This document shows, piece after piece, positions 1 to 64,000 of a stretch of 64,000 nucleotides of DNA. Below the pieces are notes generated by a model. It ran no database searches. It saw nothing but the letters and a program-made list of their open reading frames with translations, and had not been told where the DNA came from. Both the position numbers and the translations under genes were made by a program. The DNA is taken from assembly GCF_004367585.1 (NCBI RefSeq), contig NZ_CP038015.1:3106001-3170000 (forward strand), in the 5' to 3' direction. Source of the stretch: Paenisporosarcina antarctica. GTDB lineage: Bacteria > Bacillota > Bacilli > Bacillales_A > Planococcaceae. The first letter of the stretch is position 1. Each line of letters starts with the position of its first letter.

Positions 1-716
1 CCCAATTTTTGGACGCCGATGTTCCATAACAACATACATACTACCGTCGATACTACTCCAGTATATAAAATTGATTGCACAAATGAAGCATCCACGTTTG
101 TAATGGTAAAATCACGCACATTAAATGGAATTAACACAATCACTCCGAAAACCCCAGAATATAGCGTCGCCTTTAATGGCGTCGTTTCTTTCATTGCCCA
201 CTTACTAAAGACCGAATACAATCCAAACACACACACTGCTGCAAGCATCAATAAGTCCCCTTTATTAAACCCAATTGAAAACAGTAATTTGATTTGTCCA
301 TTAGAAAGAACTAAAAGTACACCTGTAAATGAAATCAACATTGAACCTAACTGCAAAGCATTAATTTTCTCTTTTATAAACAGGAACGAAAACAGCGCAA
401 TTGAAAACATATTTAACGTTGAAATCAACCCAACATTGGTTGCTGACGTGAAGTCTAACGCAAGAAATTGAAATATATTAAATAACACAACCCCCGTTAT
501 CCCCATTAATATTAATGGAATGACGGCTTTTCTTGAAGGCAGTAGGCTTTTTTCCTTCCACCAAACAATTGGAATAAGACAAATAACTGCAATCAACCAT
601 CTTAATGTTGTTAACGTCACAGGAGAAGCGTGCTCCACTAAAGATTTTCCAACAACAAAGTTTCCTCCCCATAACAAACTTGTAAATAACAATAAAAGAT
701 AATATATATATGGCAT
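1..716 (-). CDS. EamA/DMT-family transporter, 3' end cut by window edge
   Basis: Reading the minus strand from the ATG at 716 gives an open frame to the window edge with no stop. The product starts MPYIYYLLLLFTSLLWGGNF, typical of the first helix of drug/metabolite transporters (EamA domain), followed by further hydrophobic helices including LTTLRWLIAVICLIPIVW. A good ribosome site (AAGGAG, 727-731 region) precedes the ATG. About 238 residues are present of a usual 290-310. It is divergent from an Lrp/AsnC-type regulator, a common pairing for amino-acid or metabolite exporters. The family call is firm; the substrate is unknown. Confidence 0.85.
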   Translation of the reverse strand, partial: MPYIYYLLLLFTSLLWGGNFVVGKSLVEHASPVTLTTLRWLIAVICLIPIVWWKEKSLLPSRKAVIPLILMGITGVVLFNIFQFLALDFTSATNVGLISTLNMFSIALFSFLFIKEKINALQLGSMLISFTGVLLVLSNGQIKLLFSIGFNKGDLLMLAAVCVFGLYSVFSKWAMKETTPLKATLYSGVFGVIVLIPFNVRDFTITNVDASFVQSILYTGVVSTVVCMLLWNIGVQKL

Positions 717-900
717 GTCATCCAACTCCTTCAATACGATAAACTAATTTTATCATTGAAGTTGAATTCACCACACATTATTTCGTGATTCACATTGATT
801 TCAAAACAATTGAAAGTATATAATTAAAATAACTTATTTTATTCTGTTTCAACAAATTATAAGTAGGTTATTTGGAATAAACATGAAAGGGACTACCTAT

Positions 901-1380
901 ATGGAACCACTAACTAGTAAATTGCTCGATACAATTGACCTTCAAATTCTCGATATTTTGCAAAGACAAGCGAATATCAGCAATGCCGAACTTGGACGAC
1001 GTGTTAATTTATCTCCACCTGCCACACATGCACGCATTAAACGACTAGAAACTGAAGGATTCATCATAAGACAAGTCGCAATTCTGGATCAACAGAAATT
1101 AGGTTTTGACCTCTTATGCTATATTTTCATTAGCACAGATATTCACCAAGCTGAACAACTAGAAATACTAGAAAATAACTTAGAAACCATGTCAGAAGTG
1201 TTGGAATGCCAGTGTCTAACAGGGGAATATGATTACTTATTAAAAGTAGCGAACAAAAATCGTCGGGAACTTCAAGAATTTATTAGGAAACTTAATAAAC
1301 TAGGCATTTCACGCATACAAACAAGCCTTGCTCTGCGTGAAATTAAACACACCACAGTCTTGCCAATCCTAAGTTCCTAA
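901..1380 (+). CDS. Lrp/AsnC-family transcriptional regulator
   Basis: The protein of 159 residues has an N-terminal AsnC-type helix-turn-helix (DLQILDILQRQANISNAELG, then LSPPATHARIKRLE) and a C-terminal RAM (effector-binding) domain, the normal two-part layout and length. I place the start at ATG 901, because AAAGGGA lies about 9 bases upstream; an in-frame ATG at 883 lacks a good site. It is divergent from the EamA transporter at the left edge, so it likely controls that gene in response to an amino acid. This is inference from context. Confidence 0.88.
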   Translation: MEPLTSKLLDTIDLQILDILQRQANISNAELGRRVNLSPPATHARIKRLETEGFIIRQVAILDQQKLGFDLLCYIFISTDIHQAEQLEILENNLETMSEVLECQCLTGEYDYLLKVANKNRRELQEFIRKLNKLGISRIQTSLALREIKHTTVLPILSS

Positions 1381-1420
1381 CCTCTTGGTTAACTAGAGAA
1401 TCGACTTTTTTTATCTACAG

Positions 1421-1453
1421 AAAAAAGCGGCAGTTGTTAAAATAACTGCCGCT
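1421..1453 (-). terminator. Intrinsic terminator of the kinase-like gene
   Basis: A perfect 9-bp GC-rich stem (GCGGCAGTT with AACTGCCGC) is followed by six T on the minus strand, which is the side where the kinase-like gene at 1527-2153 ends. On the plus strand there is no T run. Confidence 0.8.
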
Positions 1454-1526
1454 CCTGCATTATGCATATTTAATAAATTTGCACTTCGGTATGAATCATA
1501 CCTCGTTAATAGCACTTTACTTTACT

Positions 1527-2153
1527 CTAACCCATTTTAGAAGATGATAAATAACTGGGTAGCAAGTGTTTTTTATATAAAAAAGCCATGATATTCAACA
1601 TAGTAGTTGGTATTTTCTTTGGAAAAAACCGTTTGAGATATAGTTGATGGTAAACTAATTTAAGATCATGCCACTGGGTACAATCTTTCGTTTGCCTAAA
1701 ACGAGCTACATCAATAAGCTTTATCTCTTGATTAGGTGTAATAATAATATTTCTCAAGTGAATATCAGAAGGATTTAATCCTCTATTGGAAGCTGTTAAT
1801 AACGCGGCATCAATTTCATTAATATGATCTGTCGTTATGGATACTCCATGATTTATGCACTCATAAAGAGTTCTTCCCTCAATAAAGTCCATTACAATAT
1901 AATTCTGACCCGACTCATAGATCGTTGGAAAATAGGAAATATTTTGTAGCGTATGATAAATTTCAGCCTCTTCTTTTGCAACATGAGTAAAATCAGGGAA
2001 AAAGATCTTAATTGCTTTATTTGAAAACTTAATTCGAAAGGCAAATGCACTTCTTCCTGTCCCTACAAGTTCTAACGAATCATCATAATTAAGAAGTCGA
2101 TTTTTCTTGGTGGAAATAATCACTGTATTTGCAAGCTCTTGATAAGTCTTCAA
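1527..2153 (-). CDS. Protein-kinase-fold protein (YrzF/RIO-like)
   Basis: The 208-residue protein carries a compact kinase-fold set of motifs: a glycine loop (VGTGRSAFAFRI), a lysine strand (AIKIFF), a helix glutamate (KEEAEIYH), a catalytic loop (PSDIHLRNIII, with Asp, His and Asn as in APH/RIO-type enzymes) and a metal-binding Asp in LIDVARF. The C-terminal lobe is short. It resembles B. subtilis YrzF. Translation starts at TTG 2153 behind AAGGAGG. Upstream lies a yybP-ykoY manganese riboswitch with its own promoter, so expression is probably tied to Mn(II). The substrate is unknown; kinase activity is inferred from residues only. Confidence 0.75.
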   Translation of the reverse strand: MKTYQELANTVIISTKKNRLLNYDDSLELVGTGRSAFAFRIKFSNKAIKIFFPDFTHVAKEEAEIYHTLQNISYFPTIYESGQNYIVMDFIEGRTLYECINHGVSITTDHINEIDAALLTASNRGLNPSDIHLRNIIITPNQEIKLIDVARFRQTKDCTQWHDLKLVYHQLYLKRFFPKKIPTTMLNIMAFLYKKHLLPSYLSSSKMG

Positions 2154-2186
2154 GCTTAAACCTCCTTCTAAATTATAATAAATTTA

Positions 2187-2226
2187 AAGAGACGTTATAA
2201 CCAACAAATGGTTACAACGTCTCTTT
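2187..2226. terminator. Second leader hairpin between riboswitch and kinase-like gene
   Basis: A 17-bp stem with one mismatch (AAAGAGACGTTATAACC pairs with GGTTACAACGTCTCTTT). It sits in the leader of the kinase-like gene, after the riboswitch terminator. The T tract is better on the plus strand than on the minus strand, so whether it ends transcription of the leader is unclear. Confidence 0.5.
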
Positions 2227-2235
2227 TAAAATAAA

Positions 2236-2346
2236 AGACCTTACCAAATAATTGGTAAGGTCTCGCAAACAACTACTGTTGCCAACAAAACCGAGGATTG
2301 TGATCCTGTATTGACGATTTTGCTGTATAGCTACTCCCCTTATCGG
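2236..2346 (-). promoter_or_regulatory. yybP-ykoY manganese riboswitch with terminator switch
   Basis: On the minus strand the hallmark GGGGAGTAGC (2339-2330) is followed by AAAATCGTCAATAC, a small hairpin, then GGTTTTGTTGGCAAC and GCGAGACCTTACC, the arrangement of the yybP-ykoY aptamer. The closing stem pairs TAAGG (2342-2338) with CCTTA (2260-2256). The same CCTTA is also the 5' arm of a 12-bp terminator hairpin (2263-2236) followed by CTTTTATTTT. The two structures exclude each other, so Mn(II) binding should block termination and turn the gene on. This is the known mechanism of the class; the downstream gene here is a kinase-like protein, not the usual Mn exporter. Confidence 0.88.
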
Positions 2347-2373
2347 AAGTTACGTATTTAATTTATTAGGTAT

Positions 2374-2402
2374 AGTATAAATATTAAAGATTAATCCGTC
2401 AA
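2374..2402 (-). promoter_or_regulatory. Sigma-A promoter for the riboswitch transcript
   Basis: TTGACG (2402-2397) and TATACT (2379-2374) are separated by exactly 17 bp on the minus strand, about 30 bases upstream of the riboswitch aptamer. Confidence 0.75.
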
Positions 2403-2459
2403 TTTATTGTGCTCACAATATGCTTTTTAATACATCATATCTTGTTTAATCGCTGTATT

Positions 2460-2909
2460 CTATGTTTGATCTGAGCCCCCTAAAAAATCCATTACTCCAA
2501 TTGCAACAGCGCCAATTGCCACGGTCGTTACAATTCCTTTTAAACCGCTTTTCATTCGCTCATTATCTTGATCTACATACCCCGTGTAAATATCTTTTCC
2601 ATTTTCTACGGTCATTTTGGCAGTAGACATAACTCCTTTAGCCGTTTTGTTAACAGCATCACTTAAATCATTCTTACCTTCTTCACTTTTCACTGAATCC
2701 TTTGTTACATAACCCACAGACGTGTTTACTACACCATCAGCCACTTGTCCTACTGTGTCCCCCGCAAACTTACTTGTTTGATTTACACCTTTTCCAATTG
2801 AAGAAATCGTGTCGCTATTTGTCATATGTCCTAAAAATTCAATTGGTTTTCCTAGTACCCAACCGGTAGCTTCCCCAGCAATTTTTCCTACGTCTCTAAA
2901 CATTGCCAT
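2460..2909 (-). CDS. Conserved hypothetical protein with C-terminal membrane segment
   Basis: A 149-residue protein I cannot assign. It is rich in Gly, Thr, Ser and Lys through the middle, with amphipathic stretches, and ends in one hydrophobic segment (GIVTTVAIGAVAIGVMDFLGG, about residues 125-145). No signal peptide or catalytic motif is visible. Ribosome site GAGGTG stands 5 bases before the ATG at 2909. It is followed by the promoter of the riboswitch transcript, so it appears to be a single gene. A small envelope or stress protein is possible, but this is a guess from composition. Confidence 0.65.
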   Translation of the reverse strand: MAMFRDVGKIAGEATGWVLGKPIEFLGHMTNSDTISSIGKGVNQTSKFAGDTVGQVADGVVNTSVGYVTKDSVKSEEGKNDLSDAVNKTAKGVMSTAKMTVENGKDIYTGYVDQDNERMKSGLKGIVTTVAIGAVAIGVMDFLGGSDQT

Positions 2910-3143
2910 CTTTACACCTCATTCTATAGAATTTTCTTTGATTAAACATTTCTAACTTGCTTTGAATCTACTTTTCGTTTGTGTTCATTCCTTAAGTAGT
3001 ATTCGATACTATTGATCAATGTTCCTTTTAAAAGGAAATAATTCATATTTAAACCCCCAAAAACGTTCATGCATTATTGCGGAAACCGGAATTTATTGTG
3101 ATACTAAAGTTAACTAATTACTAATTGGACTGAGGTGTTTTTT

Positions 3144-4154
3144 TTGAATAGTTGCATTCACTGCGGAATTTCATTTGACTTTTATCAAGAAGGATTTATA
3201 TTCATTGAATCCAAACAGATTCAACAACATATAACAAGTGCATATCAATTAATGAATGATTATGTCGCTTTCGCTCCATATTCCTCATTAGACATGGTTG
3301 AAGACGAATTAATAAGACTTAACCACTCAACTGACGTAAAAATGGGACTGTCTCGTACGAAACGACTTGAGAAAGTCATTGATATACAAACATTTAAACT
3401 ACGTTTTTATGAAAAAGATACTGTCAACTTTATTCAACATGGACAAATGGTTAGCCATTTACAACCAATTATTAATTTACACTCAAATGAAGTGTATGGG
3501 TACGAATCCTTACTGAGAACAAAAGACTCAGATGTGACATTTTCACCTATGAAATTATTTGATATTGCAGCTAAAACTGGTCTTCATTCTTTGCTCGATC
3601 AACGTGCTCGTGAAGAAGCAATAAAAGTGCGTCAAGGTAACGTTCCTGTTGGCACAAAAAGCTTTATAAATTTCTTACCTTCTACCATTTATAATCCAGA
3701 TTTCTGCTTACAACATACATTTAAACTAGTAGAAAAATATCAAGTAAACCCGGAAGACTTAGTTTTCGAAGTAGTAGAAACCGAAAAGATTATTGACGTA
3801 GGACATTTAAAAAAAGTCTTAGATCGTTACAAAAAAGAAGGAATGAAAGTTGCATTAGACGATGTTGGATCTGGATTCTCAACCCTAGATATGTTGGAAT
3901 TACTCAGACCAGATTATGTGAAAATCGATCGTTCTTACATTTCCAATTGCGATCAAGATCAAAGCAAACTAGCCTTCTTAAATGAAGCGAATGAGCGTGC
4001 ACATGCACTTGGAATTATTACACTTGCAGAAGGAATCGAGAGAATCGAAGAAGCGCAAGTTTGTGAAAGTTTAGGCTATGATTTAGGACAAGGTTACCTC
4101 TTCGGAAAACCTTCAAAGACGACAAAATCGTCCGTCACAGTCACGTCTCCATAA
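3144..4154 (+). CDS. EAL-domain cyclic-di-GMP phosphodiesterase
   Basis: About 100 N-terminal residues of unknown fold, opening with a CxxC pair (residues 4-7), precede an EAL domain (about 105-325). The residues needed for catalysis are visible: the Glu of YESLLR (the EAL site), the Asn of FINFLPS, the Glu of FEVVETE, the Asp pair of ALDDVGSG, the Lys of VKID, the Glu of AEGIE and the Gln of GQGYLFGKP. It is thus probably active in hydrolysing c-di-GMP to pGpG in the cytosol. I place the start at TTG 3144 because GAGGTG lies 6 bases before it; GTG 3135 falls inside that site. Confidence 0.87.
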   Translation: MNSCIHCGISFDFYQEGFIFIESKQIQQHITSAYQLMNDYVAFAPYSSLDMVEDELIRLNHSTDVKMGLSRTKRLEKVIDIQTFKLRFYEKDTVNFIQHGQMVSHLQPIINLHSNEVYGYESLLRTKDSDVTFSPMKLFDIAAKTGLHSLLDQRAREEAIKVRQGNVPVGTKSFINFLPSTIYNPDFCLQHTFKLVEKYQVNPEDLVFEVVETEKIIDVGHLKKVLDRYKKEGMKVALDDVGSGFSTLDMLELLRPDYVKIDRSYISNCDQDQSKLAFLNEANERAHALGIITLAEGIERIEEAQVCESLGYDLGQGYLFGKPSKTTKSSVTVTSP

Positions 4155-4172
4155 TCACGTGTTAGAAAATAG

Positions 4173-4212
4173 GTAAACCCGAACTTCACAATTCATTGAA
4201 GTTCGGGTTTAC
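4173..4212. terminator. Long hairpin terminator after the EAL gene
   Basis: A perfect 16-bp inverted repeat (GTAAACCCGAACTTCA and its complement) with an 8-base loop sits between the convergent EAL gene and the small gene at 4229. T tracts are short on both sides. Confidence 0.65.
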
Positions 4213-4228
4213 TCAAAATTAAAAGCAT

Positions 4229-4492
4229 TTAATTAAAATTACGGCCTTGTTTATTGGCAATATCATTAGTTAAATCATTTAAATGTTGCTCGTTTTCATT
4301 TTCATTCGATTGATTGTTTAAATCTTTCTCAACCTGATAATCCTGCTGTTGATTATTAAGACTTTGTTCTGGACGATTATCATGCATTTTTTGATTTTGT
4401 TTCAATTCTTTTTCATTTTCTTCTCGCTGTTTCTGACGCTTTTCTACTTTCGTATGCTCTGACTCAATTTCAGGTTTTTGGAATTCACTCAT
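4229..4492 (-). CDS. Small, highly charged hypothetical protein
   Basis: An 87-residue protein made almost wholly of Glu, Lys, Gln, Asn and Asp, with no hydrophobic core; it is predicted to be disordered or coiled coil. The gene has a strong ribosome site (AAGGAGG) 8 bases before ATG 4492, which argues that it is real. No known family is recognised. Proteins of this kind are common in Bacillales as small spore or stress proteins, but nothing here proves it. Confidence 0.6.
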   Translation of the reverse strand: MSEFQKPEIESEHTKVEKRQKQREENEKELKQNQKMHDNRPEQSLNNQQQDYQVEKDLNNQSNENENEQHLNDLTNDIANKQGRNFN

Positions 4493-4785
4493 TATTCATT
4501 TCCTCCTTAAGATTTGTTTTCCTTATTTGTATTATTCCCTTAAGGGCATTGAACAAACATAAAATATTTTTAAAACTATGGATTTAACATCAATATCAAG
4601 TTATGCATTCAATAAACGCTAAAATCCCATTAATTCACATAACGCTTAAAAACGTATGTCATATGTGACAACTTTTTCACTTTCAACTACACCTTTCGAC
4701 TGAATTATGTCCAAATTTGCTTACATATACCTTGAAAGTGGTAGAATCAATTTAGACAATACAAGGACAAAGGGGCTCGATTCAC

Positions 4786-5769
4786 ATGAAAATTTATGAT
4801 CTTACTATAGTAGGGGCAGGACCAGTTGGATTATTCACCGCTTTTTACGGTGGTATGCGTCAAATGTCAGTTAAAATAATCGAAAGTTTACCAAATGTCG
4901 GGGGGCAGTTAACTGCTCTCTACCCTGAAAAATACATTTATGATATTGCTGGATTTCCAAAAGTAAGAGCAAAAGATTTAGTCGATAATTTATCAGAACA
5001 ACTTTCCATTTTTTCACCTACCATCATAACTGGTGAATCTGTGGAGGACATGACTCGCTTAGAAGACGGAACATGGAAACTAACCACTGAAGCAGGTTCT
5101 CACCTTACAAAAACAGTTATATTCACAACAGGAAATGGTGCATTCGAACCAAAACGCTTAGAACTTAAGGAAGCAACTAAATACGAAAGCACTCAACTTC
5201 ATTACTTTGTTAATGATATGGGAACATTCGCCGGGAAAGATGTAGTGTTATTTGGGGGCGGCGATTCAGCTGTCGACTGGGCACTTATGCTCGAACCAAT
5301 CGCTAACTCAGTCACGCTTGTTCATCGAAGAGATTCGTTCCGCGCGCATGAGCACAGTATAGAGTTGCTTCATCAATCTTCGGTCATTGTCAAAACACCT
5401 TATGTTGTTGACCATTTTGAACCTGAAGGGGACACTTTTACACATATCGCAGTGAGAAAATCAGACGGAGAAGTCGAATTACTCAAGGCAGATCATGTCA
5501 TCGTAAACTACGGTTTCCGTTCACATATCGGCAACATGAAAAATTGGGGCATGGATATGGAACGCCAAGCGATTCAGGTTAATTCTCAAATGGAAACGAC
5601 ACTTCCTGGCGTTTATGCTGTCGGTGATAGCAATATCTACAAAGGTAAAGTTAAACTTATCGCTTGTGGATTTGGTGAAGCACCTATCGCCATTAATGCT
5701 GCGAAACACTTTGTCGATCCAGAAACGAAAAACCATGTGAAGCACTCGACAGACTTGTTTTCACATTAA
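4786..5769 (+). CDS. Ferredoxin/flavodoxin-NADP reductase, thioredoxin-reductase type (YumC/YcgT family)
   Basis: A 327-residue flavoprotein with an FAD-binding site at the N terminus (LTIVGAGPVGLFTAF), a central NADPH-binding site (VVLFGGGDSAVDWAL) and the second FAD contact near the end (GVYAVGD). It lacks the CxxC redox pair of thioredoxin reductase, as expected for the type 2 ferredoxin-NADP reductases of Bacillales (YumC and YcgT in B. subtilis). It should pass electrons from NADPH to ferredoxin or flavodoxin in the cytosol. It is a single gene closed by a strong terminator. I cannot tell which of the two paralogues it matches. Confidence 0.88.
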   Translation: MKIYDLTIVGAGPVGLFTAFYGGMRQMSVKIIESLPNVGGQLTALYPEKYIYDIAGFPKVRAKDLVDNLSEQLSIFSPTIITGESVEDMTRLEDGTWKLTTEAGSHLTKTVIFTTGNGAFEPKRLELKEATKYESTQLHYFVNDMGTFAGKDVVLFGGGDSAVDWALMLEPIANSVTLVHRRDSFRAHEHSIELLHQSSVIVKTPYVVDHFEPEGDTFTHIAVRKSDGEVELLKADHVIVNYGFRSHIGNMKNWGMDMERQAIQVNSQMETTLPGVYAVGDSNIYKGKVKLIACGFGEAPIAINAAKHFVDPETKNHVKHSTDLFSH

Positions 5770-5788
5770 AAATTAACGTAAGTCAAAA

Positions 5789-5833
5789 CAAAAAGAGTTG
5801 AGGAATTCTCTAAGAATTCCTCAACTCTTTTTG
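5789..5833. terminator. Bidirectional terminator between convergent genes
   Basis: A perfect 20-bp stem with a 5-base loop; A5 on one arm and T5 on the other make it work in both directions, for the reductase gene on the left and the YczE-like gene on the right. Confidence 0.9.
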
Positions 5834-5834
5834 T

Positions 5835-6479
5835 TTATGAATTAACTTTGACTGGACCTCTATCAGCATCCTCACATAGACGGTGACGCAACTTCGTAAC
5901 CGGACTATAGAATAACTGTATCATGGGACCAATCAACAGGGTGACAAATATCGTACCAAAACCAATTGGACCACCAAGTATGAATGCAATGATTAGCACC
6001 CCAAGCTCCATCATCGTTTTTGAGACAGCCATGCTTTTCCCTGTGATTGTTTGAATGGCTATCATTAATGTATCCATGGGGTTGCGAGCAATTTTAGACT
6101 GTAAATAACAAGCAATGCCCACAGCAATGATTGCCACTCCCCCAACTAACATAGCTACTTGAATCGCAAGCACAAGAACCTGAAAATCATCAAAAACAAA
6201 TAAAAGCCAAAAATCAATTAAAAACCCAATCGTGACTACGGGGATCACCGCAGAAACATCAATTCGTTCTTTTAATAGAAGCGCATTAATGAAAATTAGT
6301 AAAATCCCGATAATAAAAATCCATGTACCTATACTAAGGCCAAAATGTTCATTTAACCCCACATACATGGCATCCCAAGCACCAGCACCTAAATCAGCCA
6401 AAATAATTAAACTAATTCCCAATGACAAAAACGTTAACCCAACTAAATAAAATATAGCAATTATTAATCGATTTTTCAT
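5835..6479 (-). CDS. YczE/YitT-family integral membrane protein
   Basis: A 214-residue protein with about five to six hydrophobic helices. The N-terminal GLTFLSLGISLIILADLGAG and the later NPMDTLMIAIQTITGKS are characteristic of the YczE/YyaS/YitT group of B. subtilis membrane proteins. The C terminus is polar. No enzymatic motif is visible, and the role of the family is poorly known; members often sit beside regulators or resistance genes. Ribosome site GAAGGCG precedes ATG 6479. The gene is monocistronic and shares a terminator with its convergent neighbour. Confidence 0.75.
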   Translation of the reverse strand: MKNRLIIAIFYLVGLTFLSLGISLIILADLGAGAWDAMYVGLNEHFGLSIGTWIFIIGILLIFINALLLKERIDVSAVIPVVTIGFLIDFWLLFVFDDFQVLVLAIQVAMLVGGVAIIAVGIACYLQSKIARNPMDTLMIAIQTITGKSMAVSKTMMELGVLIIAFILGGPIGFGTIFVTLLIGPMIQLFYSPVTKLRHRLCEDADRGPVKVNS

Positions 6480-6889
6480 TTAAACGCCTTCTCAATCTAT
6501 ACGAATTTTATATTAAAACATCTTATCATAAAAAAATGGAATTTATTTAATTTTGCAATTTATAGAAAATAGCTTTTTCACATATATTTGCGAAAAAGTT
6601 ATTTGGATTTGGGATTACAATAAATTTACTTACACTTTCCATACTCATTGCTACAAGATTATCTATTCCGTTCAACGTAATGAACACTGCTCCCTTGTTT
6701 TAATTAAAATTTTTAACAATTTAACTATATCTGTTTTTTAAATCCGAGCTTGGAAGTATACATGGCATAAATGTGCATCGAAAATACTATCTTCATTCCA
6801 TATTTTTAAAAATAATATATTGTTGCTATTTATTTATTACAAATAAAAAATTTGATTTAACCTATCTTAATCCTGTAGTTTATAACATT
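6480..6889. other. AT-rich intergenic region, no gene seen
   Basis: About 410 bases, strongly AT-rich. A 62-codon frame at 6553-6741 has no ribosome site and an odd composition (many Tyr, Ile and Asn), so I do not call it. Promoters for the YczE-like gene probably lie at its left end, but none stands out. Confidence 0.5.
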
Positions 6890-6941
6890 AAATATAGCAA
6901 GGGGATTACACAAGATACTGTGTAATCCCTTTGCTATATTT
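6890..6941 (-). terminator. Terminator of the DJ-1/PfpI gene
   Basis: A stem of about 20 bp (AATATAGCAAGGGGATTACAC and its near complement) whose right arm overlaps the stop codon of the gene at 6940-7596. It is the only hairpin beyond that gene. Confidence 0.75.
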
Positions 6942-7596
6942 ATATTTTCTTTAATAATTCTTTCACGACCAGTGGTGTTGATTGTGGATTTTGTCCTGTA
7001 ATTAACTTACCATCTACCACTGAGTGTTCAGACCAATTTGGTACAGTTTCAACTGTAGCACCAAGTTCACGAAGTTTGCTTTCTAATAAAAATGGCATCA
7101 ATGAATCTAATGTTGTCTCGCGTTCTTCTGCATCCGTGAACCCACTTACTCGTTTACCTTTCACGAGAGGTTGACCATTTGAAAGTGTAGCTCCGACTAG
7201 ACCAGCTGGACCGTGACATACAGATACTACGTACTTGTCCGCTTCATAAAATTCCCGCAATAAACTCTGTAGCTTTTTATTCTCAGGAAAATCAAACATC
7301 GTACCATGACCACCTGGAAGGAATATTACTTCGTGTTCACCCATTTCGACTTCTTCAATAGATACTGTATTCGCTAAATACTTTTCGGCATCCAAAATCT
7401 CTTGTGGTGTATTTTCATCAATGCTAGCAGGATCTACAGGGGCTTTACCACCCAAAATACTACTTACTGTCACGTCGTATCCTTGCTTCTTAAACGCCAA
7501 GTAAGCATCTGCAAATTCAGATAACCATGTACCTGTTGGATTATCTTCACCCATTTTATCAGTACTAGTTAAAACCATTAATATTTTCTTTGTCAT
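6940..7596 (-). CDS. DJ-1/PfpI-superfamily protein (Hsp31-like)
   Basis: A 218-residue type 1 glutamine-amidotransferase-like protein. The nucleophile elbow is VSVCHGPAGL with Cys127 followed by His128, and the upstream IFLPGGHGTMFDF loop carries the usual glycine motif. Length and the N-terminal TGTWLSEFADAY with acidic residue fit the Hsp31/glyoxalase III-like branch, which acts on methylglyoxal or glycated molecules, or as a chaperone. Strong ribosome site AGGAGG before ATG 7596. It is monocistronic. The exact reaction cannot be read from sequence alone. Confidence 0.83.
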   Translation of the reverse strand: MTKKILMVLTSTDKMGEDNPTGTWLSEFADAYLAFKKQGYDVTVSSILGGKAPVDPASIDENTPQEILDAEKYLANTVSIEEVEMGEHEVIFLPGGHGTMFDFPENKKLQSLLREFYEADKYVVSVCHGPAGLVGATLSNGQPLVKGKRVSGFTDAEERETTLDSLMPFLLESKLRELGATVETVPNWSEHSVVDGKLITGQNPQSTPLVVKELLKKI

Positions 7597-8064
7597 TTAA
7601 TTTCCTCCTAATTGGTGAAAAATTTATTCTCTTACTATTTATTTTTTCTTACTCTTCTACTTAATCTTATTTACCCTCAAATTAAAGAAGAAAACGTGCA
7701 ATAGCACATTCAAAGTTAATAAGGATTGAACTGTAGAATTATTTTAATATGGATTCTAAAATCTCAATGTGAGCATATCCTTATAATCTATTACAAGTTA
7801 TACATACTGAATTATATTTGTATTTATTATCAATTTATCATTAAAATTTAATATTTCTTTGTCTATTACATTAATTAGTATTACAGTTCACTATATAATT
7901 TCCCATTTACACAGGCCTATTGATTCATCCTTGGTTAGGGAATTGTGATCTTCATTGAATAATGTCTTGAATCTTGTTAAGTTGTATAAGGTTCAAGATT
8001 CATTATATTAAAATACAAATTTGTGTGAATTTTCTTACTAAATAGTCACATTCAGGGGGACATC
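7597..8064. other. AT-rich divergent intergenic region
   Basis: About 470 bases between divergent start codons. It holds a short inverted repeat (TCTTGAA at 7965 with TTCAAGA at 7992) roughly 80 bases upstream of the YkvI-like gene, which could be an operator or leader hairpin. I see no riboswitch signature and no coding frame. Confidence 0.4.
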
Positions 8065-9126
8065 ATGAAGAAAAGTTTACAGATGGGTAGTGCCTTTATA
8101 GGCATAGTTGTTGGAGCGGGATTTGCTTCAGGACAAGAAATACTTCAGTACTTTACAAGTTTTGGATATATGGGGTTAGTTGGTGCCTTGATTTCGGCAG
8201 CCTTATTTGGTTACCTGGGCATGAATTTGACGAGACTCGGCAGTAGAATGCAAACGACTTCACATAAAGAAGTAGTTTATGGCATTAGCGGAAAGTTTAT
8301 TGGCAGAATTGTCGATAGCATTATTATCCTCACTTTATTTGGCGTTGGGGTCGTCATGATTGCAGGAGCCGGTTCAATTTTCTCGCAGCAATTCGGACTA
8401 TCCTCTACTCTAGGCAGTACTGTCATGGTGGTAGCAGTTATTATCACCATCATGTTAAACGTCCAAAAAGTCATCGCGATTATCGCAGGTATGACGCCAT
8501 TCCTCGTGCTAGCTGTTGTTTTAATTGCTGTTTATAGCATTATCACGATGGATATGACTTTTAACGAGTTAAATTTACTAGCAAATGATCAGCCTACTTC
8601 TTTACCAAACTGGTTTATTTCTTCCATTAATTATGTTTCATTTAACATCGCAGTTGGAGCATCCATGGCTATCGTTATGGGTGGAACTGAGAAAGATGAG
8701 AAGATTGCAGCTCGTGGTGGATTGTTTGGTGGTCTCGGTCTTGGAATCTTGATCACCTTGAGCTACTTGGCAATCTTTGCGAAAATTGACGTAGTCGCAG
8801 GATTCGATATGCCTATGTTAAAAATTGCTGATGATATTCATCCTATTCTCGGATTATTTATGTCACTTATCTTATTTGCTATGATTTATAACACGGCAGT
8901 AGGGATGTTTTTCTCGTTCTCAGCACGCTTCGTTAAAATGGGAACTGCAAAATTTAGAATATTCGTCATCGTAACTGGCATCATCGCATATCTGGCAAGT
9001 TTTGTTGGATTCACAAAATTAGTTAGCATGTTCTATCCAGTTGTCGGTTATCTTGGTCTGTTCTTAGTAGGAGCAATTATTTTTGCTTCATTCAAGACAC
9101 CACCTGTTAAAAATAAGAGTAAATAA
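8065..9126 (+). CDS. YkvI-like membrane carrier (LeuT-fold type)
   Basis: A 353-residue protein with ten or more hydrophobic segments. The opening GSAFIGIVVGAGFASGQEIL is characteristic of the YkvI group, related to amino-acid carriers of the LeuT/APC fold, where the first helix is broken by glycine around the binding site. Length is normal for the group. GGGGGA precedes ATG 8065 by a good distance. It stands alone, with a long 5' region and its own terminator. The substrate is unknown; an amino acid or other small solute is likely on family grounds. Confidence 0.8.
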   Translation: MKKSLQMGSAFIGIVVGAGFASGQEILQYFTSFGYMGLVGALISAALFGYLGMNLTRLGSRMQTTSHKEVVYGISGKFIGRIVDSIIILTLFGVGVVMIAGAGSIFSQQFGLSSTLGSTVMVVAVIITIMLNVQKVIAIIAGMTPFLVLAVVLIAVYSIITMDMTFNELNLLANDQPTSLPNWFISSINYVSFNIAVGASMAIVMGGTEKDEKIAARGGLFGGLGLGILITLSYLAIFAKIDVVAGFDMPMLKIADDIHPILGLFMSLILFAMIYNTAVGMFFSFSARFVKMGTAKFRIFVIVTGIIAYLASFVGFTKLVSMFYPVVGYLGLFLVGAIIFASFKTPPVKNKSK

Positions 9127-9137
9127 AATATAAATAC

Positions 9138-9191
9138 AAAAAGAGGCTGTCCTCAAAAGTCGGTTACATGACTTTTGAGAACGCCTCTTTT
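9138..9191. terminator. Bidirectional terminator between YkvI-like and SulP genes
   Basis: AAAAAGAGGC and CTCAAAAGTC pair with GACTTTTGAG and GCCTCTTTT around a small internal bulge; A and T tracts on both sides serve both convergent genes. Confidence 0.88.
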
Positions 9192-9196
9192 AATGT

Positions 9197-10678
9197 TTAA
9201 TGTGCTGATACTTTTGCGTTTTCATTATTATAAACCGCAAGTTTTTCAACTAATTTCTGACTACTTGAGTTAAGACCAGTAATTATGACATGATTATGGT
9301 TTCCTCTAAGTTTCAAAATCACTTTATCAATAGCCCCTACTCCTGAATCATCCCATACTTGAGTATTAGAAAAATCGATAACAATATTTTCTTTTTCCGT
9401 ATAATAATCAAAAGAATCAACAAAACTTTCGACTGAAGCAAAGAACAATTGTCCCTTGACTTCGTAATATACTTCGCTTCCTTTTATCATTTTTACCACT
9501 TCAATTTTAGAAATTTTAGCAACAAAGAAAATGGCACTTAATATTACCCCTGCAATAACCCCTTTAGAAAGATCATGAGTTAGCACAACGATTGAGACCG
9601 TAGCTACCATTACAATAGAATCGGTAATTGGTGCTTTTTTCAAATACGTAAACGAAGACCAATCAAACGTACCAATAGCCACCATAATCATTATACCTAC
9701 TAAGACTGGCATTGGAATTTGAATAACTAACTCTCCGAGAACAATGATGAGGAACATGAGGAATAGACCTGCAACCAATGTTGACAACCGACCACGTCCG
9801 CCTGATTTTACATTTATAACCGATTGACCGATCATAGCGCAACCGGCCATACCACCGAAGAATCCAGTTGCAATGTTAGCAATCCCTTGTCCACGTGATT
9901 CTTTGTTTTTATCACTATCTGTTCCTGTCATATCATCAACAATTGTGGCAGTTAGAAGTGATTCTAGTAATCCAACGATTGCTAATGCAAATGAGAAAGG
10001 CAGAACAATCATGATTGTTTCTAAAGTAAATGGCACATTTGGAATGAAGAATGAAGGAAGTGATTGCGTAATAGTTCCTAAATCCCCTACCGTTCTTAAA
10101 TCAAAACCAGAAAAAATAGCAAGCGCTGTTAAAGCAACAATAGCAATTAATGGGGCTGGAATAGCCTTTAAAAATCTAGGAAGAACATAGACGATTACTA
10201 ATGTTATGGCTACAAACACGTAGGTCAAATTTGAAATGCCTAAGAAGTGAGGAACTTGCGCCATAAAAATTAATATGGCAAGTGCATTAACGAAACCAAT
10301 CATTACTGCACGTGGTATAAATTTCATAACTTTTGCTACTTTGAAGACCCCGAACAGGATTTGAATAACTCCAGTTAAAATTGTGGCAGCGAGTAAATAT
10401 TCGACACCATAATCTTTCACTAATGGCACCATTAGTAAAGCCATGGCCCCTGTGGCAGCTGAAATCATCCCCGGGCGTCCTCCGACAAACGCGATGATTA
10501 CAGCAATAAGGAAGGACGCATAAAGTCCAACCATTGGATTAACCCCTGCAATAATAGAGAAGGCAATCGCTTCAGGAATGAGCGCTAAAGCTACTACAAT
10601 TCCTGCCAATACATCTCCTCGTATGTTAGAAAACCAATTTAATTTAATTTTATCGATCAATCCATTCATCCCAATCAT
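9197..10678 (-). CDS. SulP-family anion transporter with STAS domain
   Basis: A 493-residue permease. The N-terminal part (about 1-390) has ten or more helices with SulP signatures ([20 protein letters not shown] near residue 30 and [20 protein letters not shown] near 275). A C-terminal STAS domain (about 400-490) carries [19 protein letters not shown]. SulP proteins carry sulfate, bicarbonate or dicarboxylates into the cell, usually with sodium or protons. The start is uncertain between ATG 10678 and ATG 10669; neither has a clear ribosome site. A decayed second copy of the C terminus lies at 23739-23920 beside another UspA gene. Confidence 0.9.
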
Positions 10679-10771
10679 TAATTATTTTCTTATATAATCT
10701 TTCTATAAATATTTTATTAGTAGACACGAGTTGGATTATATCATGAATCTTCCCAAAAAGGAACGATTAAA

Positions 10772-11365
10772 ATGAACTCATGTGATATAATTAATGAATT
10801 ATATTGGGAGGTTTTAGACACAGTGAAATATGGATATATTCGACCTTTCGAAGAAGATGAACTAAATTCACGTCAATTACAGAAACTAGACAATATTGAA
10901 CTTACTCATCTTTTTATTGAAAATAATTCAAGTGCTAAAAATCGTGTTAAATTAGATACATTACTTACAACCGTGAAAGCTGGAGATGTTATATACGTTT
11001 ATAACCTCTATGTCCTAGCAGATTCAACACGCCATCTATTAGAATTGTTGCAGCAATTAACTAAACGCAAAGTAACGGTACAATTTCTAGCAAATCAAAT
11101 TAATACGTCGGAGTCTTCTACTTATTCTTTTCTCACGATCATAGAAGAATTAGCACAATTTCAATCACAATCCATCAGCGCTAAAACTAAAATCGGCTTA
11201 CTTGAAGCACAAAAAAAGGGAAACAATGCTGGCCGTCCTAAAAAATCAATGGTAAGTGTTAATGAAGCAATCGAGATGTATCATTCCAAAAAATATTCTC
11301 TTGAGGAAATCAAAGTAAAAACAGGTATTAGTAAATCTACTTTATACAGAAACTTAGAAAACTAA
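10772..11365 (+). CDS. Serine-recombinase-like protein lacking catalytic residues
   Basis: The layout is that of a resolvase: a catalytic-type domain (starting YGYIR, with VKAGDVIYVYNLYVLADS and VTVQFLANQI), a linker (GLLEAQKKG, AGRPKK) and a C-terminal HTH (YSLEEIKVKTGISKSTLYRN). The usual YxRVSTxxQ motif is here YGYIRPFEEDELNSRQ, so the nucleophilic Ser is gone, and the LDRLxR motif reads LYVLAD, losing both arginines. It is therefore probably a DNA-binding protein without recombinase activity. ATG 10772 has AAGGA upstream; GTG 10823 behind GGGAGG matches the normal resolvase N terminus and may be the true start. It is divergent from sulP, so it may regulate it. Confidence 0.75.
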   Translation: MNSCDIINELYWEVLDTVKYGYIRPFEEDELNSRQLQKLDNIELTHLFIENNSSAKNRVKLDTLLTTVKAGDVIYVYNLYVLADSTRHLLELLQQLTKRKVTVQFLANQINTSESSTYSFLTIIEELAQFQSQSISAKTKIGLLEAQKKGNNAGRPKKSMVSVNEAIEMYHSKKYSLEEIKVKTGISKSTLYRNLEN

Positions 11366-11366
11366 A

Positions 11367-11396
11367 AAATCCTATTTCACAAAGGAAGTAGGATTT
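11367..11396 (-). terminator. Terminator of UspA gene 1
   Basis: A 12-bp stem (AAATCCTATTTC with GAAGTAGGATTT, one G-T pair) followed on the minus strand by TTTTTTA; it lies 20 bases past the UspA stop codon. Confidence 0.78.
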
Positions 11397-11416
11397 CGCC
11401 AAAGTTTTCTTGTCAT

Positions 11417-11836
11417 TTATTTTACAACCATTACGGGACATTTAGCCATTTTCATTACTTTATGGCTAACACTACCCAAAACCATTTCTTGCAAGGTGCT
11501 TAAACCTCTACTACCCATAATTAGTATTTCGTGGGGATGATGATTCACAAATTTTATGATTTCAACTTCTGGGTCTCCTTTAAACATTTTCACTTCGTAA
11601 GCAACTCCATGCTTTATAAATAAATCTTCCGTTGATTGTAATTTCTCTTCTCGCTTTTGGCGGAAAAAAATCTCATCATACTTTGAATTCGCTGGAGCTT
11701 TCTTAATTCTGTTAGGGTCCACAATATATAACAAGGTCACTTTCGTGAAATTTTCTGTAACAAGTTTAAGAGCCGATTCAGCCGCACGTAAAGCATGATT
11801 AGATCCATCTGATGCTAATAAAATTTTTGAATACAT
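11417..11836 (-). CDS. Universal stress protein, UspA family (copy 1)
   Basis: A 139-residue single-domain Usp. The N-terminal strand and loop KILLASDGSNHALRA and the C-terminal ATP-binding signature (MGSRGLSTLQEMVLGSVSHKV, G-2x-G-9x-G-S) are intact, so this is the ATP-binding type. A paralogue lies at 23296-23715 with nearly the same C terminus. In Bacillales such genes often sit with SulP transporters; here sulP lies on the far side of the resolvase-like gene. Proteins of the family act in stress survival in the cytosol; the ligand effect is unknown. Confidence 0.9.
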   Translation of the reverse strand: MYSKILLASDGSNHALRAAESALKLVTENFTKVTLLYIVDPNRIKKAPANSKYDEIFFRQKREEKLQSTEDLFIKHGVAYEVKMFKGDPEVEIIKFVNHHPHEILIMGSRGLSTLQEMVLGSVSHKVMKMAKCPVMVVK

Positions 11837-12123
11837 GTAGTTTCCCCCTTATAATTGTATTCTTTTTGAATTATCTGAATTATCGTACTAATAATTGTAC
11901 TATTAAACTTGCACGATAATCCAGCGAAATCTTTCTCATATCCCTTGATTCTTTGTCGGAATTTAGGAGGTTTAGTATATTTTATTAGGGAAGGGTCTTT
12001 GGTCGATATGGGGATTTTTGTCACTTGAAAATTAGCATCATCTTTATATTGAGGAACAGGAAGAGTAACCGACTATTAATTGAGGGGAATTTCACCTTTT
12101 TTAGTAAAAAACAATAAACTATT

Positions 12124-12300
12124 TCACTCAGCAAAATCTTCAGGTACTATCGTGCAGGATGCAATATCTTTATACAATACTAATTCGATATAAATGGCAT
12201 GTTGAACATTTTGTATCATATAAAATCCATCTGAGAATTCTTTTATTACTTTATATTGCTCATTTTTATATAGCACGACTTTGTTTTCTAATTTTCTCAT
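12124..12300 (-). CDS. Small hypothetical protein
   Basis: A 58-residue protein of unrecognised family, probably a small beta-rich fold (alternating hydrophobic residues, for example NKVVLYKNEQYKVIKEF). I choose ATG 12300 (MRKLENK) because GGGGGGTG lies just upstream; the longer frame begins inside that site. It lies about 35 bases downstream of the methyltransferase stop on the same strand and may be cotranscribed with it. Confidence 0.6.
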   Translation of the reverse strand: MRKLENKVVLYKNEQYKVIKEFSDGFYMIQNVQHAIYIELVLYKDIASCTIVPEDFAE

Positions 12301-12335
12301 TTTTTCACCCCCCAATTCTTTTCTAAGGACGATAT

Positions 12336-12953
12336 TTAGTATTCTTCTGTTTTACAGACCGCTAATCCAATCGGGTAATGCATAGAGTTACGCGGCGGCT
12401 CTATTAATACCCCTCTTTGATAATAAAATTCAGTTTGAGGATAGTCATGAAAGAGATGGTGAAATTCATCAACAGTTAACTGATGATAATGAAATGGAGC
12501 GCTACATGATTCCCCTCTTCCTTTTCCAAAAGGAGTAGATAGGACAAGCGTGCCACCAGGTTTCAATCTTTTCATTAGCTGCAGAAAAAAAGAGCGGTCA
12601 TTTGAAACATGTTCAATTGTTTCAAAACTTATAATCGTATCAAATAATCCTAATGATTCCATAAAATCGTCATCCTCGACACTTCCCTGTTTAAATGAAA
12701 CAAGAGGATGATAATATCTTCCCTTTGCATAAGTAATCGCTTCTGATGATACATCTACTCCTGTAACAGTGGAGATGTTATCTTTACGCGCTTTTGCGAT
12801 TAATTGTGCACCGTAACCCGAACCGCATGCTATATCAAGAACTGCTCCTTTTCCATAATCAATTGCAAAATGATAACGAGCGATATGTTCTAATAATAAA
12901 CCATTCATATTGCTCATTAAATCTGGCACGACTCTCTCATCTGTTAATTTCAT
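12336..12953 (-). CDS. Class I SAM-dependent methyltransferase
   Basis: A 205-residue methyltransferase. Motif I is VLDIACGSGYGAQLI (about residues 38-52), the acidic SAM-ribose contact is TGVDVSSEA, motif IV is FDTIISFETIEHV and the post-motif is LKPGGTLVLSTPFG. This resembles the UbiE/Coq5-like and sugar- or small-molecule-directed group (Methyltransf_11/23). The substrate cannot be told. AAGGATG precedes ATG 12953. Likely first gene of a two-gene unit with the small gene at 12124. Confidence 0.85.
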   Translation of the reverse strand: MKLTDERVVPDLMSNMNGLLLEHIARYHFAIDYGKGAVLDIACGSGYGAQLIAKARKDNISTVTGVDVSSEAITYAKGRYYHPLVSFKQGSVEDDDFMESLGLFDTIISFETIEHVSNDRSFFLQLMKRLKPGGTLVLSTPFGKGRGESCSAPFHYHQLTVDEFHHLFHDYPQTEFYYQRGVLIEPPRNSMHYPIGLAVCKTEEY

Positions 12954-13355
12954 CGTTCTATCATCCTTTATACTTGAGATTTCCCAAAATCGAAAATTAA
13001 ATTTTTTCTACCGCTTTTCAAGAAAATTTTCAGTTTAACATACCAATAACATACCACATCTGTTATAGCACAATGTATGCGTGAAATTTTTCATTTCGAT
13101 CCCATGCTATAATTCACAATTTTTAAAAGTTACTTAATGTTAAATATTTGGTAAGATAGCTATCTTAAAATTTCTCCTCTATATCTACTATTTACCTATA
13201 ATACACATTTTATATCATTAATTAAAAATATTAATAATAACAATTAGTTTAATCGTATTCCAATTGTACAAACAAACTATTCTTTATAGTCAGGACACAC
13301 TTTTCATGCTATAATTATTGATTGAATTAGTATAAATGTAAGGTGGTTAATTTAA
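12954..13355. other. AT-rich divergent region with probable trhO promoter
   Basis: About 400 bases with no coding frame. The sequence CATGCTATAATT occurs twice (near 13103 and 13306); the right one gives a TATAAT (13310-13315) suitably placed for trhO, with only a weak -35 (TAGTCA). The left copy may be a duplicated promoter core. Confidence 0.45.
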
Positions 13356-14330
13356 ATGGAAAACAAAGCTTATCAAGTCTTGTTATATTATAAATATATA
13401 GTAATTGAAGAACCTGAACTATTTGCACAAACTCACTTAGCTGCATGTAAAGATATTGGCTTATTAGGACGAATTATCGTTTCTACTGAAGGCATTAACG
13501 GCACGGTTTCTGGAACGGTTGAGCAAGCACAAGCCTATATGGACTTGATGATGGACGATGAACGGTTTACCGATATGATGTTTAAAATTGATGACGTCGA
13601 AGGTCATGCTTTCAAGAAAATGCATGTACGTGCTCGCAATGAAGTCGTTCACCTTGGACTTGCTGAAGATGATATCAATCCGAACGAAATTACAGGCCAG
13701 TATTTGTCCCCTACAGAGTTTTACGAAAAAATGCAACAAGACGATACGATTGTAATTGATGCACGCAATGACTATGAATTCGATTTAGGTCATTTCCGTG
13801 GTGCGGTTCGACCAGAAATCAAAAACTTCCGAGATCTCCCTACCTGGATGCGCGAGAACAAAGAACAATTTGAAGGTAAAAAGATTTTAACATATTGCAC
13901 AGGTGGAATTCGTTGCGAAAAATTCTCTGGTTGGTTAGTAAAAGAAGGCTACGAAGATGTAGGCCAACTTCACGGTGGAATTGCTACTTATGGAAAAGAC
14001 CCTGAAGTTCAAGGTCAACTATGGGATGGTCAAATGTATGTCTTTGACGAACGCATTGCCGTTCCTATTAATCATGTTGAGCACATTATCGTTGGAAAAG
14101 ATCATTTTACAGGCGAACCATGTGAGCGCTATGTAAACTGCTCTAACCCAGAATGTAACGACAAAATTCTGTGTTCAGAAGAAAACGAGCATCTGTACAT
14201 GCGTAGCTGTACAGATGAATGTCGTACACATCCACGCAACCGTTATACCGTAGAGCACGGATTGACCGTTGAGCAATTTCAAGATCGATTGGAAGAACTC
14301 GAGCATTTGAGACAAAACGCTTTAGCATAA
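13356..14330 (+). CDS. trhO: tRNA uridine(34) hydroxylase TrhO (rhodanese-like)
   Basis: A 324-residue protein of the YceA/TrhO family: an N-terminal acylphosphatase-like part (about 1-110, with [11 protein letters not shown]), a rhodanese domain (about 120-220) with its active Cys181 in [11 protein letters not shown], and a C-terminal cysteine-rich tail ([22 protein letters not shown]) that likely binds zinc. The enzyme makes 5-hydroxyuridine at position 34 of tRNAs, a step to mo5U in Gram-positives, using prephenate or oxygen-dependent chemistry by paralogue. AAGGTGG lies before ATG 13356. A hairpin terminator follows; a near copy of it occurs 3 kb downstream. Confidence 0.92.
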
Positions 14331-14333
14331 TAT

Positions 14334-14389
14334 AAAACAACCCATCACTATTTCAAATCTAAAATGATTTGTCTCCGTGATGGGTTTTT
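14334..14389. repeat. Terminator hairpin, repeat copy 1
   Basis: CCCATCAC (14341) pairs with GTGATGGG (14377) and CAAATC with GATTTG inside; TTTTT follows, so it ends trhO transcription. Apart from one base (T to A), the stretch from AAAACAACCC through the stem is repeated at 17335-17392. Confidence 0.88.
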
Positions 14390-14442
14390 ATGTGAAATTC
14401 AAAAGCTGTATTGTAATTTCAGACCAAATTTCATTGAAAATA

Positions 14443-14525
14443 AATATGATAACTTCGCCTTGTAATAGGGGTTTCTTTCTCTAGTGTTAATTCCCCTGAA
14501 CTTAATAATGGGAGTTGATTTTCCA
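14443..14525 (-). pseudogene. Remnant of an EAL-gene 3' end
   Basis: This stretch aligns with the last part of the EAL gene at 17418. TGGGAGTTGATTTTCC (14509) matches TGGGAGTTGGTTTTCC there, and ATCATATTTAT (minus strand) matches the codons for its last residues, with several indels between. It keeps the same position relative to terminator copy 1 as the intact gene has to copy 2. No open frame is left. Confidence 0.65.
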
Positions 14526-14620
14526 TGTACGGCAAGTGAAGTGCTTCTGATTGTGTTCAAAAAGAAAAAAGAGAGGTTATTTCACTATATCCTCTTTCAT
14601 GTATTTTGTCAGGAAATAAA

Positions 14621-14660
14621 TAATAACCTCATAAGGAAATAATGTCCTTAGAGGTTATTT
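14621..14660 (-). terminator. Terminator of the ABC transporter operon
   Basis: AATAACCTCATAAGGA pairs with TCCTTAGAGGTTATT with one bulged base, 43 bases past the stop of the ATPase gene. Confidence 0.75.
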
Positions 14661-14702
14661 TCATTGTCGATCTACTTCGCAGCCACGTTGAAGTGACAAT
14701 TA

Positions 14703-15401
14703 TTAATTTACTAACGCCACTTTTTTATTCGATACTAGTGATATGTTTCCTTTGGAAAGTTTTACTATAATATCAGAGCTACGTGCAATATCATTATCAT
14801 GTGTAACAACGATGATACACTTGTTTTCTTTATGGGCAAGGTCTTGAAAAATACGAACAATATCAGCTGCTGTATTTTCGTCTAAATTTCCTGTAGGTTC
14901 ATCTGCTACAATCAAATCAGATTGACTGCACAAAGATCTAGCAATTGCGACCCGTTGTTGTTGACCTCCACTTAGTGTCAAAACCCTCTGTCTTGCATGC
15001 TTTTCCTCAATATGCACACTTTCAAGCATTTTCAGTGCATATTCCTTTTTATTGAGCACAGTTGATCCGGTGATTTCCATCGCCGTCATGACATTTTGTA
15101 AAGCCGTCATATATGGAAGTAAATTGTATGATTGAAAGACAATCGAAACATATTTTCTTCGGAAATTTGATAATCCTATTTTATTAATATCTTTTCCTTC
15201 ATATAAAACTTGACCTTCTTTTGGTAGATCTAAGGCACTTGCAAGTGATAAAAATGTAGTTTTCCCTGAACCTGAAGGACCTGTTATTGTATAAAACTTC
15301 CCTTTTTCAAAACCGACATTTACGTCTATTAAAATGTTTTGCTGTTTATTTTCATGCTTATACCAATAACTCACATTTTTAAACTCTAGTAGTTGATTCA
15401 T
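14703..15401 (-). CDS. ABC transporter ATP-binding protein (MacB/LolD type)
   Basis: A 232-residue ATPase with Walker A (GPSGSGKTT, about 41-49), Q-loop (FQSYNLLP), signature LSGGQQQRVAIARSL, Walker B LIVADEPTGNLD and the H-loop His in VVTHD. Its class is that of MacB/LolD/FtsE ATPases that drive FtsX-like permeases. The permease gene lies 15 bases upstream on the same strand, so the two form one unit. Such pairs export peptides or lipoproteins, or act in drug and antimicrobial-peptide resistance. The substrate is unknown. Confidence 0.92.
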   Translation of the reverse strand: MNQLLEFKNVSYWYKHENKQQNILIDVNVGFEKGKFYTITGPSGSGKTTFLSLASALDLPKEGQVLYEGKDINKIGLSNFRRKYVSIVFQSYNLLPYMTALQNVMTAMEITGSTVLNKKEYALKMLESVHIEEKHARQRVLTLSGGQQQRVAIARSLCSQSDLIVADEPTGNLDENTAADIVRIFQDLAHKENKCIIVVTHDNDIARSSDIIVKLSKGNISLVSNKKVALVN

Positions 15402-15416
15402 AATATCCCTCTTTCC

Positions 15417-16850
15417 TTAGTCTTGTTTTGACAGAATCATTTTTGGTTGTAAACGTAAAAGAGACAATGATGGCAGTATGGTTGAAATTATTGCAATTAA
15501 GAAACTGATGATGGCTAGCATACCAATATCCTCTGACGTAATTTCAATTAGCAGTTCATCCACTGGTTCTACTTCCTGAACCGTTAGTCCTCCTATACCT
15601 ATTCCACCTCTCATACCAGCTCCTCTGAAGGATTCAGGGGTTTCGCTCGCTTCTTCACTCTCGAGCTGTTGCGTCAGTAATTGATCTCCAACTTGACTCG
15701 CCACTAAGTTACCACCTGCAGCTGAGATTCCGAGTGCAACGAGGACAACCACCAATATTTCAACAATCAACTGACTTATAAGTTTCCATTTCTTTTCACC
15801 GAGTGCTAAGAGTACACCCATCTCAAACTTTCTTTCTCGGATTGACATCATGATAATTAAACCTAGAATAATTGCTCCAGCAATTGTTACTAAATAGACA
15901 ACATTTTTGGAAAAGGAAGCAACATTGTCAATTGGCCCAATCATTTGTTGATATAACGTATCATTAGCATCTAATTTATATGTAGAAAAATCAATTCCAC
16001 TCTCTTGAGTAGCTTGTTTGACAAATCGATTGATATTTTCTGGATCATTCATGTAATAAATTGCACGATCAATAGTTCCTGTAAAATCGGTCCCTTTTAA
16101 TTCATTTACTGCTGTATAAGGTAAGTACAGCTTATTAAATGGATTCAAGGCTGCGATTGACATGCCACCCATATCAGTTGCGGTAGAAGTTGTTTCATAA
16201 ATTCCCACGATTTCTAGTGATACAGACTGTTCTTCATCAGCTGATTGAACATTTATGGTATCGCCAACCACCAATTCATTTTCTTCAGCTATTGTATTCT
16301 CGATCATTGTGACCTTTTGGTTTACATCATCCTCTGTTAAATGACGACCTTCAACGATGGAGGATTCTCCATCAATAAATTCTTGAATGGAATCCGTAAA
16401 TAAGACACCTTCAAGACTTATATCTCCCATTGCAAAACCACCACGTCCCTGACCCACAGGACTTTCTTCATTCTCTATAACCTCTTCGGACTCTTCTTCA
16501 ATTGGCTCAAAGTCACTTGCTATCCCTGTCGTACTAGAATAGAAATTATAGCCCTTCACATCTTCATAACTAACTAATTCTTCGGCTGATTCTAAGGCTA
16601 TCGGATCGCGTGTAATACGAACGCGTCCGCCTTCAGCTCTTTGAGTTTCCATCAATTTTTCTGTATCGAACTGGAGAGTCACATTCCCGCCTAGAGACTG
16701 CCTTGCTAGATCAGCGGATTTTTTTGCTGCTGTTTGAATAGTAAGACCCGTCAAAACCAATAAACAAATCACTGTAAAAATAAAAATCTGTAAAAAAGTC
16801 TTTCCTTTTCGTGCTTTGACACTCAATACTGCACGTTTAATAAAATTCAT
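15417..16850 (-). CDS. FtsX/MacB-like ABC transporter permease
   Basis: A 477-residue permease with the usual form: an N-terminal helix (FLQIFIFTVICLLVLTGLTIQ), a large outer domain (about 45-300, MacB periplasmic-core like) rich in Glu and Asp, and three C-terminal helices. Between the second and last helix is an acidic loop (VEPVDELLIEITSEDIG) preceded by a Gly/Met-rich stretch (GAGMRGGIGIGG). Start at ATG 16850 behind GGAGG; the longer frame begins in that site. It forms an operon with the ATPase. The pair lies between two copies of a terminator, suggesting the module was inserted or the flank duplicated. Confidence 0.88.
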   Translation of the reverse strand: MNFIKRAVLSVKARKGKTFLQIFIFTVICLLVLTGLTIQTAAKKSADLARQSLGGNVTLQFDTEKLMETQRAEGGRVRITRDPIALESAEELVSYEDVKGYNFYSSTTGIASDFEPIEEESEEVIENEESPVGQGRGGFAMGDISLEGVLFTDSIQEFIDGESSIVEGRHLTEDDVNQKVTMIENTIAEENELVVGDTINVQSADEEQSVSLEIVGIYETTSTATDMGGMSIAALNPFNKLYLPYTAVNELKGTDFTGTIDRAIYYMNDPENINRFVKQATQESGIDFSTYKLDANDTLYQQMIGPIDNVASFSKNVVYLVTIAGAIILGLIIMMSIRERKFEMGVLLALGEKKWKLISQLIVEILVVVLVALGISAAGGNLVASQVGDQLLTQQLESEEASETPESFRGAGMRGGIGIGGLTVQEVEPVDELLIEITSEDIGMLAIISFLIAIISTILPSLSLLRLQPKMILSKQD

Positions 16851-17103
16851 TCTTTTTCCTCCCATTTCTTGTAGTTAAAAGTAGACCACTTATGTAAATT
16901 TAACTTTCTATTATGTCAGTCAGATGTCAGAAACAAATAAAAATTTAAAGATTCCAATCATATCACTAATTCCGAATAATAAATGACTGAAACCCAATCC
17001 ATTTAGTCCGTTAAAACAGCGGATTTTTTGGGTAGTTTAAAGGTATAAACACTTTCGTACTAATGCATTTTTTCGTAATCTTTTAGGCAAACAAAGAAAT
17101 TTA

Positions 17104-17295
17104 ATGTATGCCCATGCCTTATTTTATTTGAACCTATTGAACGTTTCTGAAATTAAATATATTAGATTCATCTCAGAAGCTTCTGATAATCGAGATAGTT
17201 TATTTGAGGAAGGATACGACGATTGCCTCCAACTGTTTGACTTTGTGATGTTAAGAAAAATACAAAATGGGGAGTTTATTTACACTTTAAGTTGA
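17104..17295 (+). CDS. Possible small gene or gene remnant
   Basis: A 63-codon frame with coding-like composition (for example SEASDNRDSLFEEGYDDCLQ) but no ribosome site before ATG 17104 and no recognised family. It is placed between the permease start and the repeated terminator. It could be the end of a lost gene left by the rearrangement of this locus. Confidence 0.25.
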   Translation: MYAHALFYLNLLNVSEIKYIRFISEASDNRDSLFEEGYDDCLQLFDFVMLRKIQNGEFIYTLS

Positions 17296-17334
17296 CACTC
17301 TATAGAGAAAGGGGGCATTAATACAATATAAAAC

Positions 17335-17392
17335 AAAACAACCCATCACTATTTCAAATCTAAAATGATTTGTCTCCGTGAAGGGTTTTTTT
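17335..17392. repeat. Terminator hairpin, repeat copy 2
   Basis: Near-identical to 14334-14389: CCCATCAC (17342), the inner CAAATC/GATTTG pair, and GTGAAGGG (17378) followed by seven T. It is just downstream of the EAL gene on the minus strand. One base in the outer stem differs and weakens it. Confidence 0.88.
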
Positions 17393-17417
17393 ATTTCTAT
17401 ATATTATTAAAATTGAT

Positions 17418-18305
17418 TTATTTTGCTCCATATATATGATTACTTGGACTTACAATAGGGAATTTCGTTAATGGGAAATAGCCAGAACTCAAGATGGGAG
17501 TTGGTTTTCCAAGAGCATATCCTTGCCCCATTTGAATACCAAGATTCTGTAAATATCTTAGTTCTGATAAAGTCTCTATACCCTCAGCAATTACTTCAGT
17601 TTTCGATTGTAATGCAAATTCTAATAAAAGTTCAACTAAATGCTGTTGCTCAGGTTGATCACTAATATTTCTGATAAGCGACTTATCAATCTTAATAAAT
17701 TCAGGTTTTAAATAAACTAGCGTTTTTAAACTATTATATCCCGTTCCTGCATCATCCACGGCAATCCGAAAACCTTGTTTCCTGTAATTCTCAATTATTT
17801 TCTCAAATTGATTATAGTCGATTACTGCCTCTTTTTCCGTTAGTTCTAATACAATTTGATTCGGAGAGAGATTATATTTTGACAATATTTCTAGCGTTTT
17901 ACCACTACGATAAGCTGGATCCGCTAAAACTTGGGGCTGTATGTTGAGGAAAATTAATCGTTTATTATGACCTTGGGTTTGATCCAACTGTTCTGCATAT
18001 CGCTCAAGAGAAAGATTACGCAAAAAACCTTCCACTATAAAAACATTATCACTTTGACCTACATAATCATAAAACTTTTCAGTTGTTGGAAATAAAGCTG
18101 TACTTTGAGGACGATTGAGAATTTCAAAACCAACTGTTTCCTCTTTATCTAATGAAACGATTGGTTGAAAGAATGTTTTTATTTTTTCAGCTTGCATAAG
18201 TCTCTTAAATTCTTCATTCTTTTTAAATTCTTGAAAATGACTAGTACGTTTAGAATTTAGAAACTCTAAATAATTTATTAATGTAGTCAATCGATTATAT
18301 TTCAT
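17418..18305 (-). CDS. EAL-domain cyclic-di-GMP phosphodiesterase (short)
   Basis: A 295-residue protein: about 40 N-terminal residues, then one EAL domain. Catalytic residues are kept: FEILNR (EAL Glu), FLNIQP (Asn), LELTEKE (Glu), VDDAGTGY (Asp pair), IKID (Lys), AEGIE (Glu) and GQGYALGKP (Gln). It should hydrolyse c-di-GMP. There is no sensor or membrane segment, so control must come from partners or expression. It is the second EAL protein here beside a GGDEF protein at 52914. A decayed copy of its 3' end lies at 14443-14525. Confidence 0.87.
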   Translation of the reverse strand: MKYNRLTTLINYLEFLNSKRTSHFQEFKKNEEFKRLMQAEKIKTFFQPIVSLDKEETVGFEILNRPQSTALFPTTEKFYDYVGQSDNVFIVEGFLRNLSLERYAEQLDQTQGHNKRLIFLNIQPQVLADPAYRSGKTLEILSKYNLSPNQIVLELTEKEAVIDYNQFEKIIENYRKQGFRIAVDDAGTGYNSLKTLVYLKPEFIKIDKSLIRNISDQPEQQHLVELLLEFALQSKTEVIAEGIETLSELRYLQNLGIQMGQGYALGKPTPILSSGYFPLTKFPIVSPSNHIYGAK

Positions 18306-18528
18306 TCTGTCTCCCTTAGTACGTTGGCAAGTTATTTTCTGTTTCCGCCTTATTATACAGTCAAAAATTAATTTGCTGTTTTAAATAATTGTAAAAATTA
18401 TGTAAAGTCATTTACAAAACAAGTTTTTCTTATGGAAAAAAGTGAAAACAGGATTCTTCTACACCGTAACGATAAGTTCTTCTAGGTCACTTTATATAGG
18501 GAAACCTACTGCACATATCCTCAAGAAT

Positions 18529-18575
18529 GAAGAACGACGAACCAAGTGACGTTGTCACTTGGTTCGTCGTTCTTC
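18529..18575. terminator. Perfect 22-bp hairpin, CCAAGTG type
   Basis: The two arms (starting GAAGAACGACG and ending CGTCGTTCTTC) pair perfectly over 22 bp around a 3-base loop. It lies about 120 bases past the GDSL gene stop. There is no T run. The tip CCAAGTGACGTTGTCACTTGG differs in only two bases from the hairpin tip at 63885-63905. Confidence 0.6.
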
Positions 18576-18697
18576 GTAAAGGAAATCCTGGGGGTTTGAA
18601 TCCGTCACTTGTCTTCAACCTTCTTTTTTCCAACACCAATATCAATTAGCAAAGAAATTTTATAGTTTTAACTTCCACATAAAAATTCAATTACGTG

Positions 18698-19477
18698 TTA
18701 TTTGACCTTCTTCTTCTTCTTCTGCTGCTTTTCTTTTTTGTTTAACCCCAATGCCGCTAAACTAATTCCAGCCAGTTTCTCATGTCCGGCAACCGTAGGA
18801 TGAATATCACCTGCAATGACGTATTTGGCTTGATTTGAACCGAATGCTGTATAAGCGTCTGCAAGAACTACGTTTTCATTTGCATAAACTAACCCCAAAA
18901 ATATTTTATTGATATCAGGAAGTAGCTTTGTTGCAAGAAATTGAAGTTCATATTCAGGTTCTTGAAATGGATTGTAAATATTGTGAATTACAATAGGTGC
19001 AGCACTTAGTTTTCTAATCTCGGCTATGGTTAGCTTTAGTTTCCCAACAATATTACTATTTTCAATGTTTTGCATTAATAGGAATTTAAAATATTCAGTA
19101 TCACCACCACTTGCAGCAGCCGCAGCCCGCAATGCAGCTATTAAATCATTGCTCCCTATATTAAGAGTAATATAGTCTGCATGTTTGACGGCTTGACGGT
19201 ATTTTTGGTTAGTTTGTAGTAGATTGAGCATGCCATCCGTCGTCAAACCAGGAATACCTAGATTATTGACTCTTAAATCAGCTTCCTTCCCCATTAAAAA
19301 CGGAAATGCTTTTTTGGATGGGTGATTATTATTAGCATCAAGATTGTATCCAAACGGGATAGAATCACCCAATGCAACAAGTGAATTCTTTCCATTATCA
19401 TTCTTTGCAAATGCTGAGGTAGAAAATACTAAACTGATGACTAAAAGTATTAAAAAAGCTTTAAACATTTTTTTCAA
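18698..19477 (-). CDS. Secreted SGNH/GDSL-type esterase or lipase
   Basis: A 259-residue protein with a signal peptide (FLILLVISLVFSTSAFA, cleavage about residue 24), then the SGNH blocks: I, ALGDSIPFGYN with Ser39; II, NNLGIPG; III, NIGSNDL; V, GDIHPTVAGH with the Asp-His pair. It is thus likely an active exported ester hydrolase similar to Bacillus LipC/YpmR-type spore or cell-surface esterases. The tail ends in a run of lysines (KKEKQQKKKKKVK), which may bind it to the anionic wall. TTG 19477 is the better start, with GGGAGAGGG upstream. Confidence 0.87.
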   Translation of the reverse strand: MKKMFKAFLILLVISLVFSTSAFAKNDNGKNSLVALGDSIPFGYNLDANNNHPSKKAFPFLMGKEADLRVNNLGIPGLTTDGMLNLLQTNQKYRQAVKHADYITLNIGSNDLIAALRAAAAASGGDTEYFKFLLMQNIENSNIVGKLKLTIAEIRKLSAAPIVIHNIYNPFQEPEYELQFLATKLLPDINKIFLGLVYANENVVLADAYTAFGSNQAKYVIAGDIHPTVAGHEKLAGISLAALGLNKKEKQQKKKKKVK

Positions 19478-20141
19478 ATGAAACCCTCTCCCTTCGGTTC
19501 TTAAGAAAACTATATTATGTAAACGGCTTTATTATTCATTCATATCTAAAATAAGCTGTCACAATGGTTGAGGATTCTTACATCTTGTATTTGCCAATTA
19601 GTATCGAGCGTCTCAGACAAAGTGTCTTCAAGGCTTCAACATTAATAAAAAACCGTCCAGCTAATGAAGTGACCCCAAAGAATGAGACAAAGGAAAAAGC
19701 ACCTCCCTGATCGTATTTAGGAACTACTGACATTAAAGATATTTTTCTTATTGGCACTAAGATTGGTACAGAAAAAGTAAAGCTAGCCGTTTATTTAATA
19801 GAATTATATATTAAATGACTGAATATTACAAATACTATTTTAAATATAATTGAATTTCTTAAAATATAAACAGATATTCCCCGATAGAATATTGGAACTT
19901 GTGCTTTTCAATTTTCCATGAAGATTGCTATTAATCACCCAGGCACCTGTTATTTTAATAACTTCAGTGCTGAAAACAGTAAGAACTGTGTTGAATTAGC
20001 CGCAATTAATGAAAAGAAAAATTTAGACAAAAAACTAAGAAATAATTTCTTACCAATAAATTTTTTTATCATGTTCTTTATTAATAAGTCTACCTTAAAA
20101 CGCTCATACTATTATTGATTAAAAATAAAGGATGTGATCGT
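19478..20141. other. Long intergenic region without a clear gene
   Basis: About 660 bases. A 51-codon minus-strand frame (19578-19733, including AFSFVSFFGVTSLAGRFF) looks coding-like but has no ribosome site; it may be a gene scrap. A 66-codon plus frame at 19918 also lacks a site and I do not call it. No structured RNA is evident. Confidence 0.4.
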
Positions 20142-20810
20142 ATTCTTACGGACAAACAAAAATCAGAGCTAAAGAAAGACCTGTTAGCCCAGAAAGTTCA
20201 GTTGGAGAATCATGAGGACAACCCTGTCACAGAGCAAGGTAATATTCGTGATACGACAGGTGAACTTTCAACAGCTGATAACCATCCTGCTGATTTAGGC
20301 ACAGAGCTTTATGAACGTGAGAAAGATATGGCAATTAAGGTTCATGAGCATTCTGAATTAGATAAAGTGAATCATGCCCTTGAGGCTATGAAAAATGGAA
20401 CGTATGGAGTTTGTGATGACTGCGGAGAAAGCATTCCTTATGAGCGCTTAGAAGCTCTTCCATATACGACCCGCTGTATTGAGCATGCGGAGAAAACTAT
20501 TCCTCTAGATCGACCTTCTGAAGAACAAATTTTGATACCAGCAAACGATAACTCTTTTGCCGAACGTCATAAAAGTGACGGTGTCAGAGATTATGAGGAC
20601 AGTTTTCAGGAAGTCGCCCAGTACGGTACATCTGAAACACCATCCGACCTTAAAGGTGATCATGCTGACTACAACGAATTATATGATGATGAGGACGAAG
20701 AAGGCATGGATGAAGAAGTGGATTCAATGCATATAATTACTCTCGGTGGAGACAATAAAGTAATATCCCTCTCTGAACAAGAAGAAGCCATTCGTAATGA
20801 TTACTTATGA
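20142..20810 (+). CDS. YteA-type TraR/DksA zinc-finger protein, possible ATT start
   Basis: Relatives begin with a short ML(T/S)xxQ segment, and here LTDKQKSELKKDL follows an ATT at 20142. Upstream is AAAGGATGTGATC, which matches the extended anti-Shine-Dalgarno consensus in all but one base and is 7 bases from that ATT. The only other in-frame start, TTG 20115, has no site. The protein of about 222 residues has a coiled-coil region (LYEREKDMAIKVHEHSEL), then a zinc finger CDDCG...TRCIEHA (His as fourth ligand, as in YteA/YocK), and an acidic tail (NELYDDEDEEGMDEEVDS). It probably binds RNA polymerase or acts in sporulation, as guessed for YteA. Confidence 0.82.
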   Translation: MLTDKQKSELKKDLLAQKVQLENHEDNPVTEQGNIRDTTGELSTADNHPADLGTELYEREKDMAIKVHEHSELDKVNHALEAMKNGTYGVCDDCGESIPYERLEALPYTTRCIEHAEKTIPLDRPSEEQILIPANDNSFAERHKSDGVRDYEDSFQEVAQYGTSETPSDLKGDHADYNELYDDEDEEGMDEEVDSMHIITLGGDNKVISLSEQEEAIRNDYL

Positions 20811-20855
20811 AGAAACTACTTATTAGAACCAACTCATAAGAAATAGCGACTGAAA

Positions 20856-20892
20856 AAATGACCCTACTCCTTAATAAGAAGTAGGGTCATTT
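20856..20892. terminator. Bidirectional terminator
   Basis: AAATGACCCTACT pairs with AGTAGGGTCATTT; T6 on the minus side and TTTAT on the plus side. It serves the YteA-type gene and the ohr gene, which converge here. Confidence 0.85.
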
Positions 20893-20919
20893 ATGTGTAA
20901 TGTCTTCAAATAATAAGGA

Positions 20920-21327
20920 CTACGCAATTCGACTTTCAACTTCTACAGTGACGTTATCTTTTGTTGCGCGTGAATATGGGCACACTTTATGTGCAGAATC
21001 CACAAGTTTTTGAGCGACTTCCATCTCCACATCACGGACAAGCACATCCAGTTTAACGGAAAGTGAATAGCCGTCATTGTCTTGATTTAGCGTAACATGA
21101 GCTGTGACTTCAGATCCACCGTGTTTAATTTTTTCTTGTTGTGCGACCAAATTTAATGCAGAATCGAAGCAAGCTGCATAGCCAGCTGCAAAAAGTTGCT
21201 CCGGATTTGTTGTCTCTTTTTTTACACCAGGCATAGCCAAGGGTATGTCTAGAACGCCATCCTCAGAACGAACGCGTCCTTCACGTCCCCCAATTGCGGT
21301 TACAGTAGACGTATATAGTTTTTTCAT
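20920..21327 (-). CDS. ohr: Organic hydroperoxide resistance protein (Ohr/OsmC)
   Basis: A 135-residue Ohr-type protein with the two reactive cysteines of the family: Cys53 in AACFDSAL and Cys116 in VCPYSRA. The N-terminal GGREGRVRSEDG and PLAMPG motif place it in the Ohr rather than the OsmC branch. It reduces organic hydroperoxides with dihydrolipoamide or a similar thiol in the cytosol. Start at ATG 21327 behind GAGGAGG; an upstream TTG is part of the ribosome site. No OhrR gene is adjacent. Confidence 0.9.
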   Translation of the reverse strand: MKKLYTSTVTAIGGREGRVRSEDGVLDIPLAMPGVKKETTNPEQLFAAGYAACFDSALNLVAQQEKIKHGGSEVTAHVTLNQDNDGYSLSVKLDVLVRDVEMEVAQKLVDSAHKVCPYSRATKDNVTVEVESRIA

Positions 21328-21546
21328 TTTTTTATTCCTCCTCAATCTTAGTGTGTTATTTCAAAAAAATTCAGAACACACTATAGACTATTCTTGCCCC
21401 TTTTAAGCTAACCTATCCATACATTTAATCCTGTATGTACTAAGACACAAGATAGGATATCTTTAATTGAAACTAGACTTCTCCCGCTTCTGAATCAGCT
21501 TATTCATTATGATAAAATGTTGGAGGAAGGAATGAAAATAACGTTC

Positions 21547-22683
21547 TTATTTCTTTAATTCTATATAAGATGAAATCAGTTGATGCGTTTGAATTTTTAT
21601 ATAATGAGCCGCATGTTCCATTGATTCTTTTTGTGAAACGACATCATTTACCACACTTTCAATCATGTCGAAATGTGGAGTCAAACACTTTTTACTTGAT
21701 GGTGTTATGTAACCAGACAATAACATGACGGGAATCCCAAGTTCCCTTGCTACTTTCGCAACTCCATATGGTGCTTTTCCAGAAAGGGTTTGTTCGTCGG
21801 ATCTACCTTCTCCTGTAATGATTAGATCAGCGTTTATTATGCGTTCACGAAACTCGACTGCCTCCATCATTACTTCAATCCCAGGTTTCATTATGTAAGG
21901 AAAAAAAGCTTGAATTGCGCCACCTAATCCTCCTGCCGCACCAGCACCTTGTCGATGATGAATCGATAGGCCACTTGTTTGTTCAATTACATCTGCAAAT
22001 ATTTTTAAATTGTGATCTAAGAGAGAAACCATCTTTTCAGTGGCGCCTTTTTGGGGACCAAATACAAATGAAGCACCATTGGGTCCAATAAATGGATTAT
22101 TTACGTCACATGCAATGATAAACTCGGACTCTTTAATACGAGAATCAAAATCTACTACGTCGATGTATGCCAAATTGCTGAGCGCACTTCCACCCGTCTC
22201 AAGATCTTCACCTTTTTGAGATTGAAACTTCATGCCAAGAGCTTTCAGCATTCCCATGCCACCATCGTTAGTTGCGCTACCACCTATCCCAACAATAAAC
22301 TTTCGAAAACCTGCATCTAACGCATGTTTTATTAACTCCCCAGTACCAAATGAAGTTGCTATAAGTGGATTTCTTTCTTCTGTATGTAAAAGGGTTATAC
22401 CAGATGCTTTTGCCATTTCAATTACGCATGTTTCTTCATCACCTAAAACGCCGTATTCAGCAGATATTTTTCTTTCAAGAGGGTCATGTACAATGACTGA
22501 CACAGTTCTTCCTTTTGTAGCACTGAGGAGACTTTCTAGTGTGCCTTCCCCCCCATCAGCTACTGGCAATATGAGTGTTTCAATAGACTGATCAAAAGCC
22601 CTAATTCCTGCTACCATTGCTTGTGCAACTTCAACTGCTGACAAGCTTCCCTTAAATGAGTCCGGACTAATAACGATTTTCAC
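21547..22683 (-). CDS. glxK: Glycerate kinase (GlxK/GarK family)
   Basis: A 378-residue type 1 glycerate kinase. Landmarks: ISPDSFKGSLSAVEVA at the N terminus, PVADGGEGT near residue 42, the glycine-rich GIGGSATNDGGMGML near 135, HHRQGAGAAGGLGGA near 245, and ITGEGRSDEQTLSGKAP near 290. It phosphorylates D-glycerate with ATP (usually to 2-phosphoglycerate), linking glyoxylate or serine breakdown to glycolysis. It starts at GTG 22683 with AAGGAGG upstream. No other glycerate pathway gene is adjacent. A 21-bp spaced array lies about 300 bases upstream. Confidence 0.92.
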   Translation of the reverse strand: MKIVISPDSFKGSLSAVEVAQAMVAGIRAFDQSIETLILPVADGGEGTLESLLSATKGRTVSVIVHDPLERKISAEYGVLGDEETCVIEMAKASGITLLHTEERNPLIATSFGTGELIKHALDAGFRKFIVGIGGSATNDGGMGMLKALGMKFQSQKGEDLETGGSALSNLAYIDVVDFDSRIKESEFIIACDVNNPFIGPNGASFVFGPQKGATEKMVSLLDHNLKIFADVIEQTSGLSIHHRQGAGAAGGLGGAIQAFFPYIMKPGIEVMMEAVEFRERIINADLIITGEGRSDEQTLSGKAPYGVAKVARELGIPVMLLSGYITPSSKKCLTPHFDMIESVVNDVVSQKESMEHAAHYIKIQTHQLISSYIELKK

Positions 22684-22990
22684 TTGATTTCCTCCTTTGT
22701 AAAGCTCTTACAAATAGTATAGTGATAATAATTGATAAATACATGTTTAAATTTTAACTCTAAATATTAAAAACCTTGGAACACACCTTGTACTTTTAAG
22801 AAAGTAATAGCTAATAAAAAATTCATCTACAGTATTGAAGCTACTGAAAATTAGTGATATTTTCTACACCGATCCGTAGAACTTTGACACTTATAATTTA
22901 CTTAAAATTGCGATGATTTTTGATTCATGAGGAGTTTTTCAATGCCTCATGCATCAGCGAGATGGAGTATTAATTTTCATATTTTATCTA

Positions 22991-23054
22991 TTCCAACTTG
23001 GACCGTTATTTTTCCAACTTAGCGTTCCAAACTTTCCAACTGAGCAACAGCTCA
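22991..23054. repeat. 21-bp spaced intergenic array A (core TTCCAACT)
   Basis: TTCCAACT starts at 22991, 23012 and 23034 (spacings 21 and 22), with a partial extra TTCCAAAC at 23025. Sequence between cores is unrelated. The last unit ends TGAGC-AACA-GCTCA, a small hairpin also found at the end of the array at 31541-31685. The surrounding 610-base gap (22684-23295) has no coding frame. Confidence 0.6.
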
Positions 23055-23240
23055 CCTAAAAAATTCATTGAAAAACCTAGTAATATTATCAAACACCTGA
23101 AAAAGTAACGCTACTTTCTTCACTTCTCTAAAATATTCTACGCATTTTCTTAAATTTGAACTATTTTTAAATTCATAAGAAGTTTTTCAGTGGACTGACA
23201 GTATCGAGCTGGCTTCCGGTACGCTTTTCTTAAATAAATG

Positions 23241-23279
23241 AAAAAGAGTGATTCGCATTAAACACGAATCACTCTTTTT
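23241..23279 (-). terminator. Terminator of UspA gene 2
   Basis: AAAAAGAGTGATTCG pairs perfectly with CGAATCACTCTTTTT; it lies 17 bases past the UspA stop and ends in T5 on both strands. Confidence 0.88.
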
Positions 23280-23295
23280 AACATTTTTATTCAGT

Positions 23296-23715
23296 TTATT
23301 TCACCATGAGAACTGGACAATCTGCGTGTTTAACCACTTTATGACTGACACTTCCTAGAACCATTTCTTGTAATGCATTTAAACCACGACTACCAATCAC
23401 CAAGACTTCATATTGTTGTTTGTTAGCATACTCGACAATTGCTGGACCTGGTTCTCCACGAAGGATTTCCACTGAATAGCTGACTTTTTCTTGCTTTAGT
23501 AAGTCCTCAACAGGCATTAGTTTTTTTCTTCGTTTCATATCCAGTTCAAAAGAACTTCCACTATGAAGAACGTCACTCTTTGCATTCGCATAATCTGCAA
23601 CCAATACGACTGTTATTATAGAGTTAGAGTTAAGAGAAGCTATTTTTATTGCTTCTTTTGTTGCGCGAATTGAGTGATCCGATCCATCTGCTGCCAATAA
23701 GATTTTTTGATACAT
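23296..23715 (-). CDS. Universal stress protein, UspA family (copy 2)
   Basis: A 139-residue ATP-binding Usp, same length as copy 1 at 11417. KILLAADGSDHSIRA and IGSRGLNALQEMVLGSVSHKV carry the nucleotide-binding glycines. AAAGGGGTG precedes ATG 23715. Directly upstream on the same strand is the decayed 3' end of a SulP gene (23739-23920), so this Usp was once the second gene of a sulP-usp operon and now must be read from elsewhere. Confidence 0.9.
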   Translation of the reverse strand: MYQKILLAADGSDHSIRATKEAIKIASLNSNSIITVVLVADYANAKSDVLHSGSSFELDMKRRKKLMPVEDLLKQEKVSYSVEILRGEPGPAIVEYANKQQYEVLVIGSRGLNALQEMVLGSVSHKVVKHADCPVLMVK

Positions 23716-23738
23716 CTTATATACACCCCTTTAAATGT

Positions 23739-23920
23739 TTAATGCGATGATAGCTTGGCGTCTTTATACTTATAAACAGCTAATTTATCAACGAGTTTCT
23801 TACTAGTTTCATTTTAACCTTTAAAGTTTTGATACTTTATTAGGGTTTTTATCATATTTTAACACTACTTTATCATTAGTGGCGACTCCTGAATTATTCC
23901 GTGCATAAGTATTTGAAAAA
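23739..23920 (-). pseudogene. Decayed C-terminal end of a second SulP transporter
   Basis: Translated in two frames, the minus strand gives FSNT, NNSGVATNDKVVLK and then, after a frameshift and stops, KLVDKLAVYKYKDAKLSSH before the stop at 23741-23739. The intact SulP at 9197-10678 ends with the matching segments [18 protein letters not shown] and [19 protein letters not shown]. All the upstream membrane part is missing. The remnant runs straight into the UspA copy 2 leader. Confidence 0.9.
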
Positions 23921-23940
23921 CACACTGAAATATAATGAAG

Positions 23941-23978
23941 AAAAAGTCGTCATATCCTTGTATCAGGTTATAACGACT
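23941..23978 (-). terminator. Terminator of the DegV gene
   Basis: GTCGTTATA and TATGACGAC (minus strand) pair with one G-T pair, followed by TTTTTC. It lies just past the DegV stop. Confidence 0.65.
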
Positions 23979-23987
23979 CTATATTAC

Positions 23988-24830
23988 TTACTCACCTAGC
24001 CATGCTAACCCAACGGTTCCTCTACCTGCATGTGTGCCAGGTACTGGGCTCAATTCGGTAATATAAAATGCGATGTCTGGAAATTGTTTTTGAAGTATGC
24101 TTTTCCAGTGCGTTGCTTCTGTCAAATTATCAGCGTGAATAACAGTAACTTCACTTACATGATCAATTTCTGTTTCTAAATACTCTACCATTTTGGCGAT
24201 TGCGCGTTTATGGCTGCGTACTTTATCTGATAGAATTGCTTTTCCTTTATCAAACTTAAGCACAACTTTCATATTTAAAAGTGTAGCAATAACTGTTTGA
24301 GTTCCTGTGACACGTCCACCTTTGTGAAGTTGTTCCAGGCTTCCTGGTGTTAAAAACAGACGTCCCTTTGCAGGTAGGGTCTTAATTACAGAGACAATTT
24401 CATCAAATGTTTTTCCTTGTTGTTCGAGAGCAACCGCCCGTTCCACCATTTTCCCTAATGGAAAAGAGCCAATTTGAGAGTCAAGTACAAAAGCATCTAC
24501 GCCCGTTTCTTTAGCTGCTGAAATTGCACCACTGTATGCTCCTGTAAGTGACCCTGTTACGTGAATCGCAATTACGTGATCATAATTTTTCTTAATTTCT
24601 TTGAAAATTTCAATCATTTCGCCTGGAGATGGCTGCGATGTTTTCGGCAATTCTTTGACGGAGGCGAGCTTTTTGTAAAATGCTTCCGATTTAATATCGA
24701 CATTTTCCCTGTAAGCGGTTTCGCCGAAGATAACGTATAGAGGAACAACATAAATATGATGTTGTTTAATAAATTCTGGTGATAGAGTTGCAGTTGAATC
24801 CGTAACCCATGCAATTTTTGACTGATTCAT
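23988..24830 (-). CDS. DegV-family fatty-acid-binding protein
   Basis: A 280-residue DegV protein: N-terminal VTDSTATLSPEF, the lipid-carboxylate loop motif SQPSPGEM and VTGSLTGAYSGA, and the C-terminal LSPVPGTHAGRGTVGLAWLG. Proteins of the family bind a fatty acid between two lobes and, as FakB, hand it to the kinase FakA for phosphorylation and use in membrane lipids. No FakA gene is near. Start at ATG 24830 (MNQSKIAW) behind AAGGAG; the earlier ATG 24857 lies upstream of that site. Confidence 0.9.
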   Translation of the reverse strand: MNQSKIAWVTDSTATLSPEFIKQHHIYVVPLYVIFGETAYRENVDIKSEAFYKKLASVKELPKTSQPSPGEMIEIFKEIKKNYDHVIAIHVTGSLTGAYSGAISAAKETGVDAFVLDSQIGSFPLGKMVERAVALEQQGKTFDEIVSVIKTLPAKGRLFLTPGSLEQLHKGGRVTGTQTVIATLLNMKVVLKFDKGKAILSDKVRSHKRAIAKMVEYLETEIDHVSEVTVIHADNLTEATHWKSILQKQFPDIAFYITELSPVPGTHAGRGTVGLAWLGE

Positions 24831-25114
24831 AAGTAGTGACTCCTTTTTTACATACATAAGTATTAGATTAAATTCAGTAAGCCCTTACTTCTATAGGTTT
24901 TAAAAGTATAGTAGTTTGCTGTTAGTCTATTAGTATGGGGAGGATATAGATTTTTGCCTAGGGGTATGTATCATAATAAGTGTATGACAGATGTCATGTT
25001 TGAGGAAATTGTCATCAAGTGTTCAAAAAGGGATACTAAGTTCTCCTGCAAAAGCTAAAGATTCTTTTAACATCACCTTTACTATTGAACAATTGTTAAC
25101 CCTTACCAAATAGA
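24831..25114. other. Intergenic region with DegV promoter, no gene
   Basis: About 280 bases; AT-rich with no coding frame or repeat that I can see. The promoter of the DegV gene must lie here. Confidence 0.4.
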
Positions 25115-25152
25115 AAAACTCCAAGTCACGTTTAGCCATGACTTGGAGTTTT
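25115..25152 (-). terminator. Terminator of the SDR gene
   Basis: AAAACTCCAAGTCA pairs with TGACTTGGAGTTTT perfectly; located 7 bases past the stop of the gene at 25159. Confidence 0.85.
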
Positions 25153-25158
25153 GTTCTA

Positions 25159-25803
25159 TTATAAATTTTCTAGTGCTTCTTCAATGCCTGTTTCCCCACT
25201 AATAAGGTCAAATGATTTCTTAACGGTATGTTGTGAGTTCAATGAAGCAAAAATTGTTTTTGCAACATCCTCACGAGCAATAGAGCCTCTTTCAAGGTTT
25301 TCTGAAGCCGATACCTTACCTGTACTTGGTTCATTTAAAAGGCCACCTGGACGAATAATGGTGTAGTCCAAACTACTTTGTTCCACCATTTTATCTGCAT
25401 AGTGTTTTGCCACGTAATACGGAACCATCTCTTGATTCCAGTTTTCACGCTTGTTAGCTTGAAGTGCACTGACAAGTACAAATCGAGTGATGCCTGCTTG
25501 TTCAGCAGCCTCTACAGTTTTAGCTGCTCCATCTAAATCAATTAGCAAAGTCTTGTCTAAACCTGTATGCCCGCCGGAACCTGCAGTAAAGACTATCGCG
25601 TCACACCCTTTTGCTGCATCAGCGATGTCTTGCACACTACCTTCCAAACTTGCAACTGCAGCATCAACGCCTTGTTTTCCTAACTCGTCTGCCTGCTCTT
25701 GCTTTCGGACCATTGCACGCACTGTATGTTGTTCACTATTTTGTATAAGGTTGATAAGATGTTTTCCAATTTGTCCAGTTGCCCCTACTACGAATACTTT
25801 CAT
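25159..25803 (-). CDS. NAD(P)-binding atypical SDR (YhfK-like)
   Basis: A 214-residue Rossmann protein with the atypical SDR glycine motif VGATGQIGKHLI (residues 6-17), the substrate-side loop FTAGSGGHTGLDKT, and YYVAKHYADKM with a Tyr-x-x-x-Lys pair, then IIRPGGLLNEP. This is the NmrA/YwnB/YhfK type found in many Bacillales and probably uses NADPH. The substrate is unknown. AAAGGAG precedes ATG 25803. Monocistronic. Confidence 0.85.
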   Translation of the reverse strand: MKVFVVGATGQIGKHLINLIQNSEQHTVRAMVRKQEQADELGKQGVDAAVASLEGSVQDIADAAKGCDAIVFTAGSGGHTGLDKTLLIDLDGAAKTVEAAEQAGITRFVLVSALQANKRENWNQEMVPYYVAKHYADKMVEQSSLDYTIIRPGGLLNEPSTGKVSASENLERGSIAREDVAKTIFASLNSQHTVKKSFDLISGETGIEEALENL

Positions 25804-25905
25804 ATGCTCGAGCTCCTTTTGATCTGAATTGAAATAATCCCATCAACTTAATGGAAATCCATTCCTGCAAAAAGTCTAACATACCTGCTGCATACAATTA
25901 AGCAA

Positions 25906-26088
25906 TTACCCTTTAAAGAGTTCTTGGTATAGTCCTTGAAACTTTCCTTCTACTACTTCGGAATGGTACATCGCTTTTAATGCTAACGTTTTTTCAAGCT
26001 CGTGTTCAGTCATGATAGACTTTAAGCGTATTTTTAACTCTTCGTTCTCTTTTACAAGTTGCATCATTTTTGATTTGACAAATTTCAT
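25906..26088 (-). CDS. Small coiled-coil hypothetical protein
   Basis: A 60-residue protein, mostly one predicted helix (KENEELKIRLKSIMTEHELE), with no known family. The strong site AAGGAGG at a good distance before ATG 26088 supports it as a real gene. Confidence 0.6.
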   Translation of the reverse strand: MKFVKSKMMQLVKENEELKIRLKSIMTEHELEKTLALKAMYHSEVVEGKFQGLYQELFKG

Positions 26089-26251
26089 GCGAAAACCTCC
26101 TTTTATTGAAAAGTAATTTTTATATTCAAACCTTATTGTTTATTTTATCCAAATTGTCACTTAAGGAGACAAATTGAGTAGAACAAGTAGATAGTAGAAA
26201 AGCAGCACTTTAAAAAATTTCAAACATACCCTCTAATGATAATTTTAACAT

Positions 26252-26293
26252 AAAAAAGTACCACTTAGTCGAATTCTTACCGACCAAGGGTAC
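26252..26293 (-). terminator. Terminator of the hom-thrC-thrB operon
   Basis: On the minus strand GTACC and TTGGTCG pair with CGACTAA and GGTAC (one mismatch) and TTTTTT follows. It is 92 bases past the thrB stop. Its loop region GTAAGAATTCGACT is repeated in the ycsI terminator at 31721-31761. Confidence 0.75.
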
Positions 26294-26384
26294 ATAGTTG
26301 TTTTTATTAACTGCGATGATATTACTGTAAAATATCCTTCGTACATTTAATATTCACTACCAAGTTAACGTGGAAGCTATTCCT

Positions 26385-27284
26385 CTATATTTCACAAGAA
26401 ACTATTCCTACTGATGAAGGTTTCGTTACGAGACATTCGTAATGGGGGAATTTGTCTCTCAATTTAATGCTAATTTCTTCTTCATTCCCTTTTTTAACAG
26501 CTATGAAAAGCGATGGTCCTGCTCCGCTTATGGCGCAATTGTATGCCCCCAACACCTTACATGTATGGCGAATTGCTTCGAAATCAGGAAACCTATTTTT
26601 ACGGAAAGGTTCATGGAATGTATCTTTTTCCATCATACGTCCAGCAGTTTCCCAATCACCACAAGATAGTGCAGCTGATAACACGTTACCTGCACCACTC
26701 CCACGCGTAGCAACACTATGTTCGAGTAATTCGGGCAGCAACCCTCTTGACTCCGTTGTGAGAAATTCTTCAGACGGCACCAGTATCACGACTCCGATTT
26801 TCACTTCAGGTACATGAATTACATCCAGATCTACTCCGTCATCATACGAAATCGTCAAGCCGCCGAAAAAAGACGCCGAAACATTATCAGGATGACCTTC
26901 CATTTCACTGCCAATTTTCACTTTTTCTTTTATTGTCAATTCCAATCCAAGCAAACGGTCTGCAATTTCGATACCTCCGGCGATGGCTGATGCGCTACTA
27001 CCGAGTCCTCTACCGAGGGGGATATCTGTTACCACATAAAGTTTAGCAGCAGGGAGCTGACGATTAAACTTGTCAGCAACCACTTGGGCAGTTGACACGA
27101 TCAAATTATCGGAGCCACTGGATAAATGCTGATATCCTGCATTTTCATATTCGACTGTCCACTCTGATGCGGGCGATACATTGATTAACAAATGAAGGTC
27201 AAGTGCCAATCCTATCGAATCAAACCCAGGTCCGAGATTCGCAGTTGATGCAGGCACTGTTACCGAAAATGCTCTCCAGCTCAT
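26385..27284 (-). CDS. thrB: Homoserine kinase
   Basis: A 299-residue GHMP kinase. The ATP loop is [18 protein letters not shown] (about residues 85-102) and the substrate motifs are [19 protein letters not shown] near the N terminus and [10 protein letters not shown] near the C terminus. It phosphorylates L-homoserine, the fourth step to threonine. ATG 27284 overlaps the thrC stop as ATGA, with AAAGGTG inside thrC as ribosome site. It is the last gene of the operon. Confidence 0.95.
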
Positions 27285-28342
27285 GCCTTCACACCTTTCT
27301 TCAAGTCCTCCCAAAAGCGCTCCATATCTTCCGGCACGAGAAGTGCTTTATGTTGATTAACTGAAATAGCTGTTTCTGGATCTTTCAATCCATTTCCTGT
27401 CAATATAGCGACAACTGTAGAACCTTTTTCAAGCATGCCGTTCTCCACTTGCTTTTTAATACCTGCGATTGATGCACATGATGCAGGTTCTGCAAAGATA
27501 CCTTCTGTTGAAGCTAACATTTGATAGGATTCTAGAATTTCTTCGTCCGTCACAGCCAAGATTGTACCGTTTGATTCGTCTAGTGCTGTCAGTGCGAGAT
27601 TCCAACTGGCCGGATTGCCGATTCGGATAGCTGTTGCAATTGTTTCAGGGTTTTCGACGACCTGATTATTGACAATTGGAGCAGCTCCTGCCGCCTGCAC
27701 ACCAAGCAATGAAGGACGTTTCCCCCCTTTTTTGGCTGCGTACTCGCTAAAACCTTTCCAAGAAGCTGAAATATTTCCAGCGTTTCCAACTGGCAAAGCT
27801 AGAATATCTGGTACTTTACCCAACTGATCGATGATTTCGAAAGCGATTGTTTTTTGACCTTCTATACGATATGGATTGACGGAATTTACAAGAGCGATGC
27901 CATCTTCCTGACCCACTTCTCTTACCATGTTAAGCGCTTCGTCAAAGTTTCCTTTAATCGCTAGAATTTCTGCTCCATACATTTTTGCCTGAGCAAGTTT
28001 TCCGAGTGCGATGCGACCTTCTGGAATGACCACAATCGTTCTCATGCCAGCTCTTGCTCCGTAAGCTGCAGCCGATGCGGAAGTATTGCCAGTTGAAGCA
28101 CAAAGAAGAACCGTTTTCCCTTCTTCTTTTGCTTTTGCAACTGCCATAACCATTCCTCTGTCTTTAAAAGAACCAGTTGGGTTTGCGCCCTCCAATTTCA
28201 CATGAAGATTGATTCCCCATTGTTCAGATAATTTACCTAAATGAACCATAGGAGTATTACCTTCTTGCAAAGTCAAAGAAGGTGTATTGTCCGTCACTGG
28301 AAGCCATTCTTTATATTGTTCAATTAATCCTGGCCAATTCAT
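27281..28342 (-). CDS. thrC: Threonine synthase
   Basis: A 353-residue PLP enzyme. The PLP-binding lysine sits in [11 protein letters not shown] (about residue 59), the phosphate-binding loop is [11 protein letters not shown], and [19 protein letters not shown] holds the substrate. It turns O-phosphohomoserine into threonine. It overlaps hom (ATGA at 28342-28339) and thrB in the same way, so translation of all three is coupled. Confidence 0.95.
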
Positions 28343-29631
28343 ACTGATTCCTCCCCTTCAATACGATAATGGCTGATAACACTTGCAGTATCTTCTAAAT
28401 TTTCAATAATATCCAAATGTTGCTGTCTAGAAATTTTATGTGTTAATAGAATAATTTCTGCCATACCGTCATTTTTAGCCGGATGCTGCATGACCGATTG
28501 AAGGCTTGCCATATGATTACTATAAATTGACGTCAGTTTTGACAGCATACCCACTTCATCTTTTACGAGCAAACGGTGAAAATATTTTGAATATCGTCGG
28601 TTATCGGATTTCATTACTCGCTCATGCTGAGCTGCGTGCACTCGTTTACCGTTTACTTCAAGCAGTAGATTTCGGCAAGCAGCGATAATGTCCGACACAA
28701 CTGAAGTGGCAGTAGGTAGCGACCCTGCACCTGGTCCGTATAGCATTGTTTCTCCAACTGCATCTCCATAAATATATACGGCGTTAAATTCATTGTTGAC
28801 CGAAGCAAGAAGATGGGAATTAGCCAAGAATACTGGCTCCACCGTCACTTCAATACCGTCCTCATCTTTTTTAGATGAGCCAACCATTTTGATTGTATAG
28901 CCAAAGCCTTCTGCGAGCTCCAAATCCCCTGCCTGAATGTCTTTCATCCCTCTAACCAAGACGTCATCAAGATGCACTTCCGTCGAAAATGCCAGTGACG
29001 ATAAAATGACCATTTTCCGAGCAGCATCTAAACCATCTACATCTGCTGATGGATCCGATTCTGCATATCCTAATAGTGTTGCTTCCGCCAAAGCAGTTTC
29101 ATAGCTCATATTTTCTTGTTTCATTTTCGTTAAAATATAGTTTGTCGTGCCGTTAACAATCCCCATTAGACTAGAAATCCTGTCTGATGCAAGTCCGTCT
29201 TCTAGTGTTCGGATAATCGGTATGCCTCCAGCAACGCTGGCTTCGTAAAACAAATCACATTTTTCAAGATCAGCCAACTTTAATAGCTCGTGACCGTGTT
29301 CAGCCATCACATCTTTATTAGCTGTAACTACTTGCTTTCCTGAACGAAGTGCACTTTCAATTGCATGCTTAGCACCTTCGATTCCGCCCATCACTTCCAC
29401 AATGATATCAATAGAAGGATCGTCTAATATGTCCCAGACATCCGTTGTAAATACATTTGGATCTAAAGAGGAGAGTCTTGCTTTATTTTTATCTTTAATT
29501 AGTACCTTTTTAATGGAAACTTGGACTCCCAATTTATAAGTCAAGTCCTGCTGGTGTTGCTGTAAAATAGTTGCAACTCCGTTTCCAACTGTTCCAAGGC
29601 CTAATAAGCCGATAGAAATTTCATTTTTCAT
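28339..29631 (-). CDS. hom: Homoserine dehydrogenase with ACT domain
   Basis: A 430-residue enzyme: NAD(P)-binding domain ([17 protein letters not shown]), catalytic domain with [14 protein letters not shown] and the conserved [18 protein letters not shown], and a C-terminal ACT domain (about 350-430) for threonine feedback. It reduces aspartate semialdehyde to homoserine. ATG 29631 has GGGAGG upstream; the longer frame starts before that site. First gene of hom-thrC-thrB and divergent from the aspartokinase gene, with about 125 bases between the starts. No T-box or other leader structure is seen. Confidence 0.95.
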
Positions 29632-29756
29632 TGACAATTCCTCCCATGATTTGTACACTGTAAAAAAACATTTGTTTTTCTCATAAAGACATTATAGTAT
29701 TATATAATAATTAAAACAACCTTTTACCAATTAATATAGAGATGGGACTTGATAGA

Positions 29757-31121
29757 ATGAAAGTGTGTAAATTCGGCGGAACATCTGTAGCAAGTGCACA
29801 ACAAATCAAAAAAGTGGCGGCCATTGTAAGAGCAGATCCATCACGAAGAATTGTAGTAGTCTCAGCACCTGGCAAACGCTTTGAAGATGATGTAAAAGTG
29901 ACTGATTTGCTTATCAACCTCTCGCACGCAGCACTGCGCGGTGAAAATGTCGAAGAACAATTCAATAAAGTGATTGATCGCTATGACAATATTGCAAATG
30001 GTCTAGGACTTGGATGCGAAATTCAAGATATTATTAAATTGGATCTTTACAATCGTCTCGCATCAGATAAAGAAAATCCTAGGATATTTTTAGACCAATT
30101 ACAAGCTAGCGGTGAAGATAATTTGGCAAAGCTTGTTGCTGCTTATTTTAATACGGTCGGCCTACATGCGGAATACGTAAGCCCAAAAGAAGCTGGGTTG
30201 CTCGTTAACGACTTACCGCAACGCGCACAAGCACTTCCAGAAGCCTACAATAGACTGTCGACTTTAAAAGATAAAGACACAATTACTGTCTTCCCTGGAT
30301 TTTTTGGTTATACAGAAGAAGGCGTGCTGCGTACATTTGAGCGCGGAGGTTCAGATATTACTGGCTCGATTTTGGCAGCTGCTGTAAAAGCCGAACTGTA
30401 TGAAAACTTCACTGACGTCGATTGTGTGTTCGTTGCTAATCCAAGAATTATTGATAGCCCTGTGGAAATAGACAAAATGACGTACCGTGAAATGCGGGAG
30501 TTGTCGTATGCAGGTTTCTCAGTCCTTCATGATGAAGCCCTGATGCCAGCATTTAAAGAGTCAGTTCCTGTTTGCATAAAAAATACAAATAACCCCTTAG
30601 CTCCTGGCACAATGATTGTAGCGGAAAGAGAGAGTTCCTTCCGACCAGTTACCGGTATATCAGCCGATAGCGGATTTTCAACGCTTTTTGTCAGTAAATA
30701 TTTAATGAATCGTGAAATCGGATTTGGCCGCAAACTACTACAAATTCTTGAAGACGAAGAGATTTCCTATGAGCATACTCCCTCTGGAATAGATAATCTA
30801 TCCGTCATTTTGCGCAGCCATCAGTTAACACCCGATAAAGAAGCTCGTATTGTCGATCGTGTTAAAACTGAATTACAGGCGGACGAAGTCAATTTTCGCA
30901 GCAACTTCTCTATGGTCGTAATCGTTGGAGAAGGGATGAGAAACTCAACTGGCTTGGCCGCAAGAGCTACCACTGCCATTTCACGAACTGGAGCTAATAT
31001 TGAAATGATTAATCAAGGTTCATCAGAAGTTAGCCTTGTATTCGGTGTCCTTAAACAAGATGAAACGAAGATACTAAAAGAGCTGTATAAAGAGTTTTTC
31101 TCTCCTGTTTTGGTTGTGTGA
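29757..31121 (+). CDS. Aspartate kinase (YclM/aspartokinase III type)
   Basis: A 454-residue monofunctional aspartokinase beginning MKVCKFGGTSVASAQQIKKV, with the FERGGSDITGS substrate/ATP loop (about 205) and two C-terminal ACT domains (from about 310; FSMVVIVGEGMRNSTG in the second). Length and N terminus match the B. subtilis YclM (ThrD) class rather than the LysC alpha/beta enzymes. It makes aspartyl phosphate for threonine, methionine and lysine. ATG 29757 fits this length; ATG 29742 is possible. Divergent from hom, so one control region may serve both arms of the threonine pathway. Confidence 0.9.
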   Translation: MKVCKFGGTSVASAQQIKKVAAIVRADPSRRIVVVSAPGKRFEDDVKVTDLLINLSHAALRGENVEEQFNKVIDRYDNIANGLGLGCEIQDIIKLDLYNRLASDKENPRIFLDQLQASGEDNLAKLVAAYFNTVGLHAEYVSPKEAGLLVNDLPQRAQALPEAYNRLSTLKDKDTITVFPGFFGYTEEGVLRTFERGGSDITGSILAAAVKAELYENFTDVDCVFVANPRIIDSPVEIDKMTYREMRELSYAGFSVLHDEALMPAFKESVPVCIKNTNNPLAPGTMIVAERESSFRPVTGISADSGFSTLFVSKYLMNREIGFGRKLLQILEDEEISYEHTPSGIDNLSVILRSHQLTPDKEARIVDRVKTELQADEVNFRSNFSMVVIVGEGMRNSTGLAARATTAISRTGANIEMINQGSSEVSLVFGVLKQDETKILKELYKEFFSPVLVV

Positions 31122-31237
31122 AAGAGAAGTTTATAGTGAGTTTGAGCTAACCTCGAATAAGAGATTACCACTGTATCGATTCAGGTTTCCGGGTCGCTAT
31201 GAACGGCCATCTGCTGCATCATAACCTAAAGAGTACA

Positions 31238-31280
31238 AAGAATGGTGATGTGACCTTGTCACATACCATTCTTCTTTTTT
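31238..31280 (+). terminator. Terminator of the aspartokinase gene
   Basis: AAGAATGGT and TGTGAC pair with TGTCACA and ACCATTCTT, followed by CTTTTTT. It lies about 115 bases after the stop. The tip TGTGACCTTGTCACA resembles the hairpins at 18529 and 63873. Confidence 0.82.
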
Positions 31281-31540
31281 AAAGGCAATGTTGCTGCGGG
31301 TGTACGTCCTTCTCTCCCCTTCAACCTTAACGTTTACAGATCTTTGATTTTGGTTTACTAGTGAATGGACACTTATTGCTTAGAAAGGAAGCCGCCGAAG
31401 ATACAATTTCGGCGGCTTGTTTCTAATTTTACAGTATTTATTTCTGCGTTATTTGAAAGAAGGGTTTCTCGGACTATTAAAGAAAGAATTCATAAACGTC
31501 GGTATAAGTAGACAATTTCGTTGAAAACCCCACAATGTAT

Positions 31541-31685
31541 TTACATTATTATCGTCAAAATACATTCCAAAATTTTACTATTACAACGTGAATCATGATA
31601 TTTACAACTTAGATGCCTTTTTTTACAACGTCATCCTCCATTTTTACAACGTGACAGCCAATAATTACAACTGAGCCCTCGCTCA
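31541..31685. repeat. 21-bp spaced intergenic array B (core TTACAACGT)
   Basis: TTACAAC starts at 31581, 31602, 31623, 31644 and 31665, every spacing exactly 21 bp. Decayed units with TTACATT and TACATTC precede at 31541 and 31561. The next two bases are GT in three units; the rest is unrelated between units. The final unit ends CTGAGC-CCTC-GCTCAG, a 6-bp hairpin like that ending array A. The array lies between the convergent 3' ends of the aspartokinase and ycsI-like genes; the rest of the 670-base gap (31122-31794) has no coding frame. Confidence 0.75.
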
Positions 31686-31720
31686 GTCTGCTATACATAG
31701 CATTTCAAAACCATGTTTAG

Positions 31721-31761
31721 AAAAAAAGTCCACTCAGTCGAATTCTTACTGAGCGGTCCTT
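31721..31761 (-). terminator. Terminator of the pxp/ycsI operon
   Basis: On the minus strand GACCGCTCAGT pairs with ACTGAGTGGAC (one mismatch) and T7 follows. It is 34 bases past the stop of the ycsI-like gene. Confidence 0.75.
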
Positions 31762-31794
31762 CCAAATTAGTTAACATATAGATACTATACCAAA

Positions 31795-32571
31795 TTAAAT
31801 TACACTAACATGTTCACTTTTTAAATCAGTTATAAACATATGACCTGGTGCATGAGTAATCATTAATGCTGGTTTCATATGCATGGCGATGGCTTGGGGC
31901 GTAACACCACATGCCCAAAATACAGGTACTTCACCTTCGTTGATTGTAACGGCATCTCCAAAATCAGGTTGATTAATATTTGTAATGCCGATCGATTGCG
32001 GATTGCCAATATGAATCGGCGCTCCGTGAACGGAAGGGAATCGACTTGTTACTTGAACAGCTCGGATGACGTCTTTCTCTTTCATGGGACGCATGCTGAC
32101 AACCGTTGGTCCAGAGAATTTTCCTGCTGGCATTGCTTCAATCGATGTTTTATACATCGGCACATTGACGCCTTCTTCGTTATGTCTCATAGGGATACCA
32201 TTTTTTATTAGCGCTTCCTCGAATGTAAAGCTACAGCCAATAAGAAACCCCACCATATCGTCAGTCCAATACTCTTTAATATCCGTTGGTTCGTCTACAA
32301 CTTCCCCATTTTTATAGACACGGTATTTTGGCAAGTCTGTACGTAAATCAGCATTTGGTGCAGACAGATGCGGTACATAGGAACCAACATCTGTCACATC
32401 AATAACTGGACAAGATTTCGGATTTCGTTGACAGAACAATAGAAAATCAAATGCTAAATTCTTTGGTAAAATGACTAAATTTGCTTGAATATAATCTTCA
32501 CACAAACCAGAAGTAGGCAAAGTAAACTCACCACTGCGCATCTTCCCTCTTACTTCAAAAGGTGTTGTCAT
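31795..32571 (-). CDS. Putative hydro-lyase, YcsI family (DUF1445)
   Basis: A 258-residue protein of the YcsI/D-glutamate-cyclase-like family, with FLIGCSFTFEEAL, VSMRPMKEKDV and VFWACGVTPQ, and HAPGHMFITDL near the C terminus. Relatives in animals hydrate 5-oxo-D-proline to D-glutamate. It is the last gene of a unit with pxpBCA and an NRAMP-type transporter, so a role in oxoproline or a related lactam is likely on context. It starts at ATG 32571, 15 bases after the transporter stop, with AAAGGAG in the gap. Confidence 0.87.
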   Translation of the reverse strand: MTTPFEVRGKMRSGEFTLPTSGLCEDYIQANLVILPKNLAFDFLLFCQRNPKSCPVIDVTDVGSYVPHLSAPNADLRTDLPKYRVYKNGEVVDEPTDIKEYWTDDMVGFLIGCSFTFEEALIKNGIPMRHNEEGVNVPMYKTSIEAMPAGKFSGPTVVSMRPMKEKDVIRAVQVTSRFPSVHGAPIHIGNPQSIGITNINQPDFGDAVTINEGEVPVFWACGVTPQAIAMHMKPALMITHAPGHMFITDLKSEHVSVI

Positions 32572-32586
32572 TTGCAGAACTCCTTT

Positions 32587-33792
32587 TTATACAAATAGTT
32601 TAGGAATTTCATTGATTAATGTGTAACCACTCATCCAAGCCATGGCAATGACAATTATCACTCCGAAAATAGTCATCCACAATGGATGTTTATAGTCTCC
32701 AACAATTTTTGTTTTGTAAGCCGCAATCAACATAACCCCTAACGCAATTGGTAAAATCATACCATTTACCGATCCAACGAATATAAGAATACTGACTGGA
32801 CGACCAACAAAGACAAAGACTATCGTTGAGATAGCAATAAATCCAATGATAATTTTTTGATGATGTTTCTCTAACCATGGATGGAATGTACGAATAAAGG
32901 AAACAGACGTGTATGCTGCGCCAACTACCGAAGTAACAGCGGCAGCCCACATGACAACTCCGAAAATCTTATACCCAAAATTACCAGCTGCTAATTGGAA
33001 AACAGATGCTGGTGGGTTTGAAGGATCTAGCCTAAAACCTTGAGAAACCACACCCAACACGGCAAGGAACAGGAAAATGCGCATGATGGAAGCTATCCCT
33101 ATTGCAAATATTGAACCACGTGTCACTTCAGGTAATGCTTCTTTTCCTTTTATTCCTGCATCAATTAAACGGTGACCACCTGCAAATGTAATATATCCTC
33201 CAACGGTTCCACCTACCAACGTAACAATTGCCAAAATATTAATATTATCCGGAACAAAGGTCTTTACAACGGCTTCCCCAACTGGAGGCGCTGCCGTAAA
33301 CATTACGTAAATCGTTAATCCAATCATAAGGAAACCTAATACTTGTGCGAATTTGTCCATCGCTTTGCCCGCTTCACGTACCATAAAAATACCAATCGCG
33401 AGAATACCACTAAGAATCGCTCCTAATTCTGGCGAAATTCCAAATAATACATTTGTTCCGAGTCCAGCCCCTGCGATATTTCCGATGTTAAAGGCAAGAC
33501 CACCCATAACAACTAAGAATGCGAGAAAATAACCAAGGCCGGGCAATAAATCATTCGCAATATCTTGTGCACGTTTTTCAGAAACGGCAATAATTCGCCA
33601 AATGTTCAGTTGAGCACCAATATCGATAATAATCGAAATCAGAATTACGAATCCAAAGCTTGCCAGAAGTTGCTCTGTAAAGACAGTTGTCTGTGTTAAA
33701 AATCCTGGTCCAATGGCTGATGTGGCCATTAAGAATGCTGCGCCGAGTAATACGCTGCGATTTGTATTTTTTAGTTTAGTTTCAGCTTTCAT
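32587..33792 (-). CDS. NRAMP-like transporter (YcsG type)
   Basis: A 401-residue carrier with about eleven helices, opening with AAFLMATSAIGPGFLTQTT, close to the DPGN-containing helix 1 of NRAMP metal carriers but with GPGFL in its place. It also has FAGGHRLIDAGIKGKE in the middle. YcsG of B. subtilis has the same neighbours. The altered metal site and the operon suggest it carries an organic solute such as oxoproline rather than Mn(II); this is inference. AAGGAGG precedes ATG 33792. Confidence 0.85.
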   Translation of the reverse strand: MKAETKLKNTNRSVLLGAAFLMATSAIGPGFLTQTTVFTEQLLASFGFVILISIIIDIGAQLNIWRIIAVSEKRAQDIANDLLPGLGYFLAFLVVMGGLAFNIGNIAGAGLGTNVLFGISPELGAILSGILAIGIFMVREAGKAMDKFAQVLGFLMIGLTIYVMFTAAPPVGEAVVKTFVPDNINILAIVTLVGGTVGGYITFAGGHRLIDAGIKGKEALPEVTRGSIFAIGIASIMRIFLFLAVLGVVSQGFRLDPSNPPASVFQLAAGNFGYKIFGVVMWAAAVTSVVGAAYTSVSFIRTFHPWLEKHHQKIIIGFIAISTIVFVFVGRPVSILIFVGSVNGMILPIALGVMLIAAYKTKIVGDYKHPLWMTIFGVIIVIAMAWMSGYTLINEIPKLFV

Positions 33793-33811
33793 GAGTAACC
33801 TCCTTTGTAAC

Positions 33812-34582
33812 TTATTTTAAATCCTGAATTTTTCGTACATCAATTTGAGAATTTTTTAATGTTTCTGAGATACGTCGAGCAAAATCAAGAGCATGTATCC
33901 CATCCCCATGAATACACACAGTGTCTGCTAAAATAGATACCTCAGCTCCAACTGTGCTTGTAACAACACCTTCTTTAATCATTCGTACGACTTGTTGAAT
34001 GGCAGTATCGGTGTCTGTAATTAATGCATTCGCTTCTTTTCGACTTGTCAGTGTTCCATCCGTTTGATATGTACGATCCGAGAATACTTCATTCGCTGTA
34101 CGTAAACCAATCTTCGTACCTGCTTTGATAATCTCACTGCCCGATAAACCAAATAGTACTAACTCAGGATTCACCGCATACACTGCTTCGGCGATTGCTT
34201 CGGATAAAGCCGCATCTGTAGCCGCCATGTTAAAGAGTGCACCGTGTGGCTTGACGTGTTGCATCACGCCACCTTCAGCTTTTACAAACCCGTACAATGC
34301 CCCGATTTGATACACCACGAGTTCATACGCCTCTTGTGGAGAGACGAGTAAATTTCTTCTTCCGAAGCCTGTTAAATCTTGAAATCCTGGATGTGCACCA
34401 ATCCCAACGCCTTTTTCCAAAGCGAGTTTGACCGTTTTGCGCATTGTTGCGGGATCGCCAGCATGAAAACCACAAGCAATATTTGCAGACGTTACAAAAT
34501 CTAAAATTTCTTCATCATTTCCCATTTTATACGTGCCGAAGCTCTCGCCCATGTCACAATTCAAATCAACTCGATATTTCAT
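33812..34582 (-). CDS. pxpA: 5-oxoprolinase subunit PxpA (LamB/YcsF)
   Basis: A 256-residue LamB/YcsF protein: [14 protein letters not shown] at the start, [16 protein letters not shown] about residue 35, [17 protein letters not shown] near 62, and [11 protein letters not shown] near 110. With PxpB and PxpC it forms the ATP-dependent 5-oxoprolinase that turns 5-oxo-L-proline (pyroglutamate) into glutamate. ATG 34582 is 2 bases past the pxpC stop, with AAGGAG in the end of pxpC. Confidence 0.93.
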
Positions 34583-34584
34583 GT

Positions 34585-35595
34585 TCACTTGCACTCCTTT
34601 AATTTCAGCGCGATTGATTGGGTTAATTTCGCGATTAGTATTCGTTCCTCTATCAGTGCCTGTTGCGCTTCTTCAAGTGAAATTTTTTCAAAGCGAATGT
34701 ATTCTCCAGGTTTTAATTGACTTACTTTTGGCAAATCAATTGTTGCTACTTGTCCAATTTTTGGATAGCCGCCTGTCGTTTGTCTGTCTGCCATTAATAT
34801 AATGGGTTGCCCATCAGGTGGAACTTGAATCGAACCAAAAGACACTGCTTCAGATATCAATTCTTTGGGTTCTATTAAAGTAAGTTCCGGTCCTTTCAAG
34901 CGATACCCCATCCGATCAGAATCTGAAGAAATTTGAAAAGCTTGATTCAAGAAAGCATCTCTACTTTTTCCATCGAATAAATGTTCTTGTCTTCCATCCA
35001 TTACTCTCACAGTCGCTTCGGATTTATAGATTGGAATGGCTTGAGCCATTAAAGTCCAGTCCACTTGAATAAAGGAAGATTTATTCGCTCTTTTAGATAA
35101 ACTCTCCATACAACCTTTTATTAACTCTGAAGCTTCACCAATAGGAATAACGTCGCCTTTTTTTAGAGATCGTCCATTAAATCCACCAATTCCAGCTCGC
35201 AAGTAAGTAGATCCACTGCCCATGACTTCAGACACAGCAATTCCACCAGCAACTGCTAAATAGGTACGACACCCTGTAACAGGCTTTCCGAAAGATAGCT
35301 TGCATCCTTTTTTCGCAAAAATAGGACGCCACATTTTTATAGGTATTCCATCTATTGCAGGTGACAAATCCGCACCCGTCAGCGCAAATAAACAATCAGC
35401 GTGAAACGTCTTATGCGATCCCAGTAACGTAATTTCAATCGTGGGCTCAGTTTCTTGATTGCCCACTAAAATGTTCGCAAGACGATGTGCATATGGATCC
35501 ATTACGCCACTTGCAATTACTCCATATTTTTGAAAACCTCTTCTTCCAAGATCTTGTACAGTCGTTTGTAACCCATCTTTATCAAACTGTAGCAT
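34585..35595 (-). CDS. pxpC: 5-oxoprolinase subunit PxpC (KipA type)
   Basis: A 336-residue carboxyltransferase-domain protein (AHS2): [20 protein letters not shown] near the start, [25 protein letters not shown], and [19 protein letters not shown] near 290. It is the larger partner of PxpB. ATG 35595 follows GGGAGGGG and overlaps the end of pxpB by 14 bases; the longer frame upstream lies wholly inside pxpB and is not credible. Confidence 0.92.
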
Positions 35596-36280
35596 GGGTT
35601 GTCCCCTCCCATTTGTCATACTCTTCCTTAGAAATCGGCTTAAAGACAATCTGATCTCCCGCTTGTAATAAACTTGGTATCTTTTCATTTGGGAGAAAAA
35701 GTTCCATTGCCGTTCGACCAATCAATTGCCAGCCACCTGGCGTTTCAATTGGATAGACACCAGTCTGCATGCCCGCAATACCAACTGACCGTGCAGGAAT
35801 CCGAAGCCTAGGAGTCGCTCTACGAGGAGCTGCAATCTTTTCAGACATTCCACTAATAAACGGAAACCCTGGCGCAAAGCCAATCATATTCACTTCATAA
35901 GTACCTGTAGAATGAATCTCAATCACTTCATCAACAGTTAACTGATTATGTGACGCCACATATTCAAGATCTGGCCCATGCTCCCCACCATAACAAACCG
36001 GAATTTCAATGGTGCGTGGTTGTATTAAATCTACATGTTTAATCCCGACTATATATTTAGTTAATAGGTTCTTCATATCTTCATATTGACATTCAGCACT
36101 AACTTTATAAAAAACAGTGACTGTGGTAAATGCAGGAATCACTTCAACTACCGAGTCAATCGTAGTTTCTTCTATTAGTTTAGTAATTGCTCGCACTAAG
36201 TTGGTTGCCTCTTTCGTAATCTCTTGCCCAACCTCAATTACAATTGCCTCATCACCAAGTGGTGAATATGTTATCCTCAT
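35582..36280 (-). CDS. pxpB: 5-oxoprolinase subunit PxpB (KipI type)
   Basis: A 232-residue AHS1-domain protein with PLGDEAIVIEVG near the start, GFAPGFPFISGM in the middle, and PRRATPRLRIPARSVGIAG followed by TGVYPIETPGGWQLIGRT. In B. subtilis KipI it also inhibits KinA autophosphorylation, so a link with sporulation timing is possible. GGAAGTG lies just before two adjacent ATG codons (36283 and 36280); I take the second. First gene of the five-gene unit pxpB-pxpC-pxpA-NRAMP-ycsI. Confidence 0.92.
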   Translation of the reverse strand: MRITYSPLGDEAIVIEVGQEITKEATNLVRAITKLIEETTIDSVVEVIPAFTTVTVFYKVSAECQYEDMKNLLTKYIVGIKHVDLIQPRTIEIPVCYGGEHGPDLEYVASHNQLTVDEVIEIHSTGTYEVNMIGFAPGFPFISGMSEKIAAPRRATPRLRIPARSVGIAGMQTGVYPIETPGGWQLIGRTAMELFLPNEKIPSLLQAGDQIVFKPISKEEYDKWEGTTHATV

Positions 36281-36577
36281 CATCACACTTCCAAACATTT
36301 TCTGAATTATAGCGTAATTATAAAGAAGAAACTACGGGGATACAACCGTTTTAATAAATATGCAACAATCGGATTGAAAATTCATTGGACTTCATACTAA
36401 AATTAGTTACTAATAGGACTACTAGACTAAGCTTTACTTATAATATGTGGGGTTTTTATCTCATTTCAAATATCGCTTACACTGCATATAAATTTAATTC
36501 TTTCTAATAAAATCGACTAATTTTTAATATTTGGGACACTATACAAATGTGACATATAAAATTGGAGGCGTTTTAAA

Positions 36578-36736
36578 ATGAACCGAAATACTATGGCAAT
36601 GGCAGCACTTGGACTTGGCGCAGCTTTTCTAATGCGTAATAAAGATTCTCGCAATAAACTTAAAGGACAATTAAGCGGACTAACAAAAAATGGTGCAGGC
36701 AAAAGCATGATGGATCCAAACAACATGCCTCTTTAA
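36578..36736 (+). CDS. Small DUF3918-like protein (YrzQ type)
   Basis: A 52-residue protein starting MNRNTMAMAALGLGAAFLMR, a single Ala/Gly/Leu-rich hydrophobic segment followed by a basic stretch (NKDSRNKLKG) and a short tail ending MMDPNNMPL. This is like the DUF3918 (YrzQ) small membrane proteins of Bacillales. GGAGGCG stands 6 to 8 bases before ATG 36578 and a strong terminator follows, which supports it in spite of its size. Function unknown. Confidence 0.75.
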   Translation: MNRNTMAMAALGLGAAFLMRNKDSRNKLKGQLSGLTKNGAGKSMMDPNNMPL

Positions 36737-36772
36737 GTACAACTCACCCAGAAATTTATTTATGGAGATGAT

Positions 36773-36810
36773 AAAAGAGGCAACTCCCAAAGTTGGGTTT
36801 GCCTCTTTCC
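36773..36810 (+). terminator. Terminator of the DUF3918-like gene
   Basis: AAAGAGGCAA pairs with TTGCCTCTTT around an inner CCCA/TGGG stem; a T-rich stretch follows (TCCTGTTTTT). It stands directly before array C. Confidence 0.8.
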
Positions 36811-36841
36811 TGTTTTTAAATATTTACGTGAACTTTTTTGA

Positions 36842-36946
36842 TTTAATCCTGTTCGGAAGTTATTTATTCCGGTTCGCAGTCGCTTTATTCCAGTTCAAGC
36901 TGTGTTTATTCCTGTAAAACTAGAGTTTAATCCTGTTCGCCCATAT
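36842..36946. repeat. 21-bp spaced intergenic array C (core TTTATTCCTGTTC)
   Basis: Five units start at 36842, 36863, 36884, 36905 and 36926, each spacing exactly 21 bp. All five share TTTA, then A or T, then TCC, one variable base and GT; TC follows in four of five. The last eight or so bases of each unit are unrelated. It lies between two convergent small genes, right after the terminator of the left one. Confidence 0.75.
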
Positions 36947-36981
36947 ATTAACAGAAATTTACCTAGAAGTGAAATGATTTC

Positions 36982-37158
36982 TTAGTTCTGATATTTATCA
37001 TGGTCTTTCTTGTCTTTCTTTTTGATGCCTTTTACTCCTTCGAGTCCTAATGCTTTATCTGCTTCGTTAAATTCTTCGTTGTATAATACTTCTTGTGCAT
37101 CGGTCAACCCATTATTCTCTTCAGACATTTGTTGATGTGGCGGTTTTCTTTCACTCAT
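36982..37158 (-). CDS. Small charged hypothetical protein
   Basis: A 58-residue hydrophilic protein starting MSERKPPHQQMSEENNGLTD and ending in a lysine-rich tail (GIKKKDKKDHDKYQN). GAGGAG lies 9 bases before ATG 37158. I do not recognise the family. It resembles other short acidic/basic proteins of spore-forming Bacillales, but no motif supports a role. Confidence 0.6.
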   Translation of the reverse strand: MSERKPPHQQMSEENNGLTDAQEVLYNEEFNEADKALGLEGVKGIKKKDKKDHDKYQN

Positions 37159-37308
37159 TTTAGAATTCTCCTCTCATGATTTACTAATGAATATAACTAA
37201 GCATTCCCTTGTCATTAACACTTTACTCTAAAAGAAATAACACTTTTATTTCCAACAAAAGTTCACCATTTTAAAATTGAGTATAGAATTTTTTAAGTCG
37301 TATTCCGC

Positions 37309-38502
37309 TCACTTTCGTTCGAGACGCAATAACAGAGCCGTTAAAAGAACTGCACCAATAACCATGATGCCTCCAACCCAAGGTGTATGAACTAATCCAA
37401 TTGAATTAATAACCATTCCTCCAATAATCGATCCCATTGCAATTCCAATATTAAATGCTGCAATGTTTAATGCAGAGGCTACATCAACTGCGCTAGGAAC
37501 ATATTTTTCTGCAAGTTGAACGACATTAAGTTGGAGACCTGGGACATTCATAAACGCCACTAGACCCATTAAGATAACGGCAATTAACCCAGCAACTTTA
37601 AAGGGAATCATAAACGTCATAACAATCAAAATGACTGCATGCAGGATGAACATCCAAAATAGTGCTCTCGCTGGATTATGATTAGCAAGACGACCACCGA
37701 CAGCATTTCCAATTGCTACGGCAATTCCATAAACAAGGAGGACCATGCTAATTAATTTTGCGTCTAGTTTAATTAGGTCTTCAAGAATTGGCGTTAAGTA
37801 AGTAAATGCAACAAATGTTCCGCCGTAGCCGAGTGCAGTAATTGCAAATCCCAGTAAGAGTCTTCCATTAGTCACTAGTCGGAAAATGTCACTAAATTTA
37901 GCAGGTGGAGATTGTTGTAAGTTTTTAGGAATTAATAAAGTGATCGCTGCTATTGCTACAATACCAAGCAGTGCAACAGCCCAGAACGTTGCACGCCATC
38001 CAAATGCTTGTCCTATGAAAGTACCTAATGGAACACCAGTAACTGTTGCAACAGTTAACCCTGTAAACATTAAAGCAATGGCACTCGCTTTTTTATGAGC
38101 AGGCACTAATTGCACAGCAATTGTAGCGCCAATGGCAAAGAATACACCATGTGAGAATGCGGTAATAAACCGAGCGATCATTAACAACTCAAACGAAGTG
38201 GACATAGCTGCAACTATATTTCCTACAATAAATACAGCCATCAAAACGATTAACAGTGTCTTTCTAGTCATTCTATTGGTAAGTGCCGTTAATATGGGTG
38301 CACCCACAGCAACACCTATTGCATATCCAGAAATCAATAAACCCGCTAATGTAATGCCAATATCAAAGTCCTGTGCAATCGTAGCTAATAAACCTATTGG
38401 AACAAATTCGGTTGTTCCAATTCCAAAGGCACTAATTGCGAGAGCCCATAAAGCTAATCTTCCTCTTTTCGCTGAGTCATCAGCTGTATGTGAATGATTC
38501 AT
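37309..38502 (-). CDS. MFS transporter, AraJ/YdhP-like (DHA1) efflux type
   Basis: A 397-residue major facilitator with 12 predicted helices. The start ALAISAFGIGTTEFVPIGLL is typical of the AraJ/YdhP/YbcL branch; the loop between helices 2 and 3 has NRMTRKTLLI, and helix 5 has the exporter motif TGVPLGTFIG. It likely exports a small molecule by proton exchange. AGGAGG precedes ATG 38502. It is divergent from the HxlR regulator at 38785, and candidate operators lie between them. Confidence 0.88.
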   Translation of the reverse strand: MNHSHTADDSAKRGRLALWALAISAFGIGTTEFVPIGLLATIAQDFDIGITLAGLLISGYAIGVAVGAPILTALTNRMTRKTLLIVLMAVFIVGNIVAAMSTSFELLMIARFITAFSHGVFFAIGATIAVQLVPAHKKASAIALMFTGLTVATVTGVPLGTFIGQAFGWRATFWAVALLGIVAIAAITLLIPKNLQQSPPAKFSDIFRLVTNGRLLLGFAITALGYGGTFVAFTYLTPILEDLIKLDAKLISMVLLVYGIAVAIGNAVGGRLANHNPARALFWMFILHAVILIVMTFMIPFKVAGLIAVILMGLVAFMNVPGLQLNVVQLAEKYVPSAVDVASALNIAAFNIGIAMGSIIGGMVINSIGLVHTPWVGGIMVIGAVLLTALLLRLERK

Positions 38503-38610
38503 TTATAATTCCTCCTCAGTTTTCCCTTTAAATAGTGTTCAAGAAATTCGGCAATTACTTTCGAGTATTCCTTGCAAATCTTATTATGCTCTCGACACCA
38601 AATAATGAAC

Positions 38611-38650
38611 AGTACGTACTTTAAAGTAATGTAGGCACTTTTTAGTACCT
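38611..38650. promoter_or_regulatory. Candidate operators of the HxlR-type regulator
   Basis: Between the divergent genes lie three palindromes close together: AGTACGTACT (38611-38620), TACTTTAAAGTA (38617-38628) and AGGCAC-TTTTTA-GTACCT (38633-38650, one mismatch). AGGCACT recurs near 38725. HxlR proteins bind such sites as dimers. Confidence 0.4.
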
Positions 38651-38784
38651 ATATCTATTTAAAAGAGGCAGATGTAAAGTGGTGTATGTTAACATACATT
38701 TAATTCGTTTTCCCGATATGTACAGGCACTAAAGATAGATAGAACCTTTTTCGCACTCATTGTAGTAAGAGAGGAGGAAACATT

Positions 38785-39120
38785 ATGGCATACAATATTC
38801 CAGTAGAAGCAACACTAGATGTAATTGGCGGCAAATGGAAAGTGGTCATCATGTGTCATTTGATTAAAGAAGAAAGACGCACAAGTGAATTAAAAAAAAT
38901 TATGCCGACTATTACACAGAAAATGCTTACCCAGCAGTTACGCGAACTCGAGCAAGATGGTGTTGTAAACCGTAAGATATTTGATCAAGTTCCACCGAAA
39001 GTCATTTATTCCTTGACTAAATATGGTTGGTCATTACGTCCGATTTTGGATGCCATGTGTGCTTGGGGAGAACATCATATTGAGACAGTTGAAGACGTAG
39101 AAAAGAACCGAGAAGTCTAA
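38785..39120 (+). CDS. HxlR-family winged-helix regulator
   Basis: A 111-residue regulator: EATLDVIGGKWKVVIMCHLI and RTSELKKIMPTITQKMLTQQLRELEQDG form the HxlR winged helix, and VIYSLTKYGWSLRPILDAMCAWGEHH completes it. Many members have a Cys just before the first helix; here the position has Val, so thiol sensing like HypR is less likely. GAGAGGAGG precedes ATG 38785. It is divergent from the MFS exporter and probably controls it. Confidence 0.88.
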   Translation: MAYNIPVEATLDVIGGKWKVVIMCHLIKEERRTSELKKIMPTITQKMLTQQLRELEQDGVVNRKIFDQVPPKVIYSLTKYGWSLRPILDAMCAWGEHHIETVEDVEKNREV

Positions 39121-39140
39121 TTCAGACTCTTCGGTTCTTT
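39102..39140 (+). terminator. Terminator of the HxlR-type gene
   Basis: AAAGAACCGAGAAGTCT pairs with AGACTCTTCGGTTCTTT with one mismatch; the left arm overlaps the stop codon. Confidence 0.75.
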
Positions 39141-39154
39141 AAGTTGACTAACTA

Positions 39155-39530
39155 TTAAATTACTCTTTGTGCCCACATGAATTTTTGTTGCGCCCATGGT
39201 CCCCAAACAGAAAAGATTTGTATACTTTTTGCAGTATTCAAATTGCTAATCCACTTGCCATTTCCCATATAAATACATACATGTGATATGGTCGTACCGT
39301 TGTTAGCAAAAAACATGAGATCTCCTTTTTTCATGTCATTAAATTTTATAGGCGTTCCTGTGTGCGCCTGCTCACCGCTTGTTCTTGGTAACTGAATGCC
39401 AAATTTCGCTTAAATATGCTTCGTCCAGCTGCTACAATCTGCCTTATACGGTGCAAGTTTAATGTCCGCTCCATACACATAAGCAGATAAGAATACCCGG
39501 TATTTCAAAACATATTTGTGTAGTATATTT
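39155..39530 (-). pseudogene. Broken NlpC/P60 cell-wall hydrolase
   Basis: The minus strand encodes SAYVYGADIKLAPYKADCSS, where DCS is the catalytic Cys site of NlpC/P60 peptidases. A TAA interrupts right after WTKHI, then the frame continues AKFGIQLPRTSGEQA, MKKGDLMFFANNGTTISHVC (catalytic His) and IYMGNGKWIS to a stop at 39157-39155. There is no start codon or signal peptide; the frame opens after another stop. So the 5' part is lost and the rest has an in-frame stop. The intact enzyme would cut peptidoglycan stem peptides. Confidence 0.85.
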
Positions 39531-39713
39531 TTTGATATGTACGATTAAAAATCTTATTCTACTCTCTTCTTTTTCGGCAGCACTTAAAATTCAATATTCT
39601 ATGTATTGATCAATATGATTAAAAGTATAACATGGAAATTTTATAGTATTTTTGTTAATTATTCCCTATCAATCTCTAGTATATTAACGATAGCTATCAC
39701 AGTGCTAACCAAT

Positions 39714-39749
39714 ACAAAAAAATTCAGCAGAATAAAACACTGCTGAATC
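39714..39749 (-). terminator. Terminator of the DAO-type oxidase gene
   Basis: ATTCAGCAG pairs with CTGCTGAAT and is followed by T7 on the minus strand; 27 bases past the stop. Confidence 0.85.
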
Positions 39750-39775
39750 CCTATTTCTATTTTGTGCTCTACTTT

Positions 39776-40897
39776 TTAGAATTGCGAGATGGCAGCTCCC
39801 ACGTCGTAAAGTGACAAATCAATTGCAATGGCTTCACCAAGTGCGAACTTCGCTAGTTGAGTACCGAGAAACGGTCCCACTGTTAAACCTGAAGCTCCAA
39901 GTCCGTTTGCGAGGAGAAGTCCTTTGTATCCTGGCACCTCACCAATAATTGGTAGAAAATTGGGTGTGAATGGGCGAAAACCAACTCGCGTTTCAACAAA
40001 CGTACTATCAGTTAAACCTGGTGCAACGGATAATGCTTTGTCTAAAACTTCATGTAGTCCACCTGCAGTGACACGTAAATCGAAATTTTTATTATCTTCA
40101 TGTGTTGCACCAATGACTACTTGGCCATTATCAAAAGTAAGTATGTATTGATCATTTGGTGGCATTACTACCGGCCAATCACCCGTTTTCACATCTTCCA
40201 ATCGAAGATGAACAATTTGTGCTTTTTGAGCAGTCAGTTGTATGTTTAGACCCAGTGGGGTTAACAGCTCATCCGCCCATGCTCCTGCCGTAACAATTAC
40301 ACAATCTGCAGCGTAACTCTCTTGATTGACACGAACTCCTGTTACAGTTTTATTGCTATGTTCAATTTCAGCTGATCCATAAACGAATGTAGCACCGTGC
40401 TTTTTTGCTGCATTAACTAGGGCTTGTCGAAGGGCTCTGCCATTTACCCTAGCAGCTCCACTAACATAGACTGAAGCGTATTTCTCTGATATCGGCGGAA
40501 ATAATATAGAGGTTTCATCAGGTGTGATTTGACGCACGTAACCGATTTGAGGAGCATCTTGCCGCCTTGAAATGGCACGTTCTTCCATTTTAAGGAGTTT
40601 TCCTTTATCTGAATGGAGATTAATGCCCCCTACTTCCTTATACCCCGTATTCGTCTCTCCATCTTCTTCAAGTTGTCGAATCAGTGTTTCATAATAGGCG
40701 GCCCCACTTTTCGCAAGAGAATACCATGCTTGATTGCGCCTTTGAGAGAGCCATGGACAAATGATTCCTGCAGCTGCATCAGTTGCCTGTCCTACGTCTT
40801 GCCTGTCCACAACTAGAACGTTCGCTCCAGTTTTCGCTAAATAATATGCTGTTGATGCCCCTAGAATTCCAGCACCTATGACGATATATTGTTTCAT
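39776..40897 (-). CDS. FAD-dependent DAO-family amino acid oxidase/dehydrogenase
   Basis: A 373-residue flavoprotein. The FAD Rossmann motif is IVIGAGILGASTAYYLAKTG at the N terminus, AAAGIICPW follows, and the C-terminal FAD contact is ANGLGASGLTVGPFLG. VGFRPFTPNFLPIIG is typical of the DadA/glycine oxidase group. It should oxidise an amine or D-amino acid; which one cannot be said. ATG 40897 (MKQYIVIG) has AAAAGGTG upstream. It stands alone. Confidence 0.87.
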   Translation of the reverse strand: MKQYIVIGAGILGASTAYYLAKTGANVLVVDRQDVGQATDAAAGIICPWLSQRRNQAWYSLAKSGAAYYETLIRQLEEDGETNTGYKEVGGINLHSDKGKLLKMEERAISRRQDAPQIGYVRQITPDETSILFPPISEKYASVYVSGAARVNGRALRQALVNAAKKHGATFVYGSAEIEHSNKTVTGVRVNQESYAADCVIVTAGAWADELLTPLGLNIQLTAQKAQIVHLRLEDVKTGDWPVVMPPNDQYILTFDNGQVVIGATHEDNKNFDLRVTAGGLHEVLDKALSVAPGLTDSTFVETRVGFRPFTPNFLPIIGEVPGYKGLLLANGLGASGLTVGPFLGTQLAKFALGEAIAIDLSLYDVGAAISQF

Positions 40898-41181
40898 GTA
40901 TGCACCTTTTTTCAATTATATTTCCTACACCTATTCTACACATAACCATGCAGAGACTCAAAATGATGGTGATACATTCATGCACTCGAAGAAATACTTA
41001 AGGACAGCCATTGATTTAATATAGTATAAAGGGGTTCTTACATTCTTATGGAAAATTCTTTCCTTAGTGAATCCCATCTCTTCAATATCAGTTCAGAGGT
41101 GATTTATTAAGTGAATGAGGTAATCTAGAATAGTAGTAATAGTAGTTTCATATAATTATTTTCAAAAATGACCCTAAGAAA

Positions 41182-41370
41182 TCATCCTGCCCGTTTAAAC
41201 GAAAATATACCTTGGTACTTATTTAACAATTTATCCAGCTCTTGACTACACGCTACGACAAGAGTATGTGTATAACCTAATTCTTTTGCTTTGTTATACA
41301 TGTCTTTCTTTTTTAGATTTATTTGTTTGAGTAGTAAATATTGTTTATAAACCGTTCTTGTTCGTGTCAT
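41182..41370 (-). CDS. Spo0E-like aspartyl-phosphate phosphatase
   Basis: A 62-residue protein with the Spo0E signature: a first helix (KQINLKKKDMYNKAKELGY), then ACSQELDKLLNKYQ, whose SQELD core is the phosphatase motif acting on phospho-Spo0A. Such proteins delay sporulation by removing phosphate from Spo0A. ATG 41370 follows GGGAGG. Its presence suggests a sporulating host. Confidence 0.82.
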   Translation of the reverse strand: MTRTRTVYKQYLLLKQINLKKKDMYNKAKELGYTHTLVVACSQELDKLLNKYQGIFSFKRAG

Positions 41371-41585
41371 TTTATAACCTCCCATTGATTTGGCAGCTTC
41401 TAGAGATGAAACAATATTTACATCAATAAAAATCCATATAAATAATAAAACTTCCTGATATTAATAAAATACTTATTTAAGTACTACCTGTTTAACCAAG
41501 AATTTAACCCATTAAACGTACTAAAAAAATTTTTATCAATAATTTATTTATTTTTTCCACATATTTCAAATAGGAGGATTAAAAA

Positions 41586-42644
41586 ATGAAACAGACATGG
41601 ATGATTTACGGTGCAAATGGATATACCGGGGCACTAATTGCACGAACGGCCGTTGAACGTGGTTTGAAACCGATTTTAGCAGGACGTAATTCGGGAGAAA
41701 TCCAATCTCTAGCAACTGAACTGAACCTCGAAGGTCGTGTGTTTTCATTGGAAAAGTCAACACAGATTGAGTCAGGCCTTATAGGAGTTGACTTGGTGCT
41801 TCATTGCGCGGGTCCATTTTCAATCACTAGCGCTCCAATGATCGAAGCTTGTCTGACAGTTGGTGCCCATTATTTTGATATTACTGGAGAAATCGGTGTA
41901 TTTGAACATGCACATGAGCAGGATAAACGAGCTGTCGAAGCCGGTATCGTTATTTGTTCAGGAGTTGGTTTTGATGTAATACCGACAGATTGTGTTGCGC
42001 TTAAATTAAAGGAATTACTGCCAAATGCCACACATCTTTCTCTTGGATTCGAATCCGATTCAGGCATTTCACCAGGTACATTTAAAACTATGATACAAGG
42101 TCTTTCATCCGCTAGTTCAGAGCGTCTGGAAGGCATAATTACCGAATTCCCTCTTGGCAAAAAGCATCGAACCATCAACTTTGGAAGAGGACCTAAAACG
42201 GCAATGGCAATTCCATGGGGAGATGTTTCGACTGCTTTTTATACGACTGGAATTCCAAATATTAGTACATGGATTCCGATGCCAGCTTATAAAATAATCG
42301 GGGCTCGTTCCCTGAAATGGATGCGACCAATTTTATCTAATTCATTTGTACAAGCAATTTTACGAGAATGGGTGGACCGCTCAATTAGTGGACCTGATGA
42401 AAAGGTTCGACAAAATTCTCGAGCTTATATTTGGGGGGAGGCAATAAATGCGACTGGCGAATCTCAGACGGTGCGTATTGAAACGGCGAATGTATATAGT
42501 TTGACTGTTTTTGGAGCGCTCGCTGTTGTAAGTCGTGTACTTAATACGGACATAGCAGGAGGTAGTTACACGCCAGCTAGTTTGTTTGGTGCTGAATTAA
42601 TTGAAGAATTGCCTGGATCAGGGACGTTTCAGTTTTTTTTGTAA
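41586..42644 (+). CDS. Saccharopine dehydrogenase-like NAD(P)-binding protein
   Basis: A 352-residue protein with an N-terminal Rossmann fold (MIYGANGYTGALIARTAVER), LVLHCAGPFSITSAPMIEAC and the conserved HYFDITGEIGVFEHAHEQDK, typical of the saccharopine dehydrogenase-like/trans-enoyl reductase family. The C-terminal half is less conserved. Substrate unknown; not likely true saccharopine dehydrogenase given the organism group. AGGAGG stands before ATG 41586. Monocistronic; hairpins within the next 300 bases belong to a repeat and an IS. Confidence 0.82.
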   Translation: MKQTWMIYGANGYTGALIARTAVERGLKPILAGRNSGEIQSLATELNLEGRVFSLEKSTQIESGLIGVDLVLHCAGPFSITSAPMIEACLTVGAHYFDITGEIGVFEHAHEQDKRAVEAGIVICSGVGFDVIPTDCVALKLKELLPNATHLSLGFESDSGISPGTFKTMIQGLSSASSERLEGIITEFPLGKKHRTINFGRGPKTAMAIPWGDVSTAFYTTGIPNISTWIPMPAYKIIGARSLKWMRPILSNSFVQAILREWVDRSISGPDEKVRQNSRAYIWGEAINATGESQTVRIETANVYSLTVFGALAVVSRVLNTDIAGGSYTPASLFGAELIEELPGSGTFQFFL

Positions 42645-42720
42645 AACGAATAAAAACAGGACGAGATAGACTCTCAGCCTGTTAATATCTATGAAACTAT
42701 AAAAAGACTGATACACGCTG

Positions 42721-42907
42721 ATTTCCGTTTTGAGCGGACGCGTTCCGTGGGGCGTGCGGTGAGCCTCCTCGTCGCTAAAACAATCAATGCTCCTGCGGTT
42801 ACTCGTCGCAAAGATATTGGACGAATGACAGTTCGCCCAATATCTTTCCAGCTGAAGACCCCACAGTGGTTTTAGCGACGAGGAGGCTGAAGCCGTGCCC
42901 GCGGAAA
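42721..42907. repeat. Palindromic intergenic repeat, left part (split copy)
   Basis: Outer arms GCCTCCTCGTCGCTAAAAC (42763) and GTTTTAGCGACGAGGAGGC (42869) pair perfectly. Inside is a hairpin AAGATATTGGACGAA/TTCGCCCAATATCTT. The stretch TGCTCCTGCGG to CTTTCCAG (42788-42850) recurs almost unchanged at 47217-47280. It ends CCCGCGGAAA, and the sequence that should follow (GCGTCCG..CTG, as in the copy at 47217) is found only at 44591, past the IS110 element. Confidence 0.85.
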
Positions 42908-42920
42908 CATACTAACATTA

Positions 42921-42961
42921 GTAGCACAGACCAAGGCCATGGTTTGTGCTACTATTTTTTT
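42921..42961 (+). terminator. Terminator hairpin at the left end of the IS110 element
   Basis: GTAGCACAGACCA pairs with TGGTTTGTGCTAC (one G-T) and is followed by TATTTTTTT. It may end reading from the 41586 gene or shield the IS from outside transcription. Confidence 0.75.
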
Positions 42962-42965
42962 GTAG

Positions 42966-43084
42966 AAGTGAAGGGAAGTCGAGCGGACGCTGGGATCTGA
43001 GAATCCGAATCAGGAAACCGACTCACTTCACACCCTTATAAGAATCAGTTTAGTATGTTGGGTCCTCGAGACCGTGTATAAGAA
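42966..43084 (+). ncRNA. Candidate IS110 bridge RNA region
   Basis: The leader of the transposase gene can fold into two stem-loops. The first is closed by GTGAAG (42968) with CTTCAC (43026), extended by GTCG/CGAC, with GGAT/ATCC inside. The second is closed by CTTATA (43035) with TATAAG (43077) and holds GGGTC-CTCGA-GACC. IS110-group elements make a bridge RNA from this place, with two loops for target and donor DNA. The RNA role is inference from family and position. Confidence 0.45.
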
Positions 43085-43142
43085 AGTGGAATCAATAAGG
43101 CACTGTGATGGACTTCTATGAAGAATGAACAGGAGGAGAAGT

Positions 43143-44387
43143 ATGAAACACGTCATCGCTTTTGATGTCAGTATGGGAAAAAGCACTATGGTCCTCTACG
43201 ATCACAATCAACACTGCAGGTATGAAGGGGAATTGGAACATACTCTTACCGGTTTCCAATCGCTAAAAGAACGCATTGATTCTTTAACGGAACAGGATGG
43301 TCAGGTTCCAGAAATTGTTTTCGAAGCTACAGGTGTCTATTCGCAAGGTCTTGAGAAGTTTCTTCAGGAACACCAGTATCCTTACAGCCGGCTCAATCCA
43401 TTAGAGGCTAAACTCCAAACCGCCTCCATGCGCAGGCAGAAAACGGATATCGGTGATGCCCATGAACTGGCCAGGTCGCATTTTAGGATTGATCGTCCAG
43501 AAACCTACATTCAAGAAGACTACTATGAACAGATGCGTGCGTTGGGACGCTACTATGAGGATATTGAAAAAGAACTCGGTCAACATTCTAATCGGTTGCA
43601 CGCTTTCCTACAGTTGAGCTTTCCAACGCTCGAAAAAGTGTTTTCGAAGAGTTCCATTTTGTTCTTAAATATCGTGAAGCTCTTCCCGCACCCGGCCTAT
43701 TTAGGAGGACTGTCAAATGAGGAGTTATGCGATCAAATCAAACGTGCAACACGCAAAAACTTATCTGCCAAACAAGCGGAAGAGAAAGCAACTTTACTTC
43801 TCATGGCTGTTAAAAATTCCTACTCGGCTATTGGACCGAAAGATGTGCGATGTCAACATTTGAAGCAATATGCCAAACGCATTCAGGAACTACGGGTTCA
43901 AAAAAAGGAAATCATCAAACAGATGGTCGACCTTTCCAAAGATCGAGTGGAATTTCAAGTGCTCAAATCCTTTCCAGGAATCGGTGAAAACACCGCCGTT
44001 CAAATCCTTGGCGAGTTAGGTGACATCCGTCGTTTTCAAAATTCGAAACAAATCAATGCGTACGCAGGAATCGATATCCAACGGTATCAATCAGGCAAAC
44101 TCCAACATCAGGATAAAATCAATAAAAGAGGAAACAGAAGACTGCGCAAAATCCTGTTCCAAATGGTCAGGTCTATGATCTCCTTGCGGGCAAAGACCCA
44201 AAATACGATTGTGGATTATTACGACAAATTAAAAAAGCAACCCAATGGAAAGCTCCATAAGGTTGCGATGATTGCCTGTATGAATAAGTTCTTGAAAGTT
44301 GCATTTCACCTTATCCAAAATGGCATCCTGTACCGGTACGAATCAGCAGTGTTTCGTAACACGATTCCTCTAACTATAGCACAATAG
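43143..44387 (+). CDS. IS110-family transposase (DEDD type)
   Basis: A 414-residue transposase: RuvC-like N-terminal DEDD domain with Asp in IAFDVSMGKST, Glu in IVFEATGVYS, and Asp residues in KTDIGDAHELAR; a helical linker; and a C-terminal Transposase_20 domain with LKSFPGIGENTAVQILGELG and INAYAGIDIQRYQSG. Length is normal, and no stop or frameshift is seen, so it may be active. ATG 43143 has AGGAGGAG upstream; ATG 43125 lies before that site. Enzymes of this family act as bridge-RNA-guided recombinases. Confidence 0.92.
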   Translation: MKHVIAFDVSMGKSTMVLYDHNQHCRYEGELEHTLTGFQSLKERIDSLTEQDGQVPEIVFEATGVYSQGLEKFLQEHQYPYSRLNPLEAKLQTASMRRQKTDIGDAHELARSHFRIDRPETYIQEDYYEQMRALGRYYEDIEKELGQHSNRLHAFLQLSFPTLEKVFSKSSILFLNIVKLFPHPAYLGGLSNEELCDQIKRATRKNLSAKQAEEKATLLLMAVKNSYSAIGPKDVRCQHLKQYAKRIQELRVQKKEIIKQMVDLSKDRVEFQVLKSFPGIGENTAVQILGELGDIRRFQNSKQINAYAGIDIQRYQSGKLQHQDKINKRGNRRLRKILFQMVRSMISLRAKTQNTIVDYYDKLKKQPNGKLHKVAMIACMNKFLKVAFHLIQNGILYRYESAVFRNTIPLTIAQ

Positions 44388-44587
44388 CCCCTGCGAAAAA
44401 AACAGAAATCGTGAGGTTTATTTACTATGCTTATTTTTTCGGTTCCGTGTGTTAAATCATGATTTCTGAGGGTATAGTGAAGCCAAATATCTTTTAACAA
44501 GCGACGGAACAGAAGTCAACCGCTTACTATTTCATTTTCACTATTTTTTTCTGAAAAAGAAATGGGAAAACTCTTGACTAGTGGTAA

Positions 44588-44712
44588 GAAAGCGTCCATC
44601 TGTTTCTGTTTCTGCATCGCTTTGCTAGCTTCGAAACTTGAAAGTGAGCAACATCGCTACGCTAGCTTCGAAACATGAAAGTGCGCTGGAACGGAAAGCA
44701 ACGGGATACTTG
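44588..44712. repeat. Palindromic intergenic repeat, right part (split copy)
   Basis: GAAAGCGTCC at 44588 continues the repeat broken by the IS110 element. The unit CATCGCT..GCTAGCTTCGAAAC(T/A)TGAAAGTG occurs twice in tandem here (from 44615 and 44650), once at 47370. The region 44388-44587 before it is the right end of the IS and holds no gene. Confidence 0.8.
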
Positions 44713-44723
44713 AAAAACTATAT

Positions 44724-44770
44724 AAAAAAGGCTGTCCAGAAAATCAGTTTTACTGTTTTCTGGACAGTCC
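44724..44770 (-). terminator. Terminator of the LLM oxidoreductase gene
   Basis: GACTGTCCAGAAAA pairs with TTTTCTGGACAGCC, followed by TTTTTTA on the minus strand; 29 bases past the stop. Confidence 0.88.
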
Positions 44771-44798
44771 CACGACAAAGAAACGTTTCATTTTCTTT

Positions 44799-45806
44799 TT
44801 AAAGGTTGTCTACAACTTCTTTTAATAGTTCATACGAGCGTTTTCTAGCTTGCTGATCGTAAATATATGTTACTGCTATTAATTCATCGACATGGAATGT
44901 CCCTAAGAATTTTTTCAACTGCTCCTCAATGGCACTCTTATCACCTTTAAATGAATATGCTGACATACTGCGCACAGCGCTTTCTTCAACAGAATTCCAC
45001 ACGCCATCCATCGAATCAACAGGAGGCTTTAATAACTCTTCTGTACGTCTAACAACATTTAAATAAAAACGATCCGTTGAAGTGGAAAGTTTTTTTGCTT
45101 CTTCATTTGTATCAGCAGCAACAACATTCACACAAACCATTACATACGGTTCAGATAAATATTCAGATGGTGTAAATTGATTACGGTAAATATGCAATGC
45201 TTGTTCTAGTTGTGTCGGCGCAAAGTGAGCTGCGAATACATATGGCAAGCCTAATCGAGCAGCCAAAGTTGCACTTGACGTACTCGAGCCTAGAATGTAG
45301 ATTGGCACATTAGCATCTGCACCTGGAAAAGCACGAACCATTCCTTGTTGATCTATTGATTTAAAATAATTTTGCAATTCAACAACATCTTGCGGAAACG
45401 CAAATGCAGTTTCTTGCGACGTTCGACGAAGTGCATGAGCAGTCCGCATATCCGTTCCTGGTGCGCGACCTAACCCTAAGTCCACCCTATTAGGATATAT
45501 GGCTTCTAATGTACCAAACTGTTCGGCAACAACAAGTGGTGTATGATTCGGTAACATAATACCACCTGAACCTACTCGTATTGACTCCGTATTTTCTAAA
45601 ACATGACCTATTAAAATCGAAGTAGCTGAACTAATAACTGCTGGCATATTGTGATGTTCGGTTAACCAATAGCGCTGATACCCAAGTTGTTCAGTATGTC
45701 GTGCTAAGTTGATCATATCGCCTATCGCTTCTTTATGTGTTTGCCCTTCAAGTACTGCAACTAAATCCAATACGGAAAGTGGAACTGGCTTAATTTCTAT
45801 CGTCAT
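44799..45806 (-). CDS. LLM-class flavin-dependent oxidoreductase (luciferase-like)
   Basis: A 335-residue luciferase-like monooxygenase: [15 protein letters not shown] at the start, [11 protein letters not shown] (the TEHH motif), [30 protein letters not shown] and [17 protein letters not shown]. This matches the MsnO8/YceB-type group of Bacillales. It would use FMN supplied by a reductase; the substrate is unknown. ATG 45806 has GAAAGGA upstream. Separate from the aldo-keto reductase upstream by about 120 bases. Confidence 0.88.
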
Positions 45807-45924
45807 GACAAAATTCCTTTCGTAAATCAAACTATCTCTATGTCATCATAAAACGACCAAAAACGAACATCAAGATATTTGCTTACGTCTCCATTTCACC
45901 AATTAGATATGGAAATTGGTAAAA

Positions 45925-46884
45925 TCACAACTTACTCACACTTTCTTGCAGTTCATCAGACCATTTCCAGTCACTTATTTGCACCGCATCCGTAATGTGG
46001 TGGGGTTTGCTAGCTCCAACAATCGCAGAAGTTACAGCAGATTGATTAAGAATCCACGCTAAAGAAAATTGTGACAAGTTTACATCATGTTCAGAAGCCA
46101 GTTGTTTGTATTTAGAAACCAGTTCAAAATTTTCATCTGTGAAATAATTCTGAATCAGCTCTTCTCCTTTTGCTGCTCGGCTTCCTTCTGGCAAATCATC
46201 GCTAGTTTTATATTTACCTGATAACATACCACGAGCCATCGGACTATATACCAAGAGTCCCAAAGTTTCAGACAAACAGTAAGGTACCAGTTCTTCTTCT
46301 ACTTTCCGTGATAATAAATTGTATTGAGATTGAGACGACACAAAGTGCTCAAACCCATGAAGTTTGCTAATTCCGGATGCTTTGGCTATTTGCCAAGCTG
46401 CATAATTGGAACACCCGATATAGCGCACTTTTCCTTGAGTAACCAAATTCGTTAAAGTAGACAATGTTTCTTCGAGAGGAGTTTGATCATCGAAACGGTG
46501 TACTTGATATAGATCTATGTAGTCGGTTTGGAGTCGTCGCAAAGAATTCTCGACTTCACGCATTATATGAAATTTAGACAATCCAGCATCATTAGGATCT
46601 TTCCCCATCGGCAATCCTACTTTCGTTGCCAAAACTACTTTGTCACGTCTTCCCTTTAACGCTTGGCCAATAATTTCTTCACATTCACCTGTGCCGTACT
46701 TGAATGATTCATCTTGGCCTTTGCCATAAAAATTAGCCGTATCAATTAAGTTAATACCTGCATCAATTGCTGTATCTAAAATCTCTTTAGAAGCTTTTTC
46801 ATCAATCCAACGTCCAAATGCCATCGTTCCAAGACTTACATTCGAAACATGCAAACCTGTTACCCCTAAGTTTAAGTAGTTCAT
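45925..46884 (-). CDS. Aldo/keto reductase
   Basis: A 319-residue AKR barrel. The catalytic tetrad is present: Asp48 and Tyr53 (NLIDTANFYG), Lys88 (VVLATKVG) and His129 (DLYQVHRFD). The C-terminal nucleotide site reads SAIVGASKPHHI. It is of the YajO/YhdN/IolS type that reduces aldehydes or ketones with NADPH. AGGAGG precedes ATG 46884. The terminator is not obvious; it may be read with the LLM gene downstream. Confidence 0.9.
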   Translation of the reverse strand: MNYLNLGVTGLHVSNVSLGTMAFGRWIDEKASKEILDTAIDAGINLIDTANFYGKGQDESFKYGTGECEEIIGQALKGRRDKVVLATKVGLPMGKDPNDAGLSKFHIMREVENSLRRLQTDYIDLYQVHRFDDQTPLEETLSTLTNLVTQGKVRYIGCSNYAAWQIAKASGISKLHGFEHFVSSQSQYNLLSRKVEEELVPYCLSETLGLLVYSPMARGMLSGKYKTSDDLPEGSRAAKGEELIQNYFTDENFELVSKYKQLASEHDVNLSQFSLAWILNQSAVTSAIVGASKPHHITDAVQISDWKWSDELQESVSKL

Positions 46885-46984
46885 CTAATTCCTCCTATTA
46901 TTAAAATGTAAATATAAAATTAATTCGCCAAGAACCCAGTTTTCATGGTGTTTTTATTATATGGAGACTAACATGCTAAAACGG

Positions 46985-47070
46985 AATTTCTTTGATGTGA
47001 CTCTCGTTAATTCGATTAATATGAAGTCTCAATTTCCTCTTATTGAAACGCAAGTTCCCTCTCAGTGGAA
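46985..47070. repeat. Weak 21-24 bp spaced array D (core AATTTC)
   Basis: AATTTC, AATTCG, AATTTC and AAGTTC start at 46985, 47009, 47031 and 47052 (spacings 24, 22, 21); three of them are followed by a TGA about 16 bases on. This may be a decayed relative of arrays A-C, or chance. Confidence 0.25.
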
Positions 47071-47104
47071 GTGAATTTTGTTTAGTAATCTTTGGATTGT
47101 ACAT

Positions 47105-47168
47105 AAAAAATCATCCTATCTAATTTTGTGTGTGGGTACTTTCCTTTTACAAGATAGGATGATTTTTT
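47105..47168. terminator. Bidirectional hairpin upstream of the palindromic repeat
   Basis: AAAAAATCATCCTATCT pairs perfectly over 17 bp with AGATAGGATGATTTTTT around a 30-base loop; T6 on both strands. No gene ends close by on either side. Confidence 0.7.
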
Positions 47169-47216
47169 ATAAAACTTATGGTGAATGATTGTAGTGAAAG
47201 GCGGCGAGAAAACATG

Positions 47217-47416
47217 TGCTCCTGCGGTTACTCGTCGCAAAGATATTGGACGAATTACAGTTCGTCCAATATCTTTCCAGCGGGAAAAGCGAGTCCAGGT
47301 GAGACCCCACAGGAACTTGCGACGAGGAGGCTCAACGGACCGCCCGCGGAAAGCGTCCGCCTGTTTCTGCATCGCTACGCTAGCTTCGAAACATGAAAGT
47401 GCGTTGTAACGGAAAT
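47217..47416. repeat. Palindromic intergenic repeat, uninterrupted copy
   Basis: It begins with the same 60 bases as 42788-42850, with a perfect 15-bp inner hairpin (AAGATATTGGACGAA/TTCGTCCAATATCTT), then GCGACGAGGAGGCTC, CCGCCCGCGGAAAGCGTCCG and a 3' part with GCTAGCTTCGAAACATGAAA. Much more GC-rich than its surroundings. Related elements with the CCGCGG-AAAGCGTCCG core are spread through many Bacillales genomes. Short frames across it are not genes. Confidence 0.82.
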
Positions 47417-47692
47417 CACTAGATTTAAATAAAAGAATGTACTTTCTAATGTTTTTAAATAAGTAGTCATGTTCTTTTAGAGCACCTGATAATGATTACT
47501 TAACAACTAATGCCGGTAAGGACACTTTTATGATACAATTCCGTACAAGTTAATATGATTATGTATGCATGTTCATTAAAAAGAATTATAATGAAATGTA
47601 ATCATGAATCACATGTTACTCAGTAGTGTTTCTTACCCTTTTATTTCAGATGTAAGATGACATATAATGAATCACTTTCAGGAGGAATAATC

Positions 47693-48667
47693 ATGTTAAA
47701 AGGTGTATTTATAAGCTTATCTCAAAACCAATTATTGACAACAGCAGCAAAAAAATATGGTTTGAAATTAGGCGCACAAACAGTAGTAGCTGGAACAACT
47801 GTTGAAGAAACAATTAATAGTATCCGCAAACTGAATGCATTAGGTATTAGTGCTACGGTTGATAATTTGGGCGAATACTCGATCGAAAGAGAAGAAGCGT
47901 TGGAAGCTAAAGCAAGTATTCTTGAAGTAATTGAAAGTATTCATACTAATGGTGTAGACGCTCATATTTCATTAAAACCTACACAACTTGGGTTAGATAT
48001 TGATTATGATTTCTGTTATGAGAATTTACTCGAAATTGTAGCTGCTGCGAGCAAATACAATATGCATATAAATATTGATATGGAAGATTACGACCATTTA
48101 CAGCCTTCTTTTGACTTAATGGATGACCTTTTAAAAGAGTACGACAATGTTGGAACAGTAATTCAGGCCTACTTCGATCGAGCGCAAGACGACCTCGAAA
48201 AATATAAAGATTTACGTATGCGCATCGTTAAAGGCGCATACAAAGAGCCAATTGAATATGCTTTTCAAACAAAAGAAGATATTGATGAAAATTTCATCAA
48301 ACTAATTGAGTATCATTTATTACACGGAAAATTCACTTCAATTGCAACACATGATCACCGAATTATCGATCAGGTTAAAAAGTTCGTGAAAGAAAATAAC
48401 ATCCCTAACGATAAATTCGAGTTCCAGATGTTATACGGTTTCCGTAAAGATATGCAAGTTGATCTTGCCAAGCAAGGCTATAATTTCTGCACATACGTTC
48501 CTTTCGGTGACGATTGGTACGCTTACTTTATGAGAAGATTGGCTGAACGCCCGCAAAACTTGAATCTTGTTGTTAAACAAGTCTTCAACAAACGTACAAA
48601 TACAGCTATTGGAGTATTGGCTGGCGCACTTGCACTGAAAACATTGGTTAATAAAAAGAAAAAGTAA
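47693..48667 (+). CDS. Proline dehydrogenase
   Basis: A 324-residue FAD enzyme of the PutB/FadM type. VDAHISLKPTQLGLDID, INIDMEDYDH, the FAD-binding MRIVKGAYKEP and IATHDHRIID, and FEFQMLYGFRKDMQ are the family blocks; YVPFGDDWYAYFMRRLAERP binds proline near the C terminus. It oxidises proline to pyrroline-5-carboxylate and passes electrons to quinone at the membrane. The tail GVLAGALALKTLV is hydrophobic. ATG 47693 follows AGGAGG; the longer frame does not have a site. No pyrroline-5-carboxylate dehydrogenase gene is next to it. Confidence 0.92.
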   Translation: MLKGVFISLSQNQLLTTAAKKYGLKLGAQTVVAGTTVEETINSIRKLNALGISATVDNLGEYSIEREEALEAKASILEVIESIHTNGVDAHISLKPTQLGLDIDYDFCYENLLEIVAAASKYNMHINIDMEDYDHLQPSFDLMDDLLKEYDNVGTVIQAYFDRAQDDLEKYKDLRMRIVKGAYKEPIEYAFQTKEDIDENFIKLIEYHLLHGKFTSIATHDHRIIDQVKKFVKENNIPNDKFEFQMLYGFRKDMQVDLAKQGYNFCTYVPFGDDWYAYFMRRLAERPQNLNLVVKQVFNKRTNTAIGVLAGALALKTLVNKKKK

Positions 48668-48673
48668 TAAGAG

Positions 48674-48707
48674 ATGCTGTCCTTAAATAGGGACAGCATT
48701 TTTTTGT
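48674..48707 (+). terminator. Terminator of proline dehydrogenase gene
   Basis: ATGCTGTCC pairs with GGACAGCAT around TTAAATAG and T7 follows, 6 bases after the stop. Confidence 0.92.
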
Positions 48708-49144
48708 CACAAATAATGAATACTAACGAAATTAGATATTTTGAATACTCTAGTAAGAATGATAAAAGAAACCTTTCTTATTGGATTTAATACTACTTGC
48801 CCTTGTTACTAGAAAAAAATTTTTCCTTATTACCTTTTATCTTTTAATGAATCGTCTAATATACTTGTTCTACCACATTAACTATTTATCCTTCTTTAAC
48901 CGTGAAATAAGCATGCAATTTTTCATTATGGAAATACTCTTTAAAGCCGAAGAAATTAATCAAGGATAGAATTTAAATGATTTTCAGCTAAAATTCTCGA
49001 GATTTCTTATTTAATTAAAATTCCAACTATTTTGTATACGAAAAATTATATGACCCTCCAAACTGGAAACACAATGCATAAAAAGATATAATTCACGAAA
49101 GTAATGGAGAGAAAAAATCACTACCTTAAAGGAGAAGATAAATA
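48708..49144. other. AT-rich intergenic region, no gene seen
   Basis: About 440 bases. A 62-codon frame at 48781-48969 lacks a ribosome site and has a composition typical of random AT-rich DNA (many Phe, Leu, Ile, Tyr). No repeat or structured RNA is noticed. Confidence 0.5.
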
Positions 49145-49780
49145 ATGGGTATTCATAGATTTTTTACGAGCATGAATGACTTGGAACGAATTATTCGTTG
49201 TCCCGGTAAATTTAAGTTTGAAGAACATAATGTAGCAGCACATAGTTGGAAAGTATCCCAATATGCCATGTTTTTCGCGACTATTGAAGAAAATAGTGGT
49301 GAAGTCGTTAATTGGAAATCTTTATATGAAAAGACAATAAACCATGATTTCGCGGAAGTATTTATTGGAGATATTAAAACCCCAGTCAAACATGCATCTC
49401 CAGAACTTAAACAAATGATTTCACATGTTGAAGAAAAAATGATGGAGAAATTTATTTTAGAAGAGATTCCTGTTGAATTTCAACCCGTTTTCTTTGAACG
49501 AATGAAAGAAGGTAAAGATGCTACTATTGAAGGTCGTTTGCTCGAATTTGCAGATAAACTAGATCAATTTTACGAATCATTTGCTGAGTTAAAAAGAGGC
49601 AATACTGACCCCGAGTTCGTATACATGTATCAAGAGGCATTGACGAAGTTGCTAAAATTGCCATTGAAGGCAAGTGTGTCATATTTTCGCGATGTCATGT
49701 TAGAGGATGTTAAACGTGAAAAAACTGCACTCGATGTAAAGGCGTTTACACAAAAAGTACTAACCGCTAAAACCCCATAG
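49145..49780 (+). CDS. HD-domain 5'-nucleotidase, YfbR-like
   Basis: A 211-residue HD-domain protein. Metal ligands: His in VAAHSWKVSQYA (about 33), the HD pair in INHDFAEVFIGDIKTPVK (about 68) and Asp in LEFADKLDQFYES (about 135). This matches the YfbR-like 5'-deoxynucleotidases, which take phosphate off deoxynucleoside monophosphates and help clear dUMP-type nucleotides. AAAGGAGAA lies before ATG 49145. Possibly cotranscribed with the DUF2177 gene, 120 bases downstream. Confidence 0.85.
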   Translation: MGIHRFFTSMNDLERIIRCPGKFKFEEHNVAAHSWKVSQYAMFFATIEENSGEVVNWKSLYEKTINHDFAEVFIGDIKTPVKHASPELKQMISHVEEKMMEKFILEEIPVEFQPVFFERMKEGKDATIEGRLLEFADKLDQFYESFAELKRGNTDPEFVYMYQEALTKLLKLPLKASVSYFRDVMLEDVKREKTALDVKAFTQKVLTAKTP

Positions 49781-49901
49781 GACCTGTAGGAATGTAAATT
49801 CAAAGTTTGAATGTGCTCCTTCAATTCATACTAGTCGATTTCCGGCATACCATTCTGATAAAATCTTCTTAATTGTTTTTAAAAGATATGGAGGTATTGA
49901 A

Positions 49902-50312
49902 TTGGGGAAAAACGTAAGAATTTATGTTATTACATTATTAGTCTTTTTCTTAGTCGACATCGTCTGGCTCGCATTTATTTCAACTAACTTATACGAAGAA
50001 CACATTGGTTTTTTATTAAAAGAGGACGTCAACTGGCTAGCTGCGGGGATTTTCTATTTGTTGTACATTGCAGGATTAATCTTTTTCGTCATTCTCCCTG
50101 CTCTAGAAAAAAACAGTTGGACTTACGCACTGTTCGCAGGTGGTTTTTTCGGATTAATTACATATGCAACTTACGATTTAACAAACCTTGCTACGTTAAA
50201 AGATTGGCCTATTTTCATCACGTTTGTGGACTTACTGTGGGGAACTTTTTTAAATGCCGCCACCGCTATCATTACGTTCTATATTGTCAGTAAAATTAAT
50301 AAAAAACATTAA
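49902..50312 (+). CDS. DUF2177-family membrane protein
   Basis: A 136-residue protein with four hydrophobic helices, with the family marks VFFLVDIVWLAFI at the start and GGFFGLITYATYDLTNLATL in the third helix. Role unknown. It starts at TTG 49902, with GGAGG 7 bases upstream. A terminator follows. Confidence 0.83.
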   Translation: MGKNVRIYVITLLVFFLVDIVWLAFISTNLYEEHIGFLLKEDVNWLAAGIFYLLYIAGLIFFVILPALEKNSWTYALFAGGFFGLITYATYDLTNLATLKDWPIFITFVDLLWGTFLNAATAIITFYIVSKINKKH

Positions 50313-50369
50313 TCATGAATAACTAACTCATAAGAAAAAAACGTATGCAGTTATATTTATTTACAAAAT

Positions 50370-50404
50370 GAAACCCAGCAACTGAACTAATCGTTGGGTT
50401 TCTT
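50370..50404 (+). terminator. Terminator of the DUF2177 gene
   Basis: GAAACCCAGC pairs with GTTGGGTTTC (one G-T) and TTTATCTT follows. Confidence 0.7.
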
Positions 50405-50429
50405 TATCTTAATTTAAAAATTTTTAAGA

Positions 50430-50620
50430 CCATCTAATTTGAGCCTCTAACTCAATGGTTTTAATCGCTAGCAAATCAATTGTCTTCTGTTGTTTCGCAA
50501 GAATCAAAGCAAAATATCGTACTCTTTCCGATAAAAATCTTGTGGAAAATATGCTATTTAAAGCGCTTCGAAAACCTTAATCGTGCAGATTTTACATCGA
50601 CAGTTTTGGTTTCAAGTTTA
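50430..50620 (-). other. Coding-like scrap on the minus strand
   Basis: The minus strand from about 50560 to 50430 reads RFLSERVRYFALILAKQQ, then KTIDLLAIKTIELEAQIRWS and a stop; upstream, in another frame, comes SARLRFSKRFK before a stop. There is no start codon or ribosome site. It looks like a small gene broken by a frameshift, but I do not recognise the family. Confidence 0.3.
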
Positions 50621-50761
50621 GCTCATTTCTTCTCTTTACAAATACTCTGATGACAGTCACCTTACACTTTTCTTCGATAATTGCATGATTGATTTTTCAT
50701 TCCCTTTAATAATTCATGAAAAATTTAATATACTATTAAAAAACACAGAGAGGACATGATG

Positions 50762-50926
50762 ATGGATTCTGACAAAGTGGACCAAAAGGAAATGGAGTTG
50801 CGTCGAAACAAGGATTTTATGGCTTCTCTAGATATGGTAGGTGAAGGTGCTCCTATTTATCATTTGGATTCAGAGGAAAAGAATGCGGAAAAGTCATCTG
50901 ACAATAATGAAAATAATTCAATATAA
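50762..50926 (+). CDS. Small acidic hypothetical protein
   Basis: A 54-residue charged protein (MDSDKVDQKEMELRRNKDFM and so on, ending DNNENNSI). Three ATG codons in a row (50756, 50759, 50762) follow GAGAGG; the third has the best spacing. Unrecognised family; a short terminator follows about 100 bases later. Confidence 0.55.
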   Translation: MDSDKVDQKEMELRRNKDFMASLDMVGEGAPIYHLDSEEKNAEKSSDNNENNSI

Positions 50927-51024
50927 GAAATAATGATTTTAATCCCATATTGAGGTTAATGCATGTACACGATTTTCAACACGACTGAAACTACTGTATT
51001 TTTCTAATACAATCACACATACAC

Positions 51025-51060
51025 AAAATCCAGTAACTTTTAAAGTTACTGGATTTCTTT
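51025..51060 (+). terminator. Terminator after the small acidic gene
   Basis: AAATCCAGTAACTTT pairs with AAAGTTACTGGATTT with a 1-base gap, followed by CTTTAT. It also lies just past the end of the broken HNH gene on the other strand. Confidence 0.8.
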
Positions 51061-51061
51061 A

Positions 51062-52013
51062 TCAAGGAGCCCATCCCTTTTCAAAGCCATTCAACTCTGC
51101 ATATTCATACAGCTTCTGATGAAAATCATAGGTCTCCATTACTTGTTTAACTTAAACGTCGCCCGTTTTCTTAAATAATTGGTTTCGCACATCCAGTTTA
51201 TTTAAATAGCGCTCTGCAGGTAATTTGCTACCTTTGCTTGAATTGAATTAAGAGATGAAGACGTGAGGACGAAATTCCACAATTCATCACTATGAACAAA
51301 GCTCCAAGGTACAAAATGATCTACAGAAATCGAACGCTTTGCGACTTGTAATGGTCGATCCGTATAAAAGCATGTACTTCCAGAGGACGTCACAATCATT
51401 TGTTGGAATTGCTGCAGAGATTCACGCTGAGTTATGTCTTCTATTTCCTCAAGTAAAATCCCCTGTGGTAAATGTGGATTCTTCTTTTGCAAAAACTTTG
51501 CGAGCTCATAGTTGTTTAACTTGAAAATATTCGTTTGATACTTCAATAAAAACTCATAGGCTCCTGGCGTGATTGTGAGTTGTCCTTCTGTATTCGCAAA
51601 CAACGCACGCACTACATACTTTCTAATTACTTTACTTTCAATTCGTTTAATCAATTTAAGCTGATGTCTGTCTTTAAGTGAATCAAATGATACTCCACTT
51701 GGAATTTGCCATTCAACTTGAAATTTCTTTACCTCTTTTTCAATTTGAGCCCGATGTCCTTGTGAATACCCATTACGAATGACTAAATTCCAATAAAGTT
51801 TTGCAAAAGATTCAGCTAACTGATCAAAACTTACTTCCAAATCTTTAGTTGTTTATACAGATTCTCTAGAATCGCGCGTAGCAAGGCAAACTTATAGGAA
51901 GTTGTTTTCACCGATTGAGATGAAAGAGTTTTCATGATGACCGACCACAATTGATCTTCAGAAACGTGATGATAATAAGCTATTCCTTCTTTTAGTTTCC
52001 ATCCTTCGGTCAT
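51062..52013 (-). pseudogene. HNH endonuclease gene broken by frameshifts
   Basis: Three reading frames join into one protein. From ATG 52013 (behind GGGAGGGGG) comes MTEGWKLKEGIAYYHHVSED and TTSYKFALLRAILENLYK; the frame shifts near 51840 into VSFDQLAESFAKLYWNLVIR and on to CFYTDRPL with SVDHFVPWSFVHSDELWNFV, which is the HNH motif. Near 51240 it shifts again to KGSKLPAERYLNKLDVRNQL, hits a TAA, then reads METYDFHQKLYEYAELNGFE and ends at 51062. The central frame alone (51202-51840) looks like a gene but lacks both ends. The intact protein would be a nuclease; whether it served in defence is unknown. Confidence 0.8.
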
Positions 52014-52098
52014 ATTGAACCCCCTCCCATCCTATATGCAAAGTTTAATAATACTTGTAGTGGTAACAACATATTACATCAATAGCTAATGTGCACGC

Positions 52099-52143
52099 AC
52101 CAAAAAACCAGTATCTCTAATCTTCTACATACTGGTTTTTTGG
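52099..52143 (-). terminator. Terminator of the GNAT gene
   Basis: CCAAAAAACCAGTAT pairs perfectly with ATACTGGTTTTTTGG around 14 bases; 18 bases past the GNAT stop. Confidence 0.88.
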
Positions 52144-52160
52144 TTGCCGTAAGTATTAAG

Positions 52161-52697
52161 TTAAGCCATTAATCGATAAACAACCATTCGAAATGTCCGA
52201 CTTTTAGAGTATCCGTCTTCATCCACTCTACTAATCTCAGCAAATTCACATGTTTCCAAAAGTTTAATTGATTTACCATTGTTCTCTTCAGTATATGCAT
52301 CAAGAAAGTTTAACTTCATGACATTAAAACCATAATCAACAGCATGTACTAACGCTTCTCTCATTAGTCCTTGACCTTGAAATCTAGGGATAAGTCCATA
52401 CCCTAATTCTCCACTTTTCTCTTCCTCGTTTAGATTCCAGATACAAATAGTTCCAATCACTTTAGTGGATTGTCTATGTTCAATTACCCATATAATCCAT
52501 TTATTATCATCCACACCTATTCTCATCTTTTCAATATAGGCTTTTGTTTCGTCTATATTTTCCTCTACTAGTGTATCTGTATATTCATGCATGGTAGAAT
52601 CTTTTCTCATTTCAAACAAGTCAATCAAATCAAGTTGACTCATTTTTCTTAGCAACAAATTCTTTGTCTCAATAGTCGGAAATGGAGTGAAATTCAT
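52161..52697 (-). CDS. GNAT acetyltransferase, RimJ/RimL type
   Basis: A 178-residue acetyltransferase: TIETKNLLLRKMSQLDLIDL at the start, VIGTICIWNLNEEEKSGELG, then the acetyl-CoA loop GYGLIPRFQGQGLMREAL (R/Q-x-x-G-x-G/A) and NNGKSIKLLETCEF. This is the Acetyltransf_3 group, which includes ribosomal-protein N-acetylases. Substrate unknown. Monocistronic, with AAAGGAAAG upstream of ATG 52697. Confidence 0.87.
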   Translation of the reverse strand: MNFTPFPTIETKNLLLRKMSQLDLIDLFEMRKDSTMHEYTDTLVEENIDETKAYIEKMRIGVDDNKWIIWVIEHRQSTKVIGTICIWNLNEEEKSGELGYGLIPRFQGQGLMREALVHAVDYGFNVMKLNFLDAYTEENNGKSIKLLETCEFAEISRVDEDGYSKSRTFRMVVYRLMA

Positions 52698-52913
52698 GAT
52701 TTTCTTTCCTCTTTCTAAATGATTTTATATGTATGGACACTCTGCACTATATTATGATAAATTCATCTAGTATAATATTGCTATTAATAAACAACGTGAC
52801 AGAAATTAATCAGGTAGTAATTTTACTTGTTAATATACTTTGAGTATCTTGCACAAAGTATCCTTGACTACTAGAATATGACTCTTCACACCATAAGAAT
52901 AGGGGTGGATTAC

Positions 52914-53600
52914 TTGAAATATACCGGTAGATTTTATGCAGTTGGAATTGTGGTCTTATTTAACATCCTTAGATATTATTATTACCATCAATATTTAGGA
53001 ATAACTAGTGACACAAATTTTTTTATATTTGCACCCTTTTTTATTATCGTTCCTTGGTGGGCTGGAAAGCAATATGATAAAGCAAAATTTTATTCTGAGA
53101 TTGATCCTTTAACGAATACATATAATAGAAGGATCGTTGAAAAACAATTTCAATTGCTAGCACGTAAAGTAAAGAGGATGAATGGTAAAATTGGTATCGT
53201 GATGATTGATATTAACGACTTTAAAGTATTTAACGATACATTTGGACATCACACAGGCGATGAACTACTTATTGAATTTGCCTCTCTCCTAAAACGCTAT
53301 ACTTCCAAGGATGACTTGGTAGCACGTTGGGGTGGAGATGAATTCGTTGTGGTAATTCCTAATATTGATGTCAATTTTACATCTAAATATGTTGAAGGTC
53401 TACATCAAGAGTTTAAAAAAATACGAATTTCTGAATCTACATCAATTAAAGCATCTGTTGGCTTTGCTATTTACCCTGATAATGGAGAGACATTTGAAAC
53501 ATTAATCAACTCCGCAGATTTGGAAATGTATACTTCTAAGAAATTTGCAAAGTTGACACAAAAAGTTGATGTACGTAAAGATTTCAAACATTCCATATAA
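52914..53600 (+). CDS. GGDEF-domain diguanylate cyclase
   Basis: A 228-residue protein with two N-terminal membrane helices (about 6-50) and a GGDEF domain (about 70-220): DPLTNTYNRR, IDINDFKVFNDTFGHHTGDE and the intact active site ARWGGDEFVVV. It should make c-di-GMP. The inhibitory RxxD site is absent (SKDD in its place), so product feedback at that site is not expected. Start at TTG 52914, with GGGGTGG 5 bases upstream. It is the only cyclase beside two EAL proteins in this window. Confidence 0.88.
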   Translation: MKYTGRFYAVGIVVLFNILRYYYYHQYLGITSDTNFFIFAPFFIIVPWWAGKQYDKAKFYSEIDPLTNTYNRRIVEKQFQLLARKVKRMNGKIGIVMIDINDFKVFNDTFGHHTGDELLIEFASLLKRYTSKDDLVARWGGDEFVVVIPNIDVNFTSKYVEGLHQEFKKIRISESTSIKASVGFAIYPDNGETFETLINSADLEMYTSKKFAKLTQKVDVRKDFKHSI

Positions 53601-53621
53601 TACTATTTTAGTGGACTTAAA

Positions 53622-53661
53622 TAACAGTAAGCCCCTTCTTAATAGAGGTCACTTACTGTTA
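53622..53661 (+). terminator. Hairpin after the diguanylate cyclase gene
   Basis: TAACAGTAAG pairs with CTTACTGTTA around a 20-base loop, 21 bases past the stop; the T tract is poor (GTAGTTCTTT). Confidence 0.55.
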
Positions 53662-53749
53662 GTAGTTCTTTACAGATAAACCTTTCCCTTTTAGCACAGA
53701 AGGAAGCAAAGGGTTACCCCTAGAACAATGCCGAAGCTGTTTTAAAATT

Positions 53750-53965
53750 TTATAGCCAGAGCTCGTCAATGAAAATGATAGAATCACCACCTGGATATAG
53801 ATGTCCGAGCAAAGTTTCATCAACTCTACCTACTCTAAGACTTAGGTCCGCTGAAATCTTAATTGCTGCAAGGTTGTTCCTCAATGAGCTTCTCATCACT
53901 TTCACATCAGAAACACCTTCTATTTCAGTTCCATCTTTTATTCCTCTAATAGGAAAAAGAAACAA
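53750..53965 (-). pseudogene. Gene fragment of unrecognised family
   Basis: The minus strand reads VKVMRSSLRNNLAAIKISAD, LSLRVGRVDETLLGHLYPGG and DSIIFIDELWL before a stop at 53752-53750. The composition is clearly protein-like, but there is no good start or ribosome site, and a hairpin lies right at its 5' side. I take it as the 3' end of a lost gene. I cannot name the family. Confidence 0.4.
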
Positions 53966-53988
53966 ACTCTATATAGAGTCTGTTTCTA
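53957..53988. terminator. Hairpin at the 5' side of the fragment
   Basis: AGAAACAAACTCTA pairs with TAGAGTCTGTTTCT (one mismatch); T-rich on both sides. It cuts the fragment at 53750 off from any upstream promoter on its strand. Confidence 0.6.
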
Positions 53989-54086
53989 CTTTTAATATAA
54001 ATTAAATACATATAAGGAATTAAAATTAATTGTTAAAAAAACATTTCCAATAAAAAATAAGTGTTCTTCTTAATAATTAAAAAGTA

Positions 54087-54126
54087 AAAAAAGATACGCC
54101 TTTATTTAAGGCAATATCTTTTTTTA
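54087..54126 (-). terminator. Terminator of the DUF2935 gene
   Basis: AAAAGATA and GCCTT pair with AAGGC and ATATCTTTT with a small bulge; A-rich on the left gives a T tract on the minus strand. Confidence 0.75.
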
Positions 54127-54189
54127 CATATTTCTTCAAGTATTTGGAAACCTTCTTCCGACATTATCAGAAGACCCGATCTAAAAGTT

Positions 54190-54999
54190 CTACACTTCTG
54201 TACGTGGCTTTGTTGGATCGCATGTTGGAGGAGACAAGGAGGTTGTTTCTGCCAATTTCTTTAAATAATAACATTCTTCTCGCGCCATATGATCAGCCAT
54301 TAAAGGAGCAAGAGTACCAAGCGTTTCCTTCTTTAACTCCATCTCTTCTAACTCACGTAAAAAAGTCTTAAATATTATCATCTCTATTTGAATATCATTG
54401 TGGAATTTAGCCAATGCAGGGAATTCAATTATGTTTGTTCGTAAATACCCAGCTAGCTCCACCGCTTTTAAATAGAACTCTTCCCAATCTTTTGTGAACT
54501 TTCTTCCTTTATACTTCAACTGTTTTTCAGCCTGATCAAGATTGGCGTCAATTGCACCGGCATGGCCAGCTGCGTCTAACAACCATAACAAGTCGTGATG
54601 CAAGGAATGAACAACGGGCGGCGTCTGTCCTTTTTCTAAAAAAGAGAATATACGAATGGCTTCTTCTACTTCATTGACCATATGATTTATAAAAGATGGA
54701 GGAAGTGAAATCTTTATTTTCCCAACCAAATGCTCTTTGATCAAGTCCAATTTGAAAGCACGAATTTCTTCGCTTAAGGTCTTTGATTTCTCAAGAAGTG
54801 ATACTAGGGATTTTTCATCCAATACTTGCTTTGAATTGTGAAGTAACTTATCAAAACGTTTTGTAAAAGAATTCGCTCCATTTATATATTTTTCTTCACT
54901 TGGTGCCAAAGAATCATGTATGAACCTACTATGATCTCCTAATATTTGAAGCCAAAAGTGAAGCTCGATTAATGACTCATTGACAATGGTTTTGGTCAA
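54190..54999 (-). CDS. DUF2935-family protein (two ferritin-like repeats)
   Basis: A 269-residue, all-helical protein made of two similar halves (about 1-130 and 140-265). The first begins ESLIELHFWLQILGDHSRFI and the second has LLDAAGHAGAIDANLD, and each carries His and Glu residues spaced as in ferritin-like metal sites (HDLLWLLDAAGHA, MADHMAREECYYLKKL). Such proteins are typical of Firmicutes and may bind metal; their role is unproved. It starts at TTG 54999 behind AAGGGGATG. Confidence 0.82.
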   Translation of the reverse strand: MTKTIVNESLIELHFWLQILGDHSRFIHDSLAPSEEKYINGANSFTKRFDKLLHNSKQVLDEKSLVSLLEKSKTLSEEIRAFKLDLIKEHLVGKIKISLPPSFINHMVNEVEEAIRIFSFLEKGQTPPVVHSLHHDLLWLLDAAGHAGAIDANLDQAEKQLKYKGRKFTKDWEEFYLKAVELAGYLRTNIIEFPALAKFHNDIQIEMIIFKTFLRELEEMELKKETLGTLAPLMADHMAREECYYLKKLAETTSLSPPTCDPTKPRTEV

Positions 55000-55132
55000 T
55001 AAAACATCCCCTTTTCATGTATATACATTCATATGTAAAGGGGTTAGATGTTATGCAAACCAAAGAATTTATTCAAGATATTTACTTCCTGACATTCTCA
55101 ATAAAAGACATGTTTTTTTGTCATAGTTATTA

Positions 55133-58100
55133 TCACTTAATAATAAATCTGGTCTCGCTGTAGCCTTCTTTTGATTTTGTCACTTCTAAAATCGCTGGAA
55201 TGGCTGTTTTTAATTCTTGAACATGAGAAATGACACCAATCATACGGCCTGATTTTTGAAGATCAATCAGTGTATCAATTGATTTATTCAAGGATTCTTC
55301 ATCCAATGATCCAAATCCTTCATCAATAAACATAGTATCGATGGAAACATTGCCTTGGAAGCTTTGAATGACATCTGCCATGCCTAGTGCCAGGCACAAT
55401 GAAGCGTTAAATTTCTCTCCACCGGAAAGCGTTTTGACATCGCGTGTTTGACCGGTATAAGCATCATAGACGTCTAATCCTAATCCACTTTGTTTCCCTC
55501 TTGATTCTTGGCGTTCACTTCGAATTAAATGGAATTGTCCATTGGATAAGTTCTTTAATCGTTCATTTGCCGAAACAATGATTTGTTCGAGGTATTCAAT
55601 CTGCAAGTATCGCTCAAATGAAATCTTCAAGCTATTTTGACCTCTAATCACATCATATAAGTCGGTTATTTGATTGAACTGTTGTTCTTTCACAATGGCT
55701 TTTTTGCTAGAGGCCATTATGTTAGTCACTAGATTACTCGCAGCTTTTTTGTAATCATTTGATTGATTGACTTCCTGTAAAGCTTTTTCATATACAAGCT
55801 TTAAAGTAGCTAGTTCGTTGTTCAGATCGTTTAAATCGACTTTCGTTTTGTTTGCAAGTTTTACTGCTAAGTCAGCTACTTGTTCAATCAGTGTATGTCG
55901 AGCTTGTTTGAATTCCATTATTTTCTCTTTTAATGAATCTCTCTCTGAATCTCTTAACTTAGCTTGTTGGTAAACTTCTTCTGATTCAAAATCCGAGGAC
56001 TGGAGTGCAGTGCTAAATGCGACATCCGCTTTATCTTGTTTACCCTTTGTTTCTTGAAAAGCATGCTCAGTGTGAACTATGGTCAACACCGAAGAAGAAT
56101 GTTGTTCTCTAACTTCTTGTCGTTGCTGTTGCACCGCTTTCCAAGCATTCTCGAGACTAATTTTCCGTTCATTTGACTCGCGAATTTGTTGTTCTAATTG
56201 CGATAAAATACGTACTTCGGTCGGAATCGATTGTAGCTTGTCTTCAAAAATCGCTTTGCTTTTTTCGTAAGTTGATTGCGCTTCTAGGTGAGTCTTCTCT
56301 ATCTCAACTTTTTTACCTTCGAGCTCTTGCACCATTAAAGTTTGTTCTTGATGTTGTTGTTTTATTTTACGAAACTTTTCTTTATCTTTTCGCATTTGAC
56401 TGACTTCAGCATCTAATTTTAATCGAGACCCGTCCAATGTTTTATAAACCTCATCAGCCTGTTCTTCACTAACACCGAATTTAGCTACCTCTTCACTTTT
56501 ACTCGAGAGTTGCCCCATCACAGCGTTTTGTTTTGCTTTTGCATTTCGATAATCATTGTCCACTCGATTTAATGTCGATTTAACTTGTTCTAACTGTTCT
56601 TTAGAAGGAGCAACTGTTTGATCTTGTTCGTTCTTATTAGGATGCTCCACACTGCCACATACCGGACATGCTTCTCCGTCATGTAAATGAGCCGCTAATA
56701 CGCGAGCTTGATTCTCAAACCACTCGTTTTCAAGCGTCTTGTACTGTGTTTGCACCGCATTACATTGTTGTTCTTTTTCATTTGTCTCAGCTTTTAATGC
56801 TAGCATCGATTGCTGAATTGCAAGAAACTCTTTTAACACCCTGCATTGCTCATGTAACTCGGTTAATTGTTGCAGATTATCATCATAAGTAATTAACTGA
56901 TGATCAAGTCTATCCATATCCTGTTTCAACACAGTAACAGATTCATTTTTAGCGATTACTTGTTGCTCGATTTCCTGAAAGTTTGCAGTTAACTTGGCCA
57001 CTTCACGTTGTAATACTTGTAACTCAGACTCTTTCGAAGTCATATCCTTCACAATTGGCAAGAAATCATTCAAACGGACGAGCGACTCGCTTAGTTTTTC
57101 ACGAATTTCCTGCTTGTTCTCTTCTTCATTATATTGAAGGTTGACCTGTTCCAACTTCACCTTCGCTTTAGCCTCTGAAGTAACTGCTGCATTCCAAATC
57201 TGCTGCTTCTCAAGCACTTCTTTTTGAAGTTCTCTGTAGTGTCGTTCGATTCCTTCGATTACACTTGCACGCTCTGCTTTTTCAAGTTGCTTCTCTTTGC
57301 CTTCAAATAAAGGTAACTGCTCAGTCAAAGTGTGCAACTTCAGTTCTTTCGTTTCCCATTCATCAAAACGGTCATTTAAGCTTTTTGCTTGATGAAACTC
57401 AGCTGACTTGCTTGTGTGTTTCTGGTAAGCTTCTTCGTATTTAGAGTGATCTTGGCGGATTTTCTCTTCATAGTAAGTAGATTCTTCTTCTAATCCCGAA
57501 ATGACTTGATGAATATTGTAGTTATCTTGAGCAAGCACCTCAAATATGGTAGATTCCCGTTTTGGAAACGATGTATCGATATTTTGAATGTAACTATTTG
57601 TCGTACGTTGCTCAATTTTCAGTTCTTCTTCAGCAAGTGTTTTCTTTTTCTTAAGACGTTCACTAATCATTTTATAGGACTCTGTTTTAAAGATTTTTCG
57701 CAAAATGTCTTCTTTATTTTCTGTCTCAGAAGTTAGTAATTTTCGAAATTCACCTTGCGGAAGCATGACAATTTGAATGAACTGATTTTGCGTTAGTCCA
57801 ATAATCTCTTCGACTTTCACATTAATTTCTGAGACGATCTGTCGTTCAACACACGGAACTTCACGGTCTATTAGTTTTTCATAAAACTCATATTTTTCGC
57901 CGGTCGATCCTTTATTGCCTTTTTTCACATGTCCCATTTGGCGAAGGATGCGATACGTCCTATTATGAATTTCGAATTCTAGTTCTACAGCTGTATGGAC
58001 ATTGTCCTCTGCAAAGTCACTACGCATAATCCGTGATTCACTGCGGTCCGAGCCACTTGCCGACCCATAAAGTGCAAAGCAGATTCCATCAAAAATAGTT

Positions 58101-58225
58101 GTTTTTCCAGCTCCTGTGCTACCTGATATTACAAATAACTGGTTTCCCTGCAGCTCGTTAAAATCAATTGTTTCTGTATGTTTATAAGGACCAAAAGCGG
58201 TCATCTTTAAGGTGATGGGTCTCAT
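55133..58225 (-). CDS. sbcC: Exonuclease subunit SbcC
   Basis: A 1030-residue SMC-like ATPase: N-terminal Walker A SGSTGAGKTTIFDGICFALY (about 34-53), QNQFIQIVMLPQGEFRKLL, two long coiled coils, the zinc hook CPVCG at about 520, and the C-terminal signature LSGGEKFNASLCLALGMADV with Walker B DTMFIDEGFGSLD. With SbcD it opens hairpins and trims DNA ends. GTG-free start ATG 58225 overlaps the sbcD stop by 4 bases, so translation is coupled. Confidence 0.97.
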   Translation of the reverse strand: MRPITLKMTAFGPYKHTETIDFNELQGNQLFVISGSTGAGKTTIFDGICFALYGSASGSDRSESRIMRSDFAEDNVHTAVELEFEIHNRTYRILRQMGHVKKGNKGSTGEKYEFYEKLIDREVPCVERQIVSEINVKVEEIIGLTQNQFIQIVMLPQGEFRKLLTSETENKEDILRKIFKTESYKMISERLKKKKTLAEEELKIEQRTTNSYIQNIDTSFPKRESTIFEVLAQDNYNIHQVISGLEEESTYYEEKIRQDHSKYEEAYQKHTSKSAEFHQAKSLNDRFDEWETKELKLHTLTEQLPLFEGKEKQLEKAERASVIEGIERHYRELQKEVLEKQQIWNAAVTSEAKAKVKLEQVNLQYNEEENKQEIREKLSESLVRLNDFLPIVKDMTSKESELQVLQREVAKLTANFQEIEQQVIAKNESVTVLKQDMDRLDHQLITYDDNLQQLTELHEQCRVLKEFLAIQQSMLALKAETNEKEQQCNAVQTQYKTLENEWFENQARVLAAHLHDGEACPVCGSVEHPNKNEQDQTVAPSKEQLEQVKSTLNRVDNDYRNAKAKQNAVMGQLSSKSEEVAKFGVSEEQADEVYKTLDGSRLKLDAEVSQMRKDKEKFRKIKQQHQEQTLMVQELEGKKVEIEKTHLEAQSTYEKSKAIFEDKLQSIPTEVRILSQLEQQIRESNERKISLENAWKAVQQQRQEVREQHSSSVLTIVHTEHAFQETKGKQDKADVAFSTALQSSDFESEEVYQQAKLRDSERDSLKEKIMEFKQARHTLIEQVADLAVKLANKTKVDLNDLNNELATLKLVYEKALQEVNQSNDYKKAASNLVTNIMASSKKAIVKEQQFNQITDLYDVIRGQNSLKISFERYLQIEYLEQIIVSANERLKNLSNGQFHLIRSERQESRGKQSGLGLDVYDAYTGQTRDVKTLSGGEKFNASLCLALGMADVIQSFQGNVSIDTMFIDEGFGSLDEESLNKSIDTLIDLQKSGRMIGVISHVQELKTAIPAILEVTKSKEGYSETRFIIK

Positions 58226-59409
58226 ATTTTTAGCCCTACTTTCTTATCAGGGCTTGTGATTTCCTGTTGCTCAAGTAAAAATTCTTGAAGTACTTCTTTA
58301 AAAATATTCTCTGTTTCCTCAGATGCCTGTACCCCTTTTACTTCTTCGTAGAAGGCGTTAAATAGCGCTAAGTCGTCCATTTTACGACGTGATCCTACCG
58401 TGCTTTCTTCAGTGTCCTTCTTAGCAGACACTAGTTTACGTTCTACGTGCATCGCATTTGGATAAACAGAACGTATCTTTTCCATTGGAAATAAAATCGG
58501 CGTTTCATCTAGCAGTTTTACAAACACATAATCGTCATTCATCTCTTGAAGTAAAATGTCTTCCATTTTTCCTTCAACCGTGCGAATATCCCGATTTGGT
58601 GTCAGTAAACGTTTTTCTATACTGACGTTTCCATGCTCGTCCATTTGAACAATATGGAATCCTTTTTGATGATGCTCTTCTGAAATAGAATATTTTAAGG
58701 GAGAGCCCGAATAGCGGACGGTCTCATTCAATACATAATGTGCTTGATGCAAATGCCCAAGTGCCGTGTAGTGAAAGTTTTTAAAATGTGATGCACTTAC
58801 ATACTCCGCACCACCAATTGCGAGCGGCCGTTCCGAATCACTCGTGTTCTCCTCTTCTTCCCCGTGAGGTGTCACAAAAGCGTGTCCTACTAACACATGT
58901 CTTTTAGAAGAATCCATTGTGGACTCAATATGTGCGACCATTTTCTTCATTGCATCATCATGCGTACGAATTTCTTCATCTTCTAATACATGACGAACTT
59001 GAGAAGGGTCAGCGTAAGGCACTAAATGGAAATGAACCTCACCAAACTCATCTTGAATCACAATTGGTTCCATATCCTTCTTTAGTTGACCCGTAATATA
59101 AAGACCATTCGATTTCATCATTCGGCTACCAAAATTCAAACGACCAGGGCTATCATGATTCCCAGAAACCGCGATGACTGGCGTTTTTAATTTCAAGACA
59201 ATCGTTTCAAGTACCTCATCTAACAAATTTACAGCGTCTGTTGGAGGCACTGCTCTGTCGTATAAATCCCCCGCAATGATGACTGCATCTGGTTTTTCCT
59301 CAGCAATCGCTTCTGTAAATTGTTGCAACACAAATCGTTGTTCGTCTGTCATGGAAACACCTTGAACAAGCTTTCCTAAATGCCAATCGGCAGTGTGAAA
59401 TATTTTCAT
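58222..59409 (-). CDS. sbcD: Exonuclease subunit SbcD
   Basis: A 395-residue Mre11-like phosphodiesterase with the metal motifs FHTADWHLGK, AGDLYDRAVPP, VSGNHDSPGRL, VGHAFVTPHGEE and LGHLHQAH. It supplies the nuclease activity of SbcCD, which cuts DNA hairpins and protein-blocked ends with Mn(II). GAGGAGC precedes ATG 59409. The gene pair is closed by the edge of the sbcC gene without a marked terminator. Confidence 0.96.
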   Translation of the reverse strand: MKIFHTADWHLGKLVQGVSMTDEQRFVLQQFTEAIAEEKPDAVIIAGDLYDRAVPPTDAVNLLDEVLETIVLKLKTPVIAVSGNHDSPGRLNFGSRMMKSNGLYITGQLKKDMEPIVIQDEFGEVHFHLVPYADPSQVRHVLEDEEIRTHDDAMKKMVAHIESTMDSSKRHVLVGHAFVTPHGEEEENTSDSERPLAIGGAEYVSASHFKNFHYTALGHLHQAHYVLNETVRYSGSPLKYSISEEHHQKGFHIVQMDEHGNVSIEKRLLTPNRDIRTVEGKMEDILLQEMNDDYVFVKLLDETPILFPMEKIRSVYPNAMHVERKLVSAKKDTEESTVGSRRKMDDLALFNAFYEEVKGVQASEETENIFKEVLQEFLLEQQEITSPDKKVGLKI

Positions 59410-59582
59410 AATGAGCTCCTCTCGTATTTATCCGGTCATGTATTTCAATAGATAATATCTTACTTATATATTACTATTATATGAAGCTAAATGAGATTTC
59501 CAAAATAAGTATAAGTATACATGATAACATCCTTGGAAGAAGGAATATGGTCATGTAAGGGGCTGCACACTTTTATTACACA

Positions 59583-59624
59583 CAAAAAAACCATTTCTAA
59601 TTCCAATAGAAACTAGAAATGGTT
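59583..59624 (-). terminator. Terminator of the padR-DUF2812 operon
   Basis: AACCATTTCTA pairs with TAGAAATGGTT, followed by TTTTTTTGTG on the minus strand; 9 bases past the DUF2812 stop. Confidence 0.88.
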
Positions 59625-59632
59625 GTATTTAA

Positions 59633-60751
59633 TTAATTCACTGAGCGCATTCTTATGGCATAATTGAACGTTTTAATCATGATCATTAGTGGAGACAGGA
59701 GCGAGATAATCATTGCCCACTCAATGAACGAATGGACATTCCAACCGACTTGTCGTTCGAATGATTGTCCCATCCATAAATAAATGAATATAATTGCAAG
59801 CGTGTACATAATCACTCCTGTACTTGCTAACAAAACTTTTCGAACTTGCGCTTTCTGCTCCGCATCATCATATGTAAATCTCGGGATATCTTCTCCCTCT
59901 GCATACTCTTGAGACCATAAAGAGTGCTTGGTCAACGAATACGGTGAAGTGAATTTCAGTTGCCATCCAGCACTTTTATGAATATCGGCATAAGACGGTG
60001 TCGTTTTGATTTGATAATCGCAAACAAAGGAAACATGACTTGGTGTTCCTTTTTCAAAAATGAAATTGGTACCGATTTTTCCTACTCGAATCAAATGGTT
60101 ACCTTCAGCAGCCATTTCAGATAGCCATTTTTCCAACTTGTCTGGCTCATACATCCATGCAAATCTCCACTTTGTAAATGTTTTTCCTGACACTTCATTA
60201 TCATCTACAGCAGAATTGAAGTATTTCCGTTCAAACGCCTTTAACTTAATTGCAGTAAAAATAGTAAGCACGAGAACGGATATTACCGACATGAAATAAA
60301 CGGCTGTAATCCACCAGTAAGGACTTGGTTCAACAGAATTAATATCTGTTAGTAAGGTCCAGATTAGAAGAAACATCATAAGGAATGGCATTACACAGAA
60401 CATTGCTAGCCCTGCCAGGACATAGAAGTGAATCCGGTTCCTCTTCAGAAGTCCTTCACGTGAAGGATATATGGAGACTCCTTTACTGTCGTTCTTCAAG
60501 AATCTCCAGTTGCCTGTATAGAATACCTCTTCCCAGTTTGATTCCATTATAACTTTAGACAAGGTTTTTCTGGATTTATCATAAACAACTTGAAATTGAA
60601 CATCCTCAGCAGGACCTTGTTCAAATGTAAACATTCGAGTAAACCGATTGACGCTAATTAACCGATTCCCTTGCGATGAGAGATTCGATAACCAAGGCTC
60701 TGTCTTCTCGGTATCATAACTCCACAACGGTCTCCACTTCTTTGTCGTCAT
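59633..60751 (-). CDS. Tandem DUF2812 membrane protein
   Basis: A 372-residue protein made of two copies of one unit: a soluble DUF2812 part (KKWRPLWSYDTEKTEPWLSN at 4, and FTKWRFAWMYEPDKLEKWLS at about 190), each followed by two helices (about 110-165 and 305-360). Both soluble parts repeat the same pattern (W..MA/LSSQGN.L..V...F.FE.G). DUF2812 genes are nearly always next to a padR regulator, as here. The role is unknown; a membrane stress or bacteriocin response is often guessed. It overlaps padR by 4 bases. Confidence 0.85.
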   Translation of the reverse strand: MTTKKWRPLWSYDTEKTEPWLSNLSSQGNRLISVNRFTRMFTFEQGPAEDVQFQVVYDKSRKTLSKVIMESNWEEVFYTGNWRFLKNDSKGVSIYPSREGLLKRNRIHFYVLAGLAMFCVMPFLMMFLLIWTLLTDINSVEPSPYWWITAVYFMSVISVLVLTIFTAIKLKAFERKYFNSAVDDNEVSGKTFTKWRFAWMYEPDKLEKWLSEMAAEGNHLIRVGKIGTNFIFEKGTPSHVSFVCDYQIKTTPSYADIHKSAGWQLKFTSPYSLTKHSLWSQEYAEGEDIPRFTYDDAEQKAQVRKVLLASTGVIMYTLAIIFIYLWMGQSFERQVGWNVHSFIEWAMIISLLSPLMIMIKTFNYAIRMRSVN

Positions 60752-61077
60752 TTGAATTCCCCCTCATACATCAAAGCACTCGCATGCAATTCTTTTAATC
60801 TGTTTACCTCATGGCGCATTAATTCTTTTCCTACATCTGTAATCTCATAAATTGTTTTTCTCTTTTCATCTGCATAGACCGTTATAATTTCATCACGCTG
60901 CATTTTCGTTAATGTACCGTAAATTGTTCCCGATCCAAGAACTAGACGTCCCTTAGTTAATTCTTCTACATGTTTAATAATGCCGTAACCATGGCGGGGT
61001 ATTGTTAAAGACAATAAAATATAGAATGCTGTCTCTGTCATTGGAATATATGTTTTTAATATTTTTTCGATTTTCAA
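60748..61077 (-). CDS. PadR-family transcriptional regulator
   Basis: A 109-residue PadR regulator: MTETAFYILLSLTIPRHGYG and KGRLVLGSGTIYGTLTKMQR form the winged helix, followed by a short C-terminal helix for dimer contact. It is the first gene of a pair with the DUF2812 gene (ATGA overlap). The start is uncertain: I prefer TTG 61077 behind GGTG, while GTG 61086 or 61089 would add three or four residues. A palindrome overlaps its promoter, so it probably represses its own operon. Confidence 0.87.
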   Translation of the reverse strand: MKIEKILKTYIPMTETAFYILLSLTIPRHGYGIIKHVEELTKGRLVLGSGTIYGTLTKMQRDEIITVYADEKRKTIYEITDVGKELMRHEVNRLKELHASALMYEGEFK

Positions 61078-61100
61078 CTTTTTCACCACTTATTTATTAC

Positions 61101-61144
61101 TATGTCACACCACGACCATATCACGTCGTGACATATACAGTCAA
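61101..61144 (-). promoter_or_regulatory. padR promoter with overlapping palindromic operator
   Basis: On the minus strand TTGACT (61144-61139) and TATGGT (61120-61115) are 18 bp apart. Between and around them is the palindrome TATGTCAC...GTGACATA (61101-61137) with an inner CACGAC/GTCGTG pair. PadR proteins bind ATGT-ACAT palindromes of this sort. Confidence 0.6.
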
Positions 61145-61791
61145 TATAAATTAAGAATAATCAATCAGTAAATATCACGTAAATCCCTCCTCGATATTAA
61201 TTCTCCATGCTGAAAATAAAAATGTAATCATATGGAGTGATTCTGGCGATTGTGACAAGAAGTCAAACATGCGCTCAGGATATGTAATAGTGGGTAAGGG
61301 ATCAGGTTTAAACGATTAGGAAACTTTAGATGATCGCGAATAAAGAAGACTTTTAAATTATTACCGAACATTCCAGTTCCCATGTTCTCTATAAAGCTTA
61401 ACCATGAAACCACTTGAATCACTTTAGACATTCTATATGTTGACCAACTTAAGAAGATATTAACGAAGGAAAAAGGAAATAGGGTTCAAACAATAATAGT
61501 TAATTTGAAAGAAATACGACTTAGACCAAAATAGGTAGGAGCTTCAAAGGATTGTTGCTGACTATCTTTAACAGGGATCACACCTGCAATAATTTGGTTG
61601 GTAGGATTAGGAAATGATCTCCGTTCATTCATAAAAAAATTTTGAACAAAATCAGCAAGTATACTCAGAAGAAATTGGGTGTGGTGTTTTGATTAATTTA
61701 CCTTTTTATGATATTAAATTACGTTCATGAGTCGTACAAGTCAGAGCCCGCGAATAAAATGCAAAAACATCATTTTTTGGAGGGCTGTTTA
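61145..61791. other. Region with decayed coding sequence
   Basis: About 650 bases without an intact gene. The minus strand at 61480-61670 reads LADFVQNFFMNERRSFPNPT and NQIIAGVIPVKDSQQQSFEA before a stop, which is protein-like but has no start. Further on, a 67-codon frame (61228-61431) has no ribosome site. The two may be parts of one lost gene. I do not recognise the family. Confidence 0.35.
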
Positions 61792-62418
61792 ATGAATTCA
61801 ATTATTACATATATTTTCTTGGGTATTTCGTTAGCTGCACCACTTGGTCCTGTTAAAGCCATGCTTCTAAATACTGGGATTAAAAACGGTTTTTTTCATG
61901 CCTGGTTATTTAGTTTCGGTGCTTTAGCAACCGATATATTGTATATGGTTTTAGTTTATTTTGGTGTTGCACAGTTTATTGATACTCCTTTTATGAAAAC
62001 ACTCCTTTGGTCTTTTGGTTGTTTTGTTCTTACATATACGGGGATTGAAAACTTGCTCTCATTAAATAAAATAAATATAGACCTTAATTTCACTAAGTAT
62101 CTTCGTCTTAGACATTCATTAATATCAGGGTTCTTAATGGCATTATTAAATCCAATTACTATTCTCTTTTGGTTAGGAATTTATGGTTCTATTCTCGTTA
62201 AGTCAACCGAAAGTGTTACAGGAATTCAAATAATTGTATCAAGCTTAGCTATCTTGGTTGGAATCATGTTATGGGATTTTATATTATCTTTTGTATCGGG
62301 TAAAGCTCGTAAATTTTTATCCACTAAACTTTTAAAAATGGTCTCTCTCCTCTCTTCAATTTCTATGATTGGATTTGGTATTTACTTTGGAGTTCAAGCC
62401 TATCACTCTCTATTTTAA
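61792..62418 (+). CDS. LysE/RhtB-family amino acid exporter
   Basis: A 208-residue membrane protein with six helices. The start ITYIFLGISLAAPLGPVKAM matches the GxxxAxxPGP motif of LysE exporters (here APLGP), and FLMALLNPITILFWLGIYG is the second conserved loop with NP-x-x-x-x-FW. It likely exports an amino acid or a derivative. ATG 61792 follows GGAGGG; the longer frame (from 61708) lacks such a site. The MFS gene follows 32 bases later and may be cotranscribed. Confidence 0.88.
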   Translation: MNSIITYIFLGISLAAPLGPVKAMLLNTGIKNGFFHAWLFSFGALATDILYMVLVYFGVAQFIDTPFMKTLLWSFGCFVLTYTGIENLLSLNKINIDLNFTKYLRLRHSLISGFLMALLNPITILFWLGIYGSILVKSTESVTGIQIIVSSLAILVGIMLWDFILSFVSGKARKFLSTKLLKMVSLLSSISMIGFGIYFGVQAYHSLF

Positions 62419-62450
62419 TTTTTCTACTTTTACTTTTACATAAAATAAAA

Positions 62451-63779
62451 ATGAGCACTATTATGCATAAACAGGAAACGGAAGGAAACCATACTGATAG
62501 TTCAAAAACATACCCAGGATTAATCGAGGTGCATGATGTGGATAAAGCTGGTACAAAAAATAAAGTAAGTGTTTGGTGTCTTGTAAGTCTGGCTTCAATC
62601 CCTCTCGTTATGACACTAGGTAATTCAATGCTCATCCCAGTGTTGCCCATAATGGAAAAAAAGGTTGGGATTTCGTCTTTTCAATCAAGTATGATTATCA
62701 CAAGCTATTCAGTAGCTGCAATTTTCCTAATACCCGTTGCGGGCTATTTATCAGACCGCTTAGGCAGGAAAGCTGTTATTCTACCTAGTTTAATTCTTGC
62801 TTTAATTGGGGGACTAATTGCTGGATTTGCTTCATGGAAGATGGAAGACCCATATACCTGGATTATTATTGGGCGAGTTTTGCAAGGGATTGGAGCATCA
62901 GGAGCTATGCCAATTGTTATGCCTCTTGTGGGGGATTTGTATAAAGATGATAATGTAAAAACAAGCTCCAGTTTAGGCGTTATAGAAACTTCAAACACGT
63001 TTGGAAAGGTACTAAGCCCAATCCTGGGATCCGTACTAGCCGCCTTTTTATGGTTTCTTCCCTTCTTCTCTATTTCTGCATTGAGTTTAATTTCAATTGC
63101 ACTTATTTTTTTCTTTGTTAAAGTACCAAAGGAAAAAGAAGAACCAGTAAAGTTTAAACAGTTTTTAAGTAATACGAAGGAAATTTTCAAGGTCGATGGA
63201 AAGTGGTTATTTACTGTATTCCTTAATGGGATACTTGTGATGTTGATTTTATTCAGCACCTTATTTTTTTTGTCAGAAAACCTTGAAAAAGTTCATGATA
63301 TAAAGGGGATTAAAAAAGGCTTTGTTTTAGCTGTCCCCCTATTATTCCTTTGTATCGCTTCTTTTATTACCGGTCGAAAAATTAAAGGGAGTTTGGCAAC
63401 AATGAAAAAACTAATGATTTTTTGCTTAATTACATTGTCCTCAAGTGTTGTTTTTGTTGGCTATACAAGCAAAAAATTAATACTTCTATTAGTGGTCACA
63501 AGTATAGTGGGAATAGCTATTGGGGCATTATTGCCTGTGCTAGATGCCGTAATAACCGAAAATGTGGATAAGGAAGAAAGAGGTACCGTTTCTTCATTCT
63601 ATAGCTCAGCACGATTTATTGGTGTGGCAGCAGGTCCTCCTATTATGTCGCTGGTAATGAAGAATTATCTTAATGTGAGTTATATTACCGCAGGTGTTAT
63701 GGGGCTTATTCTACTGTTCATTGTCCTCAAGTTCATTAAAGTGAATGAAATTGAACACAAAAATAATAAGGCACAATAA
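62451..63779 (+). CDS. MFS transporter, DHA1-like exporter
   Basis: A 442-residue major facilitator with 12 predicted helices after a polar N-terminal stretch of about 40 residues. The helix 2-3 loop GYLSDRLGRKAVILPSLILA carries motif A, and GRVLQGIGASGAMPIVMPLV is motif B. It resembles B. subtilis YmfD (a bacillibactin exporter) and related drug exporters; the substrate is not known. No ribosome site is clear: ATG 62451 or 62463 are both possible. The polar N terminus is longer than usual. Confidence 0.87.
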   Translation: MSTIMHKQETEGNHTDSSKTYPGLIEVHDVDKAGTKNKVSVWCLVSLASIPLVMTLGNSMLIPVLPIMEKKVGISSFQSSMIITSYSVAAIFLIPVAGYLSDRLGRKAVILPSLILALIGGLIAGFASWKMEDPYTWIIIGRVLQGIGASGAMPIVMPLVGDLYKDDNVKTSSSLGVIETSNTFGKVLSPILGSVLAAFLWFLPFFSISALSLISIALIFFFVKVPKEKEEPVKFKQFLSNTKEIFKVDGKWLFTVFLNGILVMLILFSTLFFLSENLEKVHDIKGIKKGFVLAVPLLFLCIASFITGRKIKGSLATMKKLMIFCLITLSSSVVFVGYTSKKLILLLVVTSIVGIAIGALLPVLDAVITENVDKEERGTVSSFYSSARFIGVAAGPPIMSLVMKNYLNVSYITAGVMGLILLFIVLKFIKVNEIEHKNNKAQ

Positions 63780-63872
63780 GTGCTGGTTCTATTAATGATG
63801 GTCTAATGATTTAAGTTCAGTTGAAAAAGAATTTTCCAACCTGAGTCAATTTTGGTTTCAGGGACGCTCGGA

Positions 63873-63917
63873 AAAGACAGAGAGCCAAGTGGTGTTGTCA
63901 CTTGGCTCTCTGTCTTT
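63873..63917 (+). terminator. Perfect 19-bp hairpin, CCAAGTG type
   Basis: AAAGACAGAGAGCCAAGTG pairs perfectly with its complement around GTGTTGT. It lies about 95 bases past the MFS stop. The tip CCAAGTG..TTGTCACTTGG is nearly the same as in the hairpin at 18529-18575, but the lower stem differs completely. Confidence 0.7.
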
Positions 63918-64000
63918 CTGCACGTTTACATCTGTCGTTTTACTACAACCCAAACTCATATTCGTGGACGAGAGAAAGAATTATTATTTATTACTATCAA

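Follow-up and report, generated by a model that had tools for sequence, protein, structure and literature searches.

A phased TTACAAC array in Paenisporosarcina antarctica, a probable solo copy of a proposed two-part element of site arrays and NERD genes in Bacilli

Iterons and the ends of Tn7- and Mu-type transposons contain repeated sites about two helical turns apart that are bound by one protein. In the Bacillales, the bcr repeats of the Bacillus cereus group are dispersed intergenic repeats with traits of mobile DNA, and we know of no phased core array among them. The staphylococcal STAR elements, from the same order, consist of a short core, directly repeated between genes, and of spacers that are conserved less well; their copy number varies and their positions differ between species, as is also the case for the arrays described here (PMC3532100, in excerpt). 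The sections of that paper at hand give the function of STAR as unknown and name no cognate gene. REP sequences and BIMEs are numerous dispersed extragenic repeats tied to a type of gene, RAYT, whose product is a tyrosine transposase, and REPs are palindromic (PMC2817692 and PMC3116915, both in excerpt). Non-CRISPR interspaced repeat arrays with nucleases combine regular cores, variable spacers and an adjoining nuclease gene; that work mentions six systems, and the two that its text describes are of AddB-like and GGDEF types with expressed arrays; NERD is named there in the legend of a figure, among putative auxiliary genes of CRISPR (PMC10910872). Bacterial NERD domains were stated in 2022 to be almost unstudied (PMC9040797, in excerpt).

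Here we analysed a window of 64,000 nucleotides from P. antarctica (contig NZ_CP038015.1, positions 3,106,001 to 3,170,000), which contains an array of regularly spaced short cores, array B (Table 1). A sequence-only reading of the window had described five TTACAAC cores between convergent genes, followed by a small hairpin. The cores were found again, starting at 31581, 31602, 31623, 31644 and 31665, as were the hairpin and the convergent open reading frames (ORFs) on either side. In 20,000 single-base shuffles of the 673-bp gap between these ORFs, no TTACAAC pair ever arose at 21 bp. The TTACAAC units are direct, and the terminal hairpin is the only palindromic part of array B. GT directly follows three of the five cores. 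The two decayed units that had been placed upstream, at 31541 and 31561, are without support in the family: at 31561 other copies carry a conserved but different lead, TTCCATAATTTAACTA, and the stretch at 31541 aligns with TTTCACAT, which is weakly conserved and stands at varying distances from the array. A further dispersed repeat, GATTTTGGTTTACTAGTGAATGGACACTT, lies at 31338-31418 on the + strand and is followed by a terminator-like GCCGCCGAA...TTCGGCGGC hairpin; a sequence similar to this repeat recurs reversed after the arrays of three other loci (L031-L033).

Table 1. Array B, its parts and the second array in the window (positions are those of the window)
Feature	Positions	Strand	Remarks
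Array B (class 1), five TTACAAC cores, four 14-bp spacers	31581..31671	+	21-bp steps; core columns 0.983 identical in 20 copies
Conserved 5' lead of class-1 array, family consensus TTCCATAATTTAACTA	31565..31580	+	column identity 0.86, 16 columns, 20 copies
Terminal hairpin CTGAGC-CCTC-GCTCAG	31671..31686	+	3' end of most family copies keeps TGAGC-NNNN-GCTC
Class-2 array, five units TTTAWTCC-NN-TTC, fourth diverged	36842..36938	+	21-bp steps

The genome of the window (G000, 3.97 Mb) contains about 27 dispersed copies of a family, here called class 1, to which array B belongs. These copies occupy 28 rows and were counted as 27 because the two rows of L056 were taken as one split copy; at L056 (2493-3960) a class-1 copy is apparently split by an insertion of about 1.4 kb with two ORFs, which looks IS-like by eye. 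Two TTACAAC cores at 21 bp gave 81 matches in this genome, compared to 1 for the reversed control pattern, and when the gap was left free (11-41 bp) all 68 exact core pairs were spaced 21 bp. The sole exception in spacing that we saw was L054, whose first two cores are mutated and whose first step is 22 bp; four other copies are one 21-bp unit shorter. Twenty of the 28 rows were aligned, omitting the four four-unit copies, the variants L038 and L041 and the two L056 rows, and column identity was 98.3% in the cores, 78.2% in the spacers and 60.6% and 47.5% in the 8 columns outside each side. The triplet preceding each core is 90% conserved across class-1 copies. With a spacer identity of 78.2% between copies, spacers that are unlike within an array can still be aligned between arrays, so the claim that the spacers share no sequence stands inside array B and falls between family copies. 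Homology between copies fades outside the array, and in the part of the flank alignments that was inspected by eye we saw no sharp element end and none of the terminal inverted repeats or target-site duplications of a MITE or IS.

The family is unevenly distributed: G000 has 51 three-core class-1 matches, and each of the other eight genomes of the genus has between 0 and 7. In the genome collection at least 120 stretches contain three TTACAAC at lag 21; 80 of them were inspected, and outside the Planococcaceae most of these are heptamer microsatellites, coding repeats or ordinary minisatellites. Four cyanobacterial stretches (L058, L061, L065, L082) are 21-bp minisatellites in which the spacers are repeated together with TTACAAC, and at a few loci outside the Bacilli (for example L086, L092, L112 and L114) three or more TTACAAC at 21 bp are separated by unlike spacers. 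A NERD profile gave no match in L057-L136. The sequence-only reading knew of no named repeat class of this kind in Bacillales, which is too strong a statement, as the loosely similar STAR exists. The TTACAAC core and 21-bp step of array B are nevertheless different from the 14-bp GC-rich core T(G/A/T)TGTTG(G/T)GGCCC(C/A) and the 40-44-bp spacers of STAR (PMC3532100, in excerpt), and the resemblance is one of looks only.

The 21-bp rhythm is shared by arrays with other cores. An excess of lagged cores in intergenic DNA, which the sequence-only reading had named as a check, was present in 464 kb of G000 (20 evenly spaced stretches plus the window, whose two arrays are counted): lag 21 gave 11 noncoding regions, whereas no other lag between 14 and 33 gave more than 2. 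A second detector, run on a 400-kb sample of this genome, found 9 arrays at 20/21-bp steps, 4 at 18/19, 1 at 24/25 and none at any further step that was tried; extrapolated from this sample, G000 would contain about 90 arrays. Random stretches of three relatives (140 kb) contained no noncoding arrays, so array density differs between genomes. A second family, class 2 (TTNAWTC-SNN-TTC), gave 90 pattern matches in G000 and 0 for its control, with steps of 21 bp (65) and 20 bp (16) and none else between 14 and 34. The class-2 array in the window has, by eye, a small + strand ORF and then a terminator-like hairpin on one side and a - strand ORF on the other. Whole class-2 elements stand in tandem at 233-237 bp at L304, L300 and L301 (G000 3058174, 2540014 and 2780765), at which each array is immediately preceded, in the reading direction of the leading strand, by what looks by eye like a terminator hairpin. 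Near-alike class-2 arrays lie a few hundred bp past the 5S gene of five rRNA operons (L287, L292, L293, L308, L309).

At two loci of G000, a gene of about 320 codons is flanked on either side by class-2 arrays; the Pfam model identifies this gene as NERD (PF08378; 49.9 and 55 bits, cut-off 22.1). The model matches five G000 genes. Four adjoin 21-bp arrays, whose four cores differ although two resemble each other; the fifth gene is of another architecture and has no array beside it. NERD genes were found in all of twelve further genomes (57 matches), every one of which had been picked because the array pattern had matched it. Across these relatives and G000, 26 of 35 NERD loci have a lag-21 array, whereas any other lag between 15 and 30 is present at 0-2 of them; the 26 include L339, where the lag-21 match looks coding and a looser detector also scores an array.

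To remove this array-based selection, a profile built from 17 NERD proteins (A2) was run on 398 genomes of Bacilli. At E <= 1e-20 it matched in 87 of them, belonging to 45 of 145 genera, often several times per genome, with at most five candidates scored in each. With all loci then scored in one run, an array of at least four units at 20/21-bp steps was found near 72 of 78 loci with the full NERD-zinc-ribbon architecture and, with the same detector, near both truncated genes and none of the six genes with other or partial NERD architectures; these are plain counts. Control steps of 16-19 and 22-31 bp scored at 0-1 of the 78 loci, and of the background windows, 135 in all, 6 had arrays at 20/21-bp steps and 4 at 18/19-bp steps. 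Where loci had been chosen independently of arrays, 43 of 47 carried them: 26 of 27 from the A2 class-wide survey and 17 of 20 from a further set, all outside the window's family. The nearest array lies within 150 bp of the NERD open frame in 56 of 74 loci, and arrays flank both sides of the gene at 27. These counts depend on the detector. A strict version (10-mer, at most one mismatch, long-frame arrays excluded) scored arrays at 32 of the 82 loci with the full architecture and gave nothing at control steps; it was replaced, because cores contain variable columns, by a 13-mer that scored 60 or 72 of 78 with 3 or 4 mismatches. Among the six loci missed at 4 mismatches, L340, L350, L371 and L393 show arrays in the lag-21 scan, and L394 and L395 show none there either. 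The set of 78 drops L362, L364 and L367 as repeats of L330, L354 and L351, counts one gene twice (L199 and L355) and includes several close orthologues, such as L341/L342 and L335/L338/L357. In-frame stops, one or several, are present in quite a few of the NERD-zinc-ribbon matches listed for Bacilli.

The proteins, of about 320 residues, combine a zinc ribbon with a NERD domain that carries the PD-(D/E)xK motif set. All 17 sequences in the alignment share G43, G46, E47, D82, E95, K97, P126, Q129, G230, C233, C236, C246 and C249 without exception. This is a complete PD-(D/E)xK set (E47, D82, E95-x-K97, Q129), which places these proteins in that superfamily by sequence as putative nucleases, together with the four cysteines of the zinc ribbon. 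By eye, a conserved stretch at the C-terminus resembles a helix-turn-helix. Structure prediction from the single sequence of one NERD protein gave a mean pLDDT of 31.7, and a sequence search with one such protein returned no solved structural relative.

Proteins that are closely related share their cores. The mean core score is 9.8 for the 12 pairs that are at least 60% identical. Where the two proteins come from different genomes and are 54-63% identical, scores of 5-10 are reached; at 47-49% identity there are two pairs, with scores of 0 and 3, and below 40% (233 pairs) core similarity is absent, at about 1.9. Over 23 of the 25 loci (L331 and L353 left out), a Mantel test of protein against core gave r = 0.16, with 37 of 2000 permutations as high; the correlation is weak overall and informative among close pairs only. 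Joint inheritance of gene and array could by itself be the reason why related proteins share a core. The six proteins beside arrays with a CAAC core form one clade (support 100/99), and their cores are TTACAACTAAA (L172, labelled Bacillus sp. FJAT-22090, and L202), TTCCAACTAAA (L361), TTCCAACTTGG (L336) and CAACCTGGA (L352, and L331 as a fragment). Judged by its letters, the array B core TTACAACGTG fits this CAAC clade. In G000, no NERD gene lies beside any TTACAACGTG array, and therefore what ties array B to a protein is the similarity of its core to the TTACAACTAAA arrays beside genes in other species (L172 and L202, environmental Psychrobacillus-type bacteria). The single CAAC-clade member in G000 is a gene with stops, and the next matches are only 23-27% identical. 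Array B itself consists of cores at 21-bp steps with no gene beside it, and it may be an orphan, given that the only CAAC-clade gene of this genome is broken.

Alignment of homologous loci in relatives had also been proposed as a check. Between L185 (G128) and L186 (G133), 338 of 352 core letters (96%) and 150 of 320 spacer letters (47%) are kept, and both flanks are 78% identical. Together with the fact that only the core recurs within an array, this upholds the earlier view that array B is not an ordinary tandem duplication. L185, L186 and G133:C2:97472-98091 are parts of one orthologous locus, where TTACAACTAAA elements stand in tandem at about 143-163 bp; one genome has two copies there, the other about five. 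A second orthologous site is occupied in G072 by a solo class-2 array and in G000 by two arrays, a NERD gene and two further arrays. Both loci were found via class-2 patterns, so the array that they have in common is not a fair sample, and it is the presence or absence of the gene that is informative. At a third site (L043/L313), G000 has a TTACAAC array and G075 has, in the same gap, five units with another core (TTTATCGCTC type), in a stretch that had been chosen on account of a different array. A fourth site (L042/L313), whose flanks match only partly, has no array in G075, and at a fifth (L294/L244) G075 carries irregular class-2 units that fall below the four-unit detector. Downstream of the gene next to array B, G076 carries a different array, with core TTCCGACGTCA, and no array was found in G072, G074 (L212, by eye only) or G075.

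The arrays are oriented with respect to replication. With dnaA of G000 at 3.797 Mb and the terminus taken as the opposite point, 29 of 30 class-2 rows and 22 of 28 class-1 rows lie on the strand opposite to the leading strand, counts in which not all rows are independent because rRNA copies and tandem copies are duplicates. The bias is also seen in convergent gaps, where gene direction is uninformative (8 of 8 class-2 and 8 of 11 class-1 rows); 228 of 310 ORFs in the G000 sample (73.5%) are on the leading strand. One class-1 and four class-2 rows were scored as divergent, and those four, with one further row, follow rRNA operons, where ORF calls beside the arrays are spurious and gene context is unreliable.

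We consider that array B is probably a solo, gene-less copy of a two-part element. One part would be the NERD protein, with its putative nuclease centre, zinc ribbon and HTH-like C-terminus, and the other the array, mostly of 4-6 short cores, which this protein would recognize. With one core per two helical turns, bound protomers would lie on one face of the DNA and cooperative binding would be possible, the spacers serving distance only. Cores differ from one protein clade to the next, and that of array B would be recognized by a protein of the CAAC clade. The arrays would spread selfishly within a genome as solos between genes, mostly past gene ends and in a preferred orientation to replication; the likely route would be nuclease-dependent cutting and recombination between arrays, much as REP needs the RAYT enzyme. 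The sequence-only reading had proposed cooperative, one-face binding by a chromosomal protein. That would fit the spacing, and a candidate type of protein has been found, but such arrays appear to be more than sites for a chromosomal protein, as they accompany a nuclease-type gene. A wider proposal, which we put forward tentatively and regard as rather less likely than the solo-copy reading, is that this is a widespread selfish system of Bacilli in which the gene is copied from an array-gene-array arrangement into solo arrays by homing-like break repair, solos are left when the gene is deleted by recombination, and escape occurs by a switch of core.

Alternatively, the arrays could be part of host chromosome architecture, maintained as binding sites at gene ends, and the NERD protein a host factor for DNA organization or repair. 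BIMEs bind gyrase and other proteins. The orientation of the arrays relative to replication speaks for such sites, with no more than 73.5% of the sampled ORFs on the leading strand, and five class-2 copies follow rRNA operons. The L043/L313 gap carries different cores in two species, as if sites had been kept while cores changed, and the same gene end has different arrays in G000 and G076; predicted curvature of arrays is also higher than that of shuffles. Sites kept for the host should hardly vary as widely in number within one genus as the three-core matches do, however, and close relatives differ in cores, several genes of the family are broken and some related species have no array at the same gene end (L211, L213). 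We regard this explanation as unlikely, although it is the strongest of the alternatives. An improbable one is defence or addiction, in which the NERD nuclease would attack foreign DNA, chromosomal arrays would hold or titrate it or mark self, and core change would reflect an arms race. The PD-(D/E)xK set, the very variable cores and the several paralogues per genome would suit it, and NERD domains do occur in defence proteins, with weak matches here to PglW, NERD+UvrD and MADS6 models. However, when four proteins were run against defence models none passed the cut-off (the best and single NCBIfam match at 29.4 bits against 460; PADLOC E values of 0.001-0.009), and viral contigs contained no relative of the one NERD protein searched. 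A phage or plasmid origin of array B was rejected on this last result and on the lack of a match for array B in phage or plasmid collections.

That array B is a functionless decayed tandem repeat or minisatellite is very improbable. Whole elements do stand in tandem, at about 143 or 235 bp, and the four shorter copies lack one 21-bp unit, as minisatellites might. Against this, the core alone recurs within an array and is kept in orthologues far better than spacers and even flanks, and in most other genomes TTACAAC at lag 21 is of the ordinary type: a microsatellite, a coding frame or a repeat whose spacers recur as well. Least credible of all is a structured RNA or a coding heptad repeat. A step of 21 nt equals seven codons, some frames are open by eye and a single-sequence fold has z -3.1, but none of 9 consensus-fold pairs shows a compensatory change in 20 copies and there is no Rfam match at gathering level, and an RNA element was rejected on these grounds. 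Coding heptads were rejected by eye, as some units hold stops and the open frame differs between classes.

The arrays resemble REP and BIME in being many dispersed extragenic repeats tied to a gene type, and differ in having a NERD/PD-(D/E)xK protein and direct phased cores where REP has a tyrosine transposase and palindromes (PMC2817692 and PMC3116915, in excerpt). Neither a Y1 enzyme beside the repeats nor a palindromic unit was found: the Y1 (HUH) transposase model PF01797 matches two loci in G000 (2724269 and 3752493), neither at a listed class-1 or class-2 array locus, and an IS200/RAYT transposase was rejected on this basis. Unlike iterons and Tn7 or Mu ends, the present arrays are direct, are dispersed as solos and flank a NERD gene, and no terminal inverted repeats were seen in their flanks. 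Among the matches listed in open PubMed Central papers, including PMC9040797, PMC6563490, PMC4057527 and PMC10910872, the excerpts at hand contained no link between NERD genes and repeat arrays, and among the matches listed for the core word none concerned bacterial repeats by title. The occurrence of these arrays with NERD genes across many Bacilli points to an undescribed system of an enzyme and its binding sites. As a candidate DNA target for each protein can be read from the genome, NERD function becomes directly testable. A protein-core pair that diversifies fast at a fixed spacing of two turns would also lend itself to work on the evolution of DNA recognition. Should the nuclease drive the spread, this would be a second enzyme class for elements made of repeats and an enzyme, beside REP/RAYT, and if the homing-like selfish system is true, it would give zinc-ribbon NERD proteins their first function.
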